Source: Picosynechococcus sp. PCC 7117 (GTDB taxonomy: Bacteria > Cyanobacteriota > Cyanobacteriia > Cyanobacteriales > MRBY01). From it: a stretch of DNA of 64,000 bases. A program made the position numbers and the translations under genes. The DNA is taken from assembly GCF_001693275.1 (NCBI RefSeq), contig NZ_CP016477.1, positions 1,116,001-1,180,000 on the forward strand. The letters are read 5' to 3'. Shown piece after piece: positions 1 to 64,000 of this stretch (positions are counted from its first letter, which is position 1; each line of letters opens with the position of its first letter). Below the pieces are notes generated by a model. The model was given only the letters and a program-made list of their open reading frames with translations, did no database searches and was not told the origin of the DNA.

Positions 1-1452
1 GAGCCACCTGCTAAGGATGAGGAACTCGAAAAATTCATTGGCGATCGCGCCACGGACAAGATCAAAAAAGTCTTGAGTCAATTTGATCTCGATAAAAATG
101 GTCGCGATGCCGCCCTCGATGAAATCAAAGCAACAGAAATCATTGAGGCCATTGAAGCTCTGCCGGAAGATGCACCACTGCGGCTGAAAACCACAGAAGA
201 ACCCAAGCTCATTGATAACACTTTCAAGGCGCTGACGAAAAAGCTGATGCGGAGCCAAATCGTCGAAGATGGGGTTCGGGTTGATGGTCGTAAATTGGAT
301 CAAGTGCGCCCCATTTCCTGTCGCACTGCTGTGTTACCGAGAGCCGTCCATGGTAGCGGTTTATTTAACCGAGGTCTGACCCAGGTTTTATCCATTGCCA
401 CCCTCGGAACGCCCGGTGATGCCCAAGAGATGGACGATTTACATCCCTCCGACGAAAAGCGCTACTTGCACCATTACAATTTCCCCCCCTACTCCGTGGG
501 TGAAACTCGCCCAATGCGATCGCCTGGCCGTCGGGAGATTGGTCACGGGGCCTTAGCCGAACGCGCCCTTTTACCCGTATTGCCGCCGAAGGATGAATTT
601 CCCTATGTCATTCGGGTCGTTTCTGAAGTCTTATCTTCCAACGGCTCTACCTCTATGGGCTCTGTCTGTGGCTCTACCCTGGCCTTGATGGACGCTGGGG
701 TACCCATTGCAAAGCCCGTGAGTGGTGCCGCGATGGGGCTGATCAAAGAAGGAAAAGAAGTCCGTATCCTCACCGATATCCAAGGGATTGAAGACTTCCT
801 CGGCGACATGGACTTTAAGGTTGCCGGGACAGCTGACGGAATTACCGCCCTCCAGATGGATATGAAGATCACTGGCCTGGCCGTTGAGGTGGTCGCAGAA
901 GCGATTAAGCAAGCTTTGCCCGCTCGCCTCCATATCCTTGAAAAGATGACCGATGTCATTGCCGAGCCGAAGGAATTGTCCCCAGCCGCTCCCCGTCTGC
1001 TCACCATTAAGATTGATCCTGATTTAATTGGGATGGTCATTGGCCCTGGTGGCAAAACCATTAAAGGGATTACCGAGCAAACCCGTGCCAAGGTGGATAT
1101 TGCCGATGACGGTACCGTAACGATTGCCTCCTCTGAGTCGGAAAATGCCGAGAAAGCCAAGCGCCTAATCGTAAACATGACTCGCAAGCTCAACGAAGGG
1201 GATGTGTATTTCGGTAAAGTCACCCGTATTATTCAAATTGGTGCCTTTGTGGAAATTATGCCGGGGAAAGAGGGCATGATTCACATTTCGCAACTGGCAG
1301 AAGGTCGCGTAGGCAAAGTCGAAGATGAAGTTGCTGTCGGTGATGAAGTAGTGGTTAAAGTGCGCGAAATTGATAATAAAGGACGCATTAATCTCACCCG
1401 CCTAGGGATCCATCCTGATGAAGCAGCCGCCGCTCGGGTTGCTGCTCAATAA
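1..1452 (+). CDS. pnp: Polyribonucleotide nucleotidyltransferase, 3' part (5' end outside window)
   Basis: PNPase degrades RNA 3' to 5' using phosphate, releasing nucleoside diphosphates, and acts in RNA turnover. The reading frame is open from base 1, so the gene is cut by the window edge and the visible protein (about 483 residues) lacks the first RNase PH domain. It shows the helical linker, the second RNase PH domain ([19 protein letters not shown]), a KH domain with the [11 protein letters not shown] loop and a C-terminal S1 domain ([20 protein letters not shown]). It ends at a TAA and is followed by a strong hairpin terminator. The complete protein should be roughly 700 residues. Identification is secure; only the missing start is uncertain. 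Confidence 0.97.
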
Positions 1453-1499
1453 AAATATAAAACATCACGATTTTTCGGTGTTGTAATTTAATGTAATTT

Positions 1500-1527
1500 C
1501 CCCCAAGTCACTTGGGGGATTTTTTTG
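1500..1527 (+). terminator. Intrinsic terminator of pnp
   Basis: A perfect 8-bp stem (CCCCCAAG / CTTGGGGG) with a 3-base loop is followed at once by a run of seven T. It lies 48 bases after the pnp stop codon and fits a rho-independent terminator. Confidence 0.9.
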
Positions 1528-1595
1528 TTTGGCACCAGAATTTATCGTCGTCAAACGGTCGAAGGAATAGCCTAACTGATCAAATTGTTTCAAGG

Positions 1596-1994
1596 TAAGA
1601 AATTTTCAACAAAAGATTAAGATTAGACTTTAAGAAACTGTGATTTTCAGGGAAGCTAAATTAGATACAAGCTGGTTTGCTAGAAACTGCCACACTCGAG
1701 GGTAACCATCGCGATCGCTTTAAAGTTATTCAGGGTGTGGATCGTCCCCACGCTGCACCTCAATTTTCTCAAACCCCTTTTCAACGGGTGACAACTGGGT
1801 CGATCTTTTTTTCAATCACCATTGTGATTGCGATCTGCGGCTACATGCTGTTCGGTTGGACGGCCCTAGAATCGTTTTATATGGTCGTGATCACGGTGTT
1901 TGGGGTGGGATATGGAGAAGTCAAACCCCTGGAGACGCTGCCGGAAAAACTGTTTACGATTTTTGTCATCTTAGCGGGGACATCAGCGGCCATC
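1596..1994. repeat. Copy 1 of a ~399-bp direct duplication (K+ channel upstream region plus first 86 codons)
   Basis: This segment aligns without gaps, at a constant offset of 2535 bases, with 4131-4529. It covers the upstream non-coding stretch and the first 86 codons of the channel gene. The non-coding part is clearly more diverged than the coding part, where about nine differences can be counted by eye over 258 bases. Similarity stops abruptly at 1994/1995. The two copies bracket the AT-rich gene at 2068-3840. Confidence 0.93.
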
Positions 1995-2051
1995 ATTGAC
2001 TTCAAAAAAAGATCTGGATATGATTTAAGGCGTTATCATTGTGTAGATTAA
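1737..2051 (+). pseudogene. Truncated 5' copy of the two-TM potassium channel gene
   Basis: Codons 1-86 match the intact channel gene at 4272. They include the first membrane segment, the pore helix, the selectivity filter GVGYGE and the first half of TM2. After 1994 the frame runs on into unrelated sequence for 19 codons and stops, so the NAD-binding RCK domains are absent and no working channel is expected. The start equivalent to the intact gene is GTG here. Unlike the intact copy, the frame is also open upstream to a TTG at 1677, because GAG stands where the intact copy has an in-frame TAG. It could be transcribed, as the upstream region is duplicated too. A short pore peptide acting on the full channel is possible but speculative. 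Confidence 0.85.
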
Positions 2052-2067
2052 TCAATTAGCTGTTGCC

Positions 2068-3840
2068 ATGAATGTAAAAAAACTAAGCCTATATCTTTTC
2101 TCTATCAATTTAGTGACTAGTTTTTTTGCTGTGGCTGCAGCAGATGAAGTCAACGAATCTCTGATAGGAACTTCTACAGATACAAATGCTTTCGACTTAG
2201 AAAATAGTGCTCAGATACTGATTTCAGATATTGTTGAGCAGGAAGATGCCGATACTCAAGAAGAAACAGTCACAGGAAATCGAGTCATTGAATATTCGAC
2301 CAGTCCTTTCGAGGCTAATTTTTTAGAGCCTGCAACTATAGAATCAGCAACTACATTGCCTTCAGGCGTTCTTGATCTTAGTTCTGGATTTATTGTCTAT
2401 CCTACTAATTCAGAATCCACTGGTGTGGGGTTACAAGTATATTATGGTTCTATTGAGTATGGTGTTACGGACAGGTTACAAATAGGTGCGGATGTCTCAT
2501 TTTTTGATGATGTTTTAGGTGATAGATTTAATGGAGAAAGAACTAATCTAACTTTTTCATCTGTAGCACCAAATGTTAAATACAAGCTGATCGAAGAGCC
2601 TTCCTATAGTCTTGGGATTGTTGGTTCACTTGAATGGATACAAGTCCGTTCCGAAAATGGTTTATTCAGTGAACAAGGTACTTCTGCCCGCCAAAAAGAT
2701 AATGTTCTGGCTGGTACCATTCAATTACCAGTGACATATAACATCTCCGAAAATGCTCAGTGGCATGCAGTGGCTGGAGCGACGATTTTCCCTGAGACCG
2801 TTAATGGGGGAGATTTCTACGGTACTTTCTTTAATGTTGGTACAGGGATAACTCTTCAATTAAGCGAAAGATTTGGTTTGCTAGCGGACATTAATTTTCC
2901 GATTGGCTCTTCTGGCGGCAATAGCGTCAATACAGACGGTAGTATTAGCGAAAAAGTGGTTTGGAATGCTGGTTTTAGTTATTTGCATAGTCCGAATCTC
3001 GCCTTGGATTTTTCAGTGACCAACCGGCTAGGCACCACACCAGCAACTAAGTTACTAACCTTTCTACCCAATGGTGATGAAGTAGGAGCTCTATTTAAGC
3101 TTAGATATACACCTGATCTTGCTCAAACCTATCGGGGGAACTTTGGAGATAATCCTTTTCCCCCTATGACGTATCGAGAGAAGCAATTACTATTTGATGG
3201 CATTCTTCTTAGTAGTCCTACCACTGTTCGTAAAGGCATGATTCTTTTGGATGGTGGAATTACTACTGATGGGGACAGTGGTGGCGCACAGCTTAGTTTT
3301 GGTCTCAGTGATACCGCTCAAATAGAATTTCTAGCTTCGCAATTAGCAGATAATGATCAGCCGTTACAAAATAATTTTAAATCTGGTGTTGCGACTAAAC
3401 TTAATTTTTTGAATCAGGCCCAAGGTGATCCCTTTTCCTTAGGTTCGAGAATTGCACTTGTATTTCAAGATGGTACCGATTCCTTTTTAGGAGATTTATC
3501 TTTTGCTTATTCTCCCAATGATACGATTAGTTTTACGTTAAATCCGAAAGTAGCGTTATTTTCTGACGAGAGCATTGTTGGTGCAGGTTTAGGTGTTAAT
3601 TTACAGCTGTCTCCCGGACTACAGCTAATTGGTGAAGTAACTCCTATGCTTAGTGATGATCCCTTTGTTTGGGCAGCTGGTGCGCGTTATTTATTTCCCA
3701 AATCCAATTTTGGTTTAGGAGTTTATGGTACCAACACCTCAGGCAAAGGAAATATTGGTAGCCTAATTCGTCAATCTGATGATGATGTGAGCGTTGGTTT
3801 TAATTTAATGTGGTTATTAGGTGGTGGTAGAAGTGATTAA
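2068..3840 (+). CDS. Predicted outer-membrane beta-barrel-like protein of unknown function
   Basis: The 590-residue product starts with a clear signal peptide: a Lys-Lys N-terminus, a hydrophobic core and an AVAAA cleavage region near residues 21-25. Most of the rest looks like alternating amphipathic strands rich in Gly, Ser, Asn and aromatic residues (for example YGSIEYGVTDRLQIGADVSF), typical of bacterial porin-like barrels. Two similar halves are suggested, one starting near residue 85 and one near residue 385 (VRKGMILLDGGITTDGDSGG). I do not recognise the family. Base composition is more AT-rich than the flanks and GCGATCGC is absent. It sits between the truncated and intact copies of the K+ channel gene, which marks it as imported. 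Export to the outer membrane is inferred from sequence character only. Confidence 0.75.
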   Translation: MNVKKLSLYLFSINLVTSFFAVAAADEVNESLIGTSTDTNAFDLENSAQILISDIVEQEDADTQEETVTGNRVIEYSTSPFEANFLEPATIESATTLPSGVLDLSSGFIVYPTNSESTGVGLQVYYGSIEYGVTDRLQIGADVSFFDDVLGDRFNGERTNLTFSSVAPNVKYKLIEEPSYSLGIVGSLEWIQVRSENGLFSEQGTSARQKDNVLAGTIQLPVTYNISENAQWHAVAGATIFPETVNGGDFYGTFFNVGTGITLQLSERFGLLADINFPIGSSGGNSVNTDGSISEKVVWNAGFSYLHSPNLALDFSVTNRLGTTPATKLLTFLPNGDEVGALFKLRYTPDLAQTYRGNFGDNPFPPMTYREKQLLFDGILLSSPTTVRKGMILLDGGITTDGDSGGAQLSFGLSDTAQIEFLASQLADNDQPLQNNFKSGVATKLNFLNQAQGDPFSLGSRIALVFQDGTDSFLGDLSFAYSPNDTISFTLNPKVALFSDESIVGAGLGVNLQLSPGLQLIGEVTPMLSDDPFVWAAGARYLFPKSNFGLGVYGTNTSGKGNIGSLIRQSDDDVSVGFNLMWLLGGGRSD

Positions 3841-4271
3841 ACATATCTTATGAAATCGTCTCCATACCTCTAAAAAAATGACTGATGTCATTCATTTTAA
3901 GTTGCAGGAATTGTTTCTGGCAGCCTCGTCTACCCACCATCAAGATTAATACTAATTTTCTACATCTTATCCCCTCAATTTAGCTGCAGAATTTGGGATA
4001 AATACCGTCGTTTTTCAGGGTTTTTACTTAACATAAAATCCTCAAGCGGCTTGGGAATTTTTCTTATTTAATGCCATTATCTATCTCTGTAAAATCACCA
4101 GAAGAACAAATCAATCAATTTTCTCCGGAGTAAGAAATTTCAAGCAAAAGGTTAAGGCTAAATTCCAGAAAACTGCGATTTTCAGGGAAGCTAAATTAGA
4201 TACAAGCTAGATTGAAAGAAACTGCCATACTCTAGGGTAACCATCGTGATCGCTTTAAAGTTATTCAGGGT
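3841..4271. other. Intergenic region between the barrel gene and the K+ channel gene
   Basis: This 431-base AT-rich gap has no convincing gene. It holds a weak terminator-like hairpin at 4041-4065 and, from 4131, the second copy of the duplicated channel upstream region, which presumably carries the channel promoter. Confidence 0.6.
4041..4065 (+). terminator. Possible weak terminator downstream of the barrel gene
   Basis: CTCAAG and CTTGGG can pair (one G-T wobble) around a 3-base loop and are followed by AATTTTTCTT. It lies 200 bases after the stop codon, so the assignment is tentative. Confidence 0.35.
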
Positions 4272-4529
4272 ATGGATCGTCCCCACGCTGCACCTCAATT
4301 TTCCCAAACCCCTTTTCAACGGGTAACAACTGGGTCGATCTTTTTTTTAATCACCATTGTGATTGCGATCTGCGGCTACATGCTGTTTGGTTGGACGGCC
4401 CTAGAATCGTTTTATATGGTCGTGATCACGGTGTTTGGGGTGGGATATGGAGAAGTCAAGCCCCTGGAGACGACGCCGGAAAAACTATTTACGATTTTTG
4501 TCATCTTAGCGGGGACATCAGCGGCCATC
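4131..4529. repeat. Copy 2 of the ~399-bp duplication, belonging to the intact K+ channel gene
   Basis: Direct-repeat partner of 1596-1994. It includes the presumed promoter region and the first 86 codons of the intact channel gene. Confidence 0.93.
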
Positions 4530-5336
4530 TATGGGGTGGGAGGATTTGTGCAAATGGTGACGGAGGGAGAGATTAATCGGGCGTTTGAGGCAGAAAGACA
4601 GCGCAAAAGCATTTCCAATTTAGAAAATCACATTATTATTTGTGGCTTTGGCTATATTGGCCAAATTTTAGCCCAAAAACTTGAAGATTCGGGACACGCT
4701 TTTGTGGTGCTCAGTATTGATCCAGAACAATTGGCGATCGCCGAACAGCGGGGTTATCTGACTAAGGAGGGAGATCCGGCAGATGAGCTGATTTTGCAGG
4801 GGTTAGGCATTCGGCGGGCCAAGGCTTTAGCGACGGTGCTTGATAGCGATGCCAGCAATGTATTTATTACTTTGACTGCCCGGGAATTGAACCCAGACTT
4901 AATGATTTTGGCGCGGGGGGAAGTGCCCAGTACCGAAAAAAAGCTCCGGTTAGCAGGGGCAAACCACGTCATTTTACCGGCCAGTGTTAGTGGGGCGCGG
5001 ATGGCTAATTTGATTACGACACCTCCCGCAACGGATTTTTTTAGTCAGTCTTCTCAACAAGAACAACTGAATGATCTTTTGCAACAAATTAATGTGCAGA
5101 TGATCGAGTTGGCGATCGCCCCCCAATCATCCCTCGTGGGGAAAACAGTCCGGGAGCTAGAAATTCGCGGCAAAGGGGCTTTTATTGTGGTGGCTTTACG
5201 GCGATTTCAAGGCGATTTTATCACCCATCCAAGTCCAACTTTAATGTTGACTTCTGGGGATATTTTAGTGGTTTTGGGTCACGAAGAAGACATTCCTAAA
5301 TTTGCCCGGTTTTATCAATTATTTCAACCTAAATAA
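4272..5336 (+). CDS. Two-TM potassium channel with RCK (TrkA-N/TrkA-C) domains
   Basis: The 354-residue protein is built like MthK-type channels: TM1 about 20-40, a pore helix with filter TVFGVGYGE at 53-61, TM2 about 70-94, an NAD(H)-binding RCK/TrkA-N domain starting at HIIICGFGYIGQ (GxGxxG, about 120-131) and a TrkA-C domain from about 275 (SSLVGKTVRELEIRG). It should form a tetrameric K+ channel in the cytoplasmic or thylakoid membrane, gated by ligand binding to the RCK ring. The filter ends in Glu rather than the usual Asp. The ATG at 4272 is supported by an in-frame TAG twelve codons upstream. It is followed after 68 bases by the ammonium transporter gene on the same strand. The exact ligand cannot be read from the sequence. 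Confidence 0.92.
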   Translation: MDRPHAAPQFSQTPFQRVTTGSIFFLITIVIAICGYMLFGWTALESFYMVVITVFGVGYGEVKPLETTPEKLFTIFVILAGTSAAIYGVGGFVQMVTEGEINRAFEAERQRKSISNLENHIIICGFGYIGQILAQKLEDSGHAFVVLSIDPEQLAIAEQRGYLTKEGDPADELILQGLGIRRAKALATVLDSDASNVFITLTARELNPDLMILARGEVPSTEKKLRLAGANHVILPASVSGARMANLITTPPATDFFSQSSQQEQLNDLLQQINVQMIELAIAPQSSLVGKTVRELEIRGKGAFIVVALRRFQGDFITHPSPTLMLTSGDILVVLGHEEDIPKFARFYQLFQPK

Positions 5337-5404
5337 GCTTTTTTCCTCAGCAAAATTAATTTAATCCCGATGAATTATCCGTTTCTAAGGAAACCCATTA
5401 CTTT

Positions 5405-7135
5405 ATGATTGATCAACTGTGGTTGCTAATTTGTGCTGGTTTGGTACTGTTGATGCAAGCTGGCTTTATGTGCCTCGAATCTGGCCTGACCCGCACAAAA
5501 AATAACATTAATGTGGCCGTTAAAAACCTCTCCGATTTTGGTCTGTCGGTGATGCTGTTCTGGGGGATTGGCTATGGTTTGATGTTTGGGCTATCCCAAT
5601 GGGGAGGGATCGGTGGAAGCAATTTCTTTTTGGGCACGACTGGCAACCCCGAAGAGGCCGCTTTTTTCCTATTTCAGGCGATGTTTTGCGGTACGGCCAC
5701 AACGATTATTTCGGGGGCGATCGCCGAACGCCTCAAGTTTGAAGCCTATATCATCATTGTGATCCTGGTGTCGGGGTTTATCTATCCGGTTTTTGGACAT
5801 TGGGCCTGGAACGAAGCGGGCTGGTTGCGACAACTGGGGTTTCTGGATTTTGCGGGCAGTACGGTGGTGCATAGCATGGGGGCTTGGGTGAGCCTGGGCA
5901 CCTTGCTTTTAGTCGGAGCCAGAGAAGGGCGATTTACCCTCACGGGAACCCAAAAAATCCAAGGATCGAACTTGCCCTTTGCCGTTTTGGGGGCGTTGCT
6001 GTTGTGGGTGGGCTGGCTGGGATTTAACGGGGGAAGTACCTTCGTTTTTAATGACCAGGTGCCCCAAATTATTACGAATACAGTGCTGGCAGGAACTGCG
6101 GGGATGGTGACGGCGATGCTCCTCAGCCAATGGTATCTCAAGCGCTCAGAGGTCGAGGAAATTATTAACGGTTCCCTGGCAGGGCTGGTGGCGATTACGG
6201 CCTGTTGTGATCTGGTGTCGAGCCCTTTGGCGGTGGTGGTGGGGATAACGGCGGCTGGAGTAGCCCGGTGGGTGTCGAGTCTTTTAAAGCGCTACAAAAT
6301 TGATGATGCGGTGGATGCGATCGCCGTTCATGGGGGCGCGGGACTGTGGGGAACCCTCTGTGTCGGTTTATTTGGCAATGTTGAAGCCCGCCATAGTCAA
6401 CTGTTGGTACAACTCTTGGGGGTGGCGATCGCCCTTGTCTGGGGGACGGGGCTGACTTGGCTAATTTTGCAACTGTTGCAGCGGTGGTATCCCTTGCGGG
6501 TTTCCCCGGAAGCCGAAGCCCTGGGTTTGAATATTTCTGAACATGGAGCGAAGACCGATGCCTACGAACTGTTTCAGGTGATGGATCACCAGGCCGCGAC
6601 CCAAGACTTGACCCTGCGGGTACCCGTAGAACCCTTTACGGAAATTGGCCACATTGCCACCCGTTACAACCAAGTGATCGACGCCCTCGAACAAAATCAC
6701 CGGGAAAATGCCGAATCCCTAGAGGAACTTTATACAATCACCGCAATGGCCGTGGCCGCCATTGAGCACCAAAATTTTGACCCCGATTTGCTTGCCAGTT
6801 TTGGCGATCGCCCCGATGAATTGGGCATTTTAGGCCGCTCCCTCCAACAATTGCTCCAGACTATTAACCAGCAAACAGCGGCCCTCGAACAACTACAGCA
6901 GCAACAACAAACGACCCTGAAGGCCGTGCTCGGAGAAATTTTCCAGCAGCGGTTTGGGGAGCCGAGTCTCACCTATCAAGGACAATTACCCGATTTGCCC
7001 CCGGCGCTGACCATGGCCGAAATCATCCACATGGCGATCGCCGCCACCAGCTTTGGGCAATTTTTAACACAAGTGCAGGCTACCAACGTTGCCTCTGGAG
7101 AAAATCAGCCAGTTGCCGCAGATTGGAGCGATTGA
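5405..7135 (+). CDS. amt: Amt/Mep/Rh-family ammonium transporter with C-terminal HAMP-like extension
   Basis: Residues 1 to about 375 form an Amt transporter with about eleven membrane spans. Conserved elements are GFMCLESGLTRTKNNINVA near the start, DFAGSTVVHSMG with the first pore His, and DAVDAIAVHGGAGLWG with the second. It should pass NH3/NH4+ across the cytoplasmic membrane. Unlike ordinary Amt proteins, which end soon after the last helix, about 200 more residues follow. These comprise a linker, a HAMP-like segment (VEPFTEIGHIATRYNQVIDALE), a coiled region and a Gln-rich stretch (QLQQQQQTT). In other bacteria such regions join Amt to kinase or cyclase domains, but no output domain is visible here. 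It could be an ammonium sensor or transceptor that needs a separate partner. Confidence 0.9.
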   Translation: MIDQLWLLICAGLVLLMQAGFMCLESGLTRTKNNINVAVKNLSDFGLSVMLFWGIGYGLMFGLSQWGGIGGSNFFLGTTGNPEEAAFFLFQAMFCGTATTIISGAIAERLKFEAYIIIVILVSGFIYPVFGHWAWNEAGWLRQLGFLDFAGSTVVHSMGAWVSLGTLLLVGAREGRFTLTGTQKIQGSNLPFAVLGALLLWVGWLGFNGGSTFVFNDQVPQIITNTVLAGTAGMVTAMLLSQWYLKRSEVEEIINGSLAGLVAITACCDLVSSPLAVVVGITAAGVARWVSSLLKRYKIDDAVDAIAVHGGAGLWGTLCVGLFGNVEARHSQLLVQLLGVAIALVWGTGLTWLILQLLQRWYPLRVSPEAEALGLNISEHGAKTDAYELFQVMDHQAATQDLTLRVPVEPFTEIGHIATRYNQVIDALEQNHRENAESLEELYTITAMAVAAIEHQNFDPDLLASFGDRPDELGILGRSLQQLLQTINQQTAALEQLQQQQQTTLKAVLGEIFQQRFGEPSLTYQGQLPDLPPALTMAEIIHMAIAATSFGQFLTQVQATNVASGENQPVAADWSD

Positions 7136-7225
7136 AAATATAAATTCACCAAGTCCTGAAACACTGACAAAGCCTCTACCCTTGGGCCTGCCTTTTTCCG
7201 GGAAAATTAAACCATAGGTCTTTTC

Positions 7226-7229
7226 GGAG
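7226..7229 (+). promoter_or_regulatory. Ribosome binding site that favours the GTG start of putA
   Basis: GGAG is 11 bases before GTG at 7241 but only 2 bases before the longer-frame TTG at 7232, so the GTG is the better start. Confidence 0.55.
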
Positions 7230-7240
7230 AATTGTTAGCT

Positions 7241-10200
7241 GTGGTCATCGATGCTCAGGATCGTTACGAAGCGCGTACCCAACAAATTGCCAGGGAGTTA
7301 ATCGCTGCCACCAGGGAAAAACGGTCATTTTTCTCGAAAATCCAAGACCAGATGCGCCTAGATGATAAATTGCTAGGCTGGGCCATGGAAAATCCCCATT
7401 TGCGGGTGCAACTGTTTCGCTTCATTGATGTGTTGCCAGCCCTCAAGGACAATACGGCGATCGCCCAGCATCTCCAACAGTATCTAGGGGATGAGTCGGT
7501 GGAGTTACCCGGAGCCTTAAAAAAAATCCTCAATTTTACTGAACCCCATTCTCCTCCGGCACAGATCGCGGCCGCAACCATTAGTAAATCCGTGGAAACC
7601 CTCGCGTTTAAATATATTTCGGGGGAAAACGTCAAGCAAGTGCTAAAAACCGTTGAACGTCTGCGTCGAGACAAAATGGCGTTCACCATTGATCTCTTAG
7701 GCGAGGCAGTGATCACCGAATCAGAAGCCCAGAAATATCAGCAAACTTACCTCGATTTAATGGCGGATTTGGCGACAGCGGCAAAACATTGGTCTAAGGT
7801 CGATGCCATTGATGCGGCGGACGGGGAGGATCTCGCCAAGGTGCAAGTATCCGTAAAATTGACAGCGTTTTATTCCCAGTTTGATCCCCTCGATCCAGTG
7901 GGCAGCAAGGAGAATGTGGCGGAACGGGTGCGGCTATTGTTACGCCATGCCCAGGAATTGGGGGTTGCGGTGCACTTTGATATGGAGCATTACGAATATA
8001 AAACCCTCACCCTCCAGATTTTGAAAGATGTATTGCTAGAAGCGGAATTTCGGCACCGCAGTGACATTGGCGTGACTTTACAGGGCTACTTGCGGGATTC
8101 TTACGCCGATTTAGAAAGTTTAATTGAGTGGGCTAAGGAACGGGGTACCCCTGTCACTGTCCGTTTAGTGAAAGGGGCTTACTGGGATCAAGAAACGATT
8201 ACGGCGCTGCAAAACCATTGGGAACAGCCGGTTTTTAACGAAAAGGGCGCGACGGATATTAATTACGAACGCATGACCCGGCTGCTGTTGGAAAATCATC
8301 AATTTCTCTACGGGGCGATCGCCAGCCATAATGTGCGTTCCCAGGCGGTGGCCTGTGCGATTGCAAAAGAACTGAATATTCCCCGGCGTAATTTTGAATG
8401 TCAAGTGCTGTACGGCATGGGCGACCAAATTGCGAAGGCGTTGGTAAAAGAAGGTTATCGGGTGCGGGTGTATTGTCCCTACGGCAGAATTTTGCCGGGC
8501 ATGGCCTACCTAATCCGGCGTTTGTTGGAAAATACCGCTAATAGTTCTTTCCTCCGCCAGAACCTAGAAGAGCGTCCCGTTGAAGAATTAATCGCGCCCC
8601 CCACTGGTGATCTCAAGGCAACGATTCACGACCTTGATAGTAGTCATCTGCAATTTGCCGGGGCTGCCAACGTTGATTATGCCGAGCCAGAACTGCGGGA
8701 TAAGTCCCAATTTGCAATCGCCGAGGTGAAAAAACAGCTTGGCAAACGTTATCTGCCCTACATCAACGGTGAATATGTACAAACCGAAAATTTTGTGGAC
8801 TCGGTGAATCCCTCCCGTTCCACAGAACTCATTGGTAAAGTTGGTCAAATTTCCCTAGAGCAAGCAACGGAGGCGATCGCCGCCGCCAAAGCCGCTTTTC
8901 CCGCCTGGAAGAAAACCCCAGTTTCGGAGCGGGCCAACATTCTCCGCAAAGCTGCCGACATCATGGAAGCCCGTCGCCACGAGTTGAATGCGTGGATTTG
9001 TCTAGAAACGGGCAAAATCCTCAAGGAAGCGGATCCAGAAGTCTCCGAAGCCATTGATTTTTGTCGCTACTACGCCGATGAAATGGAGCGTTTGCACCAG
9101 GGTTATACCGTTAAACCCGATGATTTATCCCAGGTACAGGGCTTCAAAAAATATGATGTTTGTGGCGAAACCAACCGCTACCATTACCAACCGCGCGGCC
9201 TTGCGGTGGTGATTTCTCCGTGGAATTTCCCCTTTGCGATCGCCACAGGGATGACCGTTGCAGCCTTGGTGACAGGCAACTGTACCCTCCTAAAACCCGC
9301 TGAAACCTCCAGCGTGATCGGTGCAAAAATCGCGGAAATCCTCATTGAAGCGGGGATCCCCAAGGGTGTCTTTCAGTTTGTGCCAGGACGTGGCTCCACC
9401 GTAGGCGCAGCGATGGTTAAACATCCCGATGTGCATCTGATTGCGTTTACGGGTTCCCGTGAAGTGGGTTGTAATATCTATGCCAATGCGGCGATCGTCC
9501 AACCGGGCCAAAAGCACTTGAAGCGGGTCATTGCCGAGATGGGCGGCAAGAATGCGATTATCGTCGATGACAGTGCCGACCTCGACCAAGCGGTGACGGG
9601 TGTGCTCCATTCGGCCTTTGGCTATAGCGGTCAGAAATGTTCGGCTTGTTCCCGTGCCATTGTGATGGAAGCAATCCACGATATTTTTGTGGAACGTTTG
9701 GTGGAGGCGGTGAAATCAATCCAGGTCGGTGAAACGGATAATCCGAGCGTCAAGATGGGGCCGGTGATTGACGGGGCAGCCCAAGCGAAAATTAAGGACT
9801 ATATCTTGAAGAGCAAGGAACAATCAAAAGTCGCCTTTGAAACGGCAGTTCCCAACAATGGTTATTATGTGTCCCCAACTATTTTCACTGATGTGCAAGC
9901 GGATCAGGCGATCGCCCAGGAGGAGATTTTTGGGCCAGTATTAGCGGTGATTAAAGTCAGTTCTTTTGATGAAGCCTTAGCGGTTGCCAATGGCACAGAC
10001 TACGCATTGACCGGGGGCATTTATTCTCGGACACCGCAACACATCGAGCGAGCAACGGAGGAATTTGAAGTGGGCAATCTCTATATCAACCGGGGGATTA
10101 CGGGGGCGATCGTGGCCCGTCAACCGTTTGGGGGCTTTAAGATGTCCGGTGTAGGTTCTAAGGCGGGTGGCCCTGACTATCTCCTGCAATTCCTAGAGCC

Positions 10201-10261
10201 ACGCCATGTGACTGAGAACGTCCAGCGTCAAGGCTTTGCGCCCATTGAAGGAGTTGATTAA
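7241..10261 (+). CDS. putA: Bifunctional proline dehydrogenase / L-glutamate gamma-semialdehyde dehydrogenase
   Basis: PutA oxidises proline to pyrroline-5-carboxylate with FAD, then to glutamate with NAD+. The roughly 1006-residue protein has the proline dehydrogenase barrel at about 140-450 ([44 protein letters not shown]) and an aldehyde dehydrogenase domain at about 505-995. The latter shows [20 protein letters not shown], the catalytic Glu in EMGGKNAI (codon about 766) and the catalytic Cys in [11 protein letters not shown] (codon about 800). It lacks the DNA-binding N-terminus of enterobacterial PutA. The last 50 or so codons occur again, in partial copies, at 11182 and 15177, so this 3' end is the boundary of the island that follows. 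TTG at 7232 is a possible alternative start. Confidence 0.96.
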
Positions 10262-10313
10262 TTTCTAAAAAATGGCGATCGCCTTTCTGTAGAAATATGG
10301 GATGGCGATCGTC
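10108..10313. repeat. putA 3'-end repeat, copy A (resident or currently joined copy)
   Basis: The last ~51 codons of putA plus about 50 bases after the stop codon form the reference copy of a three-fold repeat. Copy B shares the coding tail and the post-stop stretch around TGGCGATCGCCTTTCTGTAG. Copy C shares the coding tail only. It marks the left edge of the accessory island. Confidence 0.9.
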
Positions 10314-10322
10314 TCAATTACT

Positions 10323-10742
10323 TTAATCGGGTGGGTGCCATCCTGCCGAAATCCAAGCCTGTCGCACCATGACTGCATAGGGATTATTCAGTTGAAGAGC
10401 AAGCACTGTTGCGCGACCACAAGCAGTTAAACCACGAATCAAAGCACCTTCTCTTTCCCAGATGAAATGTTCTGACCATTTCTGAGTGCGGGGGTTAAAT
10501 AAAGCAACAGTTGTATTTGTCTCTATGTCCATGCCGTGGGTTTTTGTGCCTTTGTAGGAATTGCAGAGACGGCAAGCTAGCCACAAGTTATCTTCTTCGT
10601 CTGAGCCGCCTGCTGCTTTTGGGATAATGTGATCGATTTCTAAGATGCCTAAAACATATTTCTGAAGGCTTTTGCAGTAACCACATTGATTATTGGCGGT
10701 TTCTCTCACCCGTTGGCGCAGCTCTTTTGGGATGTAGCTCAT
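10323..10742 (-). CDS. HNH endonuclease family protein
   Basis: The 139-residue protein has a classic HNH fold signature: CGYC, then LEIDHIIPKAAGGSDEEDNL, then CRLCNSYKG. The two CxxC pairs would bind a structural zinc and the DH pair with the later Asn forms the metal-dependent nuclease centre. About 60 residues follow that may give specificity (FNPRTQKWSEHFIWEREG). Its start overlaps the stop of the ribbon-helix-helix gene by 4 bases (ATGA), so the two are translated together. Such pairs look like a toxin-antitoxin or regulator-nuclease unit; that role is inferred. It is the first gene past the end of putA, on the opposite strand. Confidence 0.88.
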   Translation of the reverse strand: MSYIPKELRQRVRETANNQCGYCKSLQKYVLGILEIDHIIPKAAGGSDEEDNLWLACRLCNSYKGTKTHGMDIETNTTVALFNPRTQKWSEHFIWEREGALIRGLTACGRATVLALQLNNPYAVMVRQAWISAGWHPPD

Positions 10743-11122
10743 TCGCTGAGGGGCTGAATTAATCCACGTTTTACGGCTTCGTTTAATGCTGTCGCTTTAC
10801 GCAGAAGTCCCTCTTGATAAATTTGCATCAAGGTCTGAAGTTCGGAGGAGTCGGGATTGGACAGTTGCCCTGCTTGTTGTAAATCCAGTAGCTGGCTAAG
10901 GCGAGCATCTTGTTCTGGCTCCATCTGTAGCTCGGTTAGACCTAAGATCTCTTCATCGTCTAAGGCTGTAATCGCAGGAGATGCTGTATTGTTGGGAGCA
11001 GGAATGAGAAGCTGAATACTCTCCGCCACGACACTAGACAAGTCACGATTGGCGAGATGGGCAAATTGCTCAACTCTCTGGTAAACGTCATCTGGTAACT
11101 CAATCGTAATGCGAGTGCTCAT
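10739..11122 (-). CDS. Ribbon-helix-helix (CopG-like) protein, likely partner of the HNH nuclease
   Basis: Residues 1-45 of this 127-residue protein fit a ribbon-helix-helix DNA-binding fold: a strand STRITIELPDDVYQRVEQ followed by helices ending in SSVVAESIQLL. The rest is a polar helical tail (LSQLLDLQQAGQLSNPDSSE; LLRKATALNEAVKRGLI) that could bind the partner. It is the first gene of a two-gene unit with the HNH gene, overlapping by ATGA, as antitoxin genes often are. Autoregulation of the unit is likely by analogy but no operator was identified. Confidence 0.78.
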   Translation of the reverse strand: MSTRITIELPDDVYQRVEQFAHLANRDLSSVVAESIQLLIPAPNNTASPAITALDDEEILGLTELQMEPEQDARLSQLLDLQQAGQLSNPDSSELQTLMQIYQEGLLRKATALNEAVKRGLIQPLSE

Positions 11123-11181
11123 AAATTCTGACTACTTAATGAGTTGAACTCTGGCTAAAATTATATCGTGAGGTTTTAGCG

Positions 11182-11359
11182 TTCAAGATGTCTGGTGTGG
11201 GTTCTAAGGCGGGCGGCCCTGACTATCTGCTGCAATTCCTAGAGCGGCGTCATGTGACTGAGAAGGTTCAGCGTCAAGGCTTTGCACCCATCGAAGGCGT
11301 TGATTAATCGATGAAGTAGTGGCGATCACCTTTCTGTAGGAATACTGGGGGGCGATCAT
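11182..11359. repeat. putA 3'-end repeat, copy B
   Basis: Bases 11182-11307 encode the last 41 codons of putA including the stop, with two amino-acid changes (Pro to Arg, Asn to Lys) and several silent ones. About 50 bases after the stop also resemble the sequence following putA. No start codon or upstream putA sequence is present, so this is a relic and not a gene. Confidence 0.92.
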
Positions 11360-11488
11360 TTTATTAGTTAGCCAAAATAAACAAGCTCTTATTCTTTAAA
11401 TTGCAAGCTAAAATAGTCGGAATATCACTCAACTTGAAATACTCGTTTTTTTAAAAAAATTCGCTGAATTTACTTTCAGGCTAGCAAA

Positions 11489-14422
11489 ATGTTCGTTCTT
11501 ACTCGTGAAGACGCTCTAAAAAGATTGGAGCAAATACAAAAAAAATACGATAGAGACACATTAATTCGCAAAGCTATTAATGAAGCAGAGACAAGGTTAC
11601 TTATTATTGACGAAATTCTATCTTTATTGGGCTGGGCTAAAGATGATTTTTGTCCTGAACATACGGTAAAAAATGTTGGATTTATTGATTATTTAATCAC
11701 AGCAGATAATATTCCCCGCTTTATTGTTGAAGCAAAAAGAGTCGGACAAACATTTATTTACCCCACTAAAAAATTACAAAAGAGTCAATATTCATTAGGT
11801 TACATGCGCACTGCATTTGGTCAATCATTGACTGAAGTCATAACGCAAGCTGAAGGATATTCTCAAGAAAAGGGTGTACCGTTTTCTGTGCTCACAAATG
11901 GTGCAGAATGGATATTGATACAAACCCATAGAACAGAGCAAAAAAAACTAAATGATTTGAATTGCTTTTATTTTGGCAATCTATTAGCCGATTCATCACG
12001 CTTTAATTTACTATGGGAGCTGCTATCAAAGCCATCAGTATTAGACGGCAGTTTAGAAGAAAATTTTTCACAAATTAATATCTCATCTGCCGAATTTGTA
12101 TTAAGTCCTGATTCAAAGCTACCTGAGATTCAATGGAAGATTGATAGAGATATAAACCATAAATACATAAGAGATTTTTATGATTATTTCTTCGGCGAAA
12201 TCATTGACTCTGGCAGAAAAAAGATGCTGAAAAAATGTTTCATCAGCAATTCGAAACTTGATCAGTATCAAAAAGAAATGAAACAAGTATTGCAAGATGC
12301 TAGGCCAACATATATTCCCGATATCGAAGATATAGAACCAGATCATGAAAATGTTCCCTTTCTAAACTCTTATACAGGAGATCAGAAAGGCAAAGTTATT
12401 TTAGTCGTTGGTTCTGTCGGTTGTGGTAAATCAACATTTGTCAATAAGATTCTTGATGAAGAACAAGAGAAAGAACGAGGTTCTAACCAAGAATCAGAAA
12501 ATATTTCTATAATTTTAGATCTGATCAATGAATTTGATGGAACTTCAGATACTATCAATAGATATTTATGGGATTTAATTGATAAGGAATGGAAAGAGAG
12601 AGAACCTGAATCTTACAAGTATAAGACTCTGAGAAAAATCTTTGGTAGAGAACTCAAGCTTCTACATGATGGACCATATGCGACTCTCTTTGAGAAGGAT
12701 CCTGAGTTACTAATGCGAAAAGAAGCAGAAAGATTAGATGACTTATCTTCTTTGCCAGAGACTTTTTTATCCAATAGTTGGAAGTATTATAGACAAACAA
12801 AAAAGAAGGGAATTATTCTTTTTTTGGATAATATTGACAGAACATCAGATAATTATCAAAGATTTGTTTACACGTTCTCTCATAAGATTGCTAGTCGGAC
12901 TGGTGCTACTGTTATTGTAACGATGCGTGAAGGCACTTATTTTAGAGGAAAGAAATTTGGATTTTTGGATGTTCGATCTGATGATATAGTTTATCATTTA
13001 CAAACTCCTAATCGAGTAAAAATTATATCTAAGAGAATTGAGTACGTTAAAAATCTAGAAAGTTACTCAGACTCTGGAGAAAAAGATTATAGGTTATCTA
13101 AATGGAAACAAAGAAAAGATTGGAGCGAGTTCCGAGCAGCTTGTTTGATTTTTGCAGAGACACTCAAAGCGACGTTCTTAACTTCCTGTCACTCATCTCA
13201 AGCATTAGGGCTTTTAAATGCCGTATCTTGGCATAATCTTCGCAGTTTTTTAACTCTTTTGAAAGATTTGCATACTGTATTAGGAAATGATCGAGATGGA
13301 TGGTCTATCAGTTATATCATTTCTGCCTTAACAACAGCCAATATTGATGAAGAGAGTAAATCGATATTACCTAATATATATTTTCCTATATTTAGAGAGT
13401 ACCCTTGTTATTTTTTGAAAGTCAGAATTGTCTTGATGTTGATGTATGGCAAACATCCATCAGAATTGAGAAAAGGAATTTCTCTCAATGAATTACTGAC
13501 ATTTACCAAAGTATATGGCTATCAAGAAAGGTGGAGTAATTTAGCAATTCAAGAAATGGTCAAAGAAAGATTGATTGAATGCATGGAAATTCCTACAGAG
13601 AAAGATTTCACCAAAGACTATCAACTTTCTGACAATCATACGTTTAGAGCTGCTCCTCTTGCAGTTGCAATGGCTGAGAAGATATTTTGCGACAAAATAT
13701 ATCTTCTAGCTGTAGGTAGAGAAATACCTTTTCATAGTGAAAGATTATTTAATCAATATATTGATTTAGTCAAAGATTTTTTTGAAATAGTTCATGATAT
13801 TCCTTTTACGAAAGAAGGAATAAGCCTATTTCTAGAAACAAAAGCATACAAGGTTGTTGCAAGATTTTTGATTGAGCAACTAGAGAAAGAAACACCACCT
13901 CATTCAAAACAATTTCCAACAATCTCTAATGTCGAGAGTCAGCTAGAAGTAATGATTCGAAAACTTCGAAAGATTGCAGAAATGCTAACTACTCGTTTAA
14001 ATATTCCACAAAGCCATCCCGTTAATCAACAAGAATATTTGTTTGATACTGCTGAGTATGAAAATCAGTGTTCTCCCAAATTAATAACAGAAGTTCCACA
14101 AGAGTTCACATATTATAATTCGAATATTTCAAGATTGCCTCCTAAGATTTTTTGGGCTCTTGTTGAGCTAAAAGCAAGGGAGCAAGAATGGGTTACAGGA
14201 GCAGAAATTACTAGAATAATTAATCAGTATTTAGTTGATGACTTAAATCAAGTCGAGTCCACAAATATTTCCAAAGCTTTGCGAGGGAAAGAACTGCGTG
14301 CTATGAAGTGGTTGATTCATAAAAAAGTTGCCGATAAAAAAACCCTTTATAAAGTTTCTGATGATTGGGTTGAGTATTGGTCTAGCTTTTTTCAAGATTC
14401 TCCACCTCCAACACTACTATGA
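11489..14422 (+). CDS. PD-(D/E)XK-like nuclease / P-loop NTPase fusion, candidate anti-phage protein
   Basis: The 977-residue protein combines three parts. Residues about 20-190 resemble the N-terminal nuclease domain of type I restriction HsdR subunits: a helix with Glu34, GFIDYLI with Asp67, then FIVEAKR with Glu81 and Lys83, and later TQAEGYSQ before PFSVLTNGAEW. Residues about 300-560 form a P-loop NTPase with Walker A GSVGCGKST, Walker B GIILFLDNIDRTSD and VIVTMREGTYF after it. The C-terminus (about 885-970) looks like a winged helix (WVTGAEITRIINQYL). I do not recognise a named family. The layout (effector, NTPase, C-terminal module) recalls STAND/AAA-type defence proteins. It is AT-rich, lacks GCGATCGC, and stands alone between putA copy B and a truncated vapC. 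A modest CAGG precedes the ATG. Defence is inferred from domains and context. Confidence 0.8.
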   Translation: MFVLTREDALKRLEQIQKKYDRDTLIRKAINEAETRLLIIDEILSLLGWAKDDFCPEHTVKNVGFIDYLITADNIPRFIVEAKRVGQTFIYPTKKLQKSQYSLGYMRTAFGQSLTEVITQAEGYSQEKGVPFSVLTNGAEWILIQTHRTEQKKLNDLNCFYFGNLLADSSRFNLLWELLSKPSVLDGSLEENFSQINISSAEFVLSPDSKLPEIQWKIDRDINHKYIRDFYDYFFGEIIDSGRKKMLKKCFISNSKLDQYQKEMKQVLQDARPTYIPDIEDIEPDHENVPFLNSYTGDQKGKVILVVGSVGCGKSTFVNKILDEEQEKERGSNQESENISIILDLINEFDGTSDTINRYLWDLIDKEWKEREPESYKYKTLRKIFGRELKLLHDGPYATLFEKDPELLMRKEAERLDDLSSLPETFLSNSWKYYRQTKKKGIILFLDNIDRTSDNYQRFVYTFSHKIASRTGATVIVTMREGTYFRGKKFGFLDVRSDDIVYHLQTPNRVKIISKRIEYVKNLESYSDSGEKDYRLSKWKQRKDWSEFRAACLIFAETLKATFLTSCHSSQALGLLNAVSWHNLRSFLTLLKDLHTVLGNDRDGWSISYIISALTTANIDEESKSILPNIYFPIFREYPCYFLKVRIVLMLMYGKHPSELRKGISLNELLTFTKVYGYQERWSNLAIQEMVKERLIECMEIPTEKDFTKDYQLSDNHTFRAAPLAVAMAEKIFCDKIYLLAVGREIPFHSERLFNQYIDLVKDFFEIVHDIPFTKEGISLFLETKAYKVVARFLIEQLEKETPPHSKQFPTISNVESQLEVMIRKLRKIAEMLTTRLNIPQSHPVNQQEYLFDTAEYENQCSPKLITEVPQEFTYYNSNISRLPPKIFWALVELKAREQEWVTGAEITRIINQYLVDDLNQVESTNISKALRGKELRAMKWLIHKKVADKKTLYKVSDDWVEYWSSFFQDSPPPTLL

Positions 14423-14547
14423 ACAATCATCAGGAAAATCAGAACACCTTCTGTTAATGACGAGATAAGAGATCCGGCAATCGCCTGTTTTTGCGGGTCA
14501 CGAGGATCGTTAACGTAAATAAGAATGTTCGTATCAACCGCGTTCAT
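14392..14547 (-). pseudogene. Truncated VapC-type PIN-domain toxin
   Basis: The first ~37 residues read as the start of a PIN-domain RNase, with the early acidic residue in AVDTNILIYVNDP. After SLTEGVLI (about 14437) the PIN similarity ends and the frame runs into the 3' end of the NTPase gene. Full PIN toxins are about 130-140 residues and carry three further acidic residues, all missing here. Its start overlaps the end of the upstream antitoxin gene by 14 bases, as in intact VapBC operons. Insertion of the NTPase segment appears to have cut it off. Confidence 0.8.
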
Positions 14548-14776
14548 GCAACATCTCCCGCGTAAACCGAGGAGCATCAGAAGGGATAGGAGTTTGTTGC
14601 ATCCGTTCTACAAGTTGCATTAGAAAGTTTTGTCGAGCGGCAAGGTCACTGATTTTAGGAGGAATAACTTGAGAGGATTGCACCAAAAGCTCCACTTCGA
14701 CGCCTTCAGGCAAGTCACAATCTGTCTGAAGGATAAACATACCACTTCGATAAACGGCTTTTATGGCTTGGGACAT
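14534..14776 (-). CDS. AF2212/DUF104-like antitoxin
   Basis: The 80-residue protein starts MSQAIKAVYRSGMFILQTDC and continues DLPEGVEVELLVQ. This is the short strand-rich core typical of AF2212-type (DUF104) antitoxins, followed by a helical toxin-binding tail (FLMQLVERMQQTP). The frame is open further upstream, but an AAGGAG at 14784-14789 fixes the start at 14776. Its partner, a VapC-type PIN toxin, is truncated, so this antitoxin now has no functional toxin next to it. It may still bind DNA or a related toxin elsewhere. Confidence 0.8.
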   Translation of the reverse strand: MSQAIKAVYRSGMFILQTDCDLPEGVEVELLVQSSQVIPPKISDLAARQNFLMQLVERMQQTPIPSDAPRFTREMLHERG

Positions 14777-14783
14777 GGGGAAA

Positions 14784-14789
14784 CTCCTT
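14784..14789 (-). promoter_or_regulatory. Ribosome binding site of the DUF104-like antitoxin
   Basis: AAGGAG on the minus strand stands seven bases before the ATG at 14776 and decides the start against the longer open frame. Confidence 0.75.
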
Positions 14790-14882
14790 CTGTAAGGCAG
14801 GCAACCTTGCGAATAACGACTCAAACTACTGACATAGCTTCATTTTAATCCAGATACTAATATAGATTTACTGAGACTGCTC

Positions 14883-15143
14883 ATGATAAAATACATGCCT
14901 CACAATTCGGAAATCAATGACGATTTGCGTCCAGAATATGACTTTACGCAGATACCTATTGTGGCAAGTGGACAACGGCGACAAAAACAAACTGAGACAG
15001 TCAAGCCGATACCGAAAGTGGCGACTTCAGAGCAAGAAAAAGAGTTCAGTGCCCTCGAACTTGCTGGAGATCTTGTTGGATGTGTTGATGCTCCAGAAGA
15101 CTTGGCAACGAACAAAGATTACTTTGAAGGCTTTGGTCAATGA
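14883..15143 (+). CDS. Small antitoxin-like protein
   Basis: The 86-residue protein has an acidic N-terminus ([13 protein letters not shown]), a basic middle and a C-terminal segment ([19 protein letters not shown], then KDYFEGF) like the tails of antitoxins paired with PIN toxins. A second ATG at 14898 could also be the start. Its stop overlaps an ATG (ATGA at 15140) that would begin the toxin gene, but that frame runs into a putA 3'-end copy after about 12 codons, so no toxin is left. The gene looks intact but is orphaned. Confidence 0.6.
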
Positions 15144-15331
15144 ACAAAAATTCAGTTGTGTGGAGAGATAGGGGGATGATCGTGGCCCGTCAACCGTTTG
15201 GGGGTTTCAAGATGTCTGGTGTAGGTTCTAAGGCGGGAGGCCCTGACTATCTCCTGCAATTCCTAGAGCCGCGTCATGTGACGGAAAATGTTCAGCGTCA
15301 AGGCTTTGCTCTTATTGAAGGCGTTGATTAA
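15140..15331 (+). pseudogene. Chimeric frame: lost toxin start fused in frame to the putA tail
   Basis: The ATG overlaps the stop of the antitoxin-like gene by the usual ATGA. The first ~12 codons ([12 protein letters not shown]) are of unknown origin; the next 51 codons are the end of putA in the putA reading frame. The 63-residue product would carry only the C-terminal flap of the aldehyde dehydrogenase domain. It most likely arose when recombination replaced a toxin gene with the putA tail. Expression as a peptide is possible because the upstream gene appears intact. Confidence 0.6.
15177..15331. repeat. putA 3'-end repeat, copy C
   Basis: This repeats the last 51 codons of putA and the stop. 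By eye it differs from copy A by about a dozen silent changes and only one amino-acid change (Pro to Leu near the end). It begins about 10 codons further upstream in putA than copy B does and lacks the shared post-stop sequence. It marks the right edge of the island. Confidence 0.93.
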
Positions 15332-15603
15332 TGACCGGAAGAATGGAGCTAAAGCCCCGTCCTAACTTCAGCAAGTTCAGTCACCTTCTAGGACAGCTTT
15401 CTGGTAAAGAGCATTGGGAGACCCTAAACGAACATGGAGAGATGGTAAGGCCAATTGTGTCGCAACCCAGCTAAGTATCAAGAAATCTTCGACCGTTTAC
15501 GGCGGGAAAGTATGTCAACTTTTTACTGGAGTGTTCAATGGACGGTCATCCATATCGGCAACATTTAAACGTTGTTTTTCCTTGTGAATATGACCATTTT
15601 TGA
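15331..15603 (+). pseudogene. Possible broken small gene
   Basis: A frame starting at an ATG that overlaps the putA copy C stop codon (TAATG) gives 47 codons (MTGRMELKPRPNFSKFSHLL and on) to a TAA at 15472. The same frame then continues open for about 42 more codons (RNLRPFTAGKYVNFLLE and on) to a TGA at 15601. A single nonsense change could split a ~90-residue protein. I do not recognise it, and it may be chance. Confidence 0.3.
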
Positions 15604-15819
15604 CCATGTGAGAAAATGCGCAGTTAAGACCGACAGGTATGGGGTTTGGCGACCAAAAAACTCCACTTTTCCACCATTACATCTTGAGCACGACTGAGCC
15701 GCGTCCTAGGGGTGGGGCATAATATTGGGGATATGTTGCCCATCACGGGGTTGCCACAAGGGAGTTGCAAAATCTGTAACCCAACGCTGGTCTCTATTTT
15801 TCTCACCTAAGCTGTAACT
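15604..15819. other. Intergenic region before the DUF3038 gene
   Basis: No gene is supported here. The stretch presumably carries the promoter of the DUF3038/DUF4335 pair. It marks the return from island DNA to core sequence; the first GCGATCGC after the island is at about 16018. Confidence 0.5.
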
Positions 15820-16410
15820 ATGCGCCCTAGTCTCCAAGCCGTTCCTACCCCTGCGTCTTTTGCGGATTTGCCCCTGGCCCAGCCCCCCGATGGTCAGCAG
15901 CTAGAGAATATTAAAAGTCATCTGGACTTGATCTTATTGGCGTTGGAGTCCTTAGCGGGCCTGAGTTCAGAAGCGATGTTACAGGCGGCCAAAGAGCTAA
16001 ATTTAGAGGCAGTCATCGGCGATCGCGTTACCTTATGGCGACTGCGACAGTCCAACCCCCTCCGGAAAAGTAGTGGGGGCCGCAAAAAATTAGACGTCGA
16101 AGAAGCCCGCTCTTTGGTGTTGATCATCTGCCATTTAGCCCGCCAGCAGCAGGATGACATTCGCCGCGCCTGCGCTCTCCTGGAACAGATGACCGAACAA
16201 GGCCAGGAACCCCACCGAGCCGCCCTTTTAGGGGATTACCTCGATAACTTTAGCAATACCTACCAAGAACGCATGGAGGAAGGGGAGGCGATCGCCTCGG
16301 CCTCCTTAGTGGGACTCGCCCTGAAATTACTGATTGATTTGCTGTTCTATGGGGCCAAAAATGGACATCGACGCCTCTGGTTAGCATTAATCGATCAAGG
16401 CAAAACCTAG
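15820..16410 (+). CDS. DUF3038 domain protein
   Basis: The 196-residue protein matches the cyanobacterial DUF3038 family as I know it: QLENIKSHLDLILLALESL near the start, WRLRQSNPLRK, and a helical C-terminal half (LEQMTEQGQEPHRAALLGDY). It appears soluble and all-helical. It is followed by a DUF4335 gene on the same strand, a pairing usual in cyanobacteria, so the two probably act together. No function is established to my knowledge. ATG at 15820 fits the family's usual length. Confidence 0.8.
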   Translation: MRPSLQAVPTPASFADLPLAQPPDGQQLENIKSHLDLILLALESLAGLSSEAMLQAAKELNLEAVIGDRVTLWRLRQSNPLRKSSGGRKKLDVEEARSLVLIICHLARQQQDDIRRACALLEQMTEQGQEPHRAALLGDYLDNFSNTYQERMEEGEAIASASLVGLALKLLIDLLFYGAKNGHRRLWLALIDQGKT

Positions 16411-16485
16411 AGACTTGACCTAAACTCCACCCTTGATTTTTTCTCTTTTTTACTCAATTCCCCCGTAGTTTGTTTTCGTTCTTAG

Positions 16486-17784
16486 ATGGTTCCTATGCTC
16501 TCTCCCACCCTCACCCGTCGCTATACTCCCCCCACTTGTAGCCTGGAAGTGGCAGCGAAAACCTCGGCCCTCTCCCAGTGGACAGGGAAGCCGCTGATTA
16601 AAGAATTGAATTTTGAGTTGAGTTTTGATGATCCGCGCCTTGGCCCCGACCAGCGCATCGTCATCAAAGGCGATCGCCCCCAATTGGATGCCCTCGCCAC
16701 CGCCGTCAATGACTATGTCCAAGGGTTTCTCCAAGACCTCAGTCCAGACTTAGAATGGCTGCCCCAAGCCGCCTCTGTCTATGGCTACCACAACACCCCT
16801 GGTCAGACCGTCGCCACCCTGCCCCAACCCCAGCTTGTCACCCAGGGACTTTTGTCCCATACCCTCCACCTGGGTCGCCTAGCAACCAAGGAATCTGGCC
16901 CGACCCTCCAACTCAACGCTACCCAACTCCATGACCTGGCGGAGGCCCTCGAAACCTACCAGACAGACATGGTGGCCTTACCCAGCCTCACTGCTAGCCA
17001 ACAACGCCGGACTGTCACTCGCTGGGGGGCGATCGCCGCGTCTTTTCTCCTCGTGGTGGGGATTAGTAACGCCGTTTGGCAACAGCAACAAATCCCGGAA
17101 ACCAGTAGTGCCCTAAACCTCGAAGCTACGGATGAAGCGGGCAACCAAGTAGAGCTTATCCCTCCGGATCCCCACGCTTCCTATACCTTCTCGCCAGTGC
17201 CATCCGCAGCCGATGCGCCCCTAGATGACCCACGGGTTGCCCCCCAAACCGTTGATCTGACTCAACCGACGCCAGGGGAAACTACGACTGCGAATCCGGC
17301 TCCCCCAGCCGCATCCCCCCCCAGTCCCCCTAGTAATGATCCGGCCCCGATCACGGCTACTGCCCCCAGGGAGAACACCAGTCTGAGCGTCGCCCCCAGC
17401 TTTGGGGGACAAATGGCCAGAACCACCGCTGCCGATCAAGCAGAACAATTTGCTGATGCGCCCCAGCAAGAGGCGATCGCCCTGTCTCCCGCCAATGCCC
17501 CAAGGCTAAACCCCGAACAGCGAGTTGAACGTCATTTTCAAACCCAGTGGCAGAGTCCCGCTGACCTCGGTGAAGTATTGGAATATCGTTTAAAGCTCAG
17601 TGAACAAGGGGCCATTGAAACGGTCTTTCCCATTGGTAAAGCCGCCGAACTGTATCAACCCCAACTTTCTTTTCTCTCTGTGGGTCGCAATGTTGGCGCT
17701 TCTTTTCCTGCTGAAAGTCGGACATTTCGCCTGGTGTTAAATCCCGATGGTCGTGTCCAGGCTTTTACCGAAGCGCCCCGCTAA
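16486..17784 (+). CDS. DUF4335 domain protein with one membrane span and Pro-rich region
   Basis: The N-terminal ~165 residues (TRRYTPPTCSLEVAA; FELSFDDPRLGPDQR) fit DUF4335. A single hydrophobic helix (WGAIAASFLLVVGISNAVW, about 183-203) follows, then a long Pro/Thr/Ala-rich segment and a C-terminal folded domain (PADLGEVLEYRLKLSEQG to LVLNPDGRVQAF). The layout resembles a membrane-anchored protein with a rod-like linker, loosely like TonB-type energisers, but that is only an analogy. It follows the DUF3038 gene by 75 bases. Either ATG 16486 or ATG 16495 could be the start. Confidence 0.8.
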   Translation: MVPMLSPTLTRRYTPPTCSLEVAAKTSALSQWTGKPLIKELNFELSFDDPRLGPDQRIVIKGDRPQLDALATAVNDYVQGFLQDLSPDLEWLPQAASVYGYHNTPGQTVATLPQPQLVTQGLLSHTLHLGRLATKESGPTLQLNATQLHDLAEALETYQTDMVALPSLTASQQRRTVTRWGAIAASFLLVVGISNAVWQQQQIPETSSALNLEATDEAGNQVELIPPDPHASYTFSPVPSAADAPLDDPRVAPQTVDLTQPTPGETTTANPAPPAASPPSPPSNDPAPITATAPRENTSLSVAPSFGGQMARTTAADQAEQFADAPQQEAIALSPANAPRLNPEQRVERHFQTQWQSPADLGEVLEYRLKLSEQGAIETVFPIGKAAELYQPQLSFLSVGRNVGASFPAESRTFRLVLNPDGRVQAFTEAPR

Positions 17785-17931
17785 AAACAGCCTTAGTAAA
17801 GGGGAAGTTAAATTCGCGATAAGCCCAAAGAAATACGCAAAAAAGCGGCCTTAGCTCCACTATGATCGTGAATAGGCGGGCATTGGCTCGTTTTGAGAAA
17901 TTTATTTCGAGAGTTCAGAAGGAACTAAATC

Positions 17932-18306
17932 ATGATGGCGCATTTTGACTTATTTAGACATGACCACGACACCCAGGATTTCGCGGCGGGCACTGTAATT
18001 TTTAGCGCAGGCACCCCGGGCGATCTGCTCTACATTATCCAAACCGGGGAAGTGGAAATTCAGTTTCAAGGGCAACCCTTGAGTATCCTCGGTGAAGGGG
18101 AAGCTCTAGGAGAAATGGCTGTCATTGAGCCGGGTTCCCCCCGCAGTGCGACGGCGATCGCCAAAACGGATTGTCGCCTCGTGGTGATTGACCAAAAGCG
18201 ATTTACCTTCCTCATCCAGCAAAATCCCTACTTTGCCATCGAAATCATGAAAACCTTAGCCGAGCGTTTAAGTCGCACGAACCAAAAGCTAGAGGCCCAG
18301 GGTTAG
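17932..18306 (+). CDS. Cyclic nucleotide-binding domain protein
   Basis: Almost the whole 124-residue protein is one cNMP-binding domain (Crp/PKA-regulatory type). It shows the beta-roll (FAAGTVIFSAGTPGDLLYII), the Gly turn (GEALGEMAVIEPGSPRSATA, holding the Glu and Arg that grip the phosphate and ribose) and a C-terminal helix. There is no DNA-binding domain, so it is not a Crp-type regulator. It may act as a stand-alone sensor or bind a partner. ATG codons at 17932 and 17935 are both usable, with AAGGA just upstream. Confidence 0.9.
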   Translation: MMAHFDLFRHDHDTQDFAAGTVIFSAGTPGDLLYIIQTGEVEIQFQGQPLSILGEGEALGEMAVIEPGSPRSATAIAKTDCRLVVIDQKRFTFLIQQNPYFAIEIMKTLAERLSRTNQKLEAQG

Positions 18307-18378
18307 GGACGGTCGTTAACAACAGTGCCTTGCGGTTGGATCTCGCTGAGAAGATTCATTGGGAAAAGCCGCTTAAAT

Positions 18379-20130
18379 TCATCCCCTGGGAAATGGCAGA
18401 TCAGGGGTACATTGGTAAACATCGCTGTAGTAGCCAGAAACCCAAACTTGTTCAGAAGCGCGGCAGTTTGACAGGGGAATCGGTTCAAAGAGGTTAATCG
18501 ACCACAATTCAAAGGGCGTTTGGGGAAATTGAGCGCTGATTCTGTCTAGATCGTCAGTGTAAGCTGCTGGCGCATCTTGTTTTGGTATAAAAGCAAAAAA
18601 TACAGGGCGTTCTAGGGCACGTCGTTGCTGTTCCCAGGCGATCCCCATCATTTCGCCAATTTGCACGGTGCTTTCCCGGGGGAGCACCATCAGTACAGGT
18701 TGGGTTGCTGTTGCGAGTCGGTCAACGATTTTGTCGGGGTGGTAGTACTTTTGGTAGCCCCAATCATGGACGACAGTTAAGGCACTACAAAAACTAATCA
18801 ACACCATAAAGGCGATCGCCTTTGTCCCAGATTTCACCTGGGGAAACCGAGTCCCCATCGTTTCAACCCCTAGACAGCGAATATTCTCCCGCTGCCAAAA
18901 ATAGCTCAGGCCAACGGCTCCCAAGAGAATTACCGCCGGAAAATATACAAAACTGTAGCGAGCACCACGGGTAATATCGATGCCGAGGCCAAAACTGAGC
19001 ACCCCAAAGAGTCCCCAGGCAGCCCCCACAAAACGACAGAGAAAAAATAACTCATCCTGAAACTGAGGCACTGTGCTTTGGGCCTTGATGCCTTGTCGCC
19101 ACAGGGTCAAAAAACGAATACCCACCACGATCATCACCGCACCACAGACAATTACCGTCGGCAAAAAATCCACCTCGATGGGCAAAAGCATCACCATCGT
19201 GACAACGGTGGCCAACAACTGAAAGACCGGACTGAGCCATGCCAGCCAATCACTGCGATCAAGGCGAATCCAGCTAGTCATACTCGTGCCATAGCTGTCG
19301 GGGAGTACCTGGGTTTTCCAGATCAGCCCCAAAAGCCCCACTGTCAGAATAATTGTGCCTAAACGCCACCATTGCTTCGGAATCAGATATTTGCGGTGGG
19401 CCACCATCCACCACCCCATGGCGATCGCCTCGGCCAGAAGCGTCAGAACAAAAAAGTAATGCACTAACAGCCCCGCCCCACAGAGGACAATCCCCACAAA
19501 AACTTGCCCCCAGGACAACGCCTGCCGGGTCTTAATTTGGCGCAGCACTAGGAAACTAAATCCCAAGGAAGCGATCACAAACAAACCAATCAATGTATAG
19601 TGACGAGCCTCCTGGGCCAGGTAAATATCAAAGGGCGAAAAAGCCATCAAAGCCGCCGTAAGTTGGGCAATTTTTTCTGACTGAAAGAGCCACTTTGCCA
19701 AACCATAAAGCGCTCCAATGCCTAACAAACTAAGCAGCACCGAGAGGAGACGCACCCCATCAATGGAAATGTAGCTCCCCATCTCTAGGGGAAATAGGCG
19801 CTGCCAGAGGTTAACCACCATGAAATACAACGGCGGGTGGTTATCGTAATGGATCAAAAAATGGGCCGCCGCAGTGACACCTTGGTCTGGGTAGCCGAGC
19901 AGTGGCGCTAAAAGCTCTTTCCCCGTGAGAATTTCGTCGTAGGGCAGTTGATTATAATTTTCGGCGCGACTGTAGAGGAGGGTCGCAAATTCATCGGTCC
20001 AAGGGGGTTTTGCACCAAGGTTTGTCAGGCGAATAATCCCGCCTAAAATCACCCAAAACCATAATAAAAAAACGGGCAAAGTTTTGCTTGAAATAATATT
20101 TTTTGGGGCGGTATTTAAAAAGAATTGCAA
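18379..20130 (-). CDS. GT-C type membrane glycosyltransferase (GT39/ArnT-like)
   Basis: The 583-residue protein has about ten to twelve membrane spans and the early acidic motif of GT-C enzymes in the first loop (PPWTDEFATLLYSR), followed by HYDNHPPLYFMVVNLW, as in the dolichyl- or undecaprenyl-phosphate-sugar transferases. A soluble C-terminal part (DWGYQKYYHPDKIVDRLA) probably faces the periplasm. It should move a sugar from a polyprenyl-phosphate carrier to a surface glycan or protein; the acceptor is unknown. It lies convergent to the cyclic-nucleotide-binding gene with 72 bases between the stops. Confidence 0.85.
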   Translation of the reverse strand: MQFFLNTAPKNIISSKTLPVFLLWFWVILGGIIRLTNLGAKPPWTDEFATLLYSRAENYNQLPYDEILTGKELLAPLLGYPDQGVTAAAHFLIHYDNHPPLYFMVVNLWQRLFPLEMGSYISIDGVRLLSVLLSLLGIGALYGLAKWLFQSEKIAQLTAALMAFSPFDIYLAQEARHYTLIGLFVIASLGFSFLVLRQIKTRQALSWGQVFVGIVLCGAGLLVHYFFVLTLLAEAIAMGWWMVAHRKYLIPKQWWRLGTIILTVGLLGLIWKTQVLPDSYGTSMTSWIRLDRSDWLAWLSPVFQLLATVVTMVMLLPIEVDFLPTVIVCGAVMIVVGIRFLTLWRQGIKAQSTVPQFQDELFFLCRFVGAAWGLFGVLSFGLGIDITRGARYSFVYFPAVILLGAVGLSYFWQRENIRCLGVETMGTRFPQVKSGTKAIAFMVLISFCSALTVVHDWGYQKYYHPDKIVDRLATATQPVLMVLPRESTVQIGEMMGIAWEQQRRALERPVFFAFIPKQDAPAAYTDDLDRISAQFPQTPFELWSINLFEPIPLSNCRASEQVWVSGYYSDVYQCTPDLPFPRG

Positions 20131-20333
20131 CTTAAAAATGAAGCCTTAACTAAAATGGACGGCAAGGGGATGCAACCCCAGGGAAGTCTTTGTCTTCTCG
20201 CAATGGTGAACGATATTAGCAGACCGCAGCGATAATTTCGACGATGGCAGAAGCGTGACAAAACTTGTTAGGATGTGGTTTTTATCCATTAAAATCCTTT
20301 TGTTTTTTTCACCATGGAGGTTACGAGTGAGTC

Positions 20334-20876
20334 ATGAAGTCCCAATCCCCCGAAGCGCTACTATTAGTGGATGGTTATAACGTCATTGGTGCTTGGCAGG
20401 AGCTTAAGGCAACTCGCGATCGCCACGGCCTTGAGATGGCACGGGACGAATTGATCGAAGTTTTAATTAACTACGCCTCCCACAACTGCTACCGGACAAA
20501 AGTCGTTTTTGACGCCCATTACCAGCAGACCCCTAGCCAAGAAGAAGAACATACGCAATTTGTTTCCGCTTACTACACCGCTTTCTCGGAAACTGCCGAT
20601 ACTTACATCGAAAAAGCCTGCGCCGCTTTTCGGCACGACTATAATACGCCCCGACGGGTAATTGTGGTGACCTCCGACCAGGCCCAACGGCATACGGTGG
20701 TGGGTTATGGGGCGGAATGGATGTCTTCTTTAAAGTTGCAATCGGATGTGGCCGCCGCCAATCGACGTTCCCGGGATCATCGCAAACGTCAACGCCAGCA
20801 GCGACGGGGGCAACTCTTGAATAGTCTTGATCCGAAAACCCAACAGATTTTACGTCAGTTACGCCACGGCCTCTAG
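20334..20876 (+). CDS. NYN domain RNase (YacP/Rae1-like)
   Basis: The 180-residue protein starts with LLLVDGYNVIGAW, the PIN-like core of the NYN family, with further acidic positions in VVFDAHYQQ and VVTSDQAQRHTV. It ends in a basic tail (RSRDHRKRQRQQRRGQ) suited to RNA binding. In Bacillus the YacP/Rae1 relative cuts mRNA on the ribosome, so a role in RNA turnover is likely. A GGAGG stands 13 bases before the ATG. Confidence 0.9.
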   Translation: MKSQSPEALLLVDGYNVIGAWQELKATRDRHGLEMARDELIEVLINYASHNCYRTKVVFDAHYQQTPSQEEEHTQFVSAYYTAFSETADTYIEKACAAFRHDYNTPRRVIVVTSDQAQRHTVVGYGAEWMSSLKLQSDVAAANRRSRDHRKRQRQQRRGQLLNSLDPKTQQILRQLRHGL

Positions 20877-20880
20877 GGTT

Positions 20881-21552
20881 TCAAGGTTTCAAAAAAAGGC
20901 GATCGCCAAGCCGACGATAAACGCGATAGACCGTGCGTACATGGTCTAAAAAAGCATAGGGTATTTTTAATTTGAGACCAGCAATCAGGGGTCGATACAG
21001 GCAATAATAGGCCCGTTTAAGATCTTTCCAGGCATAACAGGGCTCTGGTTTGAGGAAGTCGGAAATATCTACCACAAGTCCCCGACCATCGACCCCCAAC
21101 ATCACATTTTTCCCGTGGACATCATGGGGATTAAGGCCCTGGGCATAGACATAATCCAAGGCTTGATCAATATCTTCAATAACTTTTCTCGGAATTGGAA
21201 TCCCCCGGTGGGCACAGTCGTAGAGGGTCGTGCCATGCAAACGCCGCAGCACTAAAATGCCATCCTTGGCGTAATAACATTCCGAAAACGCAGCATGGGT
21301 CCCTAGGCGACGATAAACTTCCACTTCTGCGGCAAATCCTTCCCGGTGGGGGGCATAGACCTTTACTACCCACGCCGGAAAGTCAGGATGGGCGACAACC
21401 GCAGCATAGTTCCCGGTGCCCACGCAATACCAAGGGCTGGGACAATGGCGCACGATCACAGGATGGTGGGGATGCTCGCTGGTGAGATCGAGGTGGGGTC
21501 GGAGTTCCTGTTCGAGGCGATCGCAAAAAACTTGGAGTCGAGATTGAGCCAT
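20881..21552 (-). CDS. Protein kinase-like (RIO/Ser-Thr kinase fold) protein
   Basis: The 223-residue protein keeps the core of a small kinase: WVVKVYAPHREGF with the ATP-binding Lys, an acidic helix residue (AAEVEVYRRL), the catalytic loop HDVHGKNVML and the metal-binding VVDISDF. No membrane or sensor domain is attached. It could phosphorylate a protein or a small molecule; the substrate is unknown. It is the last of three minus-strand genes, 7 bases after the GNAT gene, so they probably form an operon. Confidence 0.8.
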   Translation of the reverse strand: MAQSRLQVFCDRLEQELRPHLDLTSEHPHHPVIVRHCPSPWYCVGTGNYAAVVAHPDFPAWVVKVYAPHREGFAAEVEVYRRLGTHAAFSECYYAKDGILVLRRLHGTTLYDCAHRGIPIPRKVIEDIDQALDYVYAQGLNPHDVHGKNVMLGVDGRGLVVDISDFLKPEPCYAWKDLKRAYYCLYRPLIAGLKLKIPYAFLDHVRTVYRVYRRLGDRLFLKP

Positions 21553-21559
21553 AGATCCT

Positions 21560-21976
21560 TTAGGGGAGGATTTTTCGCATCAAGATTGCATGGGGCTGGT
21601 AGGTGAGGGTCTGGTAAAAGCTCTGGGCCGTCTGATTATTCGTGAAAACCTGGAGGGTAATTTGGCGATCGCCTTTGGTTTTCGCGTACCGTTCCGCTGT
21701 GGCCATAAGCGCCGAACCCAGCCCCCGACGGCGATACTCCGGCATCACATACAACAGAAAAATATGACTGTGGCGATCGCCGCTAATTTGATCAACACTA
21801 TTGCCCAGCCAGAGACAACCCACCACTTGCTCTGTTTCTGTCCGTACCCACCAGAGGGGCGTATCCACTGTGAAGTAATGGTTCAAGGTTGTACGGAGGT
21901 GATCGAAGCCCGTTTCCGGATAAAGTTCCTGGTAACTGCGGTGCAAAAACTTTAATAATAACGGTCGGTCGATCAT
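21560..21976 (-). CDS. GNAT-family N-acetyltransferase
   Basis: The ~138-residue protein carries the GNAT acetyl-CoA site (MPEYRRRGLGSALMATAERY) and the downstream strand-helix (ITLQVFTNNQTAQSFYQTL) typical of RimI-like enzymes. The longer open frame starts at 22012, but MIDRPLLLKFLHRSY from 21976 is the more natural start. It may acetylate a protein N-terminus or an amine; the substrate cannot be told. It is flanked on the same strand by the small membrane protein gene and the kinase-like gene. Confidence 0.88.
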   Translation of the reverse strand: MIDRPLLLKFLHRSYQELYPETGFDHLRTTLNHYFTVDTPLWWVRTETEQVVGCLWLGNSVDQISGDRHSHIFLLYVMPEYRRRGLGSALMATAERYAKTKGDRQITLQVFTNNQTAQSFYQTLTYQPHAILMRKILP

Positions 21977-22015
21977 CGCACCCCGTCTCAGAGAAAAGCC
22001 CGCTGGTAGCATGAC

Positions 22016-22150
22016 CTAGCCCAAAAAACCAATGGGTGCTGGGGCGAGCATATCGGTGGGGAGAAAAATCCGGGCGCTGACAATCCCTAAAGCCAAGAGG
22101 AAGACCAGCAAAATTAAGAACGGCAGAATCTGTTGACGAAATAAGTCCAT
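22016..22150 (-). CDS. Small single-span membrane protein
   Basis: A 44-residue frame starting at an ATG gives MDLFRQQILPFLILLVFLL, then more hydrophobic residues, then RIFLPTDMLAPAPIGFLG. That is one membrane helix with a short polar end. Small conserved proteins of this shape are common in cyanobacteria. It lies 39 bases upstream of the GNAT gene and could be the first gene of that operon. A longer frame exists upstream but reads as low-complexity shadow and overlaps the start of ygfZ. Confidence 0.5.
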   Translation of the reverse strand: MDLFRQQILPFLILLVFLLALGIVSARIFLPTDMLAPAPIGFLG

Positions 22151-22241
22151 AGGTGGCGATCCCAAACAACACATAGAAAATATCTCTGTCAGTGTAACCT
22201 CTCCCCTTGGCATAATGGAATCTGTGCCAAATTGAGTATCC

Positions 22242-23300
22242 ATGACCATTGCCATGACCCCCCTTTTGCAATACCACCAGCACCAAGGCTTTCCTTTAAC
22301 AGCTTCCGGTGAGGCCGTTGTAACCTTTGGGAACGACGCCGACATTTCCCAAGATTTCAGCAATGGCTGTCTGCTCTATGACCAAAGCCATTGGGGTCTC
22401 CTCAACTTTACGGGCGCTGACCGTCAACGCTACCTCCACAACCAAAGCACTAATCAAATCCAGCAGCTTCAACCGGGCCAAAGCTGTGACACTGTCCTCG
22501 TTAATTCCACGGCCCGCACCATCGATCTCGCCACGGTGCATATTCTAAATGATGCCCTCTGGGTGCAGGTCTCACCCCAGAAAAAGACCTTTCTCCTGGA
22601 ATGGTTTGATCGGTTTCTCTTTCCAATGGACAAAGTAGAAATTAGTGATCTTTCTGGGCAGTTCAATATCCTGTCTTTGATGGGTGTTCAGGCCAAAGAA
22701 ATTCTCGAAAAACTCACTGGCGTAACCTTAGCTGACTTTCCGGCTGGTGGTCATCAATTTCTAGAAATCCAGGGACAAAACATTCTCTGTGCGACGGGGA
22801 ACAGTTTGAAATTACCGGGCTATACCCTGTATATTCCCGCCGAGGCTGGTGTCGAAATTTGGCAAGCTCTGATGAATTTAGGAATGATCCCCTGTGGCGA
22901 AGCAGCCTGGGAGAAACTGCGCATTCACCAAGGCAGACCCGCCCCCGACCAAGAACTCACCGAAGATTATAATCCCCTGGAAGCAGGGCTTTGGGATTGC
23001 ATTTCCTTTGATAAAGGTTGCTATATCGGCCAGGAAACCATTGCCCGCCTCAATACCTACAAAGGCGTTAAACAGCACCTCTTTGGGATTCAACTTTCTG
23101 CCCCCGTAGCAGTCCCTTGCAAAATTTTTGTGGGTAAAGAACGGGCTGGCGTCATCACCAGTATTGACCCGGATAACACCTTTGCCCTTGGTTATATCCG
23201 TACGAAAGTGGGTGGAGAAGAGTTAGAAGTGACAGTAGGAGAAGTGACTGGAAAAGTCGTCGCGGTTCCCTATGTGACCCATGCTTACCCCGAACCCTAG
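22242..23300 (+). CDS. ygfZ: YgfZ/GcvT-type folate-binding protein
   Basis: The 352-residue protein has the aminomethyltransferase-like fold (LLYDQSHWGLLNFTGADRQR, QRYLHNQSTNQI) and the signature DKGCYIGQE near residue 263 that defines the YgfZ group. YgfZ proteins bind tetrahydrofolate and help maintain certain Fe-S enzymes. The second methionine (22254, MTPLLQYH) is an alternative start. It is divergent from the small membrane protein gene. Confidence 0.92.
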   Translation: MTIAMTPLLQYHQHQGFPLTASGEAVVTFGNDADISQDFSNGCLLYDQSHWGLLNFTGADRQRYLHNQSTNQIQQLQPGQSCDTVLVNSTARTIDLATVHILNDALWVQVSPQKKTFLLEWFDRFLFPMDKVEISDLSGQFNILSLMGVQAKEILEKLTGVTLADFPAGGHQFLEIQGQNILCATGNSLKLPGYTLYIPAEAGVEIWQALMNLGMIPCGEAAWEKLRIHQGRPAPDQELTEDYNPLEAGLWDCISFDKGCYIGQETIARLNTYKGVKQHLFGIQLSAPVAVPCKIFVGKERAGVITSIDPDNTFALGYIRTKVGGEELEVTVGEVTGKVVAVPYVTHAYPEP

Positions 23301-23319
23301 GGAACCGTCTTTGGTTGCT

Positions 23320-24120
23320 TTATTCGTCTAAAAAGATGAAGCTGCCGCCCCAGGAGCCATAGTCGGCAGTAACTACGCCATTGCGATCGCCGCCCGTGTA
23401 GCTGTCCTGACCGGGGGCAATTTCGATGGTGATCGGGCCGCCCGTAGCTAGGTCAATTTCTCCGGCATGCACTGCCGCCACACAGATTGCGGAATCGTTG
23501 GTGTAAATATCTGTCCCCCAGACCGAGGCCCCTAGTTCACCGTTGGGTGGGCAATTGAAACTGTAGCGATCGCCAACATTTTCGGCAATCCCGAAGGAGC
23601 CTGGGGTCGAATCCCACTGGATATTCGGCGTTGTTGCAGCGTTACCACTGGCCTCCGGAAAACGGAAGCTCCCATCCCAAGCGCCGTAGTCACGACTGGT
23701 CACTGCATTTTGTTGACTACCGGTGTAGAGGTCTTGGCCCGCGAGGATTTCTAAAGCTAAATTCCCCCCGGTCTCTGCGGCAAATAGACCTGCATGGACG
23801 GCGGCGGCACAAATAGACGAATCGCTGGTGTAAACACCCGTACCCCAAATTCTTTGGTTGGGATCCCCCGGCGGACAGGAAAACTCGAAGATTTGTCCCA
23901 CCTGGTCTTGGATTTCAAGGCTAACGGGGCTGGCTTCCCATTCCAGGGTAGTGAATTGGAGGGTTGGGGGCGACGCTGGGGTTTCCGGTGCTGATTCTGG
24001 GGTCGCAACAGTTCCGCCCCCAGTGGCGTTAGATTCTGGGGTGGTGTTGTTTTGGGTACAGGCGCCCAGGGAAAAAGTCAGGGCGATCGCCCCGAAAAAA
24101 TAAGTCGTAGATTGCATCAT
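23320..24120 (-). CDS. Lipoprotein with two LCCL domains
   Basis: A lipoprotein signal with lipobox LGAC (Cys about residue 21) is followed by a Thr/Pro-rich linker and two tandem LCCL-type domains at about 55-150 and 165-262. Each shows a W/G start (IWGTGVYTSDSSICAAAVHA; VWGTDIYTNDSAICVAAVHA) and an end like GQDxYTGxxxN. LCCL domains occur in secreted eukaryotic proteins and some bacterial lipoproteins and are thought to bind ligands or polysaccharides. Anchoring in a membrane facing the periplasm is predicted. The lipoprotein signal and repeats are clear; the ligand is unknown. Confidence 0.87.
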   Translation of the reverse strand: MMQSTTYFFGAIALTFSLGACTQNNTTPESNATGGGTVATPESAPETPASPPTLQFTTLEWEASPVSLEIQDQVGQIFEFSCPPGDPNQRIWGTGVYTSDSSICAAAVHAGLFAAETGGNLALEILAGQDLYTGSQQNAVTSRDYGAWDGSFRFPEASGNAATTPNIQWDSTPGSFGIAENVGDRYSFNCPPNGELGASVWGTDIYTNDSAICVAAVHAGEIDLATGGPITIEIAPGQDSYTGGDRNGVVTADYGSWGGSFIFLDE

Positions 24121-24173
24121 GAAGCTTAGAAATAAGAAGAAATTCGTTTAGGGATGAAAGTCAGGATCTGGGT

Positions 24174-24629
24174 CTAGGCCAGTTGGCTATTGGCGAAAAA
24201 GGCGATCGCAATGCCCAAGGAAAGCCCCACAAATACCTGTACTGGTGTATGACCGAGTAATTCCTTGAGCCGTTCTTCGCTAAATTCTTTTTCCTGGAAC
24301 ATATCGTCAATGATCTGGTTGAGAATACGCGCTTGCTTACCCGCAGCTTGGCGTACTCCAGCGGCATCGTACATCACAATCACCGCAAACAAACAGGCGA
24401 TCGCAAACTCAGAACTATCCCATCCTTTCGCCTGACCAACCCCCGTCGCTAAAGCTCCCACCAGAGCAGAGTGGGCACTGGGCATCCCCCCAGCACTGAA
24501 GAGGGAACGGAGGCTGGTTTTTTGATAACGAATCAAATCAATGGGAATTTTGAGCAACTGTGCCGTAATGCAGGCCACTAATGCCACAATCAGGATGTGA
24601 TTTTGGAAAACTGCGCTGAAATTATCCAT
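24174..24629 (-). CDS. Divergent PAP2-family membrane protein (DUF212)
   Basis: The 151-residue protein has about four hydrophobic spans and the phosphatase-like motif SAGGMPSAHSALVGAL, with MYDAAGVRQAAGKQA following, as in the acid phosphatase/vanadium-dependent haloperoxidase-related family. It lies 21 bases after crtE on the same strand, an arrangement common in cyanobacteria, so a role in isoprenyl phosphate metabolism is suggested by context. Confidence 0.9.
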   Translation of the reverse strand: MDNFSAVFQNHILIVALVACITAQLLKIPIDLIRYQKTSLRSLFSAGGMPSAHSALVGALATGVGQAKGWDSSEFAIACLFAVIVMYDAAGVRQAAGKQARILNQIIDDMFQEKEFSEERLKELLGHTPVQVFVGLSLGIAIAFFANSQLA

Positions 24630-24650
24630 GGTGCTTGGCCGTGACGCGGG

Positions 24651-25559
24651 TTAGTTTTTACGGTTAACGATGTATTCCGCCAGGGCTTTAAGGGGATTGG
24701 CCTTTTCACCATAGGGTTCGAGGGAGGCGATCGCCTCTGCCACCAGCTTGCGGGCCTCAGCCTGGGATTTTTCAATACCCCATAGGCTCGGATAAGTCAC
24801 TTTCTGGGCTTCGAGGTCTTTGCCCGCCGTTTTACCTAGTTCCTCCGCTGTGGCGGTGATATCGAGAATATCATCGACAATCTGGAAGGCCAGACCAATA
24901 TTTTGGGCATAACGGGAGAGTAATTGCACTTCTTCCGGTTTCGCCCCGGCTAAAATTGCCCCCGCCGTGACGCAAACTTCCAGCAATGCCCCTGTTTTAT
25001 GGGTATGGATAAAGTTCAAAGTTTCTACGGAAACATCGGTTTTCCCTTCCGATTCGAGATCCACCACTTGGCCACCGACGAGGCCTTCAGCCCCCACTGC
25101 CTGGCCGAGGCGTACGATCACCTGCAACAGACGTTCTGCCGGAACATCCGGGGTGCGGGCCACATATTCAAAGGCGTAGGAGAGCAGGGCATCCCCCGCC
25201 AAAATGGCAATATCTTCCCCATAAACTTTATGGTTCGTGGGTTTGCCCCGACGGAGATCGTCATTGTCCATGGCGGGCAGATCATCATGGATTAAAGACA
25301 TGGTGTGGATCATCTCCAGGGCGCAGGCCGTATTCATCGCCATGGCGGTGGTGCCCCCCAACATTTCACAGGCAGCAAGACAAAGAATCGGGCGTAGCCG
25401 TTTCCCCCCAGCCAGGAGGGAATAGCGCATGGCTTCGTAGATGGTGACAGGCTCAGTGATAACTAAGGATTGGTCAAGGGCGGTTTCGACGATGGTCTTT
25501 TGTTCTTGGAGATATTGCGCGAGGGAAAAGCCCTGGGTGTGAGCGTCTGCAACTACCAT
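24651..25559 (-). CDS. crtE: Geranylgeranyl diphosphate synthase
   Basis: The 302-residue trans-prenyltransferase makes GGPP, the precursor of carotenoids, phytol and quinone tails. It has the first aspartate-rich motif [18 protein letters not shown], the second in [11 protein letters not shown], and the substrate-binding LAGGKRLRP. The length is normal. It is transcribed with the DUF212 gene. Chain length is inferred from cyanobacterial relatives. Confidence 0.95.
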
Positions 25560-25790
25560 AGCTACGTTTGGAAAACTGTTGATTTTTTCAAGAATATTCT
25601 ACAGGGCTTTGGGGGCAAGTCTGGGGGAATCATCCTGGGTTGCTTGCAGAGGGGTGCTAATTCTGGGCTCTAAATGTGAAGTTGTTTTGCTCTGTGTGGT
25701 TCATTACACTCGCCGGGAACGTTTGGGTTTAAAACAGGAAGGGTAATTGATCTGTTGAGATAAGTCCTGATCAACCCAGGCCCAGTTTCC

Positions 25791-27524
25791 ATGCAACCAA
25801 AAATTATTGTCTGTGGTTTAGGACGAACGGGATATAAGATTTTTCGTCTACTGCAAAATCAAGGGGCTGAGGTGATCGGCATTAGCGATCGCCCGACCCA
25901 TCAGCGAGCATCCGGAATTATTGTGGGCGACCCCAGGCAGGGACAACTCCTCGTGCGGGCGGGCATTCATGCGGCCCAAACCCTCGTCCTCGCCAGTAAT
26001 GATGATGCTCTCAATCTTGCGGTGCTGACCCAAGCGCGGGTGCTAAATCCAAATATTCGCATTGTCAATCGTATCTATAACCAAGCCCTTGGCGATCGCC
26101 TCGATCAAACCCTGCCAGATCATGTGACCATGAGTGTTTCGGCCCTGGCCGCCCCCATTTTTGCCTTTGCCGCCCTGGGCAACAAAGCCATCGGCCAACT
26201 GCGTCTCTACGAAAAAACCTGGCCGATCTATGAAGAAGTGATCACTACGGATCATCCCTGGTTAGGCCAACCCCTCAGTGAGCTTTGGGAAAATCCGGAG
26301 CGGATGTTTATCCACTACCTACCAGCCCAGGGGGAAATGGATTTGGTGTCGGCGGTGGTGGCCGACCAAACCCTCCAGGTGGGGGATCACTTAATCTTAG
26401 GGACGCCGCCCCAGGTTAAAAGTCAGCGTTATTCCCTCTGGCAAAAATTTCGGAAGGCGATCGCCAATCTACGGCAGTACCAACATCACGTGCGGCCGAT
26501 GACCCTGGTGACGGTGGCGTTGTTGGTGACCATCTGCATTGCCACCTTTACCTATGTTTGTGTGAATTTTAATTTGTCCCTGGTGGATGCCCTCTATTTT
26601 TCAGTGGGGATGATCACTGGGGCCGGGGGAAAAGAAGAAGTCGCGGAACTCGCCCCCGATTGGGTCAAGGTTTTCACGGCGGTGATGATGGTGGTCGGCG
26701 CAGGGGTCGTGGGGATCTGCTATGCGTTGATCAATGATTTCATTTTGGGAAGTCGAATTCGTCAGTTTTGGGATGCGACAAAAATTCCTCACCAAAATCA
26801 TTACGTAATTTGTGGCTTGGGAGGGATGGGCATGGCGATCGCCCGCCAACTGCACCACCAGGGCTATGACGTTGTTGTTCTCGAAACCGACCACAACAAC
26901 CGCTTTTTACGCACCGCCAGAACCTTGGGGATTCCGGTCATTCTTGCCGATGCCAGCGTGACCAGCAGTTTACGGGATGCACGGATTGCCAAAGCAACGG
27001 CCCTCATTGCCGCCACCAGCCAGGACATGACCAACGTCGAAATTGCCCTGAGTGCCAAGGCGATCGCCCCCAAGGTTAATGTGATTGTCCGCATCCAAGA
27101 TACGAATTTTGCCCAGTCGGCCCAGGAAGTCTTTTCCTTTGATCTGGTGCTTTCCCCGACGGAGCTGGCGACCCATTCTTTTGCTGCCGCCGCCCTAGGG
27201 GGACGCATTCTTGGCAACGGCATGACTGACGATCTGCTGTGGATTGCCCTGGCAACCTTGATTACCCCAAACCATCCTTTCTGTGGACAGCGGGTTCAAG
27301 ATGCGGCGATCGCCCAAAATTTTGTCCCCCTCTACCTCGAATCCCAGGGGGAAGCGGTGCACGGTTGGCCCCTCCTGCAACGGCAACTGCAACCCCAGGA
27401 TGTCCTGTATATCACCATCGCCGCTAATGGTCTCCAAAAGCTATGGCGTAAGGAACCCAGCAATTCAGAAGTAACCTTTAACCCCTTTCCGTCAGTCCAA
27501 GGAAGCGAAGCCTTTGTGCCCTAG
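25791..27524 (+). CDS. Two-TM channel-like protein with two RCK/TrkA-N domains and an altered filter
   Basis: The 577-residue protein begins with an RCK domain (IIVCGLGRTGYKI). A membrane unit follows, with TM1 about 236-262 and TM2 about 295-320, then a second RCK domain (HYVICGLGGMGMAI, about 338) with a C-terminal TrkA-C-like part. Between the spans, where K+ channels have TVGYGD, it reads MITGAGGKEEV, so it may not be K+-selective. A regulatory or non-selective ion channel is possible. It stands alone between crtE (divergent) and the DUF445 gene. Confidence 0.85.
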   Translation: MQPKIIVCGLGRTGYKIFRLLQNQGAEVIGISDRPTHQRASGIIVGDPRQGQLLVRAGIHAAQTLVLASNDDALNLAVLTQARVLNPNIRIVNRIYNQALGDRLDQTLPDHVTMSVSALAAPIFAFAALGNKAIGQLRLYEKTWPIYEEVITTDHPWLGQPLSELWENPERMFIHYLPAQGEMDLVSAVVADQTLQVGDHLILGTPPQVKSQRYSLWQKFRKAIANLRQYQHHVRPMTLVTVALLVTICIATFTYVCVNFNLSLVDALYFSVGMITGAGGKEEVAELAPDWVKVFTAVMMVVGAGVVGICYALINDFILGSRIRQFWDATKIPHQNHYVICGLGGMGMAIARQLHHQGYDVVVLETDHNNRFLRTARTLGIPVILADASVTSSLRDARIAKATALIAATSQDMTNVEIALSAKAIAPKVNVIVRIQDTNFAQSAQEVFSFDLVLSPTELATHSFAAAALGGRILGNGMTDDLLWIALATLITPNHPFCGQRVQDAAIAQNFVPLYLESQGEAVHGWPLLQRQLQPQDVLYITIAANGLQKLWRKEPSNSEVTFNPFPSVQGSEAFVP

Positions 27525-27612
27525 CAATCAATAAAGTTACATCTCAATCCAGGCGATCGCCCAACTAAAAGCCCTAAAATCAGAGATGTTGAGTACAAAA
27601 TGACCCACAGCT

Positions 27613-28833
27613 TTGAATTTTTGGACGTTACTATTACCCCCTGTTGCTGGCACTGTGATTGGGTATTTCACCAATGACATTGCGATCAATATGCTGTTTC
27701 GTCCCTACAAGGCCATCTACCTTGGCGATCGCCGTTTACCCTTCACCCCAGGCCTGATCCCCGCCAACCAAGACCGCCTCGCCCGCAATATTTCCCGGAT
27801 TATTATGGGGTCGCTGCTCACCCCCGAAGAAATCCAAAAGCTCGCCCAAAAACTGCTCCAAACCGAACGCATCGAAGCCGCGATCCGGTGGCTGCTGCAA
27901 TTGGCTTTTGCACAAATCCAGGGCGAACAAGAACAAAAAACCGCTGGGATTCTGGCGGCAATTCTACGAGACTTAGCCAGCGAATCTTTGCCCCGCCTCA
28001 TTAAAGTTTGGTCTCGGGAAGATACCTTTTTAGAAGCCCAGGTTTACCAACTGTTTGATCAACTGCTGCTGGATTTTAAACTTACGGAGGCCCAAGCCCG
28101 CCAGCTTACCGATTGGCTGTTGCGTACTGTTCTAACCCCCGATATTCTCCGTCAGGCGACCATTGATTTTCTTACCGACAAAAATATTGAAATTATCGAC
28201 ACCAGCCTCCGGGAAAAAACCAGCGGTACCTATTGGGTCGTTGCGAACCTATTTGGCGTTAAAAATAGCCTGACCCGCCTCCGGGCCTTCTGTTTAGAAG
28301 AACGAGAAATTGCCAATGCCCGTCTCCAGGAGTTAATCCTCACCCTCGAAATTCGCCTTAAATTGCGCCTCTGGCTCCAGGGTTTGTCCCTCCAAAATTT
28401 GCCTGTGTCTACGGTGCGGCAACTCCGTAAAAGTTTTCACCAAACAATCCGCCAATATTTCCAGGATAAAGGGGCGGGCTTGATGGAATATATTGGTGAG
28501 TCGGTGGATTGGGATAATTTATCGGTGGTGATTTTACGGCGGCTCCAAGCGTCTCAAGTCTTAGATAGTTCCCTGGGTGTTGTTAGCCAAGAATTATCTT
28601 TGCTTTTGGATCGCTATTTAGAAAAAGACCTCGAAAAAATTATCAGTCAGGTGATCCCGATCCTCGCCATTGATCAAGTAATCATTGAGCGAGTGAACAA
28701 TACCAGCCCCAGGGAACTAGAACGCGCCATCCAGGGCATTGTCAAAAATGAACTCCAAGCCATCGTTAATTTGGGGGGAGTACTGGGCTTCCTCGTTGGT
28801 GTAGCCCAATCGGTTATTTTATTGCTCAATTGA
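27613..28833 (+). CDS. DUF445 family membrane protein
   Basis: The 406-residue protein opens with a hydrophobic helix and the DUF445 signature [18 protein letters not shown], then [17 protein letters not shown], and ends with a second helix ([20 protein letters not shown]). The long helical middle may be extracytoplasmic. Function is unknown. The frame has only a TTG start because a TGA stands four codons upstream, and no clear ribosome site is visible. Its 3' end overlaps the convergent ccs1 gene by 15 bases. Confidence 0.88.
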
Positions 28834-30207
28834 TGTCAAGGTATTTTCTGGGGTTGCTTGGGCAGACGATGTTTCGAGGGTGTTAATAATTTCCAGGAGT
28901 TCCCGCTCAAAGGCCACCTGGGCGCGATTGGTTTTCCCTCCCAGATAAAAGCGATCGCCAGCGGCCAGGGCCCACACTTGGGAATAGGAAACGTAGCTCA
29001 TCACCACCCCAACCATCACCAACAAAAAGCCTGTATATACCACAGGAACACCGGGATCAGCCTTGATCTGGAGGCCAGTGCTACCAACGAGATCAACCAG
29101 TTTCAAGCTAATGTCACCCACATCTAGGCGATCGCCAACCCGTACCGCCCCGACCAATTCTCCCTGCTCGTTATAGACAATGGCACTGCCCTGGAGATCC
29201 TGCATCAAAATCGAGACCCCAGCACTCATATCTGGCTTAATGGGGACCCAACTGCCCCAGAGTTTCGCTCCATTCTCCGTGGGGATTTGGGCGGCGGGTA
29301 ATTGAAAAATCGGGCTATTATTCAGTTGAACTTGGACACCACCAATAGACCAACTGGTTTGATAAAAGGTGATGCCATCGTAGCGGAGGGGGTGGTTTAC
29401 CGAAATCGTTTTGCGCTCAAGCTCCTGGCCCTGTTCATCGACCACCGATAGATCTGAATAGAATTGATCAATGTCACCCGTGGGGGTGTAGTCGATCCAA
29501 AAACGATTCACATTCACCGACCAAGGGCGATCGCTCTCGGAAAAAATCCCCGCCTTAAACACATTATTGACCTTAAAATTCACGCCGCTGGGAATCATCT
29601 CCTGGGCCATGAATCCCCCAAAGGCTCCCCAAATAGAACCTACCAAGGTAACGATCATGCCGATGTGGACAATAATCGGCCCAATGCGCCCCACAATTCC
29701 TTTCCGGGCATAGAGCTTTTCGCCGTCCTGAAAAATTTTGTAGCGCTTTTTTTCGAGTTGGGGTTTTAGGCTCTGGAGCGAACCATGATCCAATTCCGTA
29801 CTCAGGGCTAATTTATTAAATTGCCGGGCTTGGCTGTAGTAAGTCCAATTTTGGGCTGTTTTCAGGGCAGGCAGTTGCCGCCGAAAGGTACAGGCGATCA
29901 AACTCACCCCAAAGGCCAGGAGCAAAACCAAGTACCACCAAGTTGTATAAACATGATCCAGTCCCAACCCTAATAGAACTTTCCAAGACAAAAACCCCAA
30001 CAACGCCGGATCTTCAGGGTAGTTCTCTTGGTAAAACTGGATGGTACTGCCCTGTTCGATGACGGTTCCTAAAATGCTAAATACCGCAATGAGCAACAGC
30101 ATGGCGATCGCCACCCGGAGATCCGCAATCCACTTTAAACCCGTGCGCCAGACCTTGCGGGGAAAACTGTGCCACGGAGAATTAGGAGAAGAATCAGAAA
30201 CTGTCAT
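28819..30207 (-). CDS. ccs1: Cytochrome c biogenesis protein Ccs1 (ResB family)
   Basis: With CcsA this protein delivers and attaches haem to c-type cytochromes on the lumenal side (System II). The 462-residue sequence has N-terminal spans ([20 protein letters not shown]), a middle span with [20 protein letters not shown] holding a conserved His, a large lumenal domain and a last span ([20 protein letters not shown]). It lies 62 bases after ccdA on the same strand; the two belong to the same pathway. Confidence 0.95.
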
Positions 30208-30269
30208 GGTTTAGGGGATGAGAAAAGACAAATTAACAAGAAAAAAGCCCGTTCAGGGTTAGGGAAAAT

Positions 30270-31010
30270 CTAGGCGAGGCCAATGGGCAGACGAATGAGG
30301 AGCGAAAACAGACCAAATCCCAGGAGCAAAGCACCACTCACGGGGTTAATCCAGCCCGACCACTGCCGCAGGGACAGCAAGCGCTTCAGGGAAGCGGTAA
30401 AAATTCCGGCAATCAAAACAGGCACCACATAACCAAGGGTATAAGAAAGTAGCAATGCCGCCCCCAACGCGAGGTTTTGGGTGGTACTAACCCAGGCTAA
30501 AAGGGTCGCCAGCACCGGGGTACTACAGGGGGAAGCCACCAAACCAAAGGTTAAGCCCACGAGATAGGCCCGCACGGCTTTTGGGAAATCCGGTTTAATC
30601 CAGTCGGTCGCTCCTAGGGAAGGAAAACGCAGGGGGACAATTTCGAGCAAGTTTAAACCCATCAAAATGGCGATCGCACTGACAATGATCGGTAAGCCAA
30701 CGCCAATTTGACCGTAGATCTGGCCAAAGCCCGCCGCCACGATTCCCAGGCCCGCCAGGGTCGTCGCGAGCCCAAAACAAAACCACAGGGATTGGAAAAA
30801 GGCTTGGAGGCGATCGTTATCCTGGGTGCCGCCGATGTAGCCAATGGTGATGGGCAACATGGAGAGGGTGCAGGGGGTCAAGCTGGTGAGGAGGCCCGCC
30901 CCAAACACCAAAAAGATACTCAACAAACTCCAATGGCTCAGCTGCTCATTGACTAGGCTGTCACTAAATTGCTGGAGGTGATACAGTTGCAGACTGAAAT
31001 TTTCCCACAT
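30270..31010 (-). CDS. ccdA: Cytochrome c biogenesis protein CcdA
   Basis: CcdA carries reducing power across the membrane to keep apocytochrome c thiols reduced. The 246-residue protein has about six spans, with the two conserved redox Cys in LTSLTPCTLSMLPITIGY and FGLVASPCSTPVLATLLAW. It is the first gene of the ccdA-ccs1 pair. Confidence 0.95.
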   Translation of the reverse strand: MWENFSLQLYHLQQFSDSLVNEQLSHWSLLSIFLVFGAGLLTSLTPCTLSMLPITIGYIGGTQDNDRLQAFFQSLWFCFGLATTLAGLGIVAAGFGQIYGQIGVGLPIIVSAIAILMGLNLLEIVPLRFPSLGATDWIKPDFPKAVRAYLVGLTFGLVASPCSTPVLATLLAWVSTTQNLALGAALLLSYTLGYVVPVLIAGIFTASLKRLLSLRQWSGWINPVSGALLLGFGLFSLLIRLPIGLA

Positions 31011-31080
31011 GGTGCCGTGCCCAAAGACTGTTTGCTATTGTATCGGGTTTCCTGGGGGCAACGGCAAAGGTATCTTCCGC

Positions 31081-32034
31081 CTAAACCAAGGATAATTCAC
31101 CCACCACATCTAAACGCTTATAGGGACTAAGGGATAAAAATTGTTCCGCCAAAGTATCGGAGACCGCCGGGGTGATCCAACCCAAACGGGTCAAAAGATA
31201 GAGGGCGACGGCATATTTAGCCCGTTTCGCGCCGTCTTTGACCTTGATTGCCAAGCCTAACCCTTCACCGACGCGACCAATGCATTGAATTCCCTCGGCA
31301 CCCGATTTACTGACGATTTCTCCCTCGGAGAGGCGCATTAATTCTGTGTCGAAGCCGCCCCGGCCAGACACCATAGTGGGGTGGTAGGTCATCGCCCGCA
31401 CAACCCTCTCAACATCTAGGCGATCGCCAGACGCGAGGTGGGCATAAAGGGTAGCCATTTGGCTGAGTTGCATTAAATAGGTGGGGACACCGCAATCATC
31501 CCGCGCGCCAATAAATTCCTGGGCGGGCATCTGGAGTAATTCAGCAATTTTATTGAGGATCAGAGCCTGGACGGGGTGGGACTTTTCCATATAGCTACCG
31601 AGGCCCCAGTTGCAATGCTTACAGGTCAACAGCATCCCTGCGTGTTTTCCGGAACAATTGTGTTCGAGGGCGCTGTCTTTGCCGTGGGGAATCGGACATT
31701 GCAAAACGTCAGATTCTAGATCCGCCTGCCAGAGGATGCGAAACACCTGACGGGCGTGTTCCTTGGTGCCTTGGTGGGAACTACAAATGACGGCTAAATC
31801 TTTATCGGAAAGTTTGTAATGATCTAAGGCCCCGGTACCAATCACGGCAAGGGCTTGGAAGGGTTTAAGGGCTGACCGGATAAAGGCAGAGCTTTCGGCA
31901 TCCCCAGCCATGGACAGGACACGGCCTTTGGTGTCACACACTACGGCTTCGGCAATGTGAGTGGATTCTTTGAGACCTTCCCGGAGGAGGTTAATTTCAA
32001 GGGGGGGAGCTTGGACGCGTTTGCCTCTGGACAT
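31081..32034 (-). CDS. L-asparaginase II-type protein
   Basis: The 317-residue protein belongs to the asparaginase family typified by Rhizobium AnsA (PF06089 type), unrelated to E. coli asparaginases. Matching segments are SSAFIRSALKPFQALAV, ICSSHQGTKEHARQV, EHNCSGKHAGMLLTCKH and DDCGVPTYLMQLSQMA. It should hydrolyse asparagine to aspartate and ammonium in the cytoplasm. It is separated by more than 70 bases from both minus-strand neighbours and is probably transcribed alone. Confidence 0.9.
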   Translation of the reverse strand: MSRGKRVQAPPLEINLLREGLKESTHIAEAVVCDTKGRVLSMAGDAESSAFIRSALKPFQALAVIGTGALDHYKLSDKDLAVICSSHQGTKEHARQVFRILWQADLESDVLQCPIPHGKDSALEHNCSGKHAGMLLTCKHCNWGLGSYMEKSHPVQALILNKIAELLQMPAQEFIGARDDCGVPTYLMQLSQMATLYAHLASGDRLDVERVVRAMTYHPTMVSGRGGFDTELMRLSEGEIVSKSGAEGIQCIGRVGEGLGLAIKVKDGAKRAKYAVALYLLTRLGWITPAVSDTLAEQFLSLSPYKRLDVVGELSLV

Positions 32035-32117
32035 AACGATTGGGGGTAAAAGTTCAGCAGTAAAAGGATAGGGGAAAAGTACGGGGGTGGCGGGAATGAT
32101 TGTGAAGATTTAAGGGT

Positions 32118-32618
32118 TTATAGCAGCCACAGACCGCTGATCAAACCGATGGCGATCGCCACGACAATCAAGCTGGTTTGTTGGATACGGGCGAGGATCG
32201 GCGCAATTTGGTAGGACACAATCAGGCGATCGCGTTGGAGGACGGCTTCGGGTTTGCGCCAAATTTGGCCATCGTACCAGCCGGATTCTTCGTAGGTGAG
32301 TTTCTCAGTTTGGAGGCGATCGCGGATGTAGCGCCACCCCAAGTAAAGGCGCAGTAAAACCAAACTCAATAAAAACATCCCGCCGAGATTGGCACTCAAG
32401 ACCAATTTAATCGGATAGCGGTCGAAGGGAAAACTCGCCCAAGCAATGGGGGTAAAGATGAGGGTCGCCCAAAACCACACCCAGGCTACCTTGCGGATGT
32501 AGCAGACCATTTCCATGTTGCCCCAACTAAAAAACCAGGATTCCTTAAGTTGGTCATATTCGTTGAGGGGCTGTTGCTCTTCCGGGACGGGACAAAAGGT
32601 AGTGGGAGAATTGTTCAT
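32118..32618 (-). CDS. CGLD27-like (DUF1230) membrane protein
   Basis: The 166-residue protein has the family start CPVPEEQQPLNEYDQLKES, then FFSWGNMEMVCYIRK, a central pair of spans, and ESGWYDGQIWRKP before a final C-terminal span. The family is shared by cyanobacteria and plastids (green-lineage CGLD27) and has been linked to acclimation of photosynthetic cells, but its activity is not known. Confidence 0.9.
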   Translation of the reverse strand: MNNSPTTFCPVPEEQQPLNEYDQLKESWFFSWGNMEMVCYIRKVAWVWFWATLIFTPIAWASFPFDRYPIKLVLSANLGGMFLLSLVLLRLYLGWRYIRDRLQTEKLTYEESGWYDGQIWRKPEAVLQRDRLIVSYQIAPILARIQQTSLIVVAIAIGLISGLWLL

Positions 32619-32710
32619 GGATGGCGACGGGACAGAGAAAACCTATGCCCAACAGTGTATCGTTTTTTTCTGGGGGGGCGCAGGGGGCGATCGCCTTTGT
32701 ATTTGCCAAC

Positions 32711-32740
32711 AAAAAAGTGACCCAGATAGATTTGGATCAC
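32711..32740 (-). terminator. Intrinsic terminator of the cyclophilin gene
   Basis: On the minus strand GTGATCC pairs with GGGTCAC (one wobble) around a 10-base loop and is followed by TTTTTTGTT. It stands 58 bases after the stop of the peptidyl-prolyl isomerase gene. Confidence 0.8.
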
Positions 32741-32797
32741 TGGCAATATTTTGAACTGTTGCGGGACGTGGTAATGCTCAAACGCGACTCAGTCCCA

Positions 32798-33568
32798 TTA
32801 CTTCACGAGGAGATCTTCTCCTTCAATCACCCGCGCCGATTGAATGCGATCGCCCATTTCAATTTTGTCGATCACCGCGAGACCTTCGGTAATTTGGCCA
32901 AATACTGCATAGTTCCCATTGAGGAAATCATTCGGCCCCAAGGAAAAATAAAACTGAGACGAGGCAGAGTTCGGCAGTTGGGAACGGGCCATGGCGATCG
33001 CCCCTTTGTCATGCTTAAGCACCACCTGATTCGGATCAAGTTCTGCCTTGCCATACACGGGCTGCTCTTCACCCTGGAGCTTAATTTCTAGGGGGACATC
33101 CCGACGAATCCCGGTCTCTGGATCGACAAATCCCCCCCGACCGAGGGCATTGAGGGGCACTTGGCTGTCCTTACTGAGGGGATCTCCCCCCTGGACAACA
33201 AAGGGTTCCGGCGTCCGAATTACCCGGTGGAAAGCGGTGCCATCATAGACGCCACGGCTGACTAAATCCACAAAATTCCCCGCCGTCACTGGCGCATCTG
33301 CACCATTGAGTTCAATGCGGATCGTTTGGCCGTCCACTGCTTCAGATTGGCTCTGGAGTACCATTTCGACCACCGCTGTACAGCTATCTTCTGGGGTGGC
33401 CTCGGCAGAAGCTGGATTCGGGCAATTTAAACGGGGCTTATAATTTTCGGCACTGGGTGGGGTGGCCGTTGGATTATTGGAAGATGTTTCCGTTGTCGGC
33501 GCACAGCCACTCAAGCTGAGGCTGCCCACCAAGAGTGCGAGACATAGTAGCTGCCAAGGTCGTTCCAT
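32798..33568 (-). CDS. Cyclophilin-type peptidyl-prolyl isomerase, lipoprotein
   Basis: A lipoprotein signal with lipobox LSGC (Cys about residue 22) and a Pro/Thr-rich linker lead into a cyclophilin domain at about 75-250. Landmarks are TAGNFVDLVSRGVYDGTAFH, FVVQGGDP, MARSQLPNSASSQFYFSLG and YAVFGQITEGLAVIDKI. It should assist folding of exported proteins in the periplasm or lumen. A good terminator follows it, so it is transcribed alone or ends its unit. Confidence 0.93.
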   Translation of the reverse strand: MERPWQLLCLALLVGSLSLSGCAPTTETSSNNPTATPPSAENYKPRLNCPNPASAEATPEDSCTAVVEMVLQSQSEAVDGQTIRIELNGADAPVTAGNFVDLVSRGVYDGTAFHRVIRTPEPFVVQGGDPLSKDSQVPLNALGRGGFVDPETGIRRDVPLEIKLQGEEQPVYGKAELDPNQVVLKHDKGAIAMARSQLPNSASSQFYFSLGPNDFLNGNYAVFGQITEGLAVIDKIEMGDRIQSARVIEGEDLLVK

Positions 33569-33674
33569 AGAAATTTAGTCGTACTTTTGTTTTAGATAAA
33601 ACCTGGAAAAATTATAGGAAGCAGCGAAGGCGATCGCCCACTGTCTTTTTTTCGTCTCAGGTGCTTAGAAAGAT

Positions 33675-34241
33675 CTAGAGACCTTCCAGGGGAATGGTTA
33701 AAAAGCGGGCCAACTCAGCCCCTTGATTCTCCAGTTCCGCGAGGGGAATCGGCTCTCCGACTCGGTTGAGGGGAATATCACCCCGATTTTTTACCCGGAG
33801 ATAAAGCACTCGCCGGGGGTTTAGACCCTCTTTGATTTCTGCTCGAATCGACAAAATATCCTTGAGGGGATACTGAAAATTAATAATCCGGTTTTTGCCC
33901 ACAAAGCCATTCCGGAAAATAGTCACCTTGCCCGTTTCTTTATTAAATTCGTTGTAACCACCGCCCACATCAAGGAAAAATACAAACCAGAGATAGGCAG
34001 ACAATAGCGTTCCGGCAACGCCATAGAACGTTAAGGCAGCCCCTTGGGGAATGAATTGGATATTACTGGGGTCACTCACCCCCAGCAGATTTTTGTGAAA
34101 ATAACTCGAAAGACCAGCTAACAGAAAACCAATGCCACCAATGGCAGAAACACTGGCCCAAAGCATATTACTAAAACGACGGGAGCCGAGGATCGGCTGC
34201 CGCAAAACTTTATCCGTTGAAGTTGTCACCTGTGCTGCCAT
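33675..34241 (-). CDS. ycf4: Photosystem I assembly protein Ycf4
   Basis: The 188-residue protein matches Ycf4: an N-terminal part ending in LGSRRFSNMLWASVSAIGG, two membrane spans, then IQFIPQGAALTFYGVAGTLL and a soluble part with VTIFRNGFVGKNRIINFQY. Ycf4 sits in the thylakoid membrane and promotes assembly of PSI. Length and motifs are standard. It follows sdhB by 39 bases on the same strand. Confidence 0.96.
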   Translation of the reverse strand: MAAQVTTSTDKVLRQPILGSRRFSNMLWASVSAIGGIGFLLAGLSSYFHKNLLGVSDPSNIQFIPQGAALTFYGVAGTLLSAYLWFVFFLDVGGGYNEFNKETGKVTIFRNGFVGKNRIINFQYPLKDILSIRAEIKEGLNPRRVLYLRVKNRGDIPLNRVGEPIPLAELENQGAELARFLTIPLEGL

Positions 34242-34280
34242 AAACGTTTTTTGTAGAAAATTTATTTAATTTAAGCCCCC

Positions 34281-35288
34281 TCATTTTACTGGATAATCTT
34301 GACTTCCCTGCTTGGAAGCCATTACCTGGGCCATCAGATCTGCCACGGCGCTGGTGCCTTCTGAAGCTTCGAAGGTCACGGGAAATTTGCCATGCCACAA
34401 CATCCGCCAACCCAACGGAAAAATCTCACCAACGCTTTGGAGGCCAATCACCATTAAGGCAAAACGCCGTTCATCGATCCATCCCCCAGCTTGCACCAGG
34501 TGAAGGAGGGTTTTTCGGTGGCGTACCGCACGACTTTCAGCGGGATCTTTTTGCTGGAGGAGGGTACTTTTGATTTGGGTAATGTGGTCGAGGGGGTCAA
34601 CTTCCTGCGGACAGACATAGTTGCATTGATAACAGCGGGTGCAGGCCCAGACGCCGACTGCTGGTTGGTGGTAGTGATCTAGCCTGGCGGAAGTCGTATC
34701 ATCCCGGGAATCCTTGAGCAGCCGTTCTCCCTTGGCGAGGGCGTGGGGGCCTAAAAATTCGGGGTTGACAGTGACGGCATTACATTCGCCATAGCAAGCG
34801 CCACACAGGATGCAGTTACCGGCTTTGTTTAGGGCTTCCCGCTCCTGGGGAGACTGACGAAATTCTGTTTCGGGAACCTGGGGCGATCGCCTTTGGACAT
34901 AGGGAACTACCGCTTCTAGCTGTTGCCAAAAGGCGGTCATATCTACCACCAAATCCTTAATCACCGGAAAATTGTTCAGGGGAGTAATCGTAATTTTGGG
35001 AATGGCTCCAGGATCAGAATCGGTGCCTTGTAGACGGGTAATTTCTTGGCGCACATTTTCTTTACAGGCCAAGGCCGCCCGGCCATTAATCCCCATGGCA
35101 CAACTCCCACAGATGGTATTGCGACAATTTTTGCGAAAAGCTAAACTGCCATCCTGCTGCCATTTGATCTGATTTAGACAATCTAAAATTGTTGTACTTT
35201 CTGGCACAGAAAGCTGATAAGTGAAAAATTCTGGTGCGACGTTTCGTTGCCGTTGGCGCAAAATATTGAAGGCGATGTCCATGGCCAA
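34281..35288 (-). CDS. sdhB: Succinate dehydrogenase / fumarate reductase iron-sulfur subunit
   Basis: The 335-residue protein has an N-terminal [2Fe-2S] domain (CRNTICGSCAMGINGRAAL and a later Cys) and a C-terminal domain for the [4Fe-4S] and [3Fe-4S] clusters (CILCGACYGECNAV; CTRCYQCNYVCPQEVDP). A ~60-residue C-terminal extension follows. It passes electrons from succinate oxidation to plastoquinone in the thylakoid or plasma membrane. The flavoprotein subunit gene is not adjacent, as is usual in cyanobacteria. Confidence 0.94.
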   Translation of the reverse strand: MAMDIAFNILRQRQRNVAPEFFTYQLSVPESTTILDCLNQIKWQQDGSLAFRKNCRNTICGSCAMGINGRAALACKENVRQEITRLQGTDSDPGAIPKITITPLNNFPVIKDLVVDMTAFWQQLEAVVPYVQRRSPQVPETEFRQSPQEREALNKAGNCILCGACYGECNAVTVNPEFLGPHALAKGERLLKDSRDDTTSARLDHYHQPAVGVWACTRCYQCNYVCPQEVDPLDHITQIKSTLLQQKDPAESRAVRHRKTLLHLVQAGGWIDERRFALMVIGLQSVGEIFPLGWRMLWHGKFPVTFEASEGTSAVADLMAQVMASKQGSQDYPVK

Positions 35289-35532
35289 CCTCTTTTTGCC
35301 ACAAATTTCTTCCCTTCCTAGTCTATCGGGATGAATTCGGCAGTTAAAATCATTGTCGATAAAGTTAACAAATAATCAGCGCCACTCCGAAAACTTTAAA
35401 AAATCCCAGGGCCTCTTTTAAAAAACTTTTTAAAAAAACTGCGCAAAACAGAATTTTTGCAGTTATATTTACAAATGTGGTAAGTTTATTGCCGACAAAA
35501 ATTTAGACTCAAAAAACAAGCGTTTTAGAAAT
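35289..35532. promoter_or_regulatory. Divergent promoter region between sdhB and the cyAbrB gene
   Basis: This AT-rich 244-base gap separates two divergent genes and must hold both promoters. Near the cyAbrB side an A/T-rich tract (about 35395-35430) precedes TTATATTTAC. No operator could be assigned with confidence. Confidence 0.4.
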
Positions 35533-35901
35533 ATGAGTGACATCCCGACAACTCCTTTGAAAGGAAAGGCTCTGCTGAGTAAAGTAAAGGAATTATCCCA
35601 TTTGCCCCGGCGAGAAACAGCAAAGCTTTGTGGATATAGCAGTACGAAAAATGGCTCGACTCGTGTCAATTTGACGGGTTTTTATGATGCTGTCCTTGAA
35701 GCAAAAGGACTCCCCCTAGACCCCGGTGGCAGTCAAGATGGCCGTGGGAGAGAGCCGACCTATCGGGTAAGTGTTCACAAAAATGGCCAAATTGTCATTG
35801 GTTCAACTTACACGAATCAAATGAACCTGAAACCAGGGGATGAATTTGAAATTAAAATTGGCTACAAGCACATTCACCTAAAACAGATCAACGAAGGCTA
35901 A
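35533..35901 (+). CDS. cyAbrB-family transcriptional regulator
   Basis: The 122-residue protein has the cyanobacterial AbrB layout: PLKGKALLSKVKELSHLPRR and CGYSSTKNGSTRVNLTGFYD at the N-terminus, then a C-terminal AbrB-type strand domain (YRVSVHKNGQIVIGSTY; LKPGDEFEIKIGYKHIHL). Two conserved paralogues exist in cyanobacteria and govern carbon/nitrogen balance and other broad programmes. The RVNLTGFYDAVLEAKG segment leans towards cyAbrB2, but the choice between paralogues is uncertain. A possible terminator follows. Confidence 0.88.
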   Translation: MSDIPTTPLKGKALLSKVKELSHLPRRETAKLCGYSSTKNGSTRVNLTGFYDAVLEAKGLPLDPGGSQDGRGREPTYRVSVHKNGQIVIGSTYTNQMNLKPGDEFEIKIGYKHIHLKQINEG

Positions 35902-35937
35902 AAAGGCAACAATAGTCAAGCCTTTTGGCGATTTTTT
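35901..35937 (+). terminator. Possible terminator after the cyAbrB gene
   Basis: AAAAGGC and GCCTTTT form a perfect 7-bp stem with a 12-base loop, followed six bases later by TTTTTT. The stem begins at the last base of the stop codon. Confidence 0.45.
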
Positions 35938-36190
35938 AGCGTCCCTCCTTGACACGCCTGATTTCATTCCTGGGGTTTACTAAATCTACGGGTTGATATT
36001 TAGAAGAAATCAACTGCCTTAATGGATTCTCTCCGACAAAATTCTACGGTTGATGCACAAATCACAGGTAGAGATTCCGGGTAATCTGTTGCTTGATTTT
36101 TAAAGCTATTTTTGGCTAATTTTGATGGGAGCTGTGGTCACCATGGCTCTTTTTTATTGTTTAGAGGTTTCAGGGAAAGGATTTGGAATC

Positions 36191-36991
36191 ATGTTAGGGC
36201 GAGTGATTTTGGCGATCGCCATTGCCTTATGGTGGGGCTCATGGGTTGTTTGGGCGGCGCCTCAATCGCAGTTTTTGACAATCGCAAAAACCACCGCAAC
36301 CCCTTGGAATTACGCAGATCTTGGCCCCCAGCGGTGGGGCGAGTTGCAACCAGAGTTCCAGACCTGTGCCGTTGGTAAAACCCAATCACCCTTGGCGCTT
36401 TTTCCTGAATCGTCTACTCCAGTTTCGGGGGCGTCGCTGCCTTGGCAGTATCAACCAAGTCTCGGGCTTATCCAGGCGACCAGTACCACTTTACAAATCC
36501 AAGTGACGGGGAATAATACCCTACAGCTCGGCGCTGACCGCTACAAGCTTGAGCAAATTCATTTTCATTATCCCAGTGAGCACCATGTCCAGGGAAAACA
36601 ATATGCCATGGAAGTTCACTTTGTCCATCGGCGCGCTCCCCAAGAAGTCGCGGTTTTGGCGGTGCTGGTTGAGTCCGGAACAATGAATCCGACGTTTGCC
36701 CACATTTTGCAACGGTGGCCAACCCAGACCCATCCTAGTCAGGTGATTCATTTCGACCCGGCAGCGTTACTCCCCCAAGGCGATCGCCCTTATTTTCGCT
36801 ATGTTGGCTCCTTGACGACTCCCCCTTGCACGGAAGGGATTTCTTGGTTGGTTGTGGCACAACCTATTTTCCTGGGGGCAGCGCAAATCAAACATTACCA
36901 AGCTCTGTATGCACCGAACGCCCGCCCCCTCCAAACAATGACAACCCATCAAGTGCAGTATTATGTGCCGGGTCAGAAAATGGAAATTTAG
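36191..36991 (+). CDS. ecaA: Alpha-type carbonic anhydrase, exported
   Basis: Starting at ATG 36191, the ~266-residue protein has a signal peptide (LGRVILAIAIALWWGSWVV, cleavage near WAAP) and an alpha-carbonic anhydrase domain. The zinc ligands appear in HFHYPSEHHVQG and EVHFVH, and the substrate pocket in GSLTTPPCTEGISWLV. It interconverts CO2 and bicarbonate outside the cytoplasmic membrane. The open frame extends to 36122, but the later start gives a clean signal peptide with GGGAAAGGA-like sequence upstream. The 3' end overlaps the Rieske gene stop by 4 bases. Confidence 0.92.
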   Translation: MLGRVILAIAIALWWGSWVVWAAPQSQFLTIAKTTATPWNYADLGPQRWGELQPEFQTCAVGKTQSPLALFPESSTPVSGASLPWQYQPSLGLIQATSTTLQIQVTGNNTLQLGADRYKLEQIHFHYPSEHHVQGKQYAMEVHFVHRRAPQEVAVLAVLVESGTMNPTFAHILQRWPTQTHPSQVIHFDPAALLPQGDRPYFRYVGSLTTPPCTEGISWLVVAQPIFLGAAQIKHYQALYAPNARPLQTMTTHQVQYYVPGQKMEI

Positions 36992-37455
36992 GCCACTTTC
37001 ACGAAAATATTCTCGCCTTCTTCGCGGACTTCGTAGCGGGGTAATCCGGCGGTGGCTGGCCCCTGGAGCAGTTCTCCATCTAAGGCAAACCGTGAGCCAT
37101 GGCAATCACAAACCAGATCAGCATCGGCGAGTTTTACGGGACAGCCCCGATGGTTACAGGTGGGGTCAACGGCCACAAGGCTCTGGTCACTGGGATTACG
37201 GAAAACATAGACTTTCTGCCCATTGACCTCTGTGGAAAGTTCACCATTGGCATCGAGACTCCCCACGGCGGTGAAATCAGCCACAAGATTCGCGGCATCT
37301 TCTGCTTCGGCGATCGCCCCATCATTGGCTGCGGCATCTTCTACTTCACTGACTGCTGTTGACTCCGAGCCACCAGAACAGGCGGCTAAAATTGTCGGAA
37401 AAGAACTCGCAAGTAAACCTAAACCGAATAAACCTACAAATTGACGGCGTTCCAT
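36988..37455 (-). CDS. Rieske-type [2Fe-2S] protein, exported or lipid-anchored
   Basis: The 155-residue protein has a Rieske cluster site: CNHRGCPV and CDCHGSRF, each giving one Cys and one His. The N-terminus (MERRQFVGLFGLGLL) resembles a twin-arginine signal and contains LAAC, a possible lipobox, at about residue 25. It is followed by an Ala/Asp/Glu-rich linker. It lacks the transmembrane anchor and length of PetC, the cytochrome b6f subunit, so it is a separate small Rieske protein acting in the periplasm or lumen. Redox partner unknown. Confidence 0.88.
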   Translation of the reverse strand: MERRQFVGLFGLGLLASSFPTILAACSGGSESTAVSEVEDAAANDGAIAEAEDAANLVADFTAVGSLDANGELSTEVNGQKVYVFRNPSDQSLVAVDPTCNHRGCPVKLADADLVCDCHGSRFALDGELLQGPATAGLPRYEVREEGENIFVKVA

Positions 37456-37592
37456 AATTGTTTCTCAAGGGATGTCGAAAATGATGTCTTGACTGTTATA
37501 ACGAATTTGAAAGGCGTTTTTCGGATTAATGGAGATTTCGTGAAAATGGCGGAGATTGGGATTGCGATAGGCGATCGCCCCGGAAAAACCCC

Positions 37593-38951
37593 TTAGCAAT
37601 TGAGGGCTTGGCGTTGGGCTTTCGCTTTCTGTAACGACTCGGCCCATTCTTGCTCTGGATCACTGTCCGCAACAATACCGGCCCCCACCTGCCCGTAAAC
37701 GGTGGCTGACCCCTGGGTATTCGGCACATAAAGTAAGGTGCGAATCAAAATATTGAGATCTAAATTTCCCCGTTGATCTAGGTAACCACAGGAACCATAA
37801 AATAAACTGCGCCGCACCGGTTCTAGGGCTTCGATAATTTCCATACAACGCACCTTCGGACAACCGGTGATCGTGCCTCCCGGAAACATTCCCCGAATTA
37901 GATTCACTGCATCCTTATCGGCGGCCAGTTCCCCCACCACATTACTAACGAGGTGAATGACATGGCTATAGCGTTCTAGGACGAATTGCTCATCCACCAC
38001 GACGCTGCCCCAGATACAGGCCCGGCCAAGATCATTCCGCTCTAAGTCCACCAACATGGTGTGTTCGGCCCGTTCCTTGGTGTTCCGCAACAGTTCTTCG
38101 CCGAGGACTTGGTCTTCGCTGGGGGTTTGTCCCCTGGGTCTGGTGCCGCCGATGGGACGGGTCTGGGCAAAGCGTCCCTGTTTTTGGATCAGACGTTCTG
38201 GGGAGCAACTGATCATCTCCCCCCAGGGCGATCGCCAATAGCTGGCAAAGGGGGACGGATTGATCTGCTGGAGGTGCTGATAAATGGCCCAACTGCTATG
38301 GGCGGTTTGGGTACGGAAGCGCAGGGAAAGATTGGTCTGGAAAATGTCTCCTGCTTGGATGTACTGTTTCGCCTGGCGTACAGCATCGGTGTAGGCTTGG
38401 CGATCGCTGAGGAATTCAAGGGAAGGAGCTTCAGAGCCGACTTGGGATTGATCAAGGTCGGAGGATGCACTCGGTTGACTGAGTTGAGTTGTTAAACGAT
38501 CGAGATCCGCAACGGTGGCCGCCGCCAGCCAAAGCACCTGTTGGTGGTGGTCAAGCACCGCAAAGGAATCGGGCTGGTACCAATAGGCCACGGGAAAAGG
38601 CAGGGGATCTGGATTTTCGTAGGGGAGCGTTTCAATCTCCCAGGCAAAGTCATAGCCGAGCCAGCCTAGGTATCCCCCCGTAAAAGGCAAATGGGCGATC
38701 ACCGCCGGGGGATCTATTTTTGTGGCGAGGAGCTGCTTTAAACAAGCAGTAATTTCCCCTAGGGCGGGCGTAAATAGCTGTTTGGCCCTCGGTGCCCCGG
38801 CACAAATGGAGTAGCGGGAAAGCTGGGGATAATCCTTGGGGGTTGGGTAGGGGCTTTCGAGGAGGGTGGCAATCTTGGCTTGGCCGTATAGTCGCGTGAA
38901 AATTTCTGCACCAGTGCGTTGTGCTAACGGTTGCGATCGCCAATGCCACAT
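37593..38951 (-). CDS. Chorismate-utilising synthase, anthranilate / aminodeoxychorismate synthase component I type
   Basis: The 452-residue protein is in the TrpE/PabB family. The N-terminal part includes GGYLGWLGYDFAWEIE, and the catalytic part includes YIQAGDIFQTNLSLRF, SCSPERLIQKQGRF, TKERAEHTMLVDLERNDLG and GMFPGGTITGCPKVRCME. It should act with a glutamine amidotransferase to aminate chorismate for folate or tryptophan. The diagnostic motif is PIGGTRPRG; PabB usually has PIKGT and TrpE PIAGT, so the product cannot be assigned from this motif. Overall it looks closer to cyanobacterial PabB-type proteins. Confidence 0.87.
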   Translation of the reverse strand: MWHWRSQPLAQRTGAEIFTRLYGQAKIATLLESPYPTPKDYPQLSRYSICAGAPRAKQLFTPALGEITACLKQLLATKIDPPAVIAHLPFTGGYLGWLGYDFAWEIETLPYENPDPLPFPVAYWYQPDSFAVLDHHQQVLWLAAATVADLDRLTTQLSQPSASSDLDQSQVGSEAPSLEFLSDRQAYTDAVRQAKQYIQAGDIFQTNLSLRFRTQTAHSSWAIYQHLQQINPSPFASYWRSPWGEMISCSPERLIQKQGRFAQTRPIGGTRPRGQTPSEDQVLGEELLRNTKERAEHTMLVDLERNDLGRACIWGSVVVDEQFVLERYSHVIHLVSNVVGELAADKDAVNLIRGMFPGGTITGCPKVRCMEIIEALEPVRRSLFYGSCGYLDQRGNLDLNILIRTLLYVPNTQGSATVYGQVGAGIVADSDPEQEWAESLQKAKAQRQALNC

Positions 38952-39052
38952 ACATTCAACCCCAAGGAAAACTCCCTAGGATTTTGACATACTTTTTTGG
39001 CGCGATGGTATTGTCGTCAACACCGCAAAAGCGGATTAATTTTTTGAGCCAG

Positions 39053-39403
39053 CTATCCTTGGGTGGCCTTACCCCAATCCAGACTACGCAGAAAATCTTG
39101 CACCAGTTTGCGACCAGCCACATTGTCGCCATAGTCCCCGGAGTCATCATAGAGCACTGACCAGCAATCGAGAATTTCAGTATCCAAGGCGGCACGAATT
39201 TTTGGGGCGGCAATAATGATATCGGCGCTGCGGTGGAGGGGGGTCGGGGCCTCGGCGGTTGCACTCAACAAACACAGCGGCCGTAGCCAATAGCTAGCCT
39301 GGGCTTCAATAAATTGAATAACAGCACCATATAAGCGGCGATCGCCAGCGGCTAAGCAAACAATCTGCTGGGGTTTAAAGGGTTCTGTCGTGGTTTGGGA
39401 CAT
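39053..39403 (-). CDS. Conserved cyanobacterial hypothetical protein
   Basis: Starting at the ATG at 39403, the 116-residue protein reads MSQTTTEPFKPQQIVCLAAG, then DRRLYGAVIQFIEAQASYWLR, PLCLLSATAEAP and ends DFLRSLDWGKATQG. It is soluble and compact. I know similar short proteins only as uncharacterised cyanobacterial proteins. The frame is open further upstream, but that part is low-complexity. It is unlikely to be an artefact because composition and codon use match its neighbours. Confidence 0.65.
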   Translation of the reverse strand: MSQTTTEPFKPQQIVCLAAGDRRLYGAVIQFIEAQASYWLRPLCLLSATAEAPTPLHRSADIIIAAPKIRAALDTEILDCWSVLYDDSGDYGDNVAGRKLVQDFLRSLDWGKATQG

Positions 39404-39654
39404 TGGCAGTTCCAGGGGCAAGTTCAATGATTGAATAATCAGGGTGGAAAAAATTGACAATCTAGTTCCCCAGTTTAAGGCGATCGCCTCATTTTTTTCG
39501 CAAATCCCAGCGCTAGAACAAGACATCTCTACCCGTATTTCTTTACAATGGCTGAATGTCTTTAACGCCTGCTACATTAGCTTAAAAATTTTCAACTGAA
39601 TCCCCTGAACATCCCCCATTGTTGCTCCCAGGGAGAGCCATCGCCCCCCAAACC

Positions 39655-40359
39655 ATGTCCAAACCGAACGCTGCCACTGAAATCCAAGGAATTTTTAATC
39701 GCATTGCGCCCCAGTATGACGCGCTCAATGAATGGATTAGCCTCGGTCAGCATCGCATTTGGAAAAAAATGGCGGTGAAATGGAGTGGCGTTACCGGAGG
39801 CGATCTTGCCCTGGATGTGTGTTGCGGCAGTGGTGACTTAACTTTACTGCTGGCGAAAACCGTCGGCGTTTACGGTAAAACCGTTGGCATTGATTTTGCG
39901 AGCCAACAATTGGCGATCGCCGCCCAAAAACAAAACCGTCTTTGTCCTCACCTCGATATCCAGTGGCAGGAAGGAGATGCTCTGGCTTTACCCTACCCTG
40001 ACAATCATTTTGATGGGGCGACTATGGGCTATGGGCTGCGGAATGTTACCGATATTCCCCAGGCACTCCGGGAATTACAGCGGGTGTTAAAACCAGGTAA
40101 AAAAGTGGCTATTTTAGATTTTCACCGTCCGGATAATCCTGGGAAACAAGTGTTTCAACAATGGTATCTGGATCGCTTTGTGGTGCCCCTCGCAGAACGA
40201 TTTCAGCTCACCCCCGAATACGCCTACATTCAACCCAGTATCAAACGGTTTCCCACCGGAAAAACCCAAGAAAAACTGGCTAAAGAAGCGGGCTTTCGGA
40301 ACGCAATTCACTACGGCATCGTCGGCGATATGATGGGTGTACTAGTGGCTACCAAGTGA
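39655..40359 (+). CDS. menG: Demethylphylloquinone/ubiquinone-type C-methyltransferase
   Basis: The ~234-residue UbiE/MenG methyltransferase has IFNRIAPQYDALNEWISLGQ, the SAM site LDVCCGSGDLTLLLAK, MGYGLRNVTD and the end region PSIKRFPTGKTQEKLAKEAG. In cyanobacteria it carries out the last methylation of phylloquinone, the PSI quinone. ATG at 39655 is preferred to the upstream TTG at 39619, which would add an untypical leader. Confidence 0.95.
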   Translation: MSKPNAATEIQGIFNRIAPQYDALNEWISLGQHRIWKKMAVKWSGVTGGDLALDVCCGSGDLTLLLAKTVGVYGKTVGIDFASQQLAIAAQKQNRLCPHLDIQWQEGDALALPYPDNHFDGATMGYGLRNVTDIPQALRELQRVLKPGKKVAILDFHRPDNPGKQVFQQWYLDRFVVPLAERFQLTPEYAYIQPSIKRFPTGKTQEKLAKEAGFRNAIHYGIVGDMMGVLVATK

Positions 40360-40375
40360 CGGGGATAGGGGACAC

Positions 40376-41095
40376 ATGGGTCAGCGACGAATCTGTATAG
40401 GAGATGTGCATGGTCATTACGATACGTTGATGGCCCTGCTGGAGCTGGTTGCGCCCAGAACAGAAGATGCGGTTTACTTCCTCGGTGATTTGATTGACCG
40501 AGGCCCCAAAAGTGCAGACATTATTGAGTTTGTGCGCCGTAGTTCCTATCAGTCTCTCCTCGGCAACCATGAAATGATGATGCTAGAGGCGATCGCCAAC
40601 GATGGCAGCGTCCAGCAAGAAACCTTTATCGCCTGGTACCATAGCGGCGGTGCGAATACCCTCCAAAGTTATAACCACCGCATCCCGGCCGAACATTTGC
40701 AATGGTTGCGCCAGCGGCCCACCCACCTCGATCTAGGGGATGTTTGGTTAGTCCATGCGGGCCTTTCCCCCCACCTACCCATCGAGCAACAGGGGGCGGA
40801 ACAATTCTGTTGGGTGCGCAGTGAGTTCCATTCCATGACCCAGCCCTACTTTGCCAATAAGCTGATTATTGTCGGCCATACGATCACCTTCACTTTTCCG
40901 GGGGTACAACCGGGACAGGTGGTGCAGGGGCCGGGCTGGTTGGACATTGACACCGGGGTCTACCACACCAAAAGCGGCTGGTTAACGGCCTTTGATATTG
41001 ACCAGCGCCAAATTTATCAAGTCAATAGCCACACCGCCGAAAAACGCCAACTCCCCCTAGATGCGATCGCCGTTACACCCTTTTTATCGTTCTAG
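40376..41095 (+). CDS. PPP-family metallophosphatase (Ser/Thr phosphatase)
   Basis: The 239-residue protein has all the metal-binding motifs of the PPP group: CIGDVHGHYDT, FLGDLIDRGPKSAD, LLGNHEMMML, VHAGLSP and IIVGHT. It should remove phosphate from proteins, or possibly from small substrates such as diadenosine polyphosphates. It begins 16 bases after the menG stop and may be co-transcribed. Confidence 0.92.
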   Translation: MGQRRICIGDVHGHYDTLMALLELVAPRTEDAVYFLGDLIDRGPKSADIIEFVRRSSYQSLLGNHEMMMLEAIANDGSVQQETFIAWYHSGGANTLQSYNHRIPAEHLQWLRQRPTHLDLGDVWLVHAGLSPHLPIEQQGAEQFCWVRSEFHSMTQPYFANKLIIVGHTITFTFPGVQPGQVVQGPGWLDIDTGVYHTKSGWLTAFDIDQRQIYQVNSHTAEKRQLPLDAIAVTPFLSF

Positions 41096-41182
41096 TCGCC
41101 AGCCTTGGCCGCACAGGTTTTCTTAGAATTTTTCCGATCAGCAGTCGAGATTCACGCTATGATATTTCTGCTCATCACTTTT

Positions 41183-41269
41183 GGAGAGGTGGCAGAGCGG
41201 TTGAATGCGCCTGACTTGAAATCAGGTTTCGGGGCAACTCGGACGGGGGTTCGAATCCCCCCCTCTCCG
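41183..41269 (+). tRNA. tRNA-Ser (anticodon UGA)
   Basis: A complete class II tRNA of 87 bases. The acceptor stem GGAGAGG pairs with CCTCTCC. The anticodon stem-loop CCTGA-CTTGAAA-TCAGG gives UGA. A long variable arm (GGGGCAACTCGGAC) and the TTCGAATCC T-loop follow. CCA is not encoded. Confidence 0.97.
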
Positions 41270-41433
41270 TACAGATTTTTTAACTCATTTTTTCAAATAG
41301 CGGACTGTCGTCGCCCCAATTTTCAGTTCCCCCATTTGTGAATAAATAAAATTTTTGGGATATTTTCCTGCGCCGGGGCGATGGATTTAGGCAAAATAAT
41401 GGGAAGCGCTTGCCTGAAAATAATTCTGTCTCC

Positions 41434-42624
41434 ATGTCTAAACCTGATTTTTTCCCGACCCAAACTGAGCCGATGCTCGTACGTTTAGTGCAAAGTATTG
41501 CCTATTGGGTAGGGCGTTTTAAATATCAACTGAAATTGCGGGTGAGCGAGGCAGATCTCGGTAAGATTCGGGATTTGGGAGATGCGCGCGTGATCTTTAT
41601 GCCCAATCACCCCACCTTTGACGATGGTTTGGTGCTATTTTTGCTCTCGGCCCAGTTGGGAGAAATCTTCCATTACCTGGTGGCCTACGAAAATTTTACG
41701 GCGCAACTCGCCGGGTTTTTGCAAAAGATGGGCTGTTATTCCATTCGTCGGGGCCTTGGCGATCGCCGCAGTATTGCCCACACGTTAGATCTGTTGAAAC
41801 AGGAACGCTCCCGGATGGTAATTTTTCCGGAGGGGGGCTGCTCCTTTCAAAATGATGCGATCATGCCCTTTCGCACCGGGGCGATCCAGTTGCCCATGCA
41901 AGCGATGTTGGCGATCGCCAAACAAGAGGGTCAGTTTCCTCCCTGTTATCTGGTGCCCATTAGCATCAAATATCGCTACCTCAAGGCCCCTGAACTGATT
42001 ATTCAGCAGAGCCTCAAAACCCTAGAGCAGAAACTAGAAATTCCCCCCAGTGACCCCGAACCCTATGGCCGTCTGCGGGGGGTCGCCCAGGTGGTGATGC
42101 AGCAACTAGAAGCAGAATATAACCTCACTCCGGCGGCCGATGATGATTGGAATGACCGGATTGAGGGCATTCGGAACCGAGCCCTCAGTCTCTGTGAAAC
42201 GGAATTGGGCCTAAATTTTCCAGAGGATTTCCCGCTCCGGGAACGGGTTTATAAAATGCAGGCGCTCCTCATCGAAAAAGCCGATGGGGAGATGGCCCTC
42301 GACCTCGACACCTATGAAGCCCTCTACCAAACAACGGTGCGTTTGCTGAACTTCGATGCGATCTACGATGGCTATGTGGGGGATCATCCAAGCCCTGAAC
42401 GGTTTATCGATACCCTCACTCGCCTAGAACGGGAGGTGTTTCGGGTGGAAATCCCCGCGCCCAAGGGACTCCACGAGAGCTGGCTCCGGGTGGGCACACC
42501 GATTAATCTCCAGGATTATGTGGCCCAATATAAAGGCGATCGCCAGGGCACCCTGCAGCAACTCACAGACGCAATGCAGTACGAAGTGCAGAACAACCTC
42601 CTCGATATGATTTATCATCCTTAG
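41434..42624 (+). CDS. PlsC-like 1-acylglycerol-3-phosphate acyltransferase family protein
   Basis: The 396-residue protein has the acyltransferase motifs NHPTFDDG (HX4D) and FPEGGCSFQND, in the first half. About 180 residues follow that are not part of the basic PlsC fold (RERVYKMQALLIEKADGEM; LYQTTVRLLNFDAIYDGYVG). It should esterify a lysophospholipid or related acceptor at the membrane. ATG 41434 is chosen over the TTG at 41410. It follows the tRNA-Ser gene. Confidence 0.85.
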   Translation: MSKPDFFPTQTEPMLVRLVQSIAYWVGRFKYQLKLRVSEADLGKIRDLGDARVIFMPNHPTFDDGLVLFLLSAQLGEIFHYLVAYENFTAQLAGFLQKMGCYSIRRGLGDRRSIAHTLDLLKQERSRMVIFPEGGCSFQNDAIMPFRTGAIQLPMQAMLAIAKQEGQFPPCYLVPISIKYRYLKAPELIIQQSLKTLEQKLEIPPSDPEPYGRLRGVAQVVMQQLEAEYNLTPAADDDWNDRIEGIRNRALSLCETELGLNFPEDFPLRERVYKMQALLIEKADGEMALDLDTYEALYQTTVRLLNFDAIYDGYVGDHPSPERFIDTLTRLEREVFRVEIPAPKGLHESWLRVGTPINLQDYVAQYKGDRQGTLQQLTDAMQYEVQNNLLDMIYHP

Positions 42625-42752
42625 AATATTGGCAAAAATAAAAATTCCCCCAAACCAACCATCGATCTAAGCTGAAATCACCGTTCCTTGATAACGTTAA
42701 AACAGGGTGATTAAGACGCCTCTCAATCCCTTCTACCCCAGCCCTAAAGTGT

Positions 42753-42758
42753 GAGGAG
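42753..42758 (+). promoter_or_regulatory. Ribosome binding site that fixes the GTG start of the Hpt gene
   Basis: GAGGAG stands 8 bases before the GTG at 42767. The nearby ATG at 42771 is out of frame. Confidence 0.75.
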
Positions 42759-42766
42759 AATCTACT

Positions 42767-43699
42767 GTGGATGCCGCCAGTCAACAAAAAATTCTCGGCT
42801 ATTTCATTGAAGAAGCCAAAGAACACCTTGAAACCTTAGAACAGGGCATCCTGGAGCTGTCGGAGGTGGTGGATGATACCGAACGGGTCAATGAACTTTT
42901 CCGGGCCGCCCACTCAGTAAAAGGGGGGGCAGCGATGTTGGGCTACACGAGCATCCAAAAAACGGCCCACCGCCTCGAAGATGCGTTCAAGGTCTTTAAG
43001 GACAATACGATTACCGTCGATGAAACCCTAAAGTCTCTTTTTCTGAATGCCTACGATGTGCTCCAAGAGCTCCTCGAAAAGCTACAAAGTCCCTTTGGCC
43101 TCCAGGAAGAAGAAATTGAGAAAATCATGGCGGAGGCTGACCCTCAATTCAGCGAATTACAAAAGTATTTGGATCGTCTCGCCGTCAGCGACAACCGTAA
43201 TCCTGTCGTTGCTCCAGAGGTTGCGCCGCCGCCGCTAACGCCTGCCCCCACTGGATCAGCAACTGCTATGGGGTTTTCCTTTGGGCCGCAAGTTCGTGGC
43301 TTGTTGCAGCAAATGTTGGGACTATTTCGCCAGGATGCCACCCCAGAATGCCGCCAGCAACTCCAAAAGCTCTGTATTGAACTGGCTAAACTGAATAAAA
43401 AAGCGAAACCTTGGCAAAAATTACTCAAAGCAAGTCATAAGGCGATCGCCAATCCCGCCCATCGTTTTTCGACCCTCGCCCCCATTGTGCTTAAAAGCAT
43501 CAAAGAAGCTGCTGACCACTTAGAACGCAACGAACCAGAGCGTATTAGCCTGCCAACGGATTTAAAAAATTTGGCGATCGCCCAACTCCCCTACATTCTG
43601 ATTCCCACAGAACCCAAGGAGGCCGCCCAAATCTTGAACAGTGCCTTTAGCGAAGCCCAACTGGCCCAATTGGTGCAGGCCCTGAAACATCGCGCTTAG
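42767..43699 (+). CDS. Histidine phosphotransfer (Hpt) domain protein
   Basis: Residues 1-125 of this 310-residue protein form a CheA-type Hpt domain with the phosphorylated His in ELFRAAHSVKGGAAMLGYTS. The rest is a Pro-rich linker and a helical region (VRGLLQQMLGLFRQD; LNKKAKPWQKLLKAS) of unknown role. There is no kinase or receiver domain, so it is a stand-alone phosphorelay intermediate or a CheA-like fragment. Translation starts at GTG with a good ribosome site. Confidence 0.9.
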   Translation: MDAASQQKILGYFIEEAKEHLETLEQGILELSEVVDDTERVNELFRAAHSVKGGAAMLGYTSIQKTAHRLEDAFKVFKDNTITVDETLKSLFLNAYDVLQELLEKLQSPFGLQEEEIEKIMAEADPQFSELQKYLDRLAVSDNRNPVVAPEVAPPPLTPAPTGSATAMGFSFGPQVRGLLQQMLGLFRQDATPECRQQLQKLCIELAKLNKKAKPWQKLLKASHKAIANPAHRFSTLAPIVLKSIKEAADHLERNEPERISLPTDLKNLAIAQLPYILIPTEPKEAAQILNSAFSEAQLAQLVQALKHRA

Positions 43700-43828
43700 T
43701 ATTCTGCAAAGTTTCCGAACTGCACCCGAATCACGAAAATCACTATGGCGATCGCCCCCTGGGTAGTGAATGGCCAGTCTCTTAATGCTTGAAATACCTG
43801 TATCAATGTTTGAGATAATCACAACAAA

Positions 43829-43856
43829 AGAGGCCCAACCCTGGGGCTGAACCTCC
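43829..43856. terminator. Bidirectional terminator between the Hpt gene and murA
   Basis: GAGG and CCTC, with inner GC pairs, form a hairpin between two convergent genes. On the minus strand it is followed by TTTTGTTG, and on the plus strand by CTTGCTTTTTCT. Confidence 0.6.
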
Positions 43857-43893
43857 TTGCTTTTTCTAAACTGAGTAGAAATTGACAGATTGG

Positions 43894-45225
43894 TTAGAGG
43901 GTCGTGGTCAGACGCTCAATCCTTGCCCCTAGAGCCTTAAACTTCCCTTCAAGGTCATCATAGCCCCGATCCATGTGGTGTACCTCGCGCATGATCGTTG
44001 TGCCCTCAGCCGCTAAACCAACCAGAACCAAGGCTGCTGAAGCCCGGAGATCGGTCGCCATTACGGGAGCCCCAGACAAAAAAGGTACCCCTTTAATAAT
44101 GGCGTTATTGCCCTTGACTTTGACATCCGCCCCCATGCGCTTAAATTCTGCGACGTGGTGCATCCGGTTTTCAAAAACCGTTTCCGTGACGACACTGCTC
44201 CCTTCACAGAGGGTGAGCAACGCCATGAACTGGGCTTGCATATCCGTGGGGAAACCAGGATAGGGCAGGGTTTCGATATCCGTCGCCCGGAGAATCCCTT
44301 GGGGTTTGATCCGCAGACGGTTCGGCCCTTCGGCAATCACCTTTGTCCCCGTTGCTTCGAGCTTGGCAATCACCGGTAAAAGATGGTCTGGGACGACGGG
44401 AAAGACGCTAAATTCTGACTGGGTAATGGCCCCGGCCACGAGAAAAGTCCCAGCTTCAATGCGGTCGGGAATAATCGGGTAGTCGGTAGCGTGGAGGCGA
44501 TCGCACCCTTGAATCACAATTTTGTTGCTGCCATCTCCGCTAATGTATGCCCCCATAGACCGACAGAAGTTTGCCAGATCAACGATTTCTGGTTCCTGGG
44601 CGGCATTTTCAATAATTGTTTCCCCTTCAGCGAGGGTTGCCGCCATCATCAGGGTTTCGGTCGCCCCAACGCTCGGATAATCTAAGTAGATTTTGGCCCC
44701 CTGGAGCCGTCGTCGATTTCCCTTGACTGTCGCTTGGACAACCCCATGTTCAATAATTACCTCGGCCCCCATCGCCTGGAGACCTCGTACATGGAGATCT
44801 ACGGGCCTAGCACCAATGGCACAGCCCCCCGGCATCGGCACTTTTGCTTCCCCAAGGCGGGCCAGGAGTGGGCCAATGACAAAAAAGCTCGCCCGCAGCT
44901 TGGAAACCAATTCGTAGGGCGCTTCTGCTGTCCTAAGGTGGCGAGCATCAAAATCAAGGCTGCCAGGGGTAGCAACGATTTGTACCCCAAGGGCGGCAAT
45001 GACTTCGGCCATCCGTTTAATATCCGCTAAATCCGGGATATTTGTCAGACGGCATTGATCGCTACAGAGTAGGGTTCCCGCCATGATCGCCAGGGCAGAA
45101 TTTTTCGCGCCACTGATTTTAACCTCGCCACTGAGGGGATGTCGCCCTTCAATTTTGAGGATGGTTTCAGCGGTCGCACGGGTGGGGGTGAGGGGGGCAG
45201 AAGTTTTAATGGGTCGATCCTCCAC
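43894..45225 (-). CDS. murA: UDP-N-acetylglucosamine 1-carboxyvinyltransferase
   Basis: MurA carries out the first committed step of peptidoglycan synthesis, adding enolpyruvate to UDP-GlcNAc in the cytoplasm. The 443-residue protein has [20 protein letters not shown], the catalytic Cys in [16 protein letters not shown] (the Cys that fosfomycin attacks) and the C-terminal [17 protein letters not shown]. It starts at GTG, with no clear ribosome site. About 20 residues precede the family's usual beginning. Confidence 0.96.
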
Positions 45226-45427
45226 AAATGGAAAGAAGATGGGGGAAATTTTGTCAAATTTTCGTCTTGATTCTACCGGAAAGTCTTGGCCTATGTTGCT
45301 CAGAATTACACTTTTTTGTTCACGGTTTAGAATAGGTTTCTTGGTAATAGATAATCTTTTGGCAATTGGCTTGACGCTTTTCGTTCTTCAAGTAATAATT
45401 GTTGATTGTGTAATTACATATTTACCT

Positions 45428-45513
45428 GCGGAACTGGCGGAATTGGTAGACGCGCTAGATTCAGGTTCTAGTGGGAGTTTTATCCCTTGCGAGTTCAAGT
45501 CTCGCGTTCCGCA
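45428..45513 (+). tRNA. tRNA-Leu (anticodon CAG)
   Basis: A complete class II tRNA of 86 bases. The acceptor stem GCGGAAC pairs with GTTCCGC, discriminator A. The anticodon arm CTAGA-TTCAGGT-TCTAG gives CAG. A long variable arm (GGGAGTTTTATCCC) and the T-loop TTCAAGT follow. CCA is not encoded. Confidence 0.97.
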
Positions 45514-45584
45514 TCTAACCGACAAAAGTTGTTTGCCTTGCCTGAAGCCTTTTGACGAGAACGGTAAGGTCGATGGGGGCAAAG

Positions 45585-46373
45585 ATGCTCACAAGTTTAC
45601 AAAATCCACTGGTCAAGGAGATTCGTAAGCTGCACCAAGGGCGGGAGCGGCAGAAACAGGGTCGTTTGTTACTGGAGGGAACCAATCTAATCGAGGCGGC
45701 GATCGCCAAGGGATTTTCTTTCCAGACGGTACTGTTTACGGCAGCTTGGCAGACAAAATATCCGGCACTGGCTAGTCAACTCAAAGGCGATCGCCAAACC
45801 TTAGTTTCAGAAGAGGTGCTGCAAAAGGTGGCAACCACGGTGAATCCTGATGGCATTGTGGCCACCCTCGACCAGGCGCTCATTTCCCAGACGCCGCCCC
45901 AAACCCTCCAATTGGGGGTAGCCGTGGAGCGACTCCAGGATCCGGGTAACCTGGGAACCATTATTCGCACGGCAACGGCGACAGGGGTCGATGGTCTGTT
46001 GTTGAGTCATGACAGCGTCAATCCCAGTAACCCGAAGGTGCTGCGGGCTTCGGTGGGGGCTTGGTTCCAGACGACGCCTGTGGTTATCCCCACCTTTGCT
46101 GAACAACTACAACGGTATCGTGCCCAGGGAGTACAGATTGTGGCAACGCTCCCCCAGGCAACTAAAACCTACTGGGATGTGGATTGGCGGCAACCGAGTT
46201 TGATTTTATTAGGCAATGAAGGGGCTGGTTTGTCCCCGGCGATCGCCAGCCTCGCCAACGAAACGGTACAGATTCCCATGGGGCCGGGAGTAGAATCGCT
46301 CAATGTGGCGATCGCCTGTGCCTTGATGCTTTACGAAGCCCGTCGCCAGCGGGATCATCAAACTCTTCCCTAA
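45585..46373 (+). CDS. TrmH/SpoU-family RNA 2'-O-methyltransferase
   Basis: The ~262-residue protein starts LTSLQNPLVKEIRKLHQGRE and has the SPOUT motifs VERLQDPGNLGTIIRTA, LLGNEGAGLSP and QIPMGPGVESLNVAIAC, which form the knotted SAM site. It should methylate a ribose in tRNA or rRNA; the target is not evident. ATG 45573 is an alternative start with AAGG closely upstream. It follows tRNA-Leu and its stop overlaps the convergent peroxiredoxin gene. Confidence 0.93.
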   Translation: MLTSLQNPLVKEIRKLHQGRERQKQGRLLLEGTNLIEAAIAKGFSFQTVLFTAAWQTKYPALASQLKGDRQTLVSEEVLQKVATTVNPDGIVATLDQALISQTPPQTLQLGVAVERLQDPGNLGTIIRTATATGVDGLLLSHDSVNPSNPKVLRASVGAWFQTTPVVIPTFAEQLQRYRAQGVQIVATLPQATKTYWDVDWRQPSLILLGNEGAGLSPAIASLANETVQIPMGPGVESLNVAIACALMLYEARRQRDHQTLP

Positions 46374-46849
46374 TTTCCTGACAGTTGGGTTTGGAGCGTC
46401 TCCAGTACCATTTGAGCATGGCCTTTAACCTTGACCTTTGACCAAATTGCCGCCACTTGACCCTGGGGATTGATTAAAAACGTACTGCGAACAATCCCCA
46501 TATATTCTTTGCCCATAAATTTTTTCAGTTGCCAGACCCCATAGGCCTCGGCGGTTTGATGGTCGGGATCGCTCAACAGTTCGATGGCTAACTCTTTTTT
46601 TTCAATGAAGCGGCCATGGGATTTTTCCGAATCGGGACTCACGCCCACGATCACGGCATCTAAGGCGGTAAATTCGGGGACAAGGGCCGTAAAGTCTAGG
46701 GCTTCGGTGGTGCAACCGGGGGTATTGTCCTTAGGGTAAAAATAAAAAACGAGCCATTTGCCACTGTAGGCCGCCAGGGTACGGGCTTCACCTTGGGCAT
46801 TGGTGAGGGCAAAATCAGGGGCTGCTTGGCCAATCGTCAGGGTCGTCAT
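46370..46849 (-). CDS. bcp: Peroxiredoxin of the BCP/PrxQ group
   Basis: The ~159-residue thiol peroxidase has YFYPKDNTPGCTTEALDF with the peroxidatic Cys. PrxQ proteins usually have a second Cys five residues later; here that position is Leu, and the peroxidatic Cys is the only Cys in the protein, so it works as a 1-Cys type. It should reduce peroxides using an external thiol such as thioredoxin. A second start four codons upstream (46861) is possible. Confidence 0.92.
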   Translation of the reverse strand: MTTLTIGQAAPDFALTNAQGEARTLAAYSGKWLVFYFYPKDNTPGCTTEALDFTALVPEFTALDAVIVGVSPDSEKSHGRFIEKKELAIELLSDPDHQTAEAYGVWQLKKFMGKEYMGIVRSTFLINPQGQVAAIWSKVKVKGHAQMVLETLQTQLSGN

Positions 46850-46981
46850 GGAATTAGGCATTCACTTGAAAATTCATAACTGTATTATTCCTTAGGCCAA
46901 AGCAGATCTCTAGAGTGAGCTTTGAGCGAAGCCCTACATTGCCCCAAGATTTTTCCAGACGACCCAATCCTTGGGAAAAGT

Positions 46982-47875
46982 CTAGCGATTTTCGTACCAG
47001 TAGCCGATGAGTTTATACACCAGCTTGGCGGCGGTGTACTCAGAAACCACAGAGTCATCTAAGGGGGCCAGTTCCATGATGTCGCAGCCGATCACTTGTT
47101 TTTCCCGAAACAGGCGACGCAAAAAGCGCAGGGTGCTGTACCAATCCATGCCACCGGGTTCAGGGGTGCCGACGCCAGCGATGAGGGTCGGGTCAATGCC
47201 ATCTAGATCAATGGTGAGGAAAACTTTTTCCGTTTTAATATTGGCGATCGCCGTTTCGATCCAGTTGGGATCATGTTGCATATCCCATGCCCAAATCACC
47301 GGAATTTCCTTCGCCGCCAATAAATCCGCTTCTTCTCGACAGAGACTCCGGATCGCCACAGGCAAACTCGGCAACCCCAAATCCATTACCCGTCGCATAA
47401 TGCAAGCATGGTTATGTTCAGAACCTTCGTAGCTCTGGCGCAGATCCGCATGGGCATCAATTTGTACCACCGTAAAAGGTTCTTGGTAGAACTCCAGATG
47501 ACCTTTCACGACCCCTGTAGTAATGGCGTGTTCTCCCCCCAGGGCAATTACAAATTTGCCATCTTGCAAGAGATTTTGGGTGGTTTCGCTGGTGACCGCT
47601 AACATTTCCTCGGCGGACATTCCAGGATTCTGGCGCGTATCGGCGATCGCCCCATGGGTAAAAATCCCCACATCAAAACAAGTTTCCCGGCGCAACTCAT
47701 CGTCATAACATTCCAGCTGGTGGGACGCTTCTAAAAGTGCATCTGGCCCCCATTCACAACCTTTGCGATAGGTGGTTGTCGCTTCGTAGGGAATGGGCAA
47801 AATCACCACCGGAGATTCTGTATAGCTCCGTTCCACTTCAGAACCAATGAAATCTTGTAAGACAAATTGAGACAT
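46982..47875 (-). CDS. speB: Agmatinase / ureohydrolase family enzyme
   Basis: The 297-residue protein has the two-manganese site of ureohydrolases: GGEHAITTG, IDAHADLR and TIDLDGIDPT. It is expected to split agmatine to putrescine and urea. Some cyanobacterial family members hydrolyse other guanidino compounds, including guanidine itself, so the substrate is not certain. It seems to be transcribed alone. Confidence 0.88.
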   Translation of the reverse strand: MSQFVLQDFIGSEVERSYTESPVVILPIPYEATTTYRKGCEWGPDALLEASHQLECYDDELRRETCFDVGIFTHGAIADTRQNPGMSAEEMLAVTSETTQNLLQDGKFVIALGGEHAITTGVVKGHLEFYQEPFTVVQIDAHADLRQSYEGSEHNHACIMRRVMDLGLPSLPVAIRSLCREEADLLAAKEIPVIWAWDMQHDPNWIETAIANIKTEKVFLTIDLDGIDPTLIAGVGTPEPGGMDWYSTLRFLRRLFREKQVIGCDIMELAPLDDSVVSEYTAAKLVYKLIGYWYENR

Positions 47876-47934
47876 AGATATTCCCTAACCGCGATAACCG
47901 AAAAATAGACCTAAAACTATACGTCAAAACGGTC

Positions 47935-48453
47935 TCAAGGGATCTCTTGCGGGGGAAAATGGGGTAAAGTTACCAAATTTAACCAAAAAGCAATGATTTG
48001 CTGCACCACGGTAAAAAAATCATCCACATTACTAGGTTTGGTGATAAAGCAATTGGCCTGGGCTTGGTAGCAACGGAGGATATCTTGTTCGGCCTGGGAG
48101 GTGCTAAAAATAATCACCGGGATCGCCTGGAGATAAGGATCTTGTTTGATGCGATGGAGGAGATCCACGCCGGATATTTTGGGTAAATTTAAGTCTGAAA
48201 TGATTAGGGAGGGATAAATCCAATGGCTCTGGTTCTCGGCTGCCGACGGCGCGAGGGCTTGTCCTTGATTGAGAAACTGCCAGGCTTGTTCACCATTGGG
48301 GGCTGTTTGGAGGTGCAATTCTGGAAAGTATTCTTCGACGACTTCTGCCATCAACTCCAGATAGCCAGGTTGATCATCCACCATCAGAATGGAGCGTTGG
48401 ATGGCGGTCAAGGAACAAGCAGAATAAATGGGGGCGTTGGGCGTTTGGGTCAA
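47935..48453 (-). CDS. Rcp1-type single-domain response regulator
   Basis: The 172-residue protein is a single receiver domain with ILMVDDQPGYLELM, the phosphorylated Asp in LIISDLNLPKISGVDLL, FSTSQAEQDI and the Lys in CFITKPSNVDDFF. The end (IIAFWLNLVTLPHF) closely follows cyanobacterial Rcp1, the partner of phytochrome Cph1. There is no output domain. It lies 183 bases downstream of the large sensor kinase gene on the same strand and is its probable partner. Confidence 0.92.
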   Translation of the reverse strand: MTQTPNAPIYSACSLTAIQRSILMVDDQPGYLELMAEVVEEYFPELHLQTAPNGEQAWQFLNQGQALAPSAAENQSHWIYPSLIISDLNLPKISGVDLLHRIKQDPYLQAIPVIIFSTSQAEQDILRCYQAQANCFITKPSNVDDFFTVVQQIIAFWLNLVTLPHFPPQEIP

Positions 48454-48636
48454 GGGCGTTGGGGTTAGAAGCCAAAGAAAGGGTCTAGGCTACGATGACT
48501 CTAAATTTTTCAAAATATACTACCGATCTCAATGGTATCGAACCTACCTAGGGGCATGACCCTGCGGATGCCTTAAATTTTTCTGTTATTTTGCGGCTAA
48601 AGGCGATCGCCCCTCAACTTGCCGTTAATTAATCAC

Positions 48637-51234
48637 TCAATGGTGATAAATGGGCAGCGTGAAGTAAAAAGTTGCCCCTGCCTGGGGTTGGGAGGTGACC
48701 CAAATATCGCCCCCATGGATTTTGACAATGCGGTGACAAATGGCGAGACCAATTCCAGTGCCGGGATATTCTTCCTGGGTGTGGAGCCGCTGAAAAATTT
48801 GAAAAATGCGCTGCTGATGTTTGGGATCGATCCCAATGCCGTTATCTGCGACCATAAACTGCCAGTGGTGTTCGGTCTCGGTGACGTTGATCGTGATTTT
48901 GGGTTGGCGATCGCCCCGGTATTTAATTGCATTGCTGAGGAGATTTTGCCAGAGGCTTTGGAGTTGACTCCCATCACCCAGGACTTCTGGGAGGGTTTTG
49001 GGACAGTGGAGTTGGGTGTGAGTCCGCTTGAGTTTGAGCTTGAGGTTGGCGATCGCCCGTTGGAGACAATCCTCCATAGACACCAGTTCCGGTTTACTTT
49101 GACGGGTATTCAGGCGAGAATAACGCAGCAAGTCTTGAATTTGCGTTTGCATCGTGCGGGTGCCCGTGGTGATGTGCTGGAGATATCGTTGGGAACGCTC
49201 ATCCAGGCGATCGCCATTGCGACGGGCTAGCAGTTGGGCATAATTAGCCACCAGTTGCAGCGGTTCCTGGAGGTCATGGGACGCCACATAGGCAAACTGT
49301 TCGAGTTCTTGGTTAGAACGGGCCAGTTCATTGGTGTAATGGCGTTGGCGTTGCAGTAGTTCCGCCTGGTTGAGGGCAATGCAAATTTGATTGATGAGCT
49401 GGCGCAGGAGATGCAATTCATCGGCATTCCAAATTTGAGGAAAATGGCACTGCTGGACACAAATCAAACCCTTTAGCCGCGGTTCTCCTTCGGGATCATC
49501 CATGGCGCTCACGAGGACAGGTAAAACAGCGTAGGCGACAACGCCATATTCCCGAAGCATAGCATCGTGGGCCGGGGGAAACTTTGCGGCTTCTACGTCG
49601 ATGCAGGTCTGGAGTTCTCCCTGGCGAAATAGATCAAAATCGCCCCGGTTAAAGGCCGCCAGGGGAAACCGATGGTGGAGCATCGAGCGGACATTGGGGT
49701 GAGTCGCCTCCGCCGTCACTTTACCTTCAGTTTCATTTAAGATCTCCCAAAAAATCACCCGGTCAGCTTGGAGGGTTTTGCGGAGTTCCTGCACCGTCGT
49801 GGTTAACATTTTGTCCATATCCCAGGAGCGCAAAATTTTAACCGTCAAGGAAGCCAACATATGTTGATGGCGGCTGTAGCGCATTTTGGTCAGTTCCAGT
49901 TGACGCTCTTCGGTGACGTCCCGGGCGCTGCCTTGGATCTGTTGGATGGTACCCTGGCGATCGCGGATCGGGATCAGACAAGTCCGCCAAATTTGGGTGC
50001 TGTCGGGAAGTTCGATCACTTCTTCAAACAACAGCGTTTCACCAATTTCGAGGCAACCCTGGAAAGAATCACACAGTTGTTGCGCCAGCTTTTCAGGAAA
50101 GACGGTTTGGGGCGATTTCCCAATGATTTGCCGGGGATAAACCCCCATTTTTTCGCAGTAGGTGGGGTTGACCATTTCAAAGGTAAACTCAGTCACCAAT
50201 TCGGTCAGGTCAACGGGAGCCGCAGCAGTAATGGCGATCGCCCGGTGGACACGGATCAAAAAAATAGCCTCCGCAGAATGGGTCACAATCCCGGCGTAGA
50301 GTGCTTCGGAGGCTTCTAGTTCCCGTTGGGTAGCAGTGCGGATCAAATTGTGGTGGAGCAGTTCCGCCGCCATCTTTAGGGCTTGAATCTCTAGGGCTGA
50401 CCAGGGATGGGCGCGGGCTACTTCGCTGGTAAAGATTAAATGACCCCAGTGGTGGCCTTGGTGGTCAAAAATCGGTAGTCCTAAAAATGCCTTGACATCT
50501 AAAAATTCCAACAGGGGAACTAATTTTGGGTCTTGGTGCTGGTGGGCGATCGCCACGACATCACCAAGCTCTAGGAGTTGTTGCCACCAGTGGAGGGGAA
50601 ATTCTGCGACCTTTTTTTGGCAAGGAGGAGAACCGTCATATGACCATTGTTCAACAATGTTGGGGGGCGAATTAATCTGACCTGCCCCATCCCAATGCCA
50701 TTGAAAAATAGTGATCCGCTCCATCTGGAGGTGGCGTCCCAGAATTCCCAAGGCCTTATCTAGGGTGGCTTCAGGACGGAAAAGGGCCTGGGAAAATTTG
50801 ACCAGAATGGTGGTGAGCTGGAGATGGGTTTCTAGGGGACGGGGGGCTGGCTGACGCACCAAGTCGGGGGATTTTTCCTGGAGCACAGCCCGAAAACCGA
50901 GTTCTAGGGTCAACGGCGATAGCTCTCCAGGGGGAATTGCGATCAAGCCAGGTTGCTTGGGGAGCGGAGCTGCGGTAATCACCACCACCGGGAGTGCCAG
51001 GGCCAAGCTTTGATCAAGCCATATTTCGGTTAGTGCCTCAGGGCAAAAGAGAATGATCAAATCGGCGGGTTCTAGGGGGGTCACAAAGGGTTGCGATCGC
51101 CAACTCAGATCCCACCGAGAAATTTGCTCTAGGCAATCCTCCAGGGGCGATCGCCCTAAATCTTCCCCTACAATCAAAATATGGAGTAATGACTTTGTCA
51201 GGGTTGATGCTTGTGCCAGCGGAAGATAGGTCAT
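48637..51234 (-). CDS. Hybrid-like sensor histidine kinase (pseudo-receiver, GAF, PAS, GAF, HisKA, HATPase)
   Basis: The 865-residue protein has an N-terminal receiver-like region (LLHILIVGEDLG) without the phospho-Asp, a GAF domain at about 145-305 and a PAS domain at about 315-440. A second GAF domain at about 455-625 is of cyanobacteriochrome type. The kinase core follows: H-box YVASHDLQEPLQLV, N-box LSNAIKY, DNGIGIDPKHQ and GTGIGLAIC. The H-box is phytochrome-like. In the second GAF, the place of the chromophore Cys-His reads AHDAMLREYGV, so bilin attachment at that site is unlikely. No membrane spans are seen; it is cytoplasmic. Confidence 0.9.
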   Translation of the reverse strand: MTYLPLAQASTLTKSLLHILIVGEDLGRSPLEDCLEQISRWDLSWRSQPFVTPLEPADLIILFCPEALTEIWLDQSLALALPVVVITAAPLPKQPGLIAIPPGELSPLTLELGFRAVLQEKSPDLVRQPAPRPLETHLQLTTILVKFSQALFRPEATLDKALGILGRHLQMERITIFQWHWDGAGQINSPPNIVEQWSYDGSPPCQKKVAEFPLHWWQQLLELGDVVAIAHQHQDPKLVPLLEFLDVKAFLGLPIFDHQGHHWGHLIFTSEVARAHPWSALEIQALKMAAELLHHNLIRTATQRELEASEALYAGIVTHSAEAIFLIRVHRAIAITAAAPVDLTELVTEFTFEMVNPTYCEKMGVYPRQIIGKSPQTVFPEKLAQQLCDSFQGCLEIGETLLFEEVIELPDSTQIWRTCLIPIRDRQGTIQQIQGSARDVTEERQLELTKMRYSRHQHMLASLTVKILRSWDMDKMLTTTVQELRKTLQADRVIFWEILNETEGKVTAEATHPNVRSMLHHRFPLAAFNRGDFDLFRQGELQTCIDVEAAKFPPAHDAMLREYGVVAYAVLPVLVSAMDDPEGEPRLKGLICVQQCHFPQIWNADELHLLRQLINQICIALNQAELLQRQRHYTNELARSNQELEQFAYVASHDLQEPLQLVANYAQLLARRNGDRLDERSQRYLQHITTGTRTMQTQIQDLLRYSRLNTRQSKPELVSMEDCLQRAIANLKLKLKRTHTQLHCPKTLPEVLGDGSQLQSLWQNLLSNAIKYRGDRQPKITINVTETEHHWQFMVADNGIGIDPKHQQRIFQIFQRLHTQEEYPGTGIGLAICHRIVKIHGGDIWVTSQPQAGATFYFTLPIYHH

Positions 51235-51323
51235 TGGCCCGGTTGCGATAGATCAGTGCTCATCCCCATTGTCGCGCCTAATTTAAAAATTGCCCGCTGC
51301 CCCCTGCTGTGTCCTGTTTCGTC

Positions 51324-51683
51324 ATGTCCCAAACAAGTTTGACCATTATTCCACCCGGTCAGCCCGGCGATCACCATCTTTTGGTTTGTCAGCACCGGAG
51401 TTGTCTTGAGCGGGGAAGTGCGTTAATTCTTCAGGCTTTTCAGCGGGCATCCCTACCGCCACGGGTCTTGGCGATCGCCAGTCCCTGCCAAGGCCAATGC
51501 CACTTGGGTGTGACTGTGCGCCTGGTACCCACAGAGGTGTGGTATTGCCAGGTAACTCCTGCCGATGTGCCCCATATTTGTGCCGCGCTCCACCAAGGCG
51601 ATCCCCTAGGGCATCGAGACATCGCTAACCCCGTGCGAGCAAAACTTAACCCCAGAATTCATCCCCCAGGGTCGTTGATTTAG
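51324..51683 (+). CDS. Thioredoxin-like [2Fe-2S] ferredoxin
   Basis: The ~119-residue protein has the four-Cys pattern of NuoE-like ferredoxins: CQHRSC (Cx4C) and CQGQC (Cx3C), in a fold shown by [17 protein letters not shown] and [20 protein letters not shown]. It should carry electrons in the cytoplasm; the partner is not known. ATG 51324 is preferred to 51309. Its 3' end overlaps the convergent mnmG gene by 4 bases. Confidence 0.88.
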
Positions 51684-53599
51684 GAGGTAACGGCTTCCTG
51701 GGCGTTTTTTTGACGATGTTGTGCCTCCAAATAAACCAGCAACGCATTAATATCTGCCGGGTTGACGCCACCGATGCGTGTGGCCTGACCAATGGTGAGG
51801 GGGCGCACCTTATTTAATTTTTCCCGGGCTTCCATCGACAGGGTTTCCACCGTCAAGTAATCTAAACCTTCCGGCAACTTCCGATTCGCATGGCGGCTAA
51901 TTTGGTCAATTTGGTTTTGTTGCCGCTTGATATAACCAGAATATTTAATATCAATTTCTGCCCCTGCTTGCTCTGCCTGGGTGAGCGCCTCATTCCCCAA
52001 GCCATAACTGGCGAGATCGGCATAGTGGAACTTGGGTCGCCGCAATAAATCCGCTAAGGTCACAGAACTTTTGATTTTCTGGCCCGTATCCGCCGCAATT
52101 TTCTGACCCAAGGGATCCAATTCTTTGACCCGCTCCGTGTGGAGTCGTTCTTTTTCGGCCGCAATATTTTCCTGCTTCGTTTGGTACAAAGCCCAACGGC
52201 GATCGCCAATTAAACCAATCTCCCGGCCCAGGGGCGTTAACCGCTGATCGGCATTATCGGAACGGAGAATCAAGCGATATTCCGAACGGGAAGTCAGCAT
52301 CCGGTAGGGTTCCCGTAAATCCTTTGTACACAGATCATCAATTAAAGTGCCTAGATAGCTTTGTTCCCGGGGAAAAACAACCATGTCCTGACCCTGGGCA
52401 AATTTCGCCGCGTTGATGCCTGCCACGATCCCTTGGGCTGCTGCTTCTTCGTAGCCCGTGGTGCCATTAATTTGTCCCGCTGAAAATAAACCTTCGACGC
52501 GCTTGGTCATCAGGGTGGGGTAACACTGGGTTGCAGGTAAGTAGTCATATTCCACCGCATAGGCTGGGCGGAGCATCACACAATCTTCCATCCCCGGCAG
52601 ACTTTGGAGCATCTGTAACTGGAGACTTTCGGGCAGTCCCGTCGAAAAACCTTGGATATAAAGCTCTGGAATCGTGCGCCCTTCCGGTTCAATAAAAATT
52701 TGGTGGGAATCCTTATCAGCAAACCGGACAATCTTGTCTTCAATGCTCGGACAATAACGGGGGCCTTTGGAATCAATAAAGCCACCATAGATGGGAGACA
52801 GGTGCAGATTATCTTTAATCAATTGATGGGTCTTTGGGGTTGTTCGAGTCAGGTAACAGGGCATTTGTTCACGCTCTACCCAGGCTTCAGGATCAAAGCT
52901 GAACCACCGTACCTCTTCGTCCGCCGGTTGAATTTCCATTTTGCTGTAATCGACCGAACGGCGATCCACCCGGGCGGGGGTGCCTGTTTTTAAGCGCCCC
53001 GTCTCAAACCCTAACTCGTTCAAGGTTTCCGTCATGCCCACTGCGGCAAATTCCCCGGCCCGGCCCGCAGGCATCGATTTGTTCCCAATCCAGATCGTGC
53101 CCCCAAGGAAAGTCCCCGTTGTTAGGACAACAGCCTTGGCCCCAAAACAAGTCCCAAAATAGGTTTGAATCCCACAAATTTCATCGTTGTCGCCTAACAC
53201 AAGATCCGTCGCCATCCCCTCGCGAATCACAAGATTATCTTGGTTTTCAACGATATTTTTCATTACCGCGGCATATTCGCGTTTATCGGTTTGGGCGCGC
53301 AAGGCCCAGACGGCTGGCCCCCGGGACGCATTGAGCACCCGCTTTTGGAGATAGGTGCGGTCTGCCATCTTACCGATTTCCCCTCCCAAGGCATCCACTT
53401 CGTGGGTTAACTGGGATTTTGCGGGGCCACCGACAGCCGGGTTACAAGGTTGCCAGGCAATTTTGTCGAGGTTGAGGGTCAACATCAGCGTGCGGCAACC
53501 TAAACGAGCCGAGGCCAAGGCCGCTTCACAACCGGAATGGCCAGCACCAATAACGATGACATCAAACTCATCTTGAAAATCAACGGGGGTTCGCAGCAT
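51680..53599 (-). CDS. mnmG: tRNA uridine-5-carboxymethylaminomethyl synthesis enzyme MnmG (GidA)
   Basis: With MnmE, this FAD enzyme modifies the wobble uridine of several tRNAs. The 639-residue protein has the FAD site [55 protein letters not shown] and the C-terminal [16 protein letters not shown]. Length and motifs are standard. Confidence 0.97.
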
Positions 53600-53739
53600 T
53601 GTTTTGTTTTGGGGAATGATTGGGTTAGGACTAGGGATTCAATATTCTATCAAGGCGAGGCAGATTGTTCGTTGGGCAAAATATTGAGTTTAGCCCCTGA
53701 AATTTTGAGGATATTTTTGGGTTTGATCGGGTTTATTTT

Positions 53740-55245
53740 CTACATTTCGTAGCCAAATTTGTTGGGATCAACGGCGGTTAAATCGATATCAGCGAGGCCA
53801 TATTCTGCCCAACGGCGATCGCATCTTTCGGCAATCTTAGGATCGGACTCAAGGACTTCACCCCACTCGTGGTCAGTTTCAGGAGGAATTTTTGTCGTCG
53901 CGTCAATGCCCATGCGGCCGCCCATGCCAATTTTTTCGCTGGCAAAATCGAGGGTATCAAAGGGGGTATCCGGCAAAATAAACACATCCCGTACGGGGTC
54001 TACCTTGGAACTAATCGCCCAGACAACTTGACGGGGATCGCGGATATTTACATCTTTATCCACCACAATCACAAATTTCGTATAGGTAAATTGGGGTAGG
54101 GCACTCCAGAAAGCGAGGGCAGCGCGACGGGCTTGGCCAGGATAGGCTTTGTCGATGGAAATAATCGCGGCCTTGTAACTGAGGGCCTCCATCGGCAGGA
54201 AAAAATCGACAATCTCGGAAACCTGTTGCCGCAGGATCGGTGTATAAATCCGGTTCAAGGCGATCGCCATCATCGCTTCTTCCTTGGGAGGGCGACCGCT
54301 AAAGGTAGCCAGATAAATCGGATCCTTGCGGTGGGTCAGGCAATGGAAGCGCACCAGGGGAGAATCCTCGACGCCGCCGTAATAGCCCATGTGATCGCCA
54401 AACGGCCCATCAGGGAGCATTTCGCCGGGGGTGATCGTCCCTTCGAGGATAAATTCGGCATCGGCAGGGACTTCGAGATCAACGGTTTTACATTTGGTCA
54501 ATGCCACCCCAGAACCGCCATATAGCCCTGCAAACAGCCACTCTGACAAGTCCACCGGAATCGGTGTTGCTGCCGCCATGATTAAGATTGGATCGATACC
54601 GATGGCGATCGCCACCTCTAATTTTTTGCCATTTTCTGCCGCCTTCCGCAGGTGACGCGCCCCACCCCGCACCGAGAGCCAATGCACCGTCATCGTATTT
54701 TTCGATTGCAATTGCAGGCGATAAACCCCCACATTGGGCACCCCCGTTTCACAATCTTTTGTAATTACCAAGCCGAGGGTAATATTTTTTCCTGCGTCCT
54801 TGGGGTAGGGACGCAACATCGGGATCAAACCCAGATCTAGTTCTTCCTGCTCAATCACTACCTGTTGACAAGGAGGGAAAAAACTCCCACCGGGTTTCGC
54901 CTTCAGCACATCAAACAGCACCTTGCCAAAATCGATCGCCTGGGAAATCTTTTTCGGGGGCTTCGGCTGCTGGAGCATTGCCAATTTTCGGCCTAAATCT
55001 TCCAATTCTTCGGGCTTTTCCATTTTCATCGCCCAGCAAATCCGCTCCACTGTACCCAGCAGGTTTACCACTACCGGAACGGAAGTCCCCCGCACATTCT
55101 CAAATAACAACGCCGGGCCACCGACCTGGAGCATCCGGTTTGCAATCTCGGCAATTTCTAGATCCGAATCCACCAGAGCCTTAATGCGGCGCAATTGCCC
55201 CCGTTCTTCTACCAATTTGATAAATGCGCGTAAATCCCGTGCCAT
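53740..55245 (-). CDS. ubiD: UbiD-family decarboxylase
   Basis: The 501-residue protein has family segments GPALLFENVRGTSVPVVVNL, MLRPYPKDAGKNITLGLVIT, LVRFHCLTHRKDPIYLATF and TKFVIVVDKDVNI. UbiD enzymes use prenylated FMN to decarboxylate aromatic acids; in cyanobacteria this one probably removes the carboxyl group from the solanesyl-hydroxybenzoate precursor of plastoquinone. It lies next to the AT-rich segment that starts upstream of it. Confidence 0.93.
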   Translation of the reverse strand: MARDLRAFIKLVEERGQLRRIKALVDSDLEIAEIANRMLQVGGPALLFENVRGTSVPVVVNLLGTVERICWAMKMEKPEELEDLGRKLAMLQQPKPPKKISQAIDFGKVLFDVLKAKPGGSFFPPCQQVVIEQEELDLGLIPMLRPYPKDAGKNITLGLVITKDCETGVPNVGVYRLQLQSKNTMTVHWLSVRGGARHLRKAAENGKKLEVAIAIGIDPILIMAAATPIPVDLSEWLFAGLYGGSGVALTKCKTVDLEVPADAEFILEGTITPGEMLPDGPFGDHMGYYGGVEDSPLVRFHCLTHRKDPIYLATFSGRPPKEEAMMAIALNRIYTPILRQQVSEIVDFFLPMEALSYKAAIISIDKAYPGQARRAALAFWSALPQFTYTKFVIVVDKDVNIRDPRQVVWAISSKVDPVRDVFILPDTPFDTLDFASEKIGMGGRMGIDATTKIPPETDHEWGEVLESDPKIAERCDRRWAEYGLADIDLTAVDPNKFGYEM

Positions 55246-55385
55246 GTTTGCCGTCTGAGTTGTATAACTAAAGATATGTATGTTCTATAGCTTAACGGTT
55301 TTAGCACTTAAGAAGAGAAAAACAAGCGATTTCTCTTTAATTCTGTATTCTCGAATCAATAACAATAAAACTATCTATTCCAATT

Positions 55386-55715
55386 ATGTCTAACTCAATT
55401 GATGAAAACTCTTATGCTGGCAAACCTGGATTTAATTGGATTGCAGGCTATCAAAAAGCCAATGGTCAACAGGTAGCAGGTCATTGGAGGACAAATCCCA
55501 ATGAAACAGAAGCAGACAATTTAGGTACAGATGTTGATCATGATGGTATTTCTGGAGCTTATGATATGGATGCCGATGGTGATGGCATTTTGGACTCTAC
55601 ACCTTTGAACAGCGATATTTATGTTATCGATAGTTCCGATAGTATTTTAAATGAACAGGCTCTAGATGAGGGGATTATTGAGACTATTTCAGAATTTCTA
55701 TCCAATATCTTTTAA
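55386..55715 (+). CDS. Small acidic protein with calcium-binding-like repeats, function unknown
   Basis: I do not recognise this 109-residue protein. It has a middle segment GYQKANGQQVAGHWRTNPN, recalling short GHWR/GHYR sequences seen in various secreted or toxin-associated bacterial proteins. An acidic stretch follows (TDVDHDGISGAYDMDADGDG), like the calcium-binding loops of thrombospondin type-3 repeats. No signal peptide is seen. It lies 33 bases upstream of the gene at 55749, on the same strand and with the same AT-rich composition, so the two probably form an operon. Confidence 0.6.
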   Translation: MSNSIDENSYAGKPGFNWIAGYQKANGQQVAGHWRTNPNETEADNLGTDVDHDGISGAYDMDADGDGILDSTPLNSDIYVIDSSDSILNEQALDEGIIETISEFLSNIF

Positions 55716-55748
55716 GATTTTTTTTAAAATCATTAAGCAATATATCAA

Positions 55749-56945
55749 ATGAGTAGATTTGAAACAACTATCTGCGCATTTCCGACTGGAAAGACAAAAC
55801 ATACAAGGGTTGTGATGTCACCCAAAAGCTTTTGTGAGGCAGCTAAAAGCTATTTTTTCATCAAAACATTTATTCTTGATAATTTTCCATGTAGACCTTT
55901 TGAATTTACAGATGGAAAACTTAATCTTTGTCTCATTAATTTGAATGTCAATAGTTCACAAGAATTCATTGAAGGCTTTAAGTTGACATGTAACGTATCG
56001 TCCCAAGAACAGGTTTCCGCATTAAAATTGGAGAAAGTCGCTAACGACATTGTATCAATACTTCCTACAAAACTTGAAATAATTCCAATTAAAACAACAT
56101 TTCAAGAAATTTATCTCATCCCTTCTGATAATATCACCCACTTCCAAAATTATTCGCGATCTATCTTTAAAAACGTCGAAGATCTTTATACATATACACT
56201 AGGCTTATCTAAGGATTCCTCATCAGATATTGTGTTAGACCGTGAATTGACAATTAATGTATCCTTTAATTTTATTGAAGCCATTGAGAAAATATTTTTA
56301 AAAAACTTTGTGTATGAGGGATTGAATTATACAGTTATTTCAATCAGTGACGAACAATCATCAGTCAAAATCATTAATCTAAATACCTTCAGCAATGAAT
56401 TCATAGAAGGATTTGAATTGAAGGGAAAACAGATTGATGCGTTTAAACAAGTATTTTTAAAGACTTTTAATTATCGAAAAATTGGGGGAGATTTTTCACC
56501 TTGTGTTTATGAGTTTATTCATCAAGGGGAAACATTGTATATAGCAAGAGTGGATGAAATAAAACGATTAAAAGCACTATCTCAACGACAAATTGAAATA
56601 AACAGTTCTCAAGATTTTTCTCAGTCTAATTCTCAAAATAATGTTTCGAGTCTCAAAGAAGAAATGCAGAAACATAAAAATGAGACTTATTCAAAACAAG
56701 AGATTGATGAAGGGAAGAAAATTTTCTGGAATATTCTTAGTGAAACACTTGGTGTCATAGGTCTTGCCTCTCTAGGGCTAACAATAGGGTCCGCTATGTT
56801 TACAGGACCGGCTATTCCAGCTTGGTTAACGGCAATGCTTACTGCCAGATTTACAGGTCGTCTTCTAAGAATATATTTTAATTTGTCAGAGGAAGATAGA
56901 AAAAAATGTAGAGCATTTCTTCGATTTATGGGGCTTTTTATTTAA
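55749..56945 (+). CDS. Unrecognised protein with three internal repeats and a hydrophobic C-terminus
   Basis: I know no family for this 398-residue protein. It contains about three copies of a ~45-residue unit, at 33-79, 174-224 and 228-271. The first two end in SSQEFIEGFKL and FSNEFIEGFEL; the second and third begin with IEKIFLKNF and FKQVFLKTF. A Ser/Gln/Asn-rich linker (about 280-315) leads to a hydrophobic stretch at about 328-366 (LGVIGLASLGLTIGSAMF, TGPAIPAWLTAML), likely one or two membrane helices. Composition is far more AT-rich than the flanks and GCGATCGC is absent. The layout (repeats plus a C-terminal membrane-seeking segment) could suit a membrane-acting effector, but that is a guess. 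Confidence 0.65.
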   Translation: MSRFETTICAFPTGKTKHTRVVMSPKSFCEAAKSYFFIKTFILDNFPCRPFEFTDGKLNLCLINLNVNSSQEFIEGFKLTCNVSSQEQVSALKLEKVANDIVSILPTKLEIIPIKTTFQEIYLIPSDNITHFQNYSRSIFKNVEDLYTYTLGLSKDSSSDIVLDRELTINVSFNFIEAIEKIFLKNFVYEGLNYTVISISDEQSSVKIINLNTFSNEFIEGFELKGKQIDAFKQVFLKTFNYRKIGGDFSPCVYEFIHQGETLYIARVDEIKRLKALSQRQIEINSSQDFSQSNSQNNVSSLKEEMQKHKNETYSKQEIDEGKKIFWNILSETLGVIGLASLGLTIGSAMFTGPAIPAWLTAMLTARFTGRLLRIYFNLSEEDRKKCRAFLRFMGLFI

Positions 56946-57175
56946 TTTGATAATTGATTGCCGATCTGTAGGGATGTTCATGAAATGTAACGCGCTTTTT
57001 TTGTGTTTCATTTGTACGTTATGCTGCGCTAACACACGCTACTAATAGGTTTCTTGAAATCATATTTGGGCGATAGGGATTAGCCAGAAATAGATGATGG
57101 GCGATGGAAGTCATGTTTTGGCGATGCTGATTTGTACCTATGCTAAACTCTAGATAAACATTGAGATGAAGCGAT
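56946..57175. other. AT-rich intergenic remainder of the second island
   Basis: No gene is supported in this 230-base stretch. It precedes the antitoxin remnant at 57176. Confidence 0.5.
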
Positions 57176-57271
57176 ATGATTGCTTTAGCCCAAGAAATCC
57201 TCCATAATTTTGATCAATTACTCAATTCTGAACAATTGGCGATCGCCTCTAAAAAGAGCATATTAATTTAG
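57176..57271 (+). pseudogene. Truncated small antitoxin gene remnant
   Basis: A 31-codon frame (MIALAQEILHNFDQLLNSEQ, then LAIASKKSILI) matches the start of small cyanobacterial antitoxin-type proteins, which normally continue with a longer helical part. The TAG at 57269 ends it early, and the end touches the convergent Uma2 gene. It is probably a broken toxin-antitoxin module. Confidence 0.45.
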
Positions 57272-57828
57272 ATCATCTTTAACCAGCTAAAAATTTGATT
57301 TACTGTCAGTTTTAAATCTAAATCAGGGAGAACAGGAATAACTTGATCGCCAAGGTATAATGCGGGTTGCTGTTGCGATCGCAAAAATAAAACACTCAAA
57401 TCATCAGGATCGATAAACCAACCTAAATGGCTACCATGTTCCAAACAATAGAGAATGTTACCAAGAACCCTATTGGCTCTTTGGTCTGGGGAAAGAATTT
57501 CGATCGTCCAATCTGGTGCGAGATCAAAATTATCGGGAACGCTGCCAGTTGCGGTAAAGGGAATTCGATCCCACCGAAAAACTGCAATATCAGGCACGAT
57601 GGAGCGTGTACCAAAGCTACATCTTAATTCAGGAAAAGCATAGGCAATTTTTTGGTCTTCTGCAACCTGATTAATCACAGCACAAAGCTTTCCTTGTAAA
57701 CGGCTATGCCTTCCTTTTGGCATCGGCTTCTGAATGACTTCTCCATCAATATATTCGCTGGCAGGTGTTGTTTCTGGTTGCTGTAAAAAAGCTTGGAGGG
57801 TTAGTCTTTGGGCGAGGGTGTCTACCAT
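57268..57828 (-). CDS. Uma2-family (DUF820) endonuclease-like protein
   Basis: The ~186-residue protein has the Uma2 pattern with PD-(D/E)XK-like residues: EYIDGEVIQKPMPKGRHSRL, SIVPDIAVFRWDRIP and WTIEILSPDQRANRV. These proteins are multiplied in cyanobacteria and are usually called putative restriction endonucleases; their biological role is unknown. The frame is open to 57837; ATG 57828 is the likely start. Confidence 0.88.
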   Translation of the reverse strand: MVDTLAQRLTLQAFLQQPETTPASEYIDGEVIQKPMPKGRHSRLQGKLCAVINQVAEDQKIAYAFPELRCSFGTRSIVPDIAVFRWDRIPFTATGSVPDNFDLAPDWTIEILSPDQRANRVLGNILYCLEHGSHLGWFIDPDDLSVLFLRSQQQPALYLGDQVIPVLPDLDLKLTVNQIFSWLKMI

Positions 57829-57914
57829 ACCAAGCACCTTGATTCGTTGATGATGTTTCTTTAATCCTACTCAATTCTGCAGATGTTGCTTTTGACTTCA
57901 AGCATTTGAATTGA

Positions 57915-58640
57915 CTAAGACCACAAAGCACGCCAAACAAATTGCGGTAACGCTAACATCCGTCGCCAGCGCCAAGGTTCCTGATAAAGACGATAAAGCC
58001 ACTCTAAATGGAGTTTTTGCCAAAGTTTTGGTGCCCGCTGTTTTACCCCAGCCCACACATCAAAACTTCCCCCTAGACCAATCCAAGTGCTGTGGGGGCA
58101 AAGATGGCGATGTTCCTCGATCCAAAATTCCTGTTTCGGGACACCAAGGCAAGTGAAAATGAGTTGGGGTTGTAACTGTTTAAGTTGACCTTGCCAGTCC
58201 GCTGCCATTTCTGGGGTGAGATAGCCGTGCTGGGTCGTGATATCTAAATCAGGATAACGTTTGAGCCAATTTTCTTTTGCTTGGTCAGCAATCCCAGGGG
58301 AGCCGCCGAAAAAGACCACCCGCCAATCATGGGCCGCGGCCTGGGCCAACAGTTGTTCTGCGAGTTCGATGCCGGGTACCCGGTGCTGTTTTTTGCCTTT
58401 GAGCTTGAGGTAGAGGACAATCCCTGCGCCGTCGGGAATAATCAAATCTGCCTGCTTGATCACCTTGGCGATCGCCTTACTTTTTTCCGTCATCATCGCA
58501 ATTTCGGCGTTGAGGGTGACCACGTGCGTTCCCTGATGGTGCTGGATCCGCTCAGTCAGCCATTGGCAATAGTTGGGGTGTAGATGTACCAACACCTGAA
58601 ATACAGGGACACTCGGCAGAAAAGATTCAGCAGTCAACAT
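57915..58640 (-). CDS. WecG/TagA/CpsF-family glycosyltransferase
   Basis: The 241-residue protein (GT26 type) has VVTLNAEIAMM, ADLIIPDGAGIVLYLKLKG, VFFGGSPGIADQA, IFTCLGVPKQEFWI and WIGLGGSFDVWAG. Family members transfer N-acetylmannosaminuronic acid or N-acetylmannosamine onto lipid-linked sugars on the cytoplasmic face during surface polysaccharide synthesis. The donor sugar here is not known. Confidence 0.92.
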   Translation of the reverse strand: MLTAESFLPSVPVFQVLVHLHPNYCQWLTERIQHHQGTHVVTLNAEIAMMTEKSKAIAKVIKQADLIIPDGAGIVLYLKLKGKKQHRVPGIELAEQLLAQAAAHDWRVVFFGGSPGIADQAKENWLKRYPDLDITTQHGYLTPEMAADWQGQLKQLQPQLIFTCLGVPKQEFWIEEHRHLCPHSTWIGLGGSFDVWAGVKQRAPKLWQKLHLEWLYRLYQEPWRWRRMLALPQFVWRALWS

Positions 58641-58837
58641 AGACGAACGTCAACACCTTAGTGAAATAGACAAAAAATTAGGCGTCAAGATATAGCATCC
58701 ACTCTAGCAGGCTATTGATCGCGCTTGTCTAAAGTTCTCAGGAAGATTTGGCGATCGCCACCGATAAAACACTTTGCCTGGGCAGTTAGACGCTAAAATT
58801 CTAACTCAACCTCTGTTTTGTCCCCCGTCCGGCGCTG

Positions 58838-61800
58838 ATGGTACACATCAAGCAAATCGAGCTTTCCCACTTCAAATCCTTCGGTGGTACCGTCGCCGTG
58901 CCCCTACGTCCTGGTTTTACGGTGGTTTCTGGGCCAAATGGTTCGGGAAAATCGAATATCCTCGACGGCATTTTGTTTTGCTTGGGCCTCGCCAGTTCTA
59001 AGGGAATGCGAGCCGAACGGTTGCCAGATTTGATCAATCACAAACACAGCCAAGGGAAAGGTGCTGCCGAAACGGTAGTGTCGGTCACCTTTGACCTCAG
59101 TGATCTCGCCCAGCAATATCAAACGGAAGCCACAGAAGCCTCGGAATTAAAGGAATTTTTAGCGCAATTCCAGAGCCACGATTGGACGGTGACACGCAAA
59201 CTCCGGGTTACCAAAAGCGGCAGTTATGCCTCGACCTATTACATTAATGACCAGCCCTGCACTGCTACGGAACTCCACGAACAACTGAATCGCCTGCGTA
59301 TTTACCCCGAAGGCTATAACGTCGTGCTCCAAGGGGACGTGACGCGGATTATTACGATGAACGGGCGGGAGCGGCGGGAAATCATCGATGAACTGGCGGG
59401 CGTGGCAGAATTTGACCGCAAAATTACCCAGACCAGAGAAACCCTCAATGCAGTCAAAGAACGGGAAGAAAAGTGCCACATCATTCGCCAGGAGCTAGAA
59501 CGCAATTTAGAAAAGCTGGCCGACGATCGCCTCAAGGCCGAACAATACCAACGGCTTAAAATTGACCTGGCCCGCCAGCAGCAGGAAGAAGTTCTTTTAA
59601 CCTGGCGATCGCTCCAACTCCAGGAAGAAAAACTGCAACGGGATCTCGCCAGCAGCGCCCAGGAACGCACCCAGTTAACCCAAAATTTGAACGCTTTGGA
59701 TGGGGAAATTTTTCAGACTGGCCAAACCCTAGAAAGTTTAAACGCGAAAGTAAAAGCCCTGGGGGAAGATGAACAGCTTTCGGTTGCGTCCAAACTCGCC
59801 ACCCAAAAGGCAAAACGGCACCAATGGGGCCAACGACAAACGGAATTAGAGGAAGACCAACGGCGATCGCTCCAGCTCCACCGCCAACTTTTAGCAACGG
59901 TGCAAGTCAACCAACAACAACTGCTGCGCCTCGAAGAAGAAAAACTCACCCTCCAGGAAGAAACCCTCCCTCAACACCAGGCCGCCCAAGCCGCCTCCGC
60001 AAAAATCCTCCAGGACAGTCGCCAACGGGCCGATGAGTTAGCCAGTTCTTCGGAAGCTTGGGTACAGGAACAGGCGGCGATCGCCAAGGAAATTCAAGGC
60101 ATCCAAGATCAACTCAATCCCCAACGCACCGAACAGGCCCTCCTGCAAGAACGCCTTAGCCAGCTTCAGCAAACAATTACCAGCCAAACTGAGCAAATTA
60201 CCCAACTCAGCGCCGATATTACTCAACAGGAAACGGAATTAGCCACGGCCCAAACGGAAATTACCCGTCAGCAGGAAACCATCCAAACCCTTGCGACACA
60301 ATTCGCCCAACTAGAAGAAAGCCGCAAACTCGACCAGGAAACCGGCGATCGCCTCCAACGGGAACAGCGGGACAAACAACGGCAACTCGATCAACTCGAA
60401 GCCCGTTCCCAGGCCCAACAGGAAGCCCAGGGCACCTACGCGACGAAGGTGATTTTGAACGCCAATTTACCCGGTGTCCATGGTTTAGTGGCTCAATTGG
60501 GCCAAGTGGAAAAAAATTATCAACGGGCTTTGGAAATTGCCGCTGGGGGTCGCCTAGGGCATCTGGTGGTTGAAGATGACGAAACGGCAGCGACGGGGAT
60601 CAAACTTCTGAAAAATCAGCGGGCAGGCCGGGCGACTTTCTTGCCCTTGAATAAAATCCGCGCCCCGAAATTGCCCACGAACACCATTCCCCGCTACGCC
60701 CAGGGCTTTGTTGATTTTGCCGTTAACCTGATCCAATGCGATCGCCGTTATCTGGATATTTTTCGCTACGTCTTTGGTAGCACTGCTGTCTTTGAAAGCC
60801 TCGATCTCGCCCGGAATTTTATGGGGCAAACCCGCATCGTCACCCTTGATGGAGAACTTCTGGAAACCACGGGGGCGATGACTGGGGGCAGCCTCTCCCA
60901 AAAATCGACCCTCCATTTTGGCAGCATGGCCACGGGGGATTCGGCGGAAATCGTCGCCCTGCGGGAACGACTCGAAGAAATTGAGCACCTACTGCGCTAC
61001 ACCGAAAATGCCCTCCTCGACAAAGGCGATCGCCTCCAGGATCTCAGCCAACAACTGACCCAAGCCCGCCAACGGGAACGGGAAGCCCAACTGCACCAGG
61101 CGCAACTCACGAAATCCCTCGAAAAATTGCGCCCCCAACTTGCCCAAACCCAACAACAGCAACAGCAGTCTCAAAACGAATTGGCGATCGCCGAAACCCA
61201 CCTCGAAGATCTCACCCAGACAATTCCGCAACTCGAACAACAATTAGCGGCTCAACAACAACATCTAGCCCGGCTCGAAGCCCAGCAAACCCACCGGGAG
61301 TGGCAAGAAATCCAACAGGAAATCAAAGCCCAGGAAGTCACCCTCCAAGCGGCTGCCCAGACCCTCAACAGCACCCAACAAACGATCCAAGACCGCAACG
61401 CCCAGCTAATTCGTCTCAGTGAAAAATTAACCAACGACGAACAACGACTCCAGGAAACCCAAACCCAACTAGAAGATCTCCAAGGGCAAATCGCTGTTAT
61501 CCAAACCCAACTCGATCAAATCGATACCGAAATCCAGACTACTGAAACCCTGCTGGCGGAACTCTCTGCCCAGATGGGCGATGTAAAAAAACAACGGGAT
61601 CAGGCGGAAATTCAGCTCAAAAATCTCCAAAAACAGCACCAAGAAGGCCAATGGCGTTTGGAAAAACTCCAAACCCAGCAACAGGAACGGGCTGAACAGC
61701 TCGAAAAACTGCAACAGCACCTCCAAGCCCAAGAGGCCGAACTGCCGCCGGATCTTGATCCAGCCCATCTGATCCTGGAGGTGATCCCCGAAAAACTCGA

Positions 61801-62467
61801 CCAAGCTCTCCAGGAGATCACAGAACAGATTGAGAAATTGCAGCGGGCCAATCGTCGCACCCAAAAGAAAATCGAAGATCTCGAACCCGTGAATATGCTC
61901 GCCCTCAAGGAGTATGAACAAACCCAAATTCGTCTGGGGGAGCTATCTGAAAAATTATCCACCCTCGAACAGGAACGCCTCGAAGTCTTGGCCCGCATTG
62001 AACGCTTTACCACGCGCCGCTTCCAGGAATTTAAAAAAGCCTTTGACGCCGTTAACGAAAATTTCCAAAAAATCTTTGCCACCCTTTCCGACGGTGATGG
62101 CTACTTACAACTTGATGACCCAACGGATCCCTTTGCGGGGGGATTGAATTTGGTGGCTCACCCCAAAGGCAAACCAGTACAACGGCTCAGTTCCATGTCC
62201 GGGGGGGAAAAATCCCTCACGGCCCTATCGTTTATTTTTTCGCTTCAACGTTATCGTCCCTCTCCCTTCTATGCCTTCGATGAGGTGGATATGTTTTTGG
62301 ATGGGGCGAATGTGGAGCGTCTTTCCAAGATGATTAAGCAGCAGGCGGCCCAGGCGCAATTTTTGGTGGTCAGTCTACGGCGGCCGATGATCGAAGCTTC
62401 CCAGCGCACCATTGGTGTCACCCAGGCCCGGGGTGCCTATACCCAGGTTTTAGGGATTCAATTATGA
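58838..62467 (+). CDS. smc: Chromosome segregation protein SMC
   Basis: The 1209-residue SMC ATPase shapes and segregates the chromosome with ScpA/ScpB. It has Walker A GPNGSGKSNILDGILF near residue 33, a coiled coil (about 165-510), the hinge (about 520-670, including VILNANLPGVHGLVAQLG), a second coiled coil very rich in Gln, and the C-terminal SSMSGGEKSLTALSF signature and Walker B PFYAFDEVDMFLDGANV. Length is typical. The ribosome site is weak. No neighbouring scp gene is present. Confidence 0.97.
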   Translation: MVHIKQIELSHFKSFGGTVAVPLRPGFTVVSGPNGSGKSNILDGILFCLGLASSKGMRAERLPDLINHKHSQGKGAAETVVSVTFDLSDLAQQYQTEATEASELKEFLAQFQSHDWTVTRKLRVTKSGSYASTYYINDQPCTATELHEQLNRLRIYPEGYNVVLQGDVTRIITMNGRERREIIDELAGVAEFDRKITQTRETLNAVKEREEKCHIIRQELERNLEKLADDRLKAEQYQRLKIDLARQQQEEVLLTWRSLQLQEEKLQRDLASSAQERTQLTQNLNALDGEIFQTGQTLESLNAKVKALGEDEQLSVASKLATQKAKRHQWGQRQTELEEDQRRSLQLHRQLLATVQVNQQQLLRLEEEKLTLQEETLPQHQAAQAASAKILQDSRQRADELASSSEAWVQEQAAIAKEIQGIQDQLNPQRTEQALLQERLSQLQQTITSQTEQITQLSADITQQETELATAQTEITRQQETIQTLATQFAQLEESRKLDQETGDRLQREQRDKQRQLDQLEARSQAQQEAQGTYATKVILNANLPGVHGLVAQLGQVEKNYQRALEIAAGGRLGHLVVEDDETAATGIKLLKNQRAGRATFLPLNKIRAPKLPTNTIPRYAQGFVDFAVNLIQCDRRYLDIFRYVFGSTAVFESLDLARNFMGQTRIVTLDGELLETTGAMTGGSLSQKSTLHFGSMATGDSAEIVALRERLEEIEHLLRYTENALLDKGDRLQDLSQQLTQARQREREAQLHQAQLTKSLEKLRPQLAQTQQQQQQSQNELAIAETHLEDLTQTIPQLEQQLAAQQQHLARLEAQQTHREWQEIQQEIKAQEVTLQAAAQTLNSTQQTIQDRNAQLIRLSEKLTNDEQRLQETQTQLEDLQGQIAVIQTQLDQIDTEIQTTETLLAELSAQMGDVKKQRDQAEIQLKNLQKQHQEGQWRLEKLQTQQQERAEQLEKLQQHLQAQEAELPPDLDPAHLILEVIPEKLDQALQEITEQIEKLQRANRRTQKKIEDLEPVNMLALKEYEQTQIRLGELSEKLSTLEQERLEVLARIERFTTRRFQEFKKAFDAVNENFQKIFATLSDGDGYLQLDDPTDPFAGGLNLVAHPKGKPVQRLSSMSGGEKSLTALSFIFSLQRYRPSPFYAFDEVDMFLDGANVERLSKMIKQQAAQAQFLVVSLRRPMIEASQRTIGVTQARGAYTQVLGIQL

Positions 62468-62881
62468 TGCTTTTTGGGAACTTTGTCAGGGCTATTTTTA
62501 GTGCCCATTTAATAGACAATCACCCATCACTAGAAGGTAAAAATTAAGAAATCTGGATTGCGGAATAGGTATTTAAACTTAGTTGGTGAAATAAGTCTAT
62601 CTTTAGCTAGTTGCGCTTTTTGGAATATTGATAAATGTTTTCTTTGATTTCGGTCTGTAACGATTTTCGCGGAAAACCAGAAGAAACGCTGTTATTTTAC
62701 CCAAAACAGACAAAAAATCGATCCCCTGAGGAATCGACCCGAACGAAACAAGTTGAAAAAAATTTTAGTAGTTTATTATGTTGGGATCTATATATATCAG
62801 GTGATCCCTTGTTATATTTTCTGTAAAAAATTATGCCTGATTATTGCCAATCTCAACAGATTCGTAACATTTTTTTTATAT
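62468..62881. other. Gene-free region after smc
   Basis: This 414-base AT-rich gap holds no convincing gene. It contains an inverted repeat (GGGATC at 62783-62788 and GATCCC at 62803-62808) and a smaller hairpin-like element around TCGATCCCCTGAGGAATCGA. It separates two convergent genes. No clear T-rich terminator was found. Confidence 0.5.
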
Positions 62882-63445
62882 TTATCGAGGTTTACTTTTA
62901 TGGCCTTTTGTAAAGGTTTGTTTCATGTCATCAAAGGAGGCCCCAAGGAATTTTGAAATCCAGACTTCGATATTCCGCACTGGGTTTTGGCGTGTCGCCA
63001 CGAGGGGATCAATCATCGGCTCCACCAAAATCGTAAATAAACCCAAGCGATTGCCAGCGAGGACATCTGTAAACAGGCGATCGCCAACCATCGCCACTTC
63101 TTGGGGGCGCAGATCCATGGCATCCATCGCTTTACGGAGCTTTTTCCGAGATGGTTTTTTTGCCCCGAACAAATAAGGTAACTCTAGGGACTCAGCAATT
63201 CGCCCAATCCGTTTTTGGCTGAGGTTATTGCTCACGAGCCAAATATCCGCCACCCGTCTGACTTGGGTCACCCACTCCAGCACATCATCTGAGGCATAGC
63301 TCTGGCGCATCGAGACCAACGTGTCATCCACATCGAGGATCAAACCCTTTAAACGGTGATGACGGATAATCTCTGGACTGAGATGCAAGATGGTTTTCCC
63401 TAAAATTAAGTTTGGCTCCAGTAAATTGGAATTAAATAGCGCCAT
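62882..63445 (-). CDS. YqeG-type HAD (IIIA) phosphatase
   Basis: The 187-residue protein has the HAD motifs LILDVDDTLV, WLVSNN and VAMVGDRLFTDVLAGNRLG, and the KKPSRKKLRK stretch with the catalytic Lys, matching the YqeG group. It should act on a phosphorylated small molecule; the plant relative acts on phosphatidylglycerophosphate. Motif order and size are normal. Confidence 0.92.
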   Translation of the reverse strand: MALFNSNLLEPNLILGKTILHLSPEIIRHHRLKGLILDVDDTLVSMRQSYASDDVLEWVTQVRRVADIWLVSNNLSQKRIGRIAESLELPYLFGAKKPSRKKLRKAMDAMDLRPQEVAMVGDRLFTDVLAGNRLGLFTILVEPMIDPLVATRQNPVRNIEVWISKFLGASFDDMKQTFTKGHKSKPR

Positions 63446-63476
63446 AACACCTCAGTTGCTGTTGATTTCCAAGCTT

Positions 63477-64000
63477 TTATTTTAGCGGCTCACTTCCCGG
63501 TTTTCGGCTCTGGATCATCTGCAAACTTCCGCCTGCATACTGTTCCTGTTTATGGATTTCAAAGCCTGTGGTGGTGAGTTTTTCGGCTAAATCAGTTTTG
63601 ATCAGCTGCCAGGCGGTCTCGGTCTCAAAGAGAAACATGAACGTATAGAGACTGGGAACGAAAAAAGGGTTGGTCGGCTGGTGCAAATCGATAAAGGTAA
63701 AGATACCGCCAGGCTTAAGGACACGGTACACTTCCTGGAAAATTTGGCTCAGTTGCGCCGGGGTCATTTCATGGAGGGCAGCACTGGTATGAACCAGGTC
63801 AAAGTGTTGATCCGGCAGGGGCATTTTTTCGGCGGGGGCAACGACATAATTCGCTTGGGGGACATTTTTTTTTGCCCGTTCAATGGCGAGGGGGGAAATA
63901 TCAAGCCCGGTGACGTCGTCGCTATATTGGGTGAGAAATTGGGTGGTTTGGCCAGCACCGCAACATAAATCGAGAATTTTTAGGGTTTTGTCTCCGGTTA
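63477..64000 (-). CDS. Class I SAM-dependent methyltransferase (5' end outside window)
   Basis: The frame is open to the window edge, so the N-terminus is missing. The visible ~174 residues begin in the SAM site (KILDLCCGAGQTTQFLTQY), continue with VTGLDISPLAIERAK and AEKMPLPDQHFDLVHTSAAL, and include VLKPGGIFTFIDLHQP. This is the Methyltransf_11 type of fold; the substrate is not clear. Confidence 0.88.
   Translation of the reverse strand, partial: TGDKTLKILDLCCGAGQTTQFLTQYSDDVTGLDISPLAIERAKKNVPQANYVVAPAEKMPLPDQHFDLVHTSAALHEMTPAQLSQIFQEVYRVLKPGGIFTFIDLHQPTNPFFVPSLYTFMFLFETETAWQLIKTDLAEKLTTTGFEIHKQEQYAGGSLQMIQSRKPGSEPLK

What the first reader, a model, noticed from the sequence alone, without database searches (positions are those of the whole stretch)
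10323..11122. Overlapping ribbon-helix-helix and HNH pair as a possible toxin-antitoxin-like unit
The two genes overlap by ATGA, the DNA-binding protein comes first, and the second is a small HNH nuclease with a long extra tail. This is the order of many antitoxin-toxin operons, but HNH nucleases are unusual as type II toxins.
Basis: partly seen in the sequence, partly recalled or inferred. Interest (0 to 1): 0.5.

Follow-up and report, generated by a model that had tools for sequence, protein, structure and literature searches.

The report
Cyanobacterial HNH nuclease with antidote gene
A cyanobacterium carries a small DNA/RNA-cutting enzyme of the kind used in anti-phage defence, and in nearly every relative examined the gene for it is preceded by a small partner gene that probably acts as its antidote; if right, this is a large, unstudied family of toxin-antitoxin pairs.

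Summary
In detail: RHH (10739-11122, -) and HNH (10323-10742, -) overlap by ATGA. The interpretation largely holds, with two corrections. (1) The long tail is not an oddity: core plus tail model as a minimal PtuB, the HNH effector of Septu and of PtuAB retrons. The 11 best structural matches all come from Septu/PtuAB-retron complexes; the tail alone hits almost only PtuA/PtuB profiles. No PtuA lies beside it. (2) RHH is not the constant part. Of 138 distinct full-length homologues, 135 have a small gene upstream (exceptions: two contig ends, one truncated HNH). Those partners begin with an RHH, a Phd/RelB-like segment or several unnamed segments, and share a C-terminal helical-hairpin module (131 of 134) that co-varies with the HNH (r = 0.89). 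Partners without an intact HNH are common (11 of 30 unselected); a nearly intact HNH behind a broken partner was seen once. Zinc and HNH residues are essentially invariant. Best reading: a type II toxin-antitoxin-like family in which the module restrains a PtuB-like nuclease, with interchangeable N-termini. Toxicity, neutralisation and target are inferred, not shown. The papers searched do not describe it. The pair lies in a putA 3'-end insertion hot spot.

The parts
10739..11122 (-). RHH protein, 127 aa; predicted antitoxin, first gene of the pair
   Evidence: ORF; weak RHH_5/DUF6364 hits; AF2 model (pLDDT 76.5, pTM 0.47) with helices 11-23 and 28-39, low confidence 41-48, then helices 56-63, 69-83, 89-118; residues 1-49 match RHH domains
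10775..10915 (-). C-terminal helical-hairpin module of the RHH protein (residues 70-116), shared by partners with other N-termini
   Evidence: profile match at G000:C1:1126775-1126915, E 1.8e-9; module alignment A3; found in 131 of 134 partners
10323..10742 (-). HNH nuclease, 139 aa; predicted toxin, second gene, PtuB-like over its full length
   Evidence: PF01844 9.5e-13; PADLOC PtuB 2.7e-13 over residues 3-131; 11 best structural matches all from Septu/PtuAB-retron complexes, Z 9.3-6.5
10539..10727 (-). HNH core (about residues 6-68) with CxxC...DH...N...CxxCN
   Evidence: AF2 confidence is low in part of it (residues 31-50, block means 57 and 54)
10326..10535 (-). the 'long extra tail' (residues 70-139): PtuB-like C-terminal domain
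   Evidence: AF2 block means 83-96 over residues 71-139; tail alone hits only PtuA/PtuB models in PADLOC (best 1.9e-4, a PtuA-named model; best PtuB-named 0.0028)
10739..10742 (-). ATGA stop/start overlap of the two genes
10099..10262 (+). 3' end of putA, first copy of the 164-bp direct repeat that brackets the pair
11182..11308 (+). second, partial copy of the putA 3' end, on the far side of the pair (90% identical over 127 bp; 75% over the full 164 bp from 11145)
15169..15332 (+). third copy of the putA 3' end (90%), closing a second cassette

Best explanation
The pair is a type II toxin-antitoxin-like unit. The toxin is a minimal PtuB-like HNH nuclease (HNH core plus PtuB C-terminal domain) without a PtuA ATPase beside it. 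The partner is an antitoxin-like protein whose C-terminal helical hairpin binds and restrains the nuclease, and whose N-terminus (here an RHH) binds DNA and probably represses the operon. The first gene is made first and the ATGA overlap couples translation, so toxin emerges next to antitoxin. When the partner is lost or degraded (loss of the element, phage takeover, stress) the nuclease is freed and cuts nucleic acid (a tRNA or DNA), stopping growth. SHOWN: gene order, nearly obligatory pairing, module sharing, co-variation, conserved active site, PtuB-like fold of the model, patchy multi-copy plasmid and chromosome distribution. INFERRED: toxicity, inhibition by the module, autoregulation, target, trigger.
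For: 135 of 138 distinct full-length HNHs have the upstream small gene. 131 of 134 partners share the module; among 7,057 ORFs of the same loci only 23 other hits, all reading as further module proteins. Module and HNH distances correlate at r = 0.891 over 131 pairs, against at most 0.62 in 2,000 within-type shuffles. Partners lacking an intact HNH: 11 of 30 unselected loci (8 solo, 3 HNH remnants), while full-length HNHs without a partner are nearly absent. Zinc and HNH residues kept. N-terminal swap at about 70% HNH identity: L015 against RHH partners. PtuB-like fold and tail. Known PtuAB pairs act on tRNA-Tyr with growth arrest (PMC11555353, PMC13096335, passages) or on DNA (as cited in PMC11555353). 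Up to 10 copies per genome, 85 of 386 cyanobacterial genomes; 34 plasmid records.
Against: No toxicity, binding or neutralisation data exist here. No conserved palindrome was seen upstream of the first gene in 19 loci, so autoregulation is unsupported. The largest partner class ('FKF', 51 of 134) has no recognisable DNA-binding domain. In the retron-Eco7 study neither PtuA nor PtuB alone arrested growth, so a lone PtuB-like protein might need an activator; the partner could be that. One HNH (L391) is open from an internal start behind a truncated 48-aa partner. Three of 134 partners miss the module profile (L123, L216, L217), and the profile was grown on the same partners, so the 131 is partly circular. 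Foldseek itself gave no match at E <= 0.001.
Confidence: 0.7

Rival explanations
1. The partner is an activating or targeting subunit, as PtuA is for PtuB: the two proteins together form a nuclease (defence or restriction) and the N-terminal segment chooses the substrate or senses the signal.
For: PtuB works with PtuA; in retron-Eco7 PtuA or PtuB alone did not arrest growth while both together did (PMC11555353 passages). N-terminal variety would suit different sensors. Tight co-variation fits any obligate complex.
Against: Partners without an intact HNH are common and the reverse is nearly absent; an activator would predict loss in either direction. Partners are 76-156 aa, and in the ten types scanned no ATPase family reached its cut-off (one AAA_24 hit at E 0.16).
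Confidence: 0.2
2. A nuclease-immunity pair of another kind: the HNH is a plasmid or island maintenance nuclease with a dedicated immunity protein that has no regulatory role, as proposed for pMF1.20/pMF1.19 of Myxococcus.
For: Found on 34 plasmid records and in the putA cassette hot spot; many partners lack any known DNA-binding domain.
Against: 41 of 134 partners carry RHH-like and 9 Phd-like N-termini by pattern, typical of autoregulated antitoxins. In practice this is hard to separate from type II TA.
Confidence: 0.07
3. Ordinary, unrelated neighbours: a CopG-like regulator next to a stray HNH (homing-type) gene.
For: HNH genes are common and often stray (recalled); the RHH hit is weak by sequence.
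Against: Pairing in 135 of 138 homologues and the co-variation.
Confidence: 0.02

Closest known systems
PtuB of Septu and of PtuAB retrons (Eco7/Ec78, Ec83, I-A)
   Same: HNH core plus C-terminal domain: 121-128 of 139 residues superpose at 3.0-3.4 A, Z 9.3-6.5 (that the matched chains are the PtuB subunits is read from entry titles and chain lengths); sequence profiles agree over core and tail.
   Different: No PtuA ATPase and no retron seen next to it; the neighbour is a 76-156 aa protein with a hairpin module; the HNH is shorter (139 aa against 205-258 in the matched chains).
RHH-type type II toxin-antitoxins (e.g. AtaRT, KacTA, VapBC, CcdAB)
   Same: Two small adjacent or overlapping genes, RHH protein first, linker, then helical C-terminus; patchy, multi-copy, plasmid and chromosome.
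   Different: The usual toxins there are GNAT, PIN, CcdB/MazF or RelE folds (recalled; PMC2701414 tables for some); of the TA papers looked at, none names an HNH toxin of this kind (term counts and passages).
NetFlax / Panacea networks
   Same: One half constant, the other combined with different domains.
   Different: Panacea is one antitoxin domain with many toxins; here one toxin family and one hairpin module carry many N-termini. NetFlax node D51 is PtuB-like but paired with an AAA ATPase (PMC10440598, passage).
pMF1.20/pMF1.19 nuclease and immune protein (Myxococcus fulvus)
   Same: A nuclease neutralised by the product of a paired gene, proposed for plasmid maintenance (abstract passage).
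   Different: Described as a new kind of nuclease; sequence not compared here.
YnzC / UPF0291 (DUF896)
   Same: Solved helical hairpin matching the module by profile (E 6.4e-4) and by fold (52 residues, 1.5 A, Z 6.9).
   Different: Such Z values are common for helical pairs, so kinship is not established; its genomic partners were not looked at.

Membership tests
Type II toxin-antitoxin system | two small genes in one operon, antitoxin first | tested here: met
   order, strand and spacing; co-transcription itself not tested
Type II toxin-antitoxin system | pair kept together across genomes and mobile elements | tested here: met
   135 of 138 distinct HNHs; 2 of 2 plasmid loci opened, of 34 records; 2 of 2 viral-contig loci with core and tail, one of them (L235) with the HNH broken by a stop
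Type II toxin-antitoxin system | antitoxin = DNA-binding domain plus toxin-binding segment | tested here: inconclusive
   RHH plus hairpin in the window; many family partners show no known DNA-binding domain; binding not modelled
Type II toxin-antitoxin system | toxin inhibits growth and antitoxin neutralises it by contact | not testable with these tools
Type II toxin-antitoxin system | autoregulation at an operator | tested here: inconclusive
   no conserved inverted repeat seen in 19 upstream regions
PtuB nuclease family | HNH core with intact catalytic and zinc residues | tested here: met
PtuB nuclease family | PtuB C-terminal domain after the HNH | tested here: met
   tail alone, six family members: 5 of 6 hit PtuB- or PtuA-named models, best 3.3e-7; one no hit; window tail 1.9e-4; structural matches span 1-139
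Septu (PtuAB) system | ptuA ATPase encoded beside ptuB | tested here: not met
   five neighbouring ORFs scanned: RHH protein, a KAP-type NTPase on the other strand that hits no PtuA model, and three small ORFs; the other neighbour is putA. In homologues the immediate upstream gene is the small partner; genes downstream of the homologues were not checked for ptuA
PtuAB retron (type I-A) | reverse transcriptase and msr/msd RNA beside the effectors | tested here: inconclusive
   no reverse transcriptase among the neighbouring ORFs scanned against Pfam or as read; no RNA-family search was run

The most novel reading that the evidence does not exclude
A PtuB nuclease freed from PtuA: in cyanobacteria, and here and there elsewhere (Chloroflexota, Planctomycetota, viral contigs), a small hairpin module replaces the ATPase or retron as the lock on a PtuB-like nuclease, giving a large type II toxin-antitoxin superfamily with plug-in sensor/repressor N-termini. 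It could be the source, or a derivative, of the effector of Septu and of PtuAB retrons, and its toxin may be a tRNase.
Probability: 0.35. Interest if true: 0.75.

Novelty: new variant of a known kind. Interest (0 to 1): 0.6.

Why it matters
If true, it adds an HNH/PtuB-type toxin to type II TA systems, suggests a function for many 'HNH endonuclease + hypothetical protein' pairs in cyanobacteria (up to 10 matches per genome), and gives a stripped-down system in which to ask how PtuB is held off and what it cuts. That question is open for Septu and retrons, where DNA and tRNA-Tyr have both been reported as targets (PMC11555353, passages).

Tried and rejected
Homing or stray HNH: rejected because of the pairing. 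Septu proper: rejected for lack of ptuA beside it; a retron is unlikely (no RT seen) but no RNA-family search was run. RHH as the constant part: rejected. Natural single-chain fusions of module and HNH: none among the module hits. Another recurrent toxin after the solo modules: none stood out; a few repeated neighbours (rsmH-like, DUF433-like, UPF0175-like) look like positional conservation, read by eye. Operator search: nothing conserved. Viral origin: 0 of 50,697 phage records with a match over 80% of the HNH, 6 partial. Viral contigs: of 89 relatives found 80 were kept, and two loci match core and tail, L234 intact and L235 broken by an in-frame stop; of four others checked, none matched the whole profile. 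MAFFT alignments A6 and A7 for a fused model were poor and not used. HNH counts per genome are lower bounds (at most 10 candidates scored per genome), so I did not compare them with module counts. In one search, seven further weak, core-only HNH matches (L400-L406) were not opened. Literature: searches listed no paper on this pair; the library holds open-licence papers only, and searches listed 15 of 68 and 25 of 65. Makarova 2009 (PMC2701414), the Synechocystis TA paper (PMC4963859) and the Panacea paper (PMC8832971) contain no 'HNH' in the main text held (term counts and passages seen, not whole texts). PMC6293099 (cyanophage with a TA pair; passages) concerns a GNAT/HipB-like pair and an intein HNH, not this one. 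The MaOC1 paper (PMC7935541; passages) describes a ParDE-like pair between direct repeats, a parallel for the repeats here, not for the genes.

Full report
THE OBSERVATION. The two ORFs are as described: on the minus strand, a 127-aa protein (10739-11122) followed by a 139-aa HNH protein (10323-10742), overlapping by ATGA. The HNH is secure (PF01844, E 9.5e-13); the RHH is only suggested by sequence (E 5e-4 to 9e-4, below cut-off). In the AlphaFold2 model of the 127-aa protein (pLDDT 76.5, pTM 0.47, 21 sequences), residues 1-49 match solved RHH domains such as PutA, CopASO, AtaR, CopG and Arc (Z about 5-6). The window lies in a 3.43-Mb genome in 6 contigs. HIP1-like gcgatcgc motifs and the relatives suggest a Picosynechococcus-like cyanobacterium; that name is my recall, from no call.

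THE PAIR IS A UNIT. A profile of 12 HNH proteins found matches (E <= 1e-15) in 85 of 386 cyanobacterial genomes and 52 of 142 genera, up to 10 per genome; of the three genomes of the window's genus in that set, its own included, one (G081) had none (at most 10 candidates per genome were scored, so counts are lower bounds). With L002, the loci, those and 100 fetched stretches, 225 ORFs matched at E < 1e-3. I kept the 146 with score > 100 and 115-230 aa and dropped 8 with an identical C-terminal stretch, leaving 138. 131 have a same-strand ORF of 60-260 aa ending -75 to +60 nt from the HNH start. Of the other seven, three have the partner a little outside that range (L103, L118, L182). One (L122) has it further upstream behind an ORF that I read as a transposase. 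Two lie at contig ends (L177, L209), and one HNH is N-terminally truncated without a partner (L186). Of the 134 pairs tallied (the 131 plus L103, L118 and L182), 128 lie within -35 to +22 nt and 47 at exactly -4. As a harder test I opened eight genomes: four with an HNH hit but no module hit, and four with only weaker HNH hits. Seven full-length or nearly full-length HNH loci came out: six have a partner (one with only a weak module score, 0.049) and one (L391) has a truncated 48-aa partner. One locus was only an HNH fragment (L397) and one a diverged protein with no partner (L398); seven weak core-only matches (L400-L406) were not opened.

THE PARTNER IS MODULAR. By simple patterns the 134 partners fall into 'FKF' 51, RHH 41, other 22, 'FRAS' 11 and Phd/YefM-like 9; a few of the 'other' look RHH- or Phd-like by eye. 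One 39-position profile of the C-terminal segment, grown iteratively on these partners (hence partly circular), finds 131 of 134 (full-sequence E < 0.01); L123, L216 and L217 are missed. Among all 7,057 ORFs of the same loci it adds only 23 hits, each of which reads as another such module protein. The segment aligns as Q.R...LL.K.....LT..E..EL..., and is a helical hairpin in the window protein's model (alignment A3; AF2 helices 69-83 and 89-118). Its nearest solved sequence and fold is YnzC, of uncertain meaning. None of ten partners scanned, chosen to cover the types, reaches a Pfam or NCBIfam cut-off. L015 shows a different N-terminus on an HNH about 70% identical to those with RHH partners; L197 and its kin look like L181 without the RHH (the second is my reading of the sequences).

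CO-VARIATION AND ASYMMETRY. Pairwise distances of module and HNH correlate at r = 0.891 over 131 pairs (three without a module hit dropped); the maximum of 2,000 full shuffles is 0.08 and of 2,000 shuffles within partner type 0.62. The module profile run on 117 genomes matched 38; 30 of these gave a locus, one per genome, not chosen for an HNH: 19 have an HNH next to them, 3 an HNH remnant and 8 none. In 40 further loci chosen because no listed HNH was adjacent, 6 still had one, 6 a remnant and 28 none. So the partner often survives without the nuclease while the nuclease hardly ever lacks the partner. This is what is expected of an antidote and a poison; it is inference, not proof.

THE TOXIN IS PtuB-LIKE. 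The AF2 model of the window HNH has pLDDT 81 and pTM 0.78; the tail is confident (block means 83-96 over residues 71-139), part of the core is not (57 and 54 over 31-50). Foldseek ranks a retron I-A HNH first (E 0.029, probability 0.99, TM 0.60), with no match at E <= 0.001. The VIA second look at 208 Foldseek chains puts 11 entries, all Septu or PtuAB-retron complexes (Eco7/Ec78, Ec83, I-A), at Z 9.3-6.5 with 121-128 of 139 residues aligned, then falls to Z 4.6 over 78 residues of the first 90; that the matched chains are the PtuB subunits is read from titles and lengths. By sequence, the best PADLOC PtuB profile matches residues 3-131 (E 2.7e-13). With the HNH core removed, 5 of 6 family tails hit PtuA- or PtuB-named profiles (best 3.3e-7; the window's own tail 1.9e-4), one tail had no hit, and the only other family listed was a type IV restriction enzyme at E 0.043. 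The PADLOC 'PtuA' models concerned match in their first 211 positions, so they probably contain a PtuB-like stretch (inference). Residues C20, C23, H38, N52, C60 and N61 are invariant in 134 aligned homologues and C57 is kept in 133. No PtuA model was hit by the five neighbouring ORFs scanned.

HOW IT MOST LIKELY WORKS. Partner and nuclease are co-translated; the hairpin holds the PtuB-like nuclease inactive; the RHH dimer may repress the promoter (no conserved operator was seen in 19 upstream regions). Loss of the partner frees the nuclease. Published PtuAB cases give two possible targets: retron-Eco7 PtuAB depletes tRNA-Tyr and arrests growth, and Septu EcB88 cuts tRNA-Tyr in the variable loop, its ATPase and HNH motifs both being needed for defence; another Septu was reported to attack DNA (PMC11555353 and PMC13096335, passages). 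In the retron-Eco7 study neither PtuA nor PtuB alone arrested growth, which is the best argument for the rival view that the small partner activates the nuclease.

DISTRIBUTION AND CONTEXT. 34 of 72,556 plasmid records match, all with cyanobacterial names; the HNH of the viral contig L234 as query also retrieved 34. No phage record has a match over 80% of the HNH. Two viral contigs match core and tail, both with a module gene upstream: L234 intact, L235 with the HNH broken by an in-frame stop. An Anaerolineae MAG (L024, Phd-like partner) and a Pirellulaceae MAG (L027, RHH partner, HNH frame only 85 aa) extend it beyond cyanobacteria. The same genome holds a second copy (40% identical HNH, 90-aa 'FRAS' partner). 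In the window the pair sits between the putA 3' end and a partial, about 90% identical copy of it, and a third copy closes the next cassette. In G209 the pair is on a 3.3-kb contig with a putA-tail-like stretch next to it.

NOVELTY AND SCORE. The kind (two-gene antitoxin-toxin) is known and the nuclease family (PtuB) is known; the combination, the hairpin module with exchangeable N-termini and the scale appear undescribed in the papers I could search. I call it a new variant of a known kind.

Noticed in passing
window 10099-10262, 11182-11308, 15169-15332; L314, L318, L319: The 3' end of putA is repeated as 127-164 bp direct copies (about 90% identical) around two cassettes. In the same-genus genomes read, the region after putA holds quite different genes; G209 has a 936-bp putA 3' copy and G388 a 39-bp one. 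The varying copy lengths, and no integrase noticed by eye, suggest insertion by homologous/illegitimate recombination rather than a fixed att site.
   Followed up: partly
window 1677-2051, 2068-3840, 4272-5336: A truncated copy of the K+-channel-like gene at 4272-5336 precedes a lower-GC gene (2068-3840): the same 'insert flanked by a partial gene copy' pattern as at putA (by eye).
   Followed up: no
window 11489-14422: 977-aa low-GC protein with KAP-type NTPase hit and a weak HSDR_N-like N-terminus, weak PADLOC PDC-M54B hit; looks like a defence gene.
   Followed up: no
window 14392-14824: AF2212-like antitoxin followed by a short ORF with only a marginal PIN/VapC hit (E 0.09), possibly a truncated VapC.
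   Followed up: no
L314 5194-6295 (G209): In the putA hot spot of a same-genus genome, a protein that reads like a nucleic-acid deaminase followed by an Imm1-like protein (by eye, no search run).
   Followed up: no
L359, L360, L362: Solo module proteins of the FKF kind stand just before an rsmH-like gene in three genomes: perhaps an old, positionally conserved orphan partner (reading by eye).
   Followed up: no
L209, L357, L391: A similar short segment (SVILTLLLLLK) stands before the HNH in L209 and after the partner in L357, possibly a small mobile repeat that breaks the pair; L391 has a gap at the same place.
   Followed up: no
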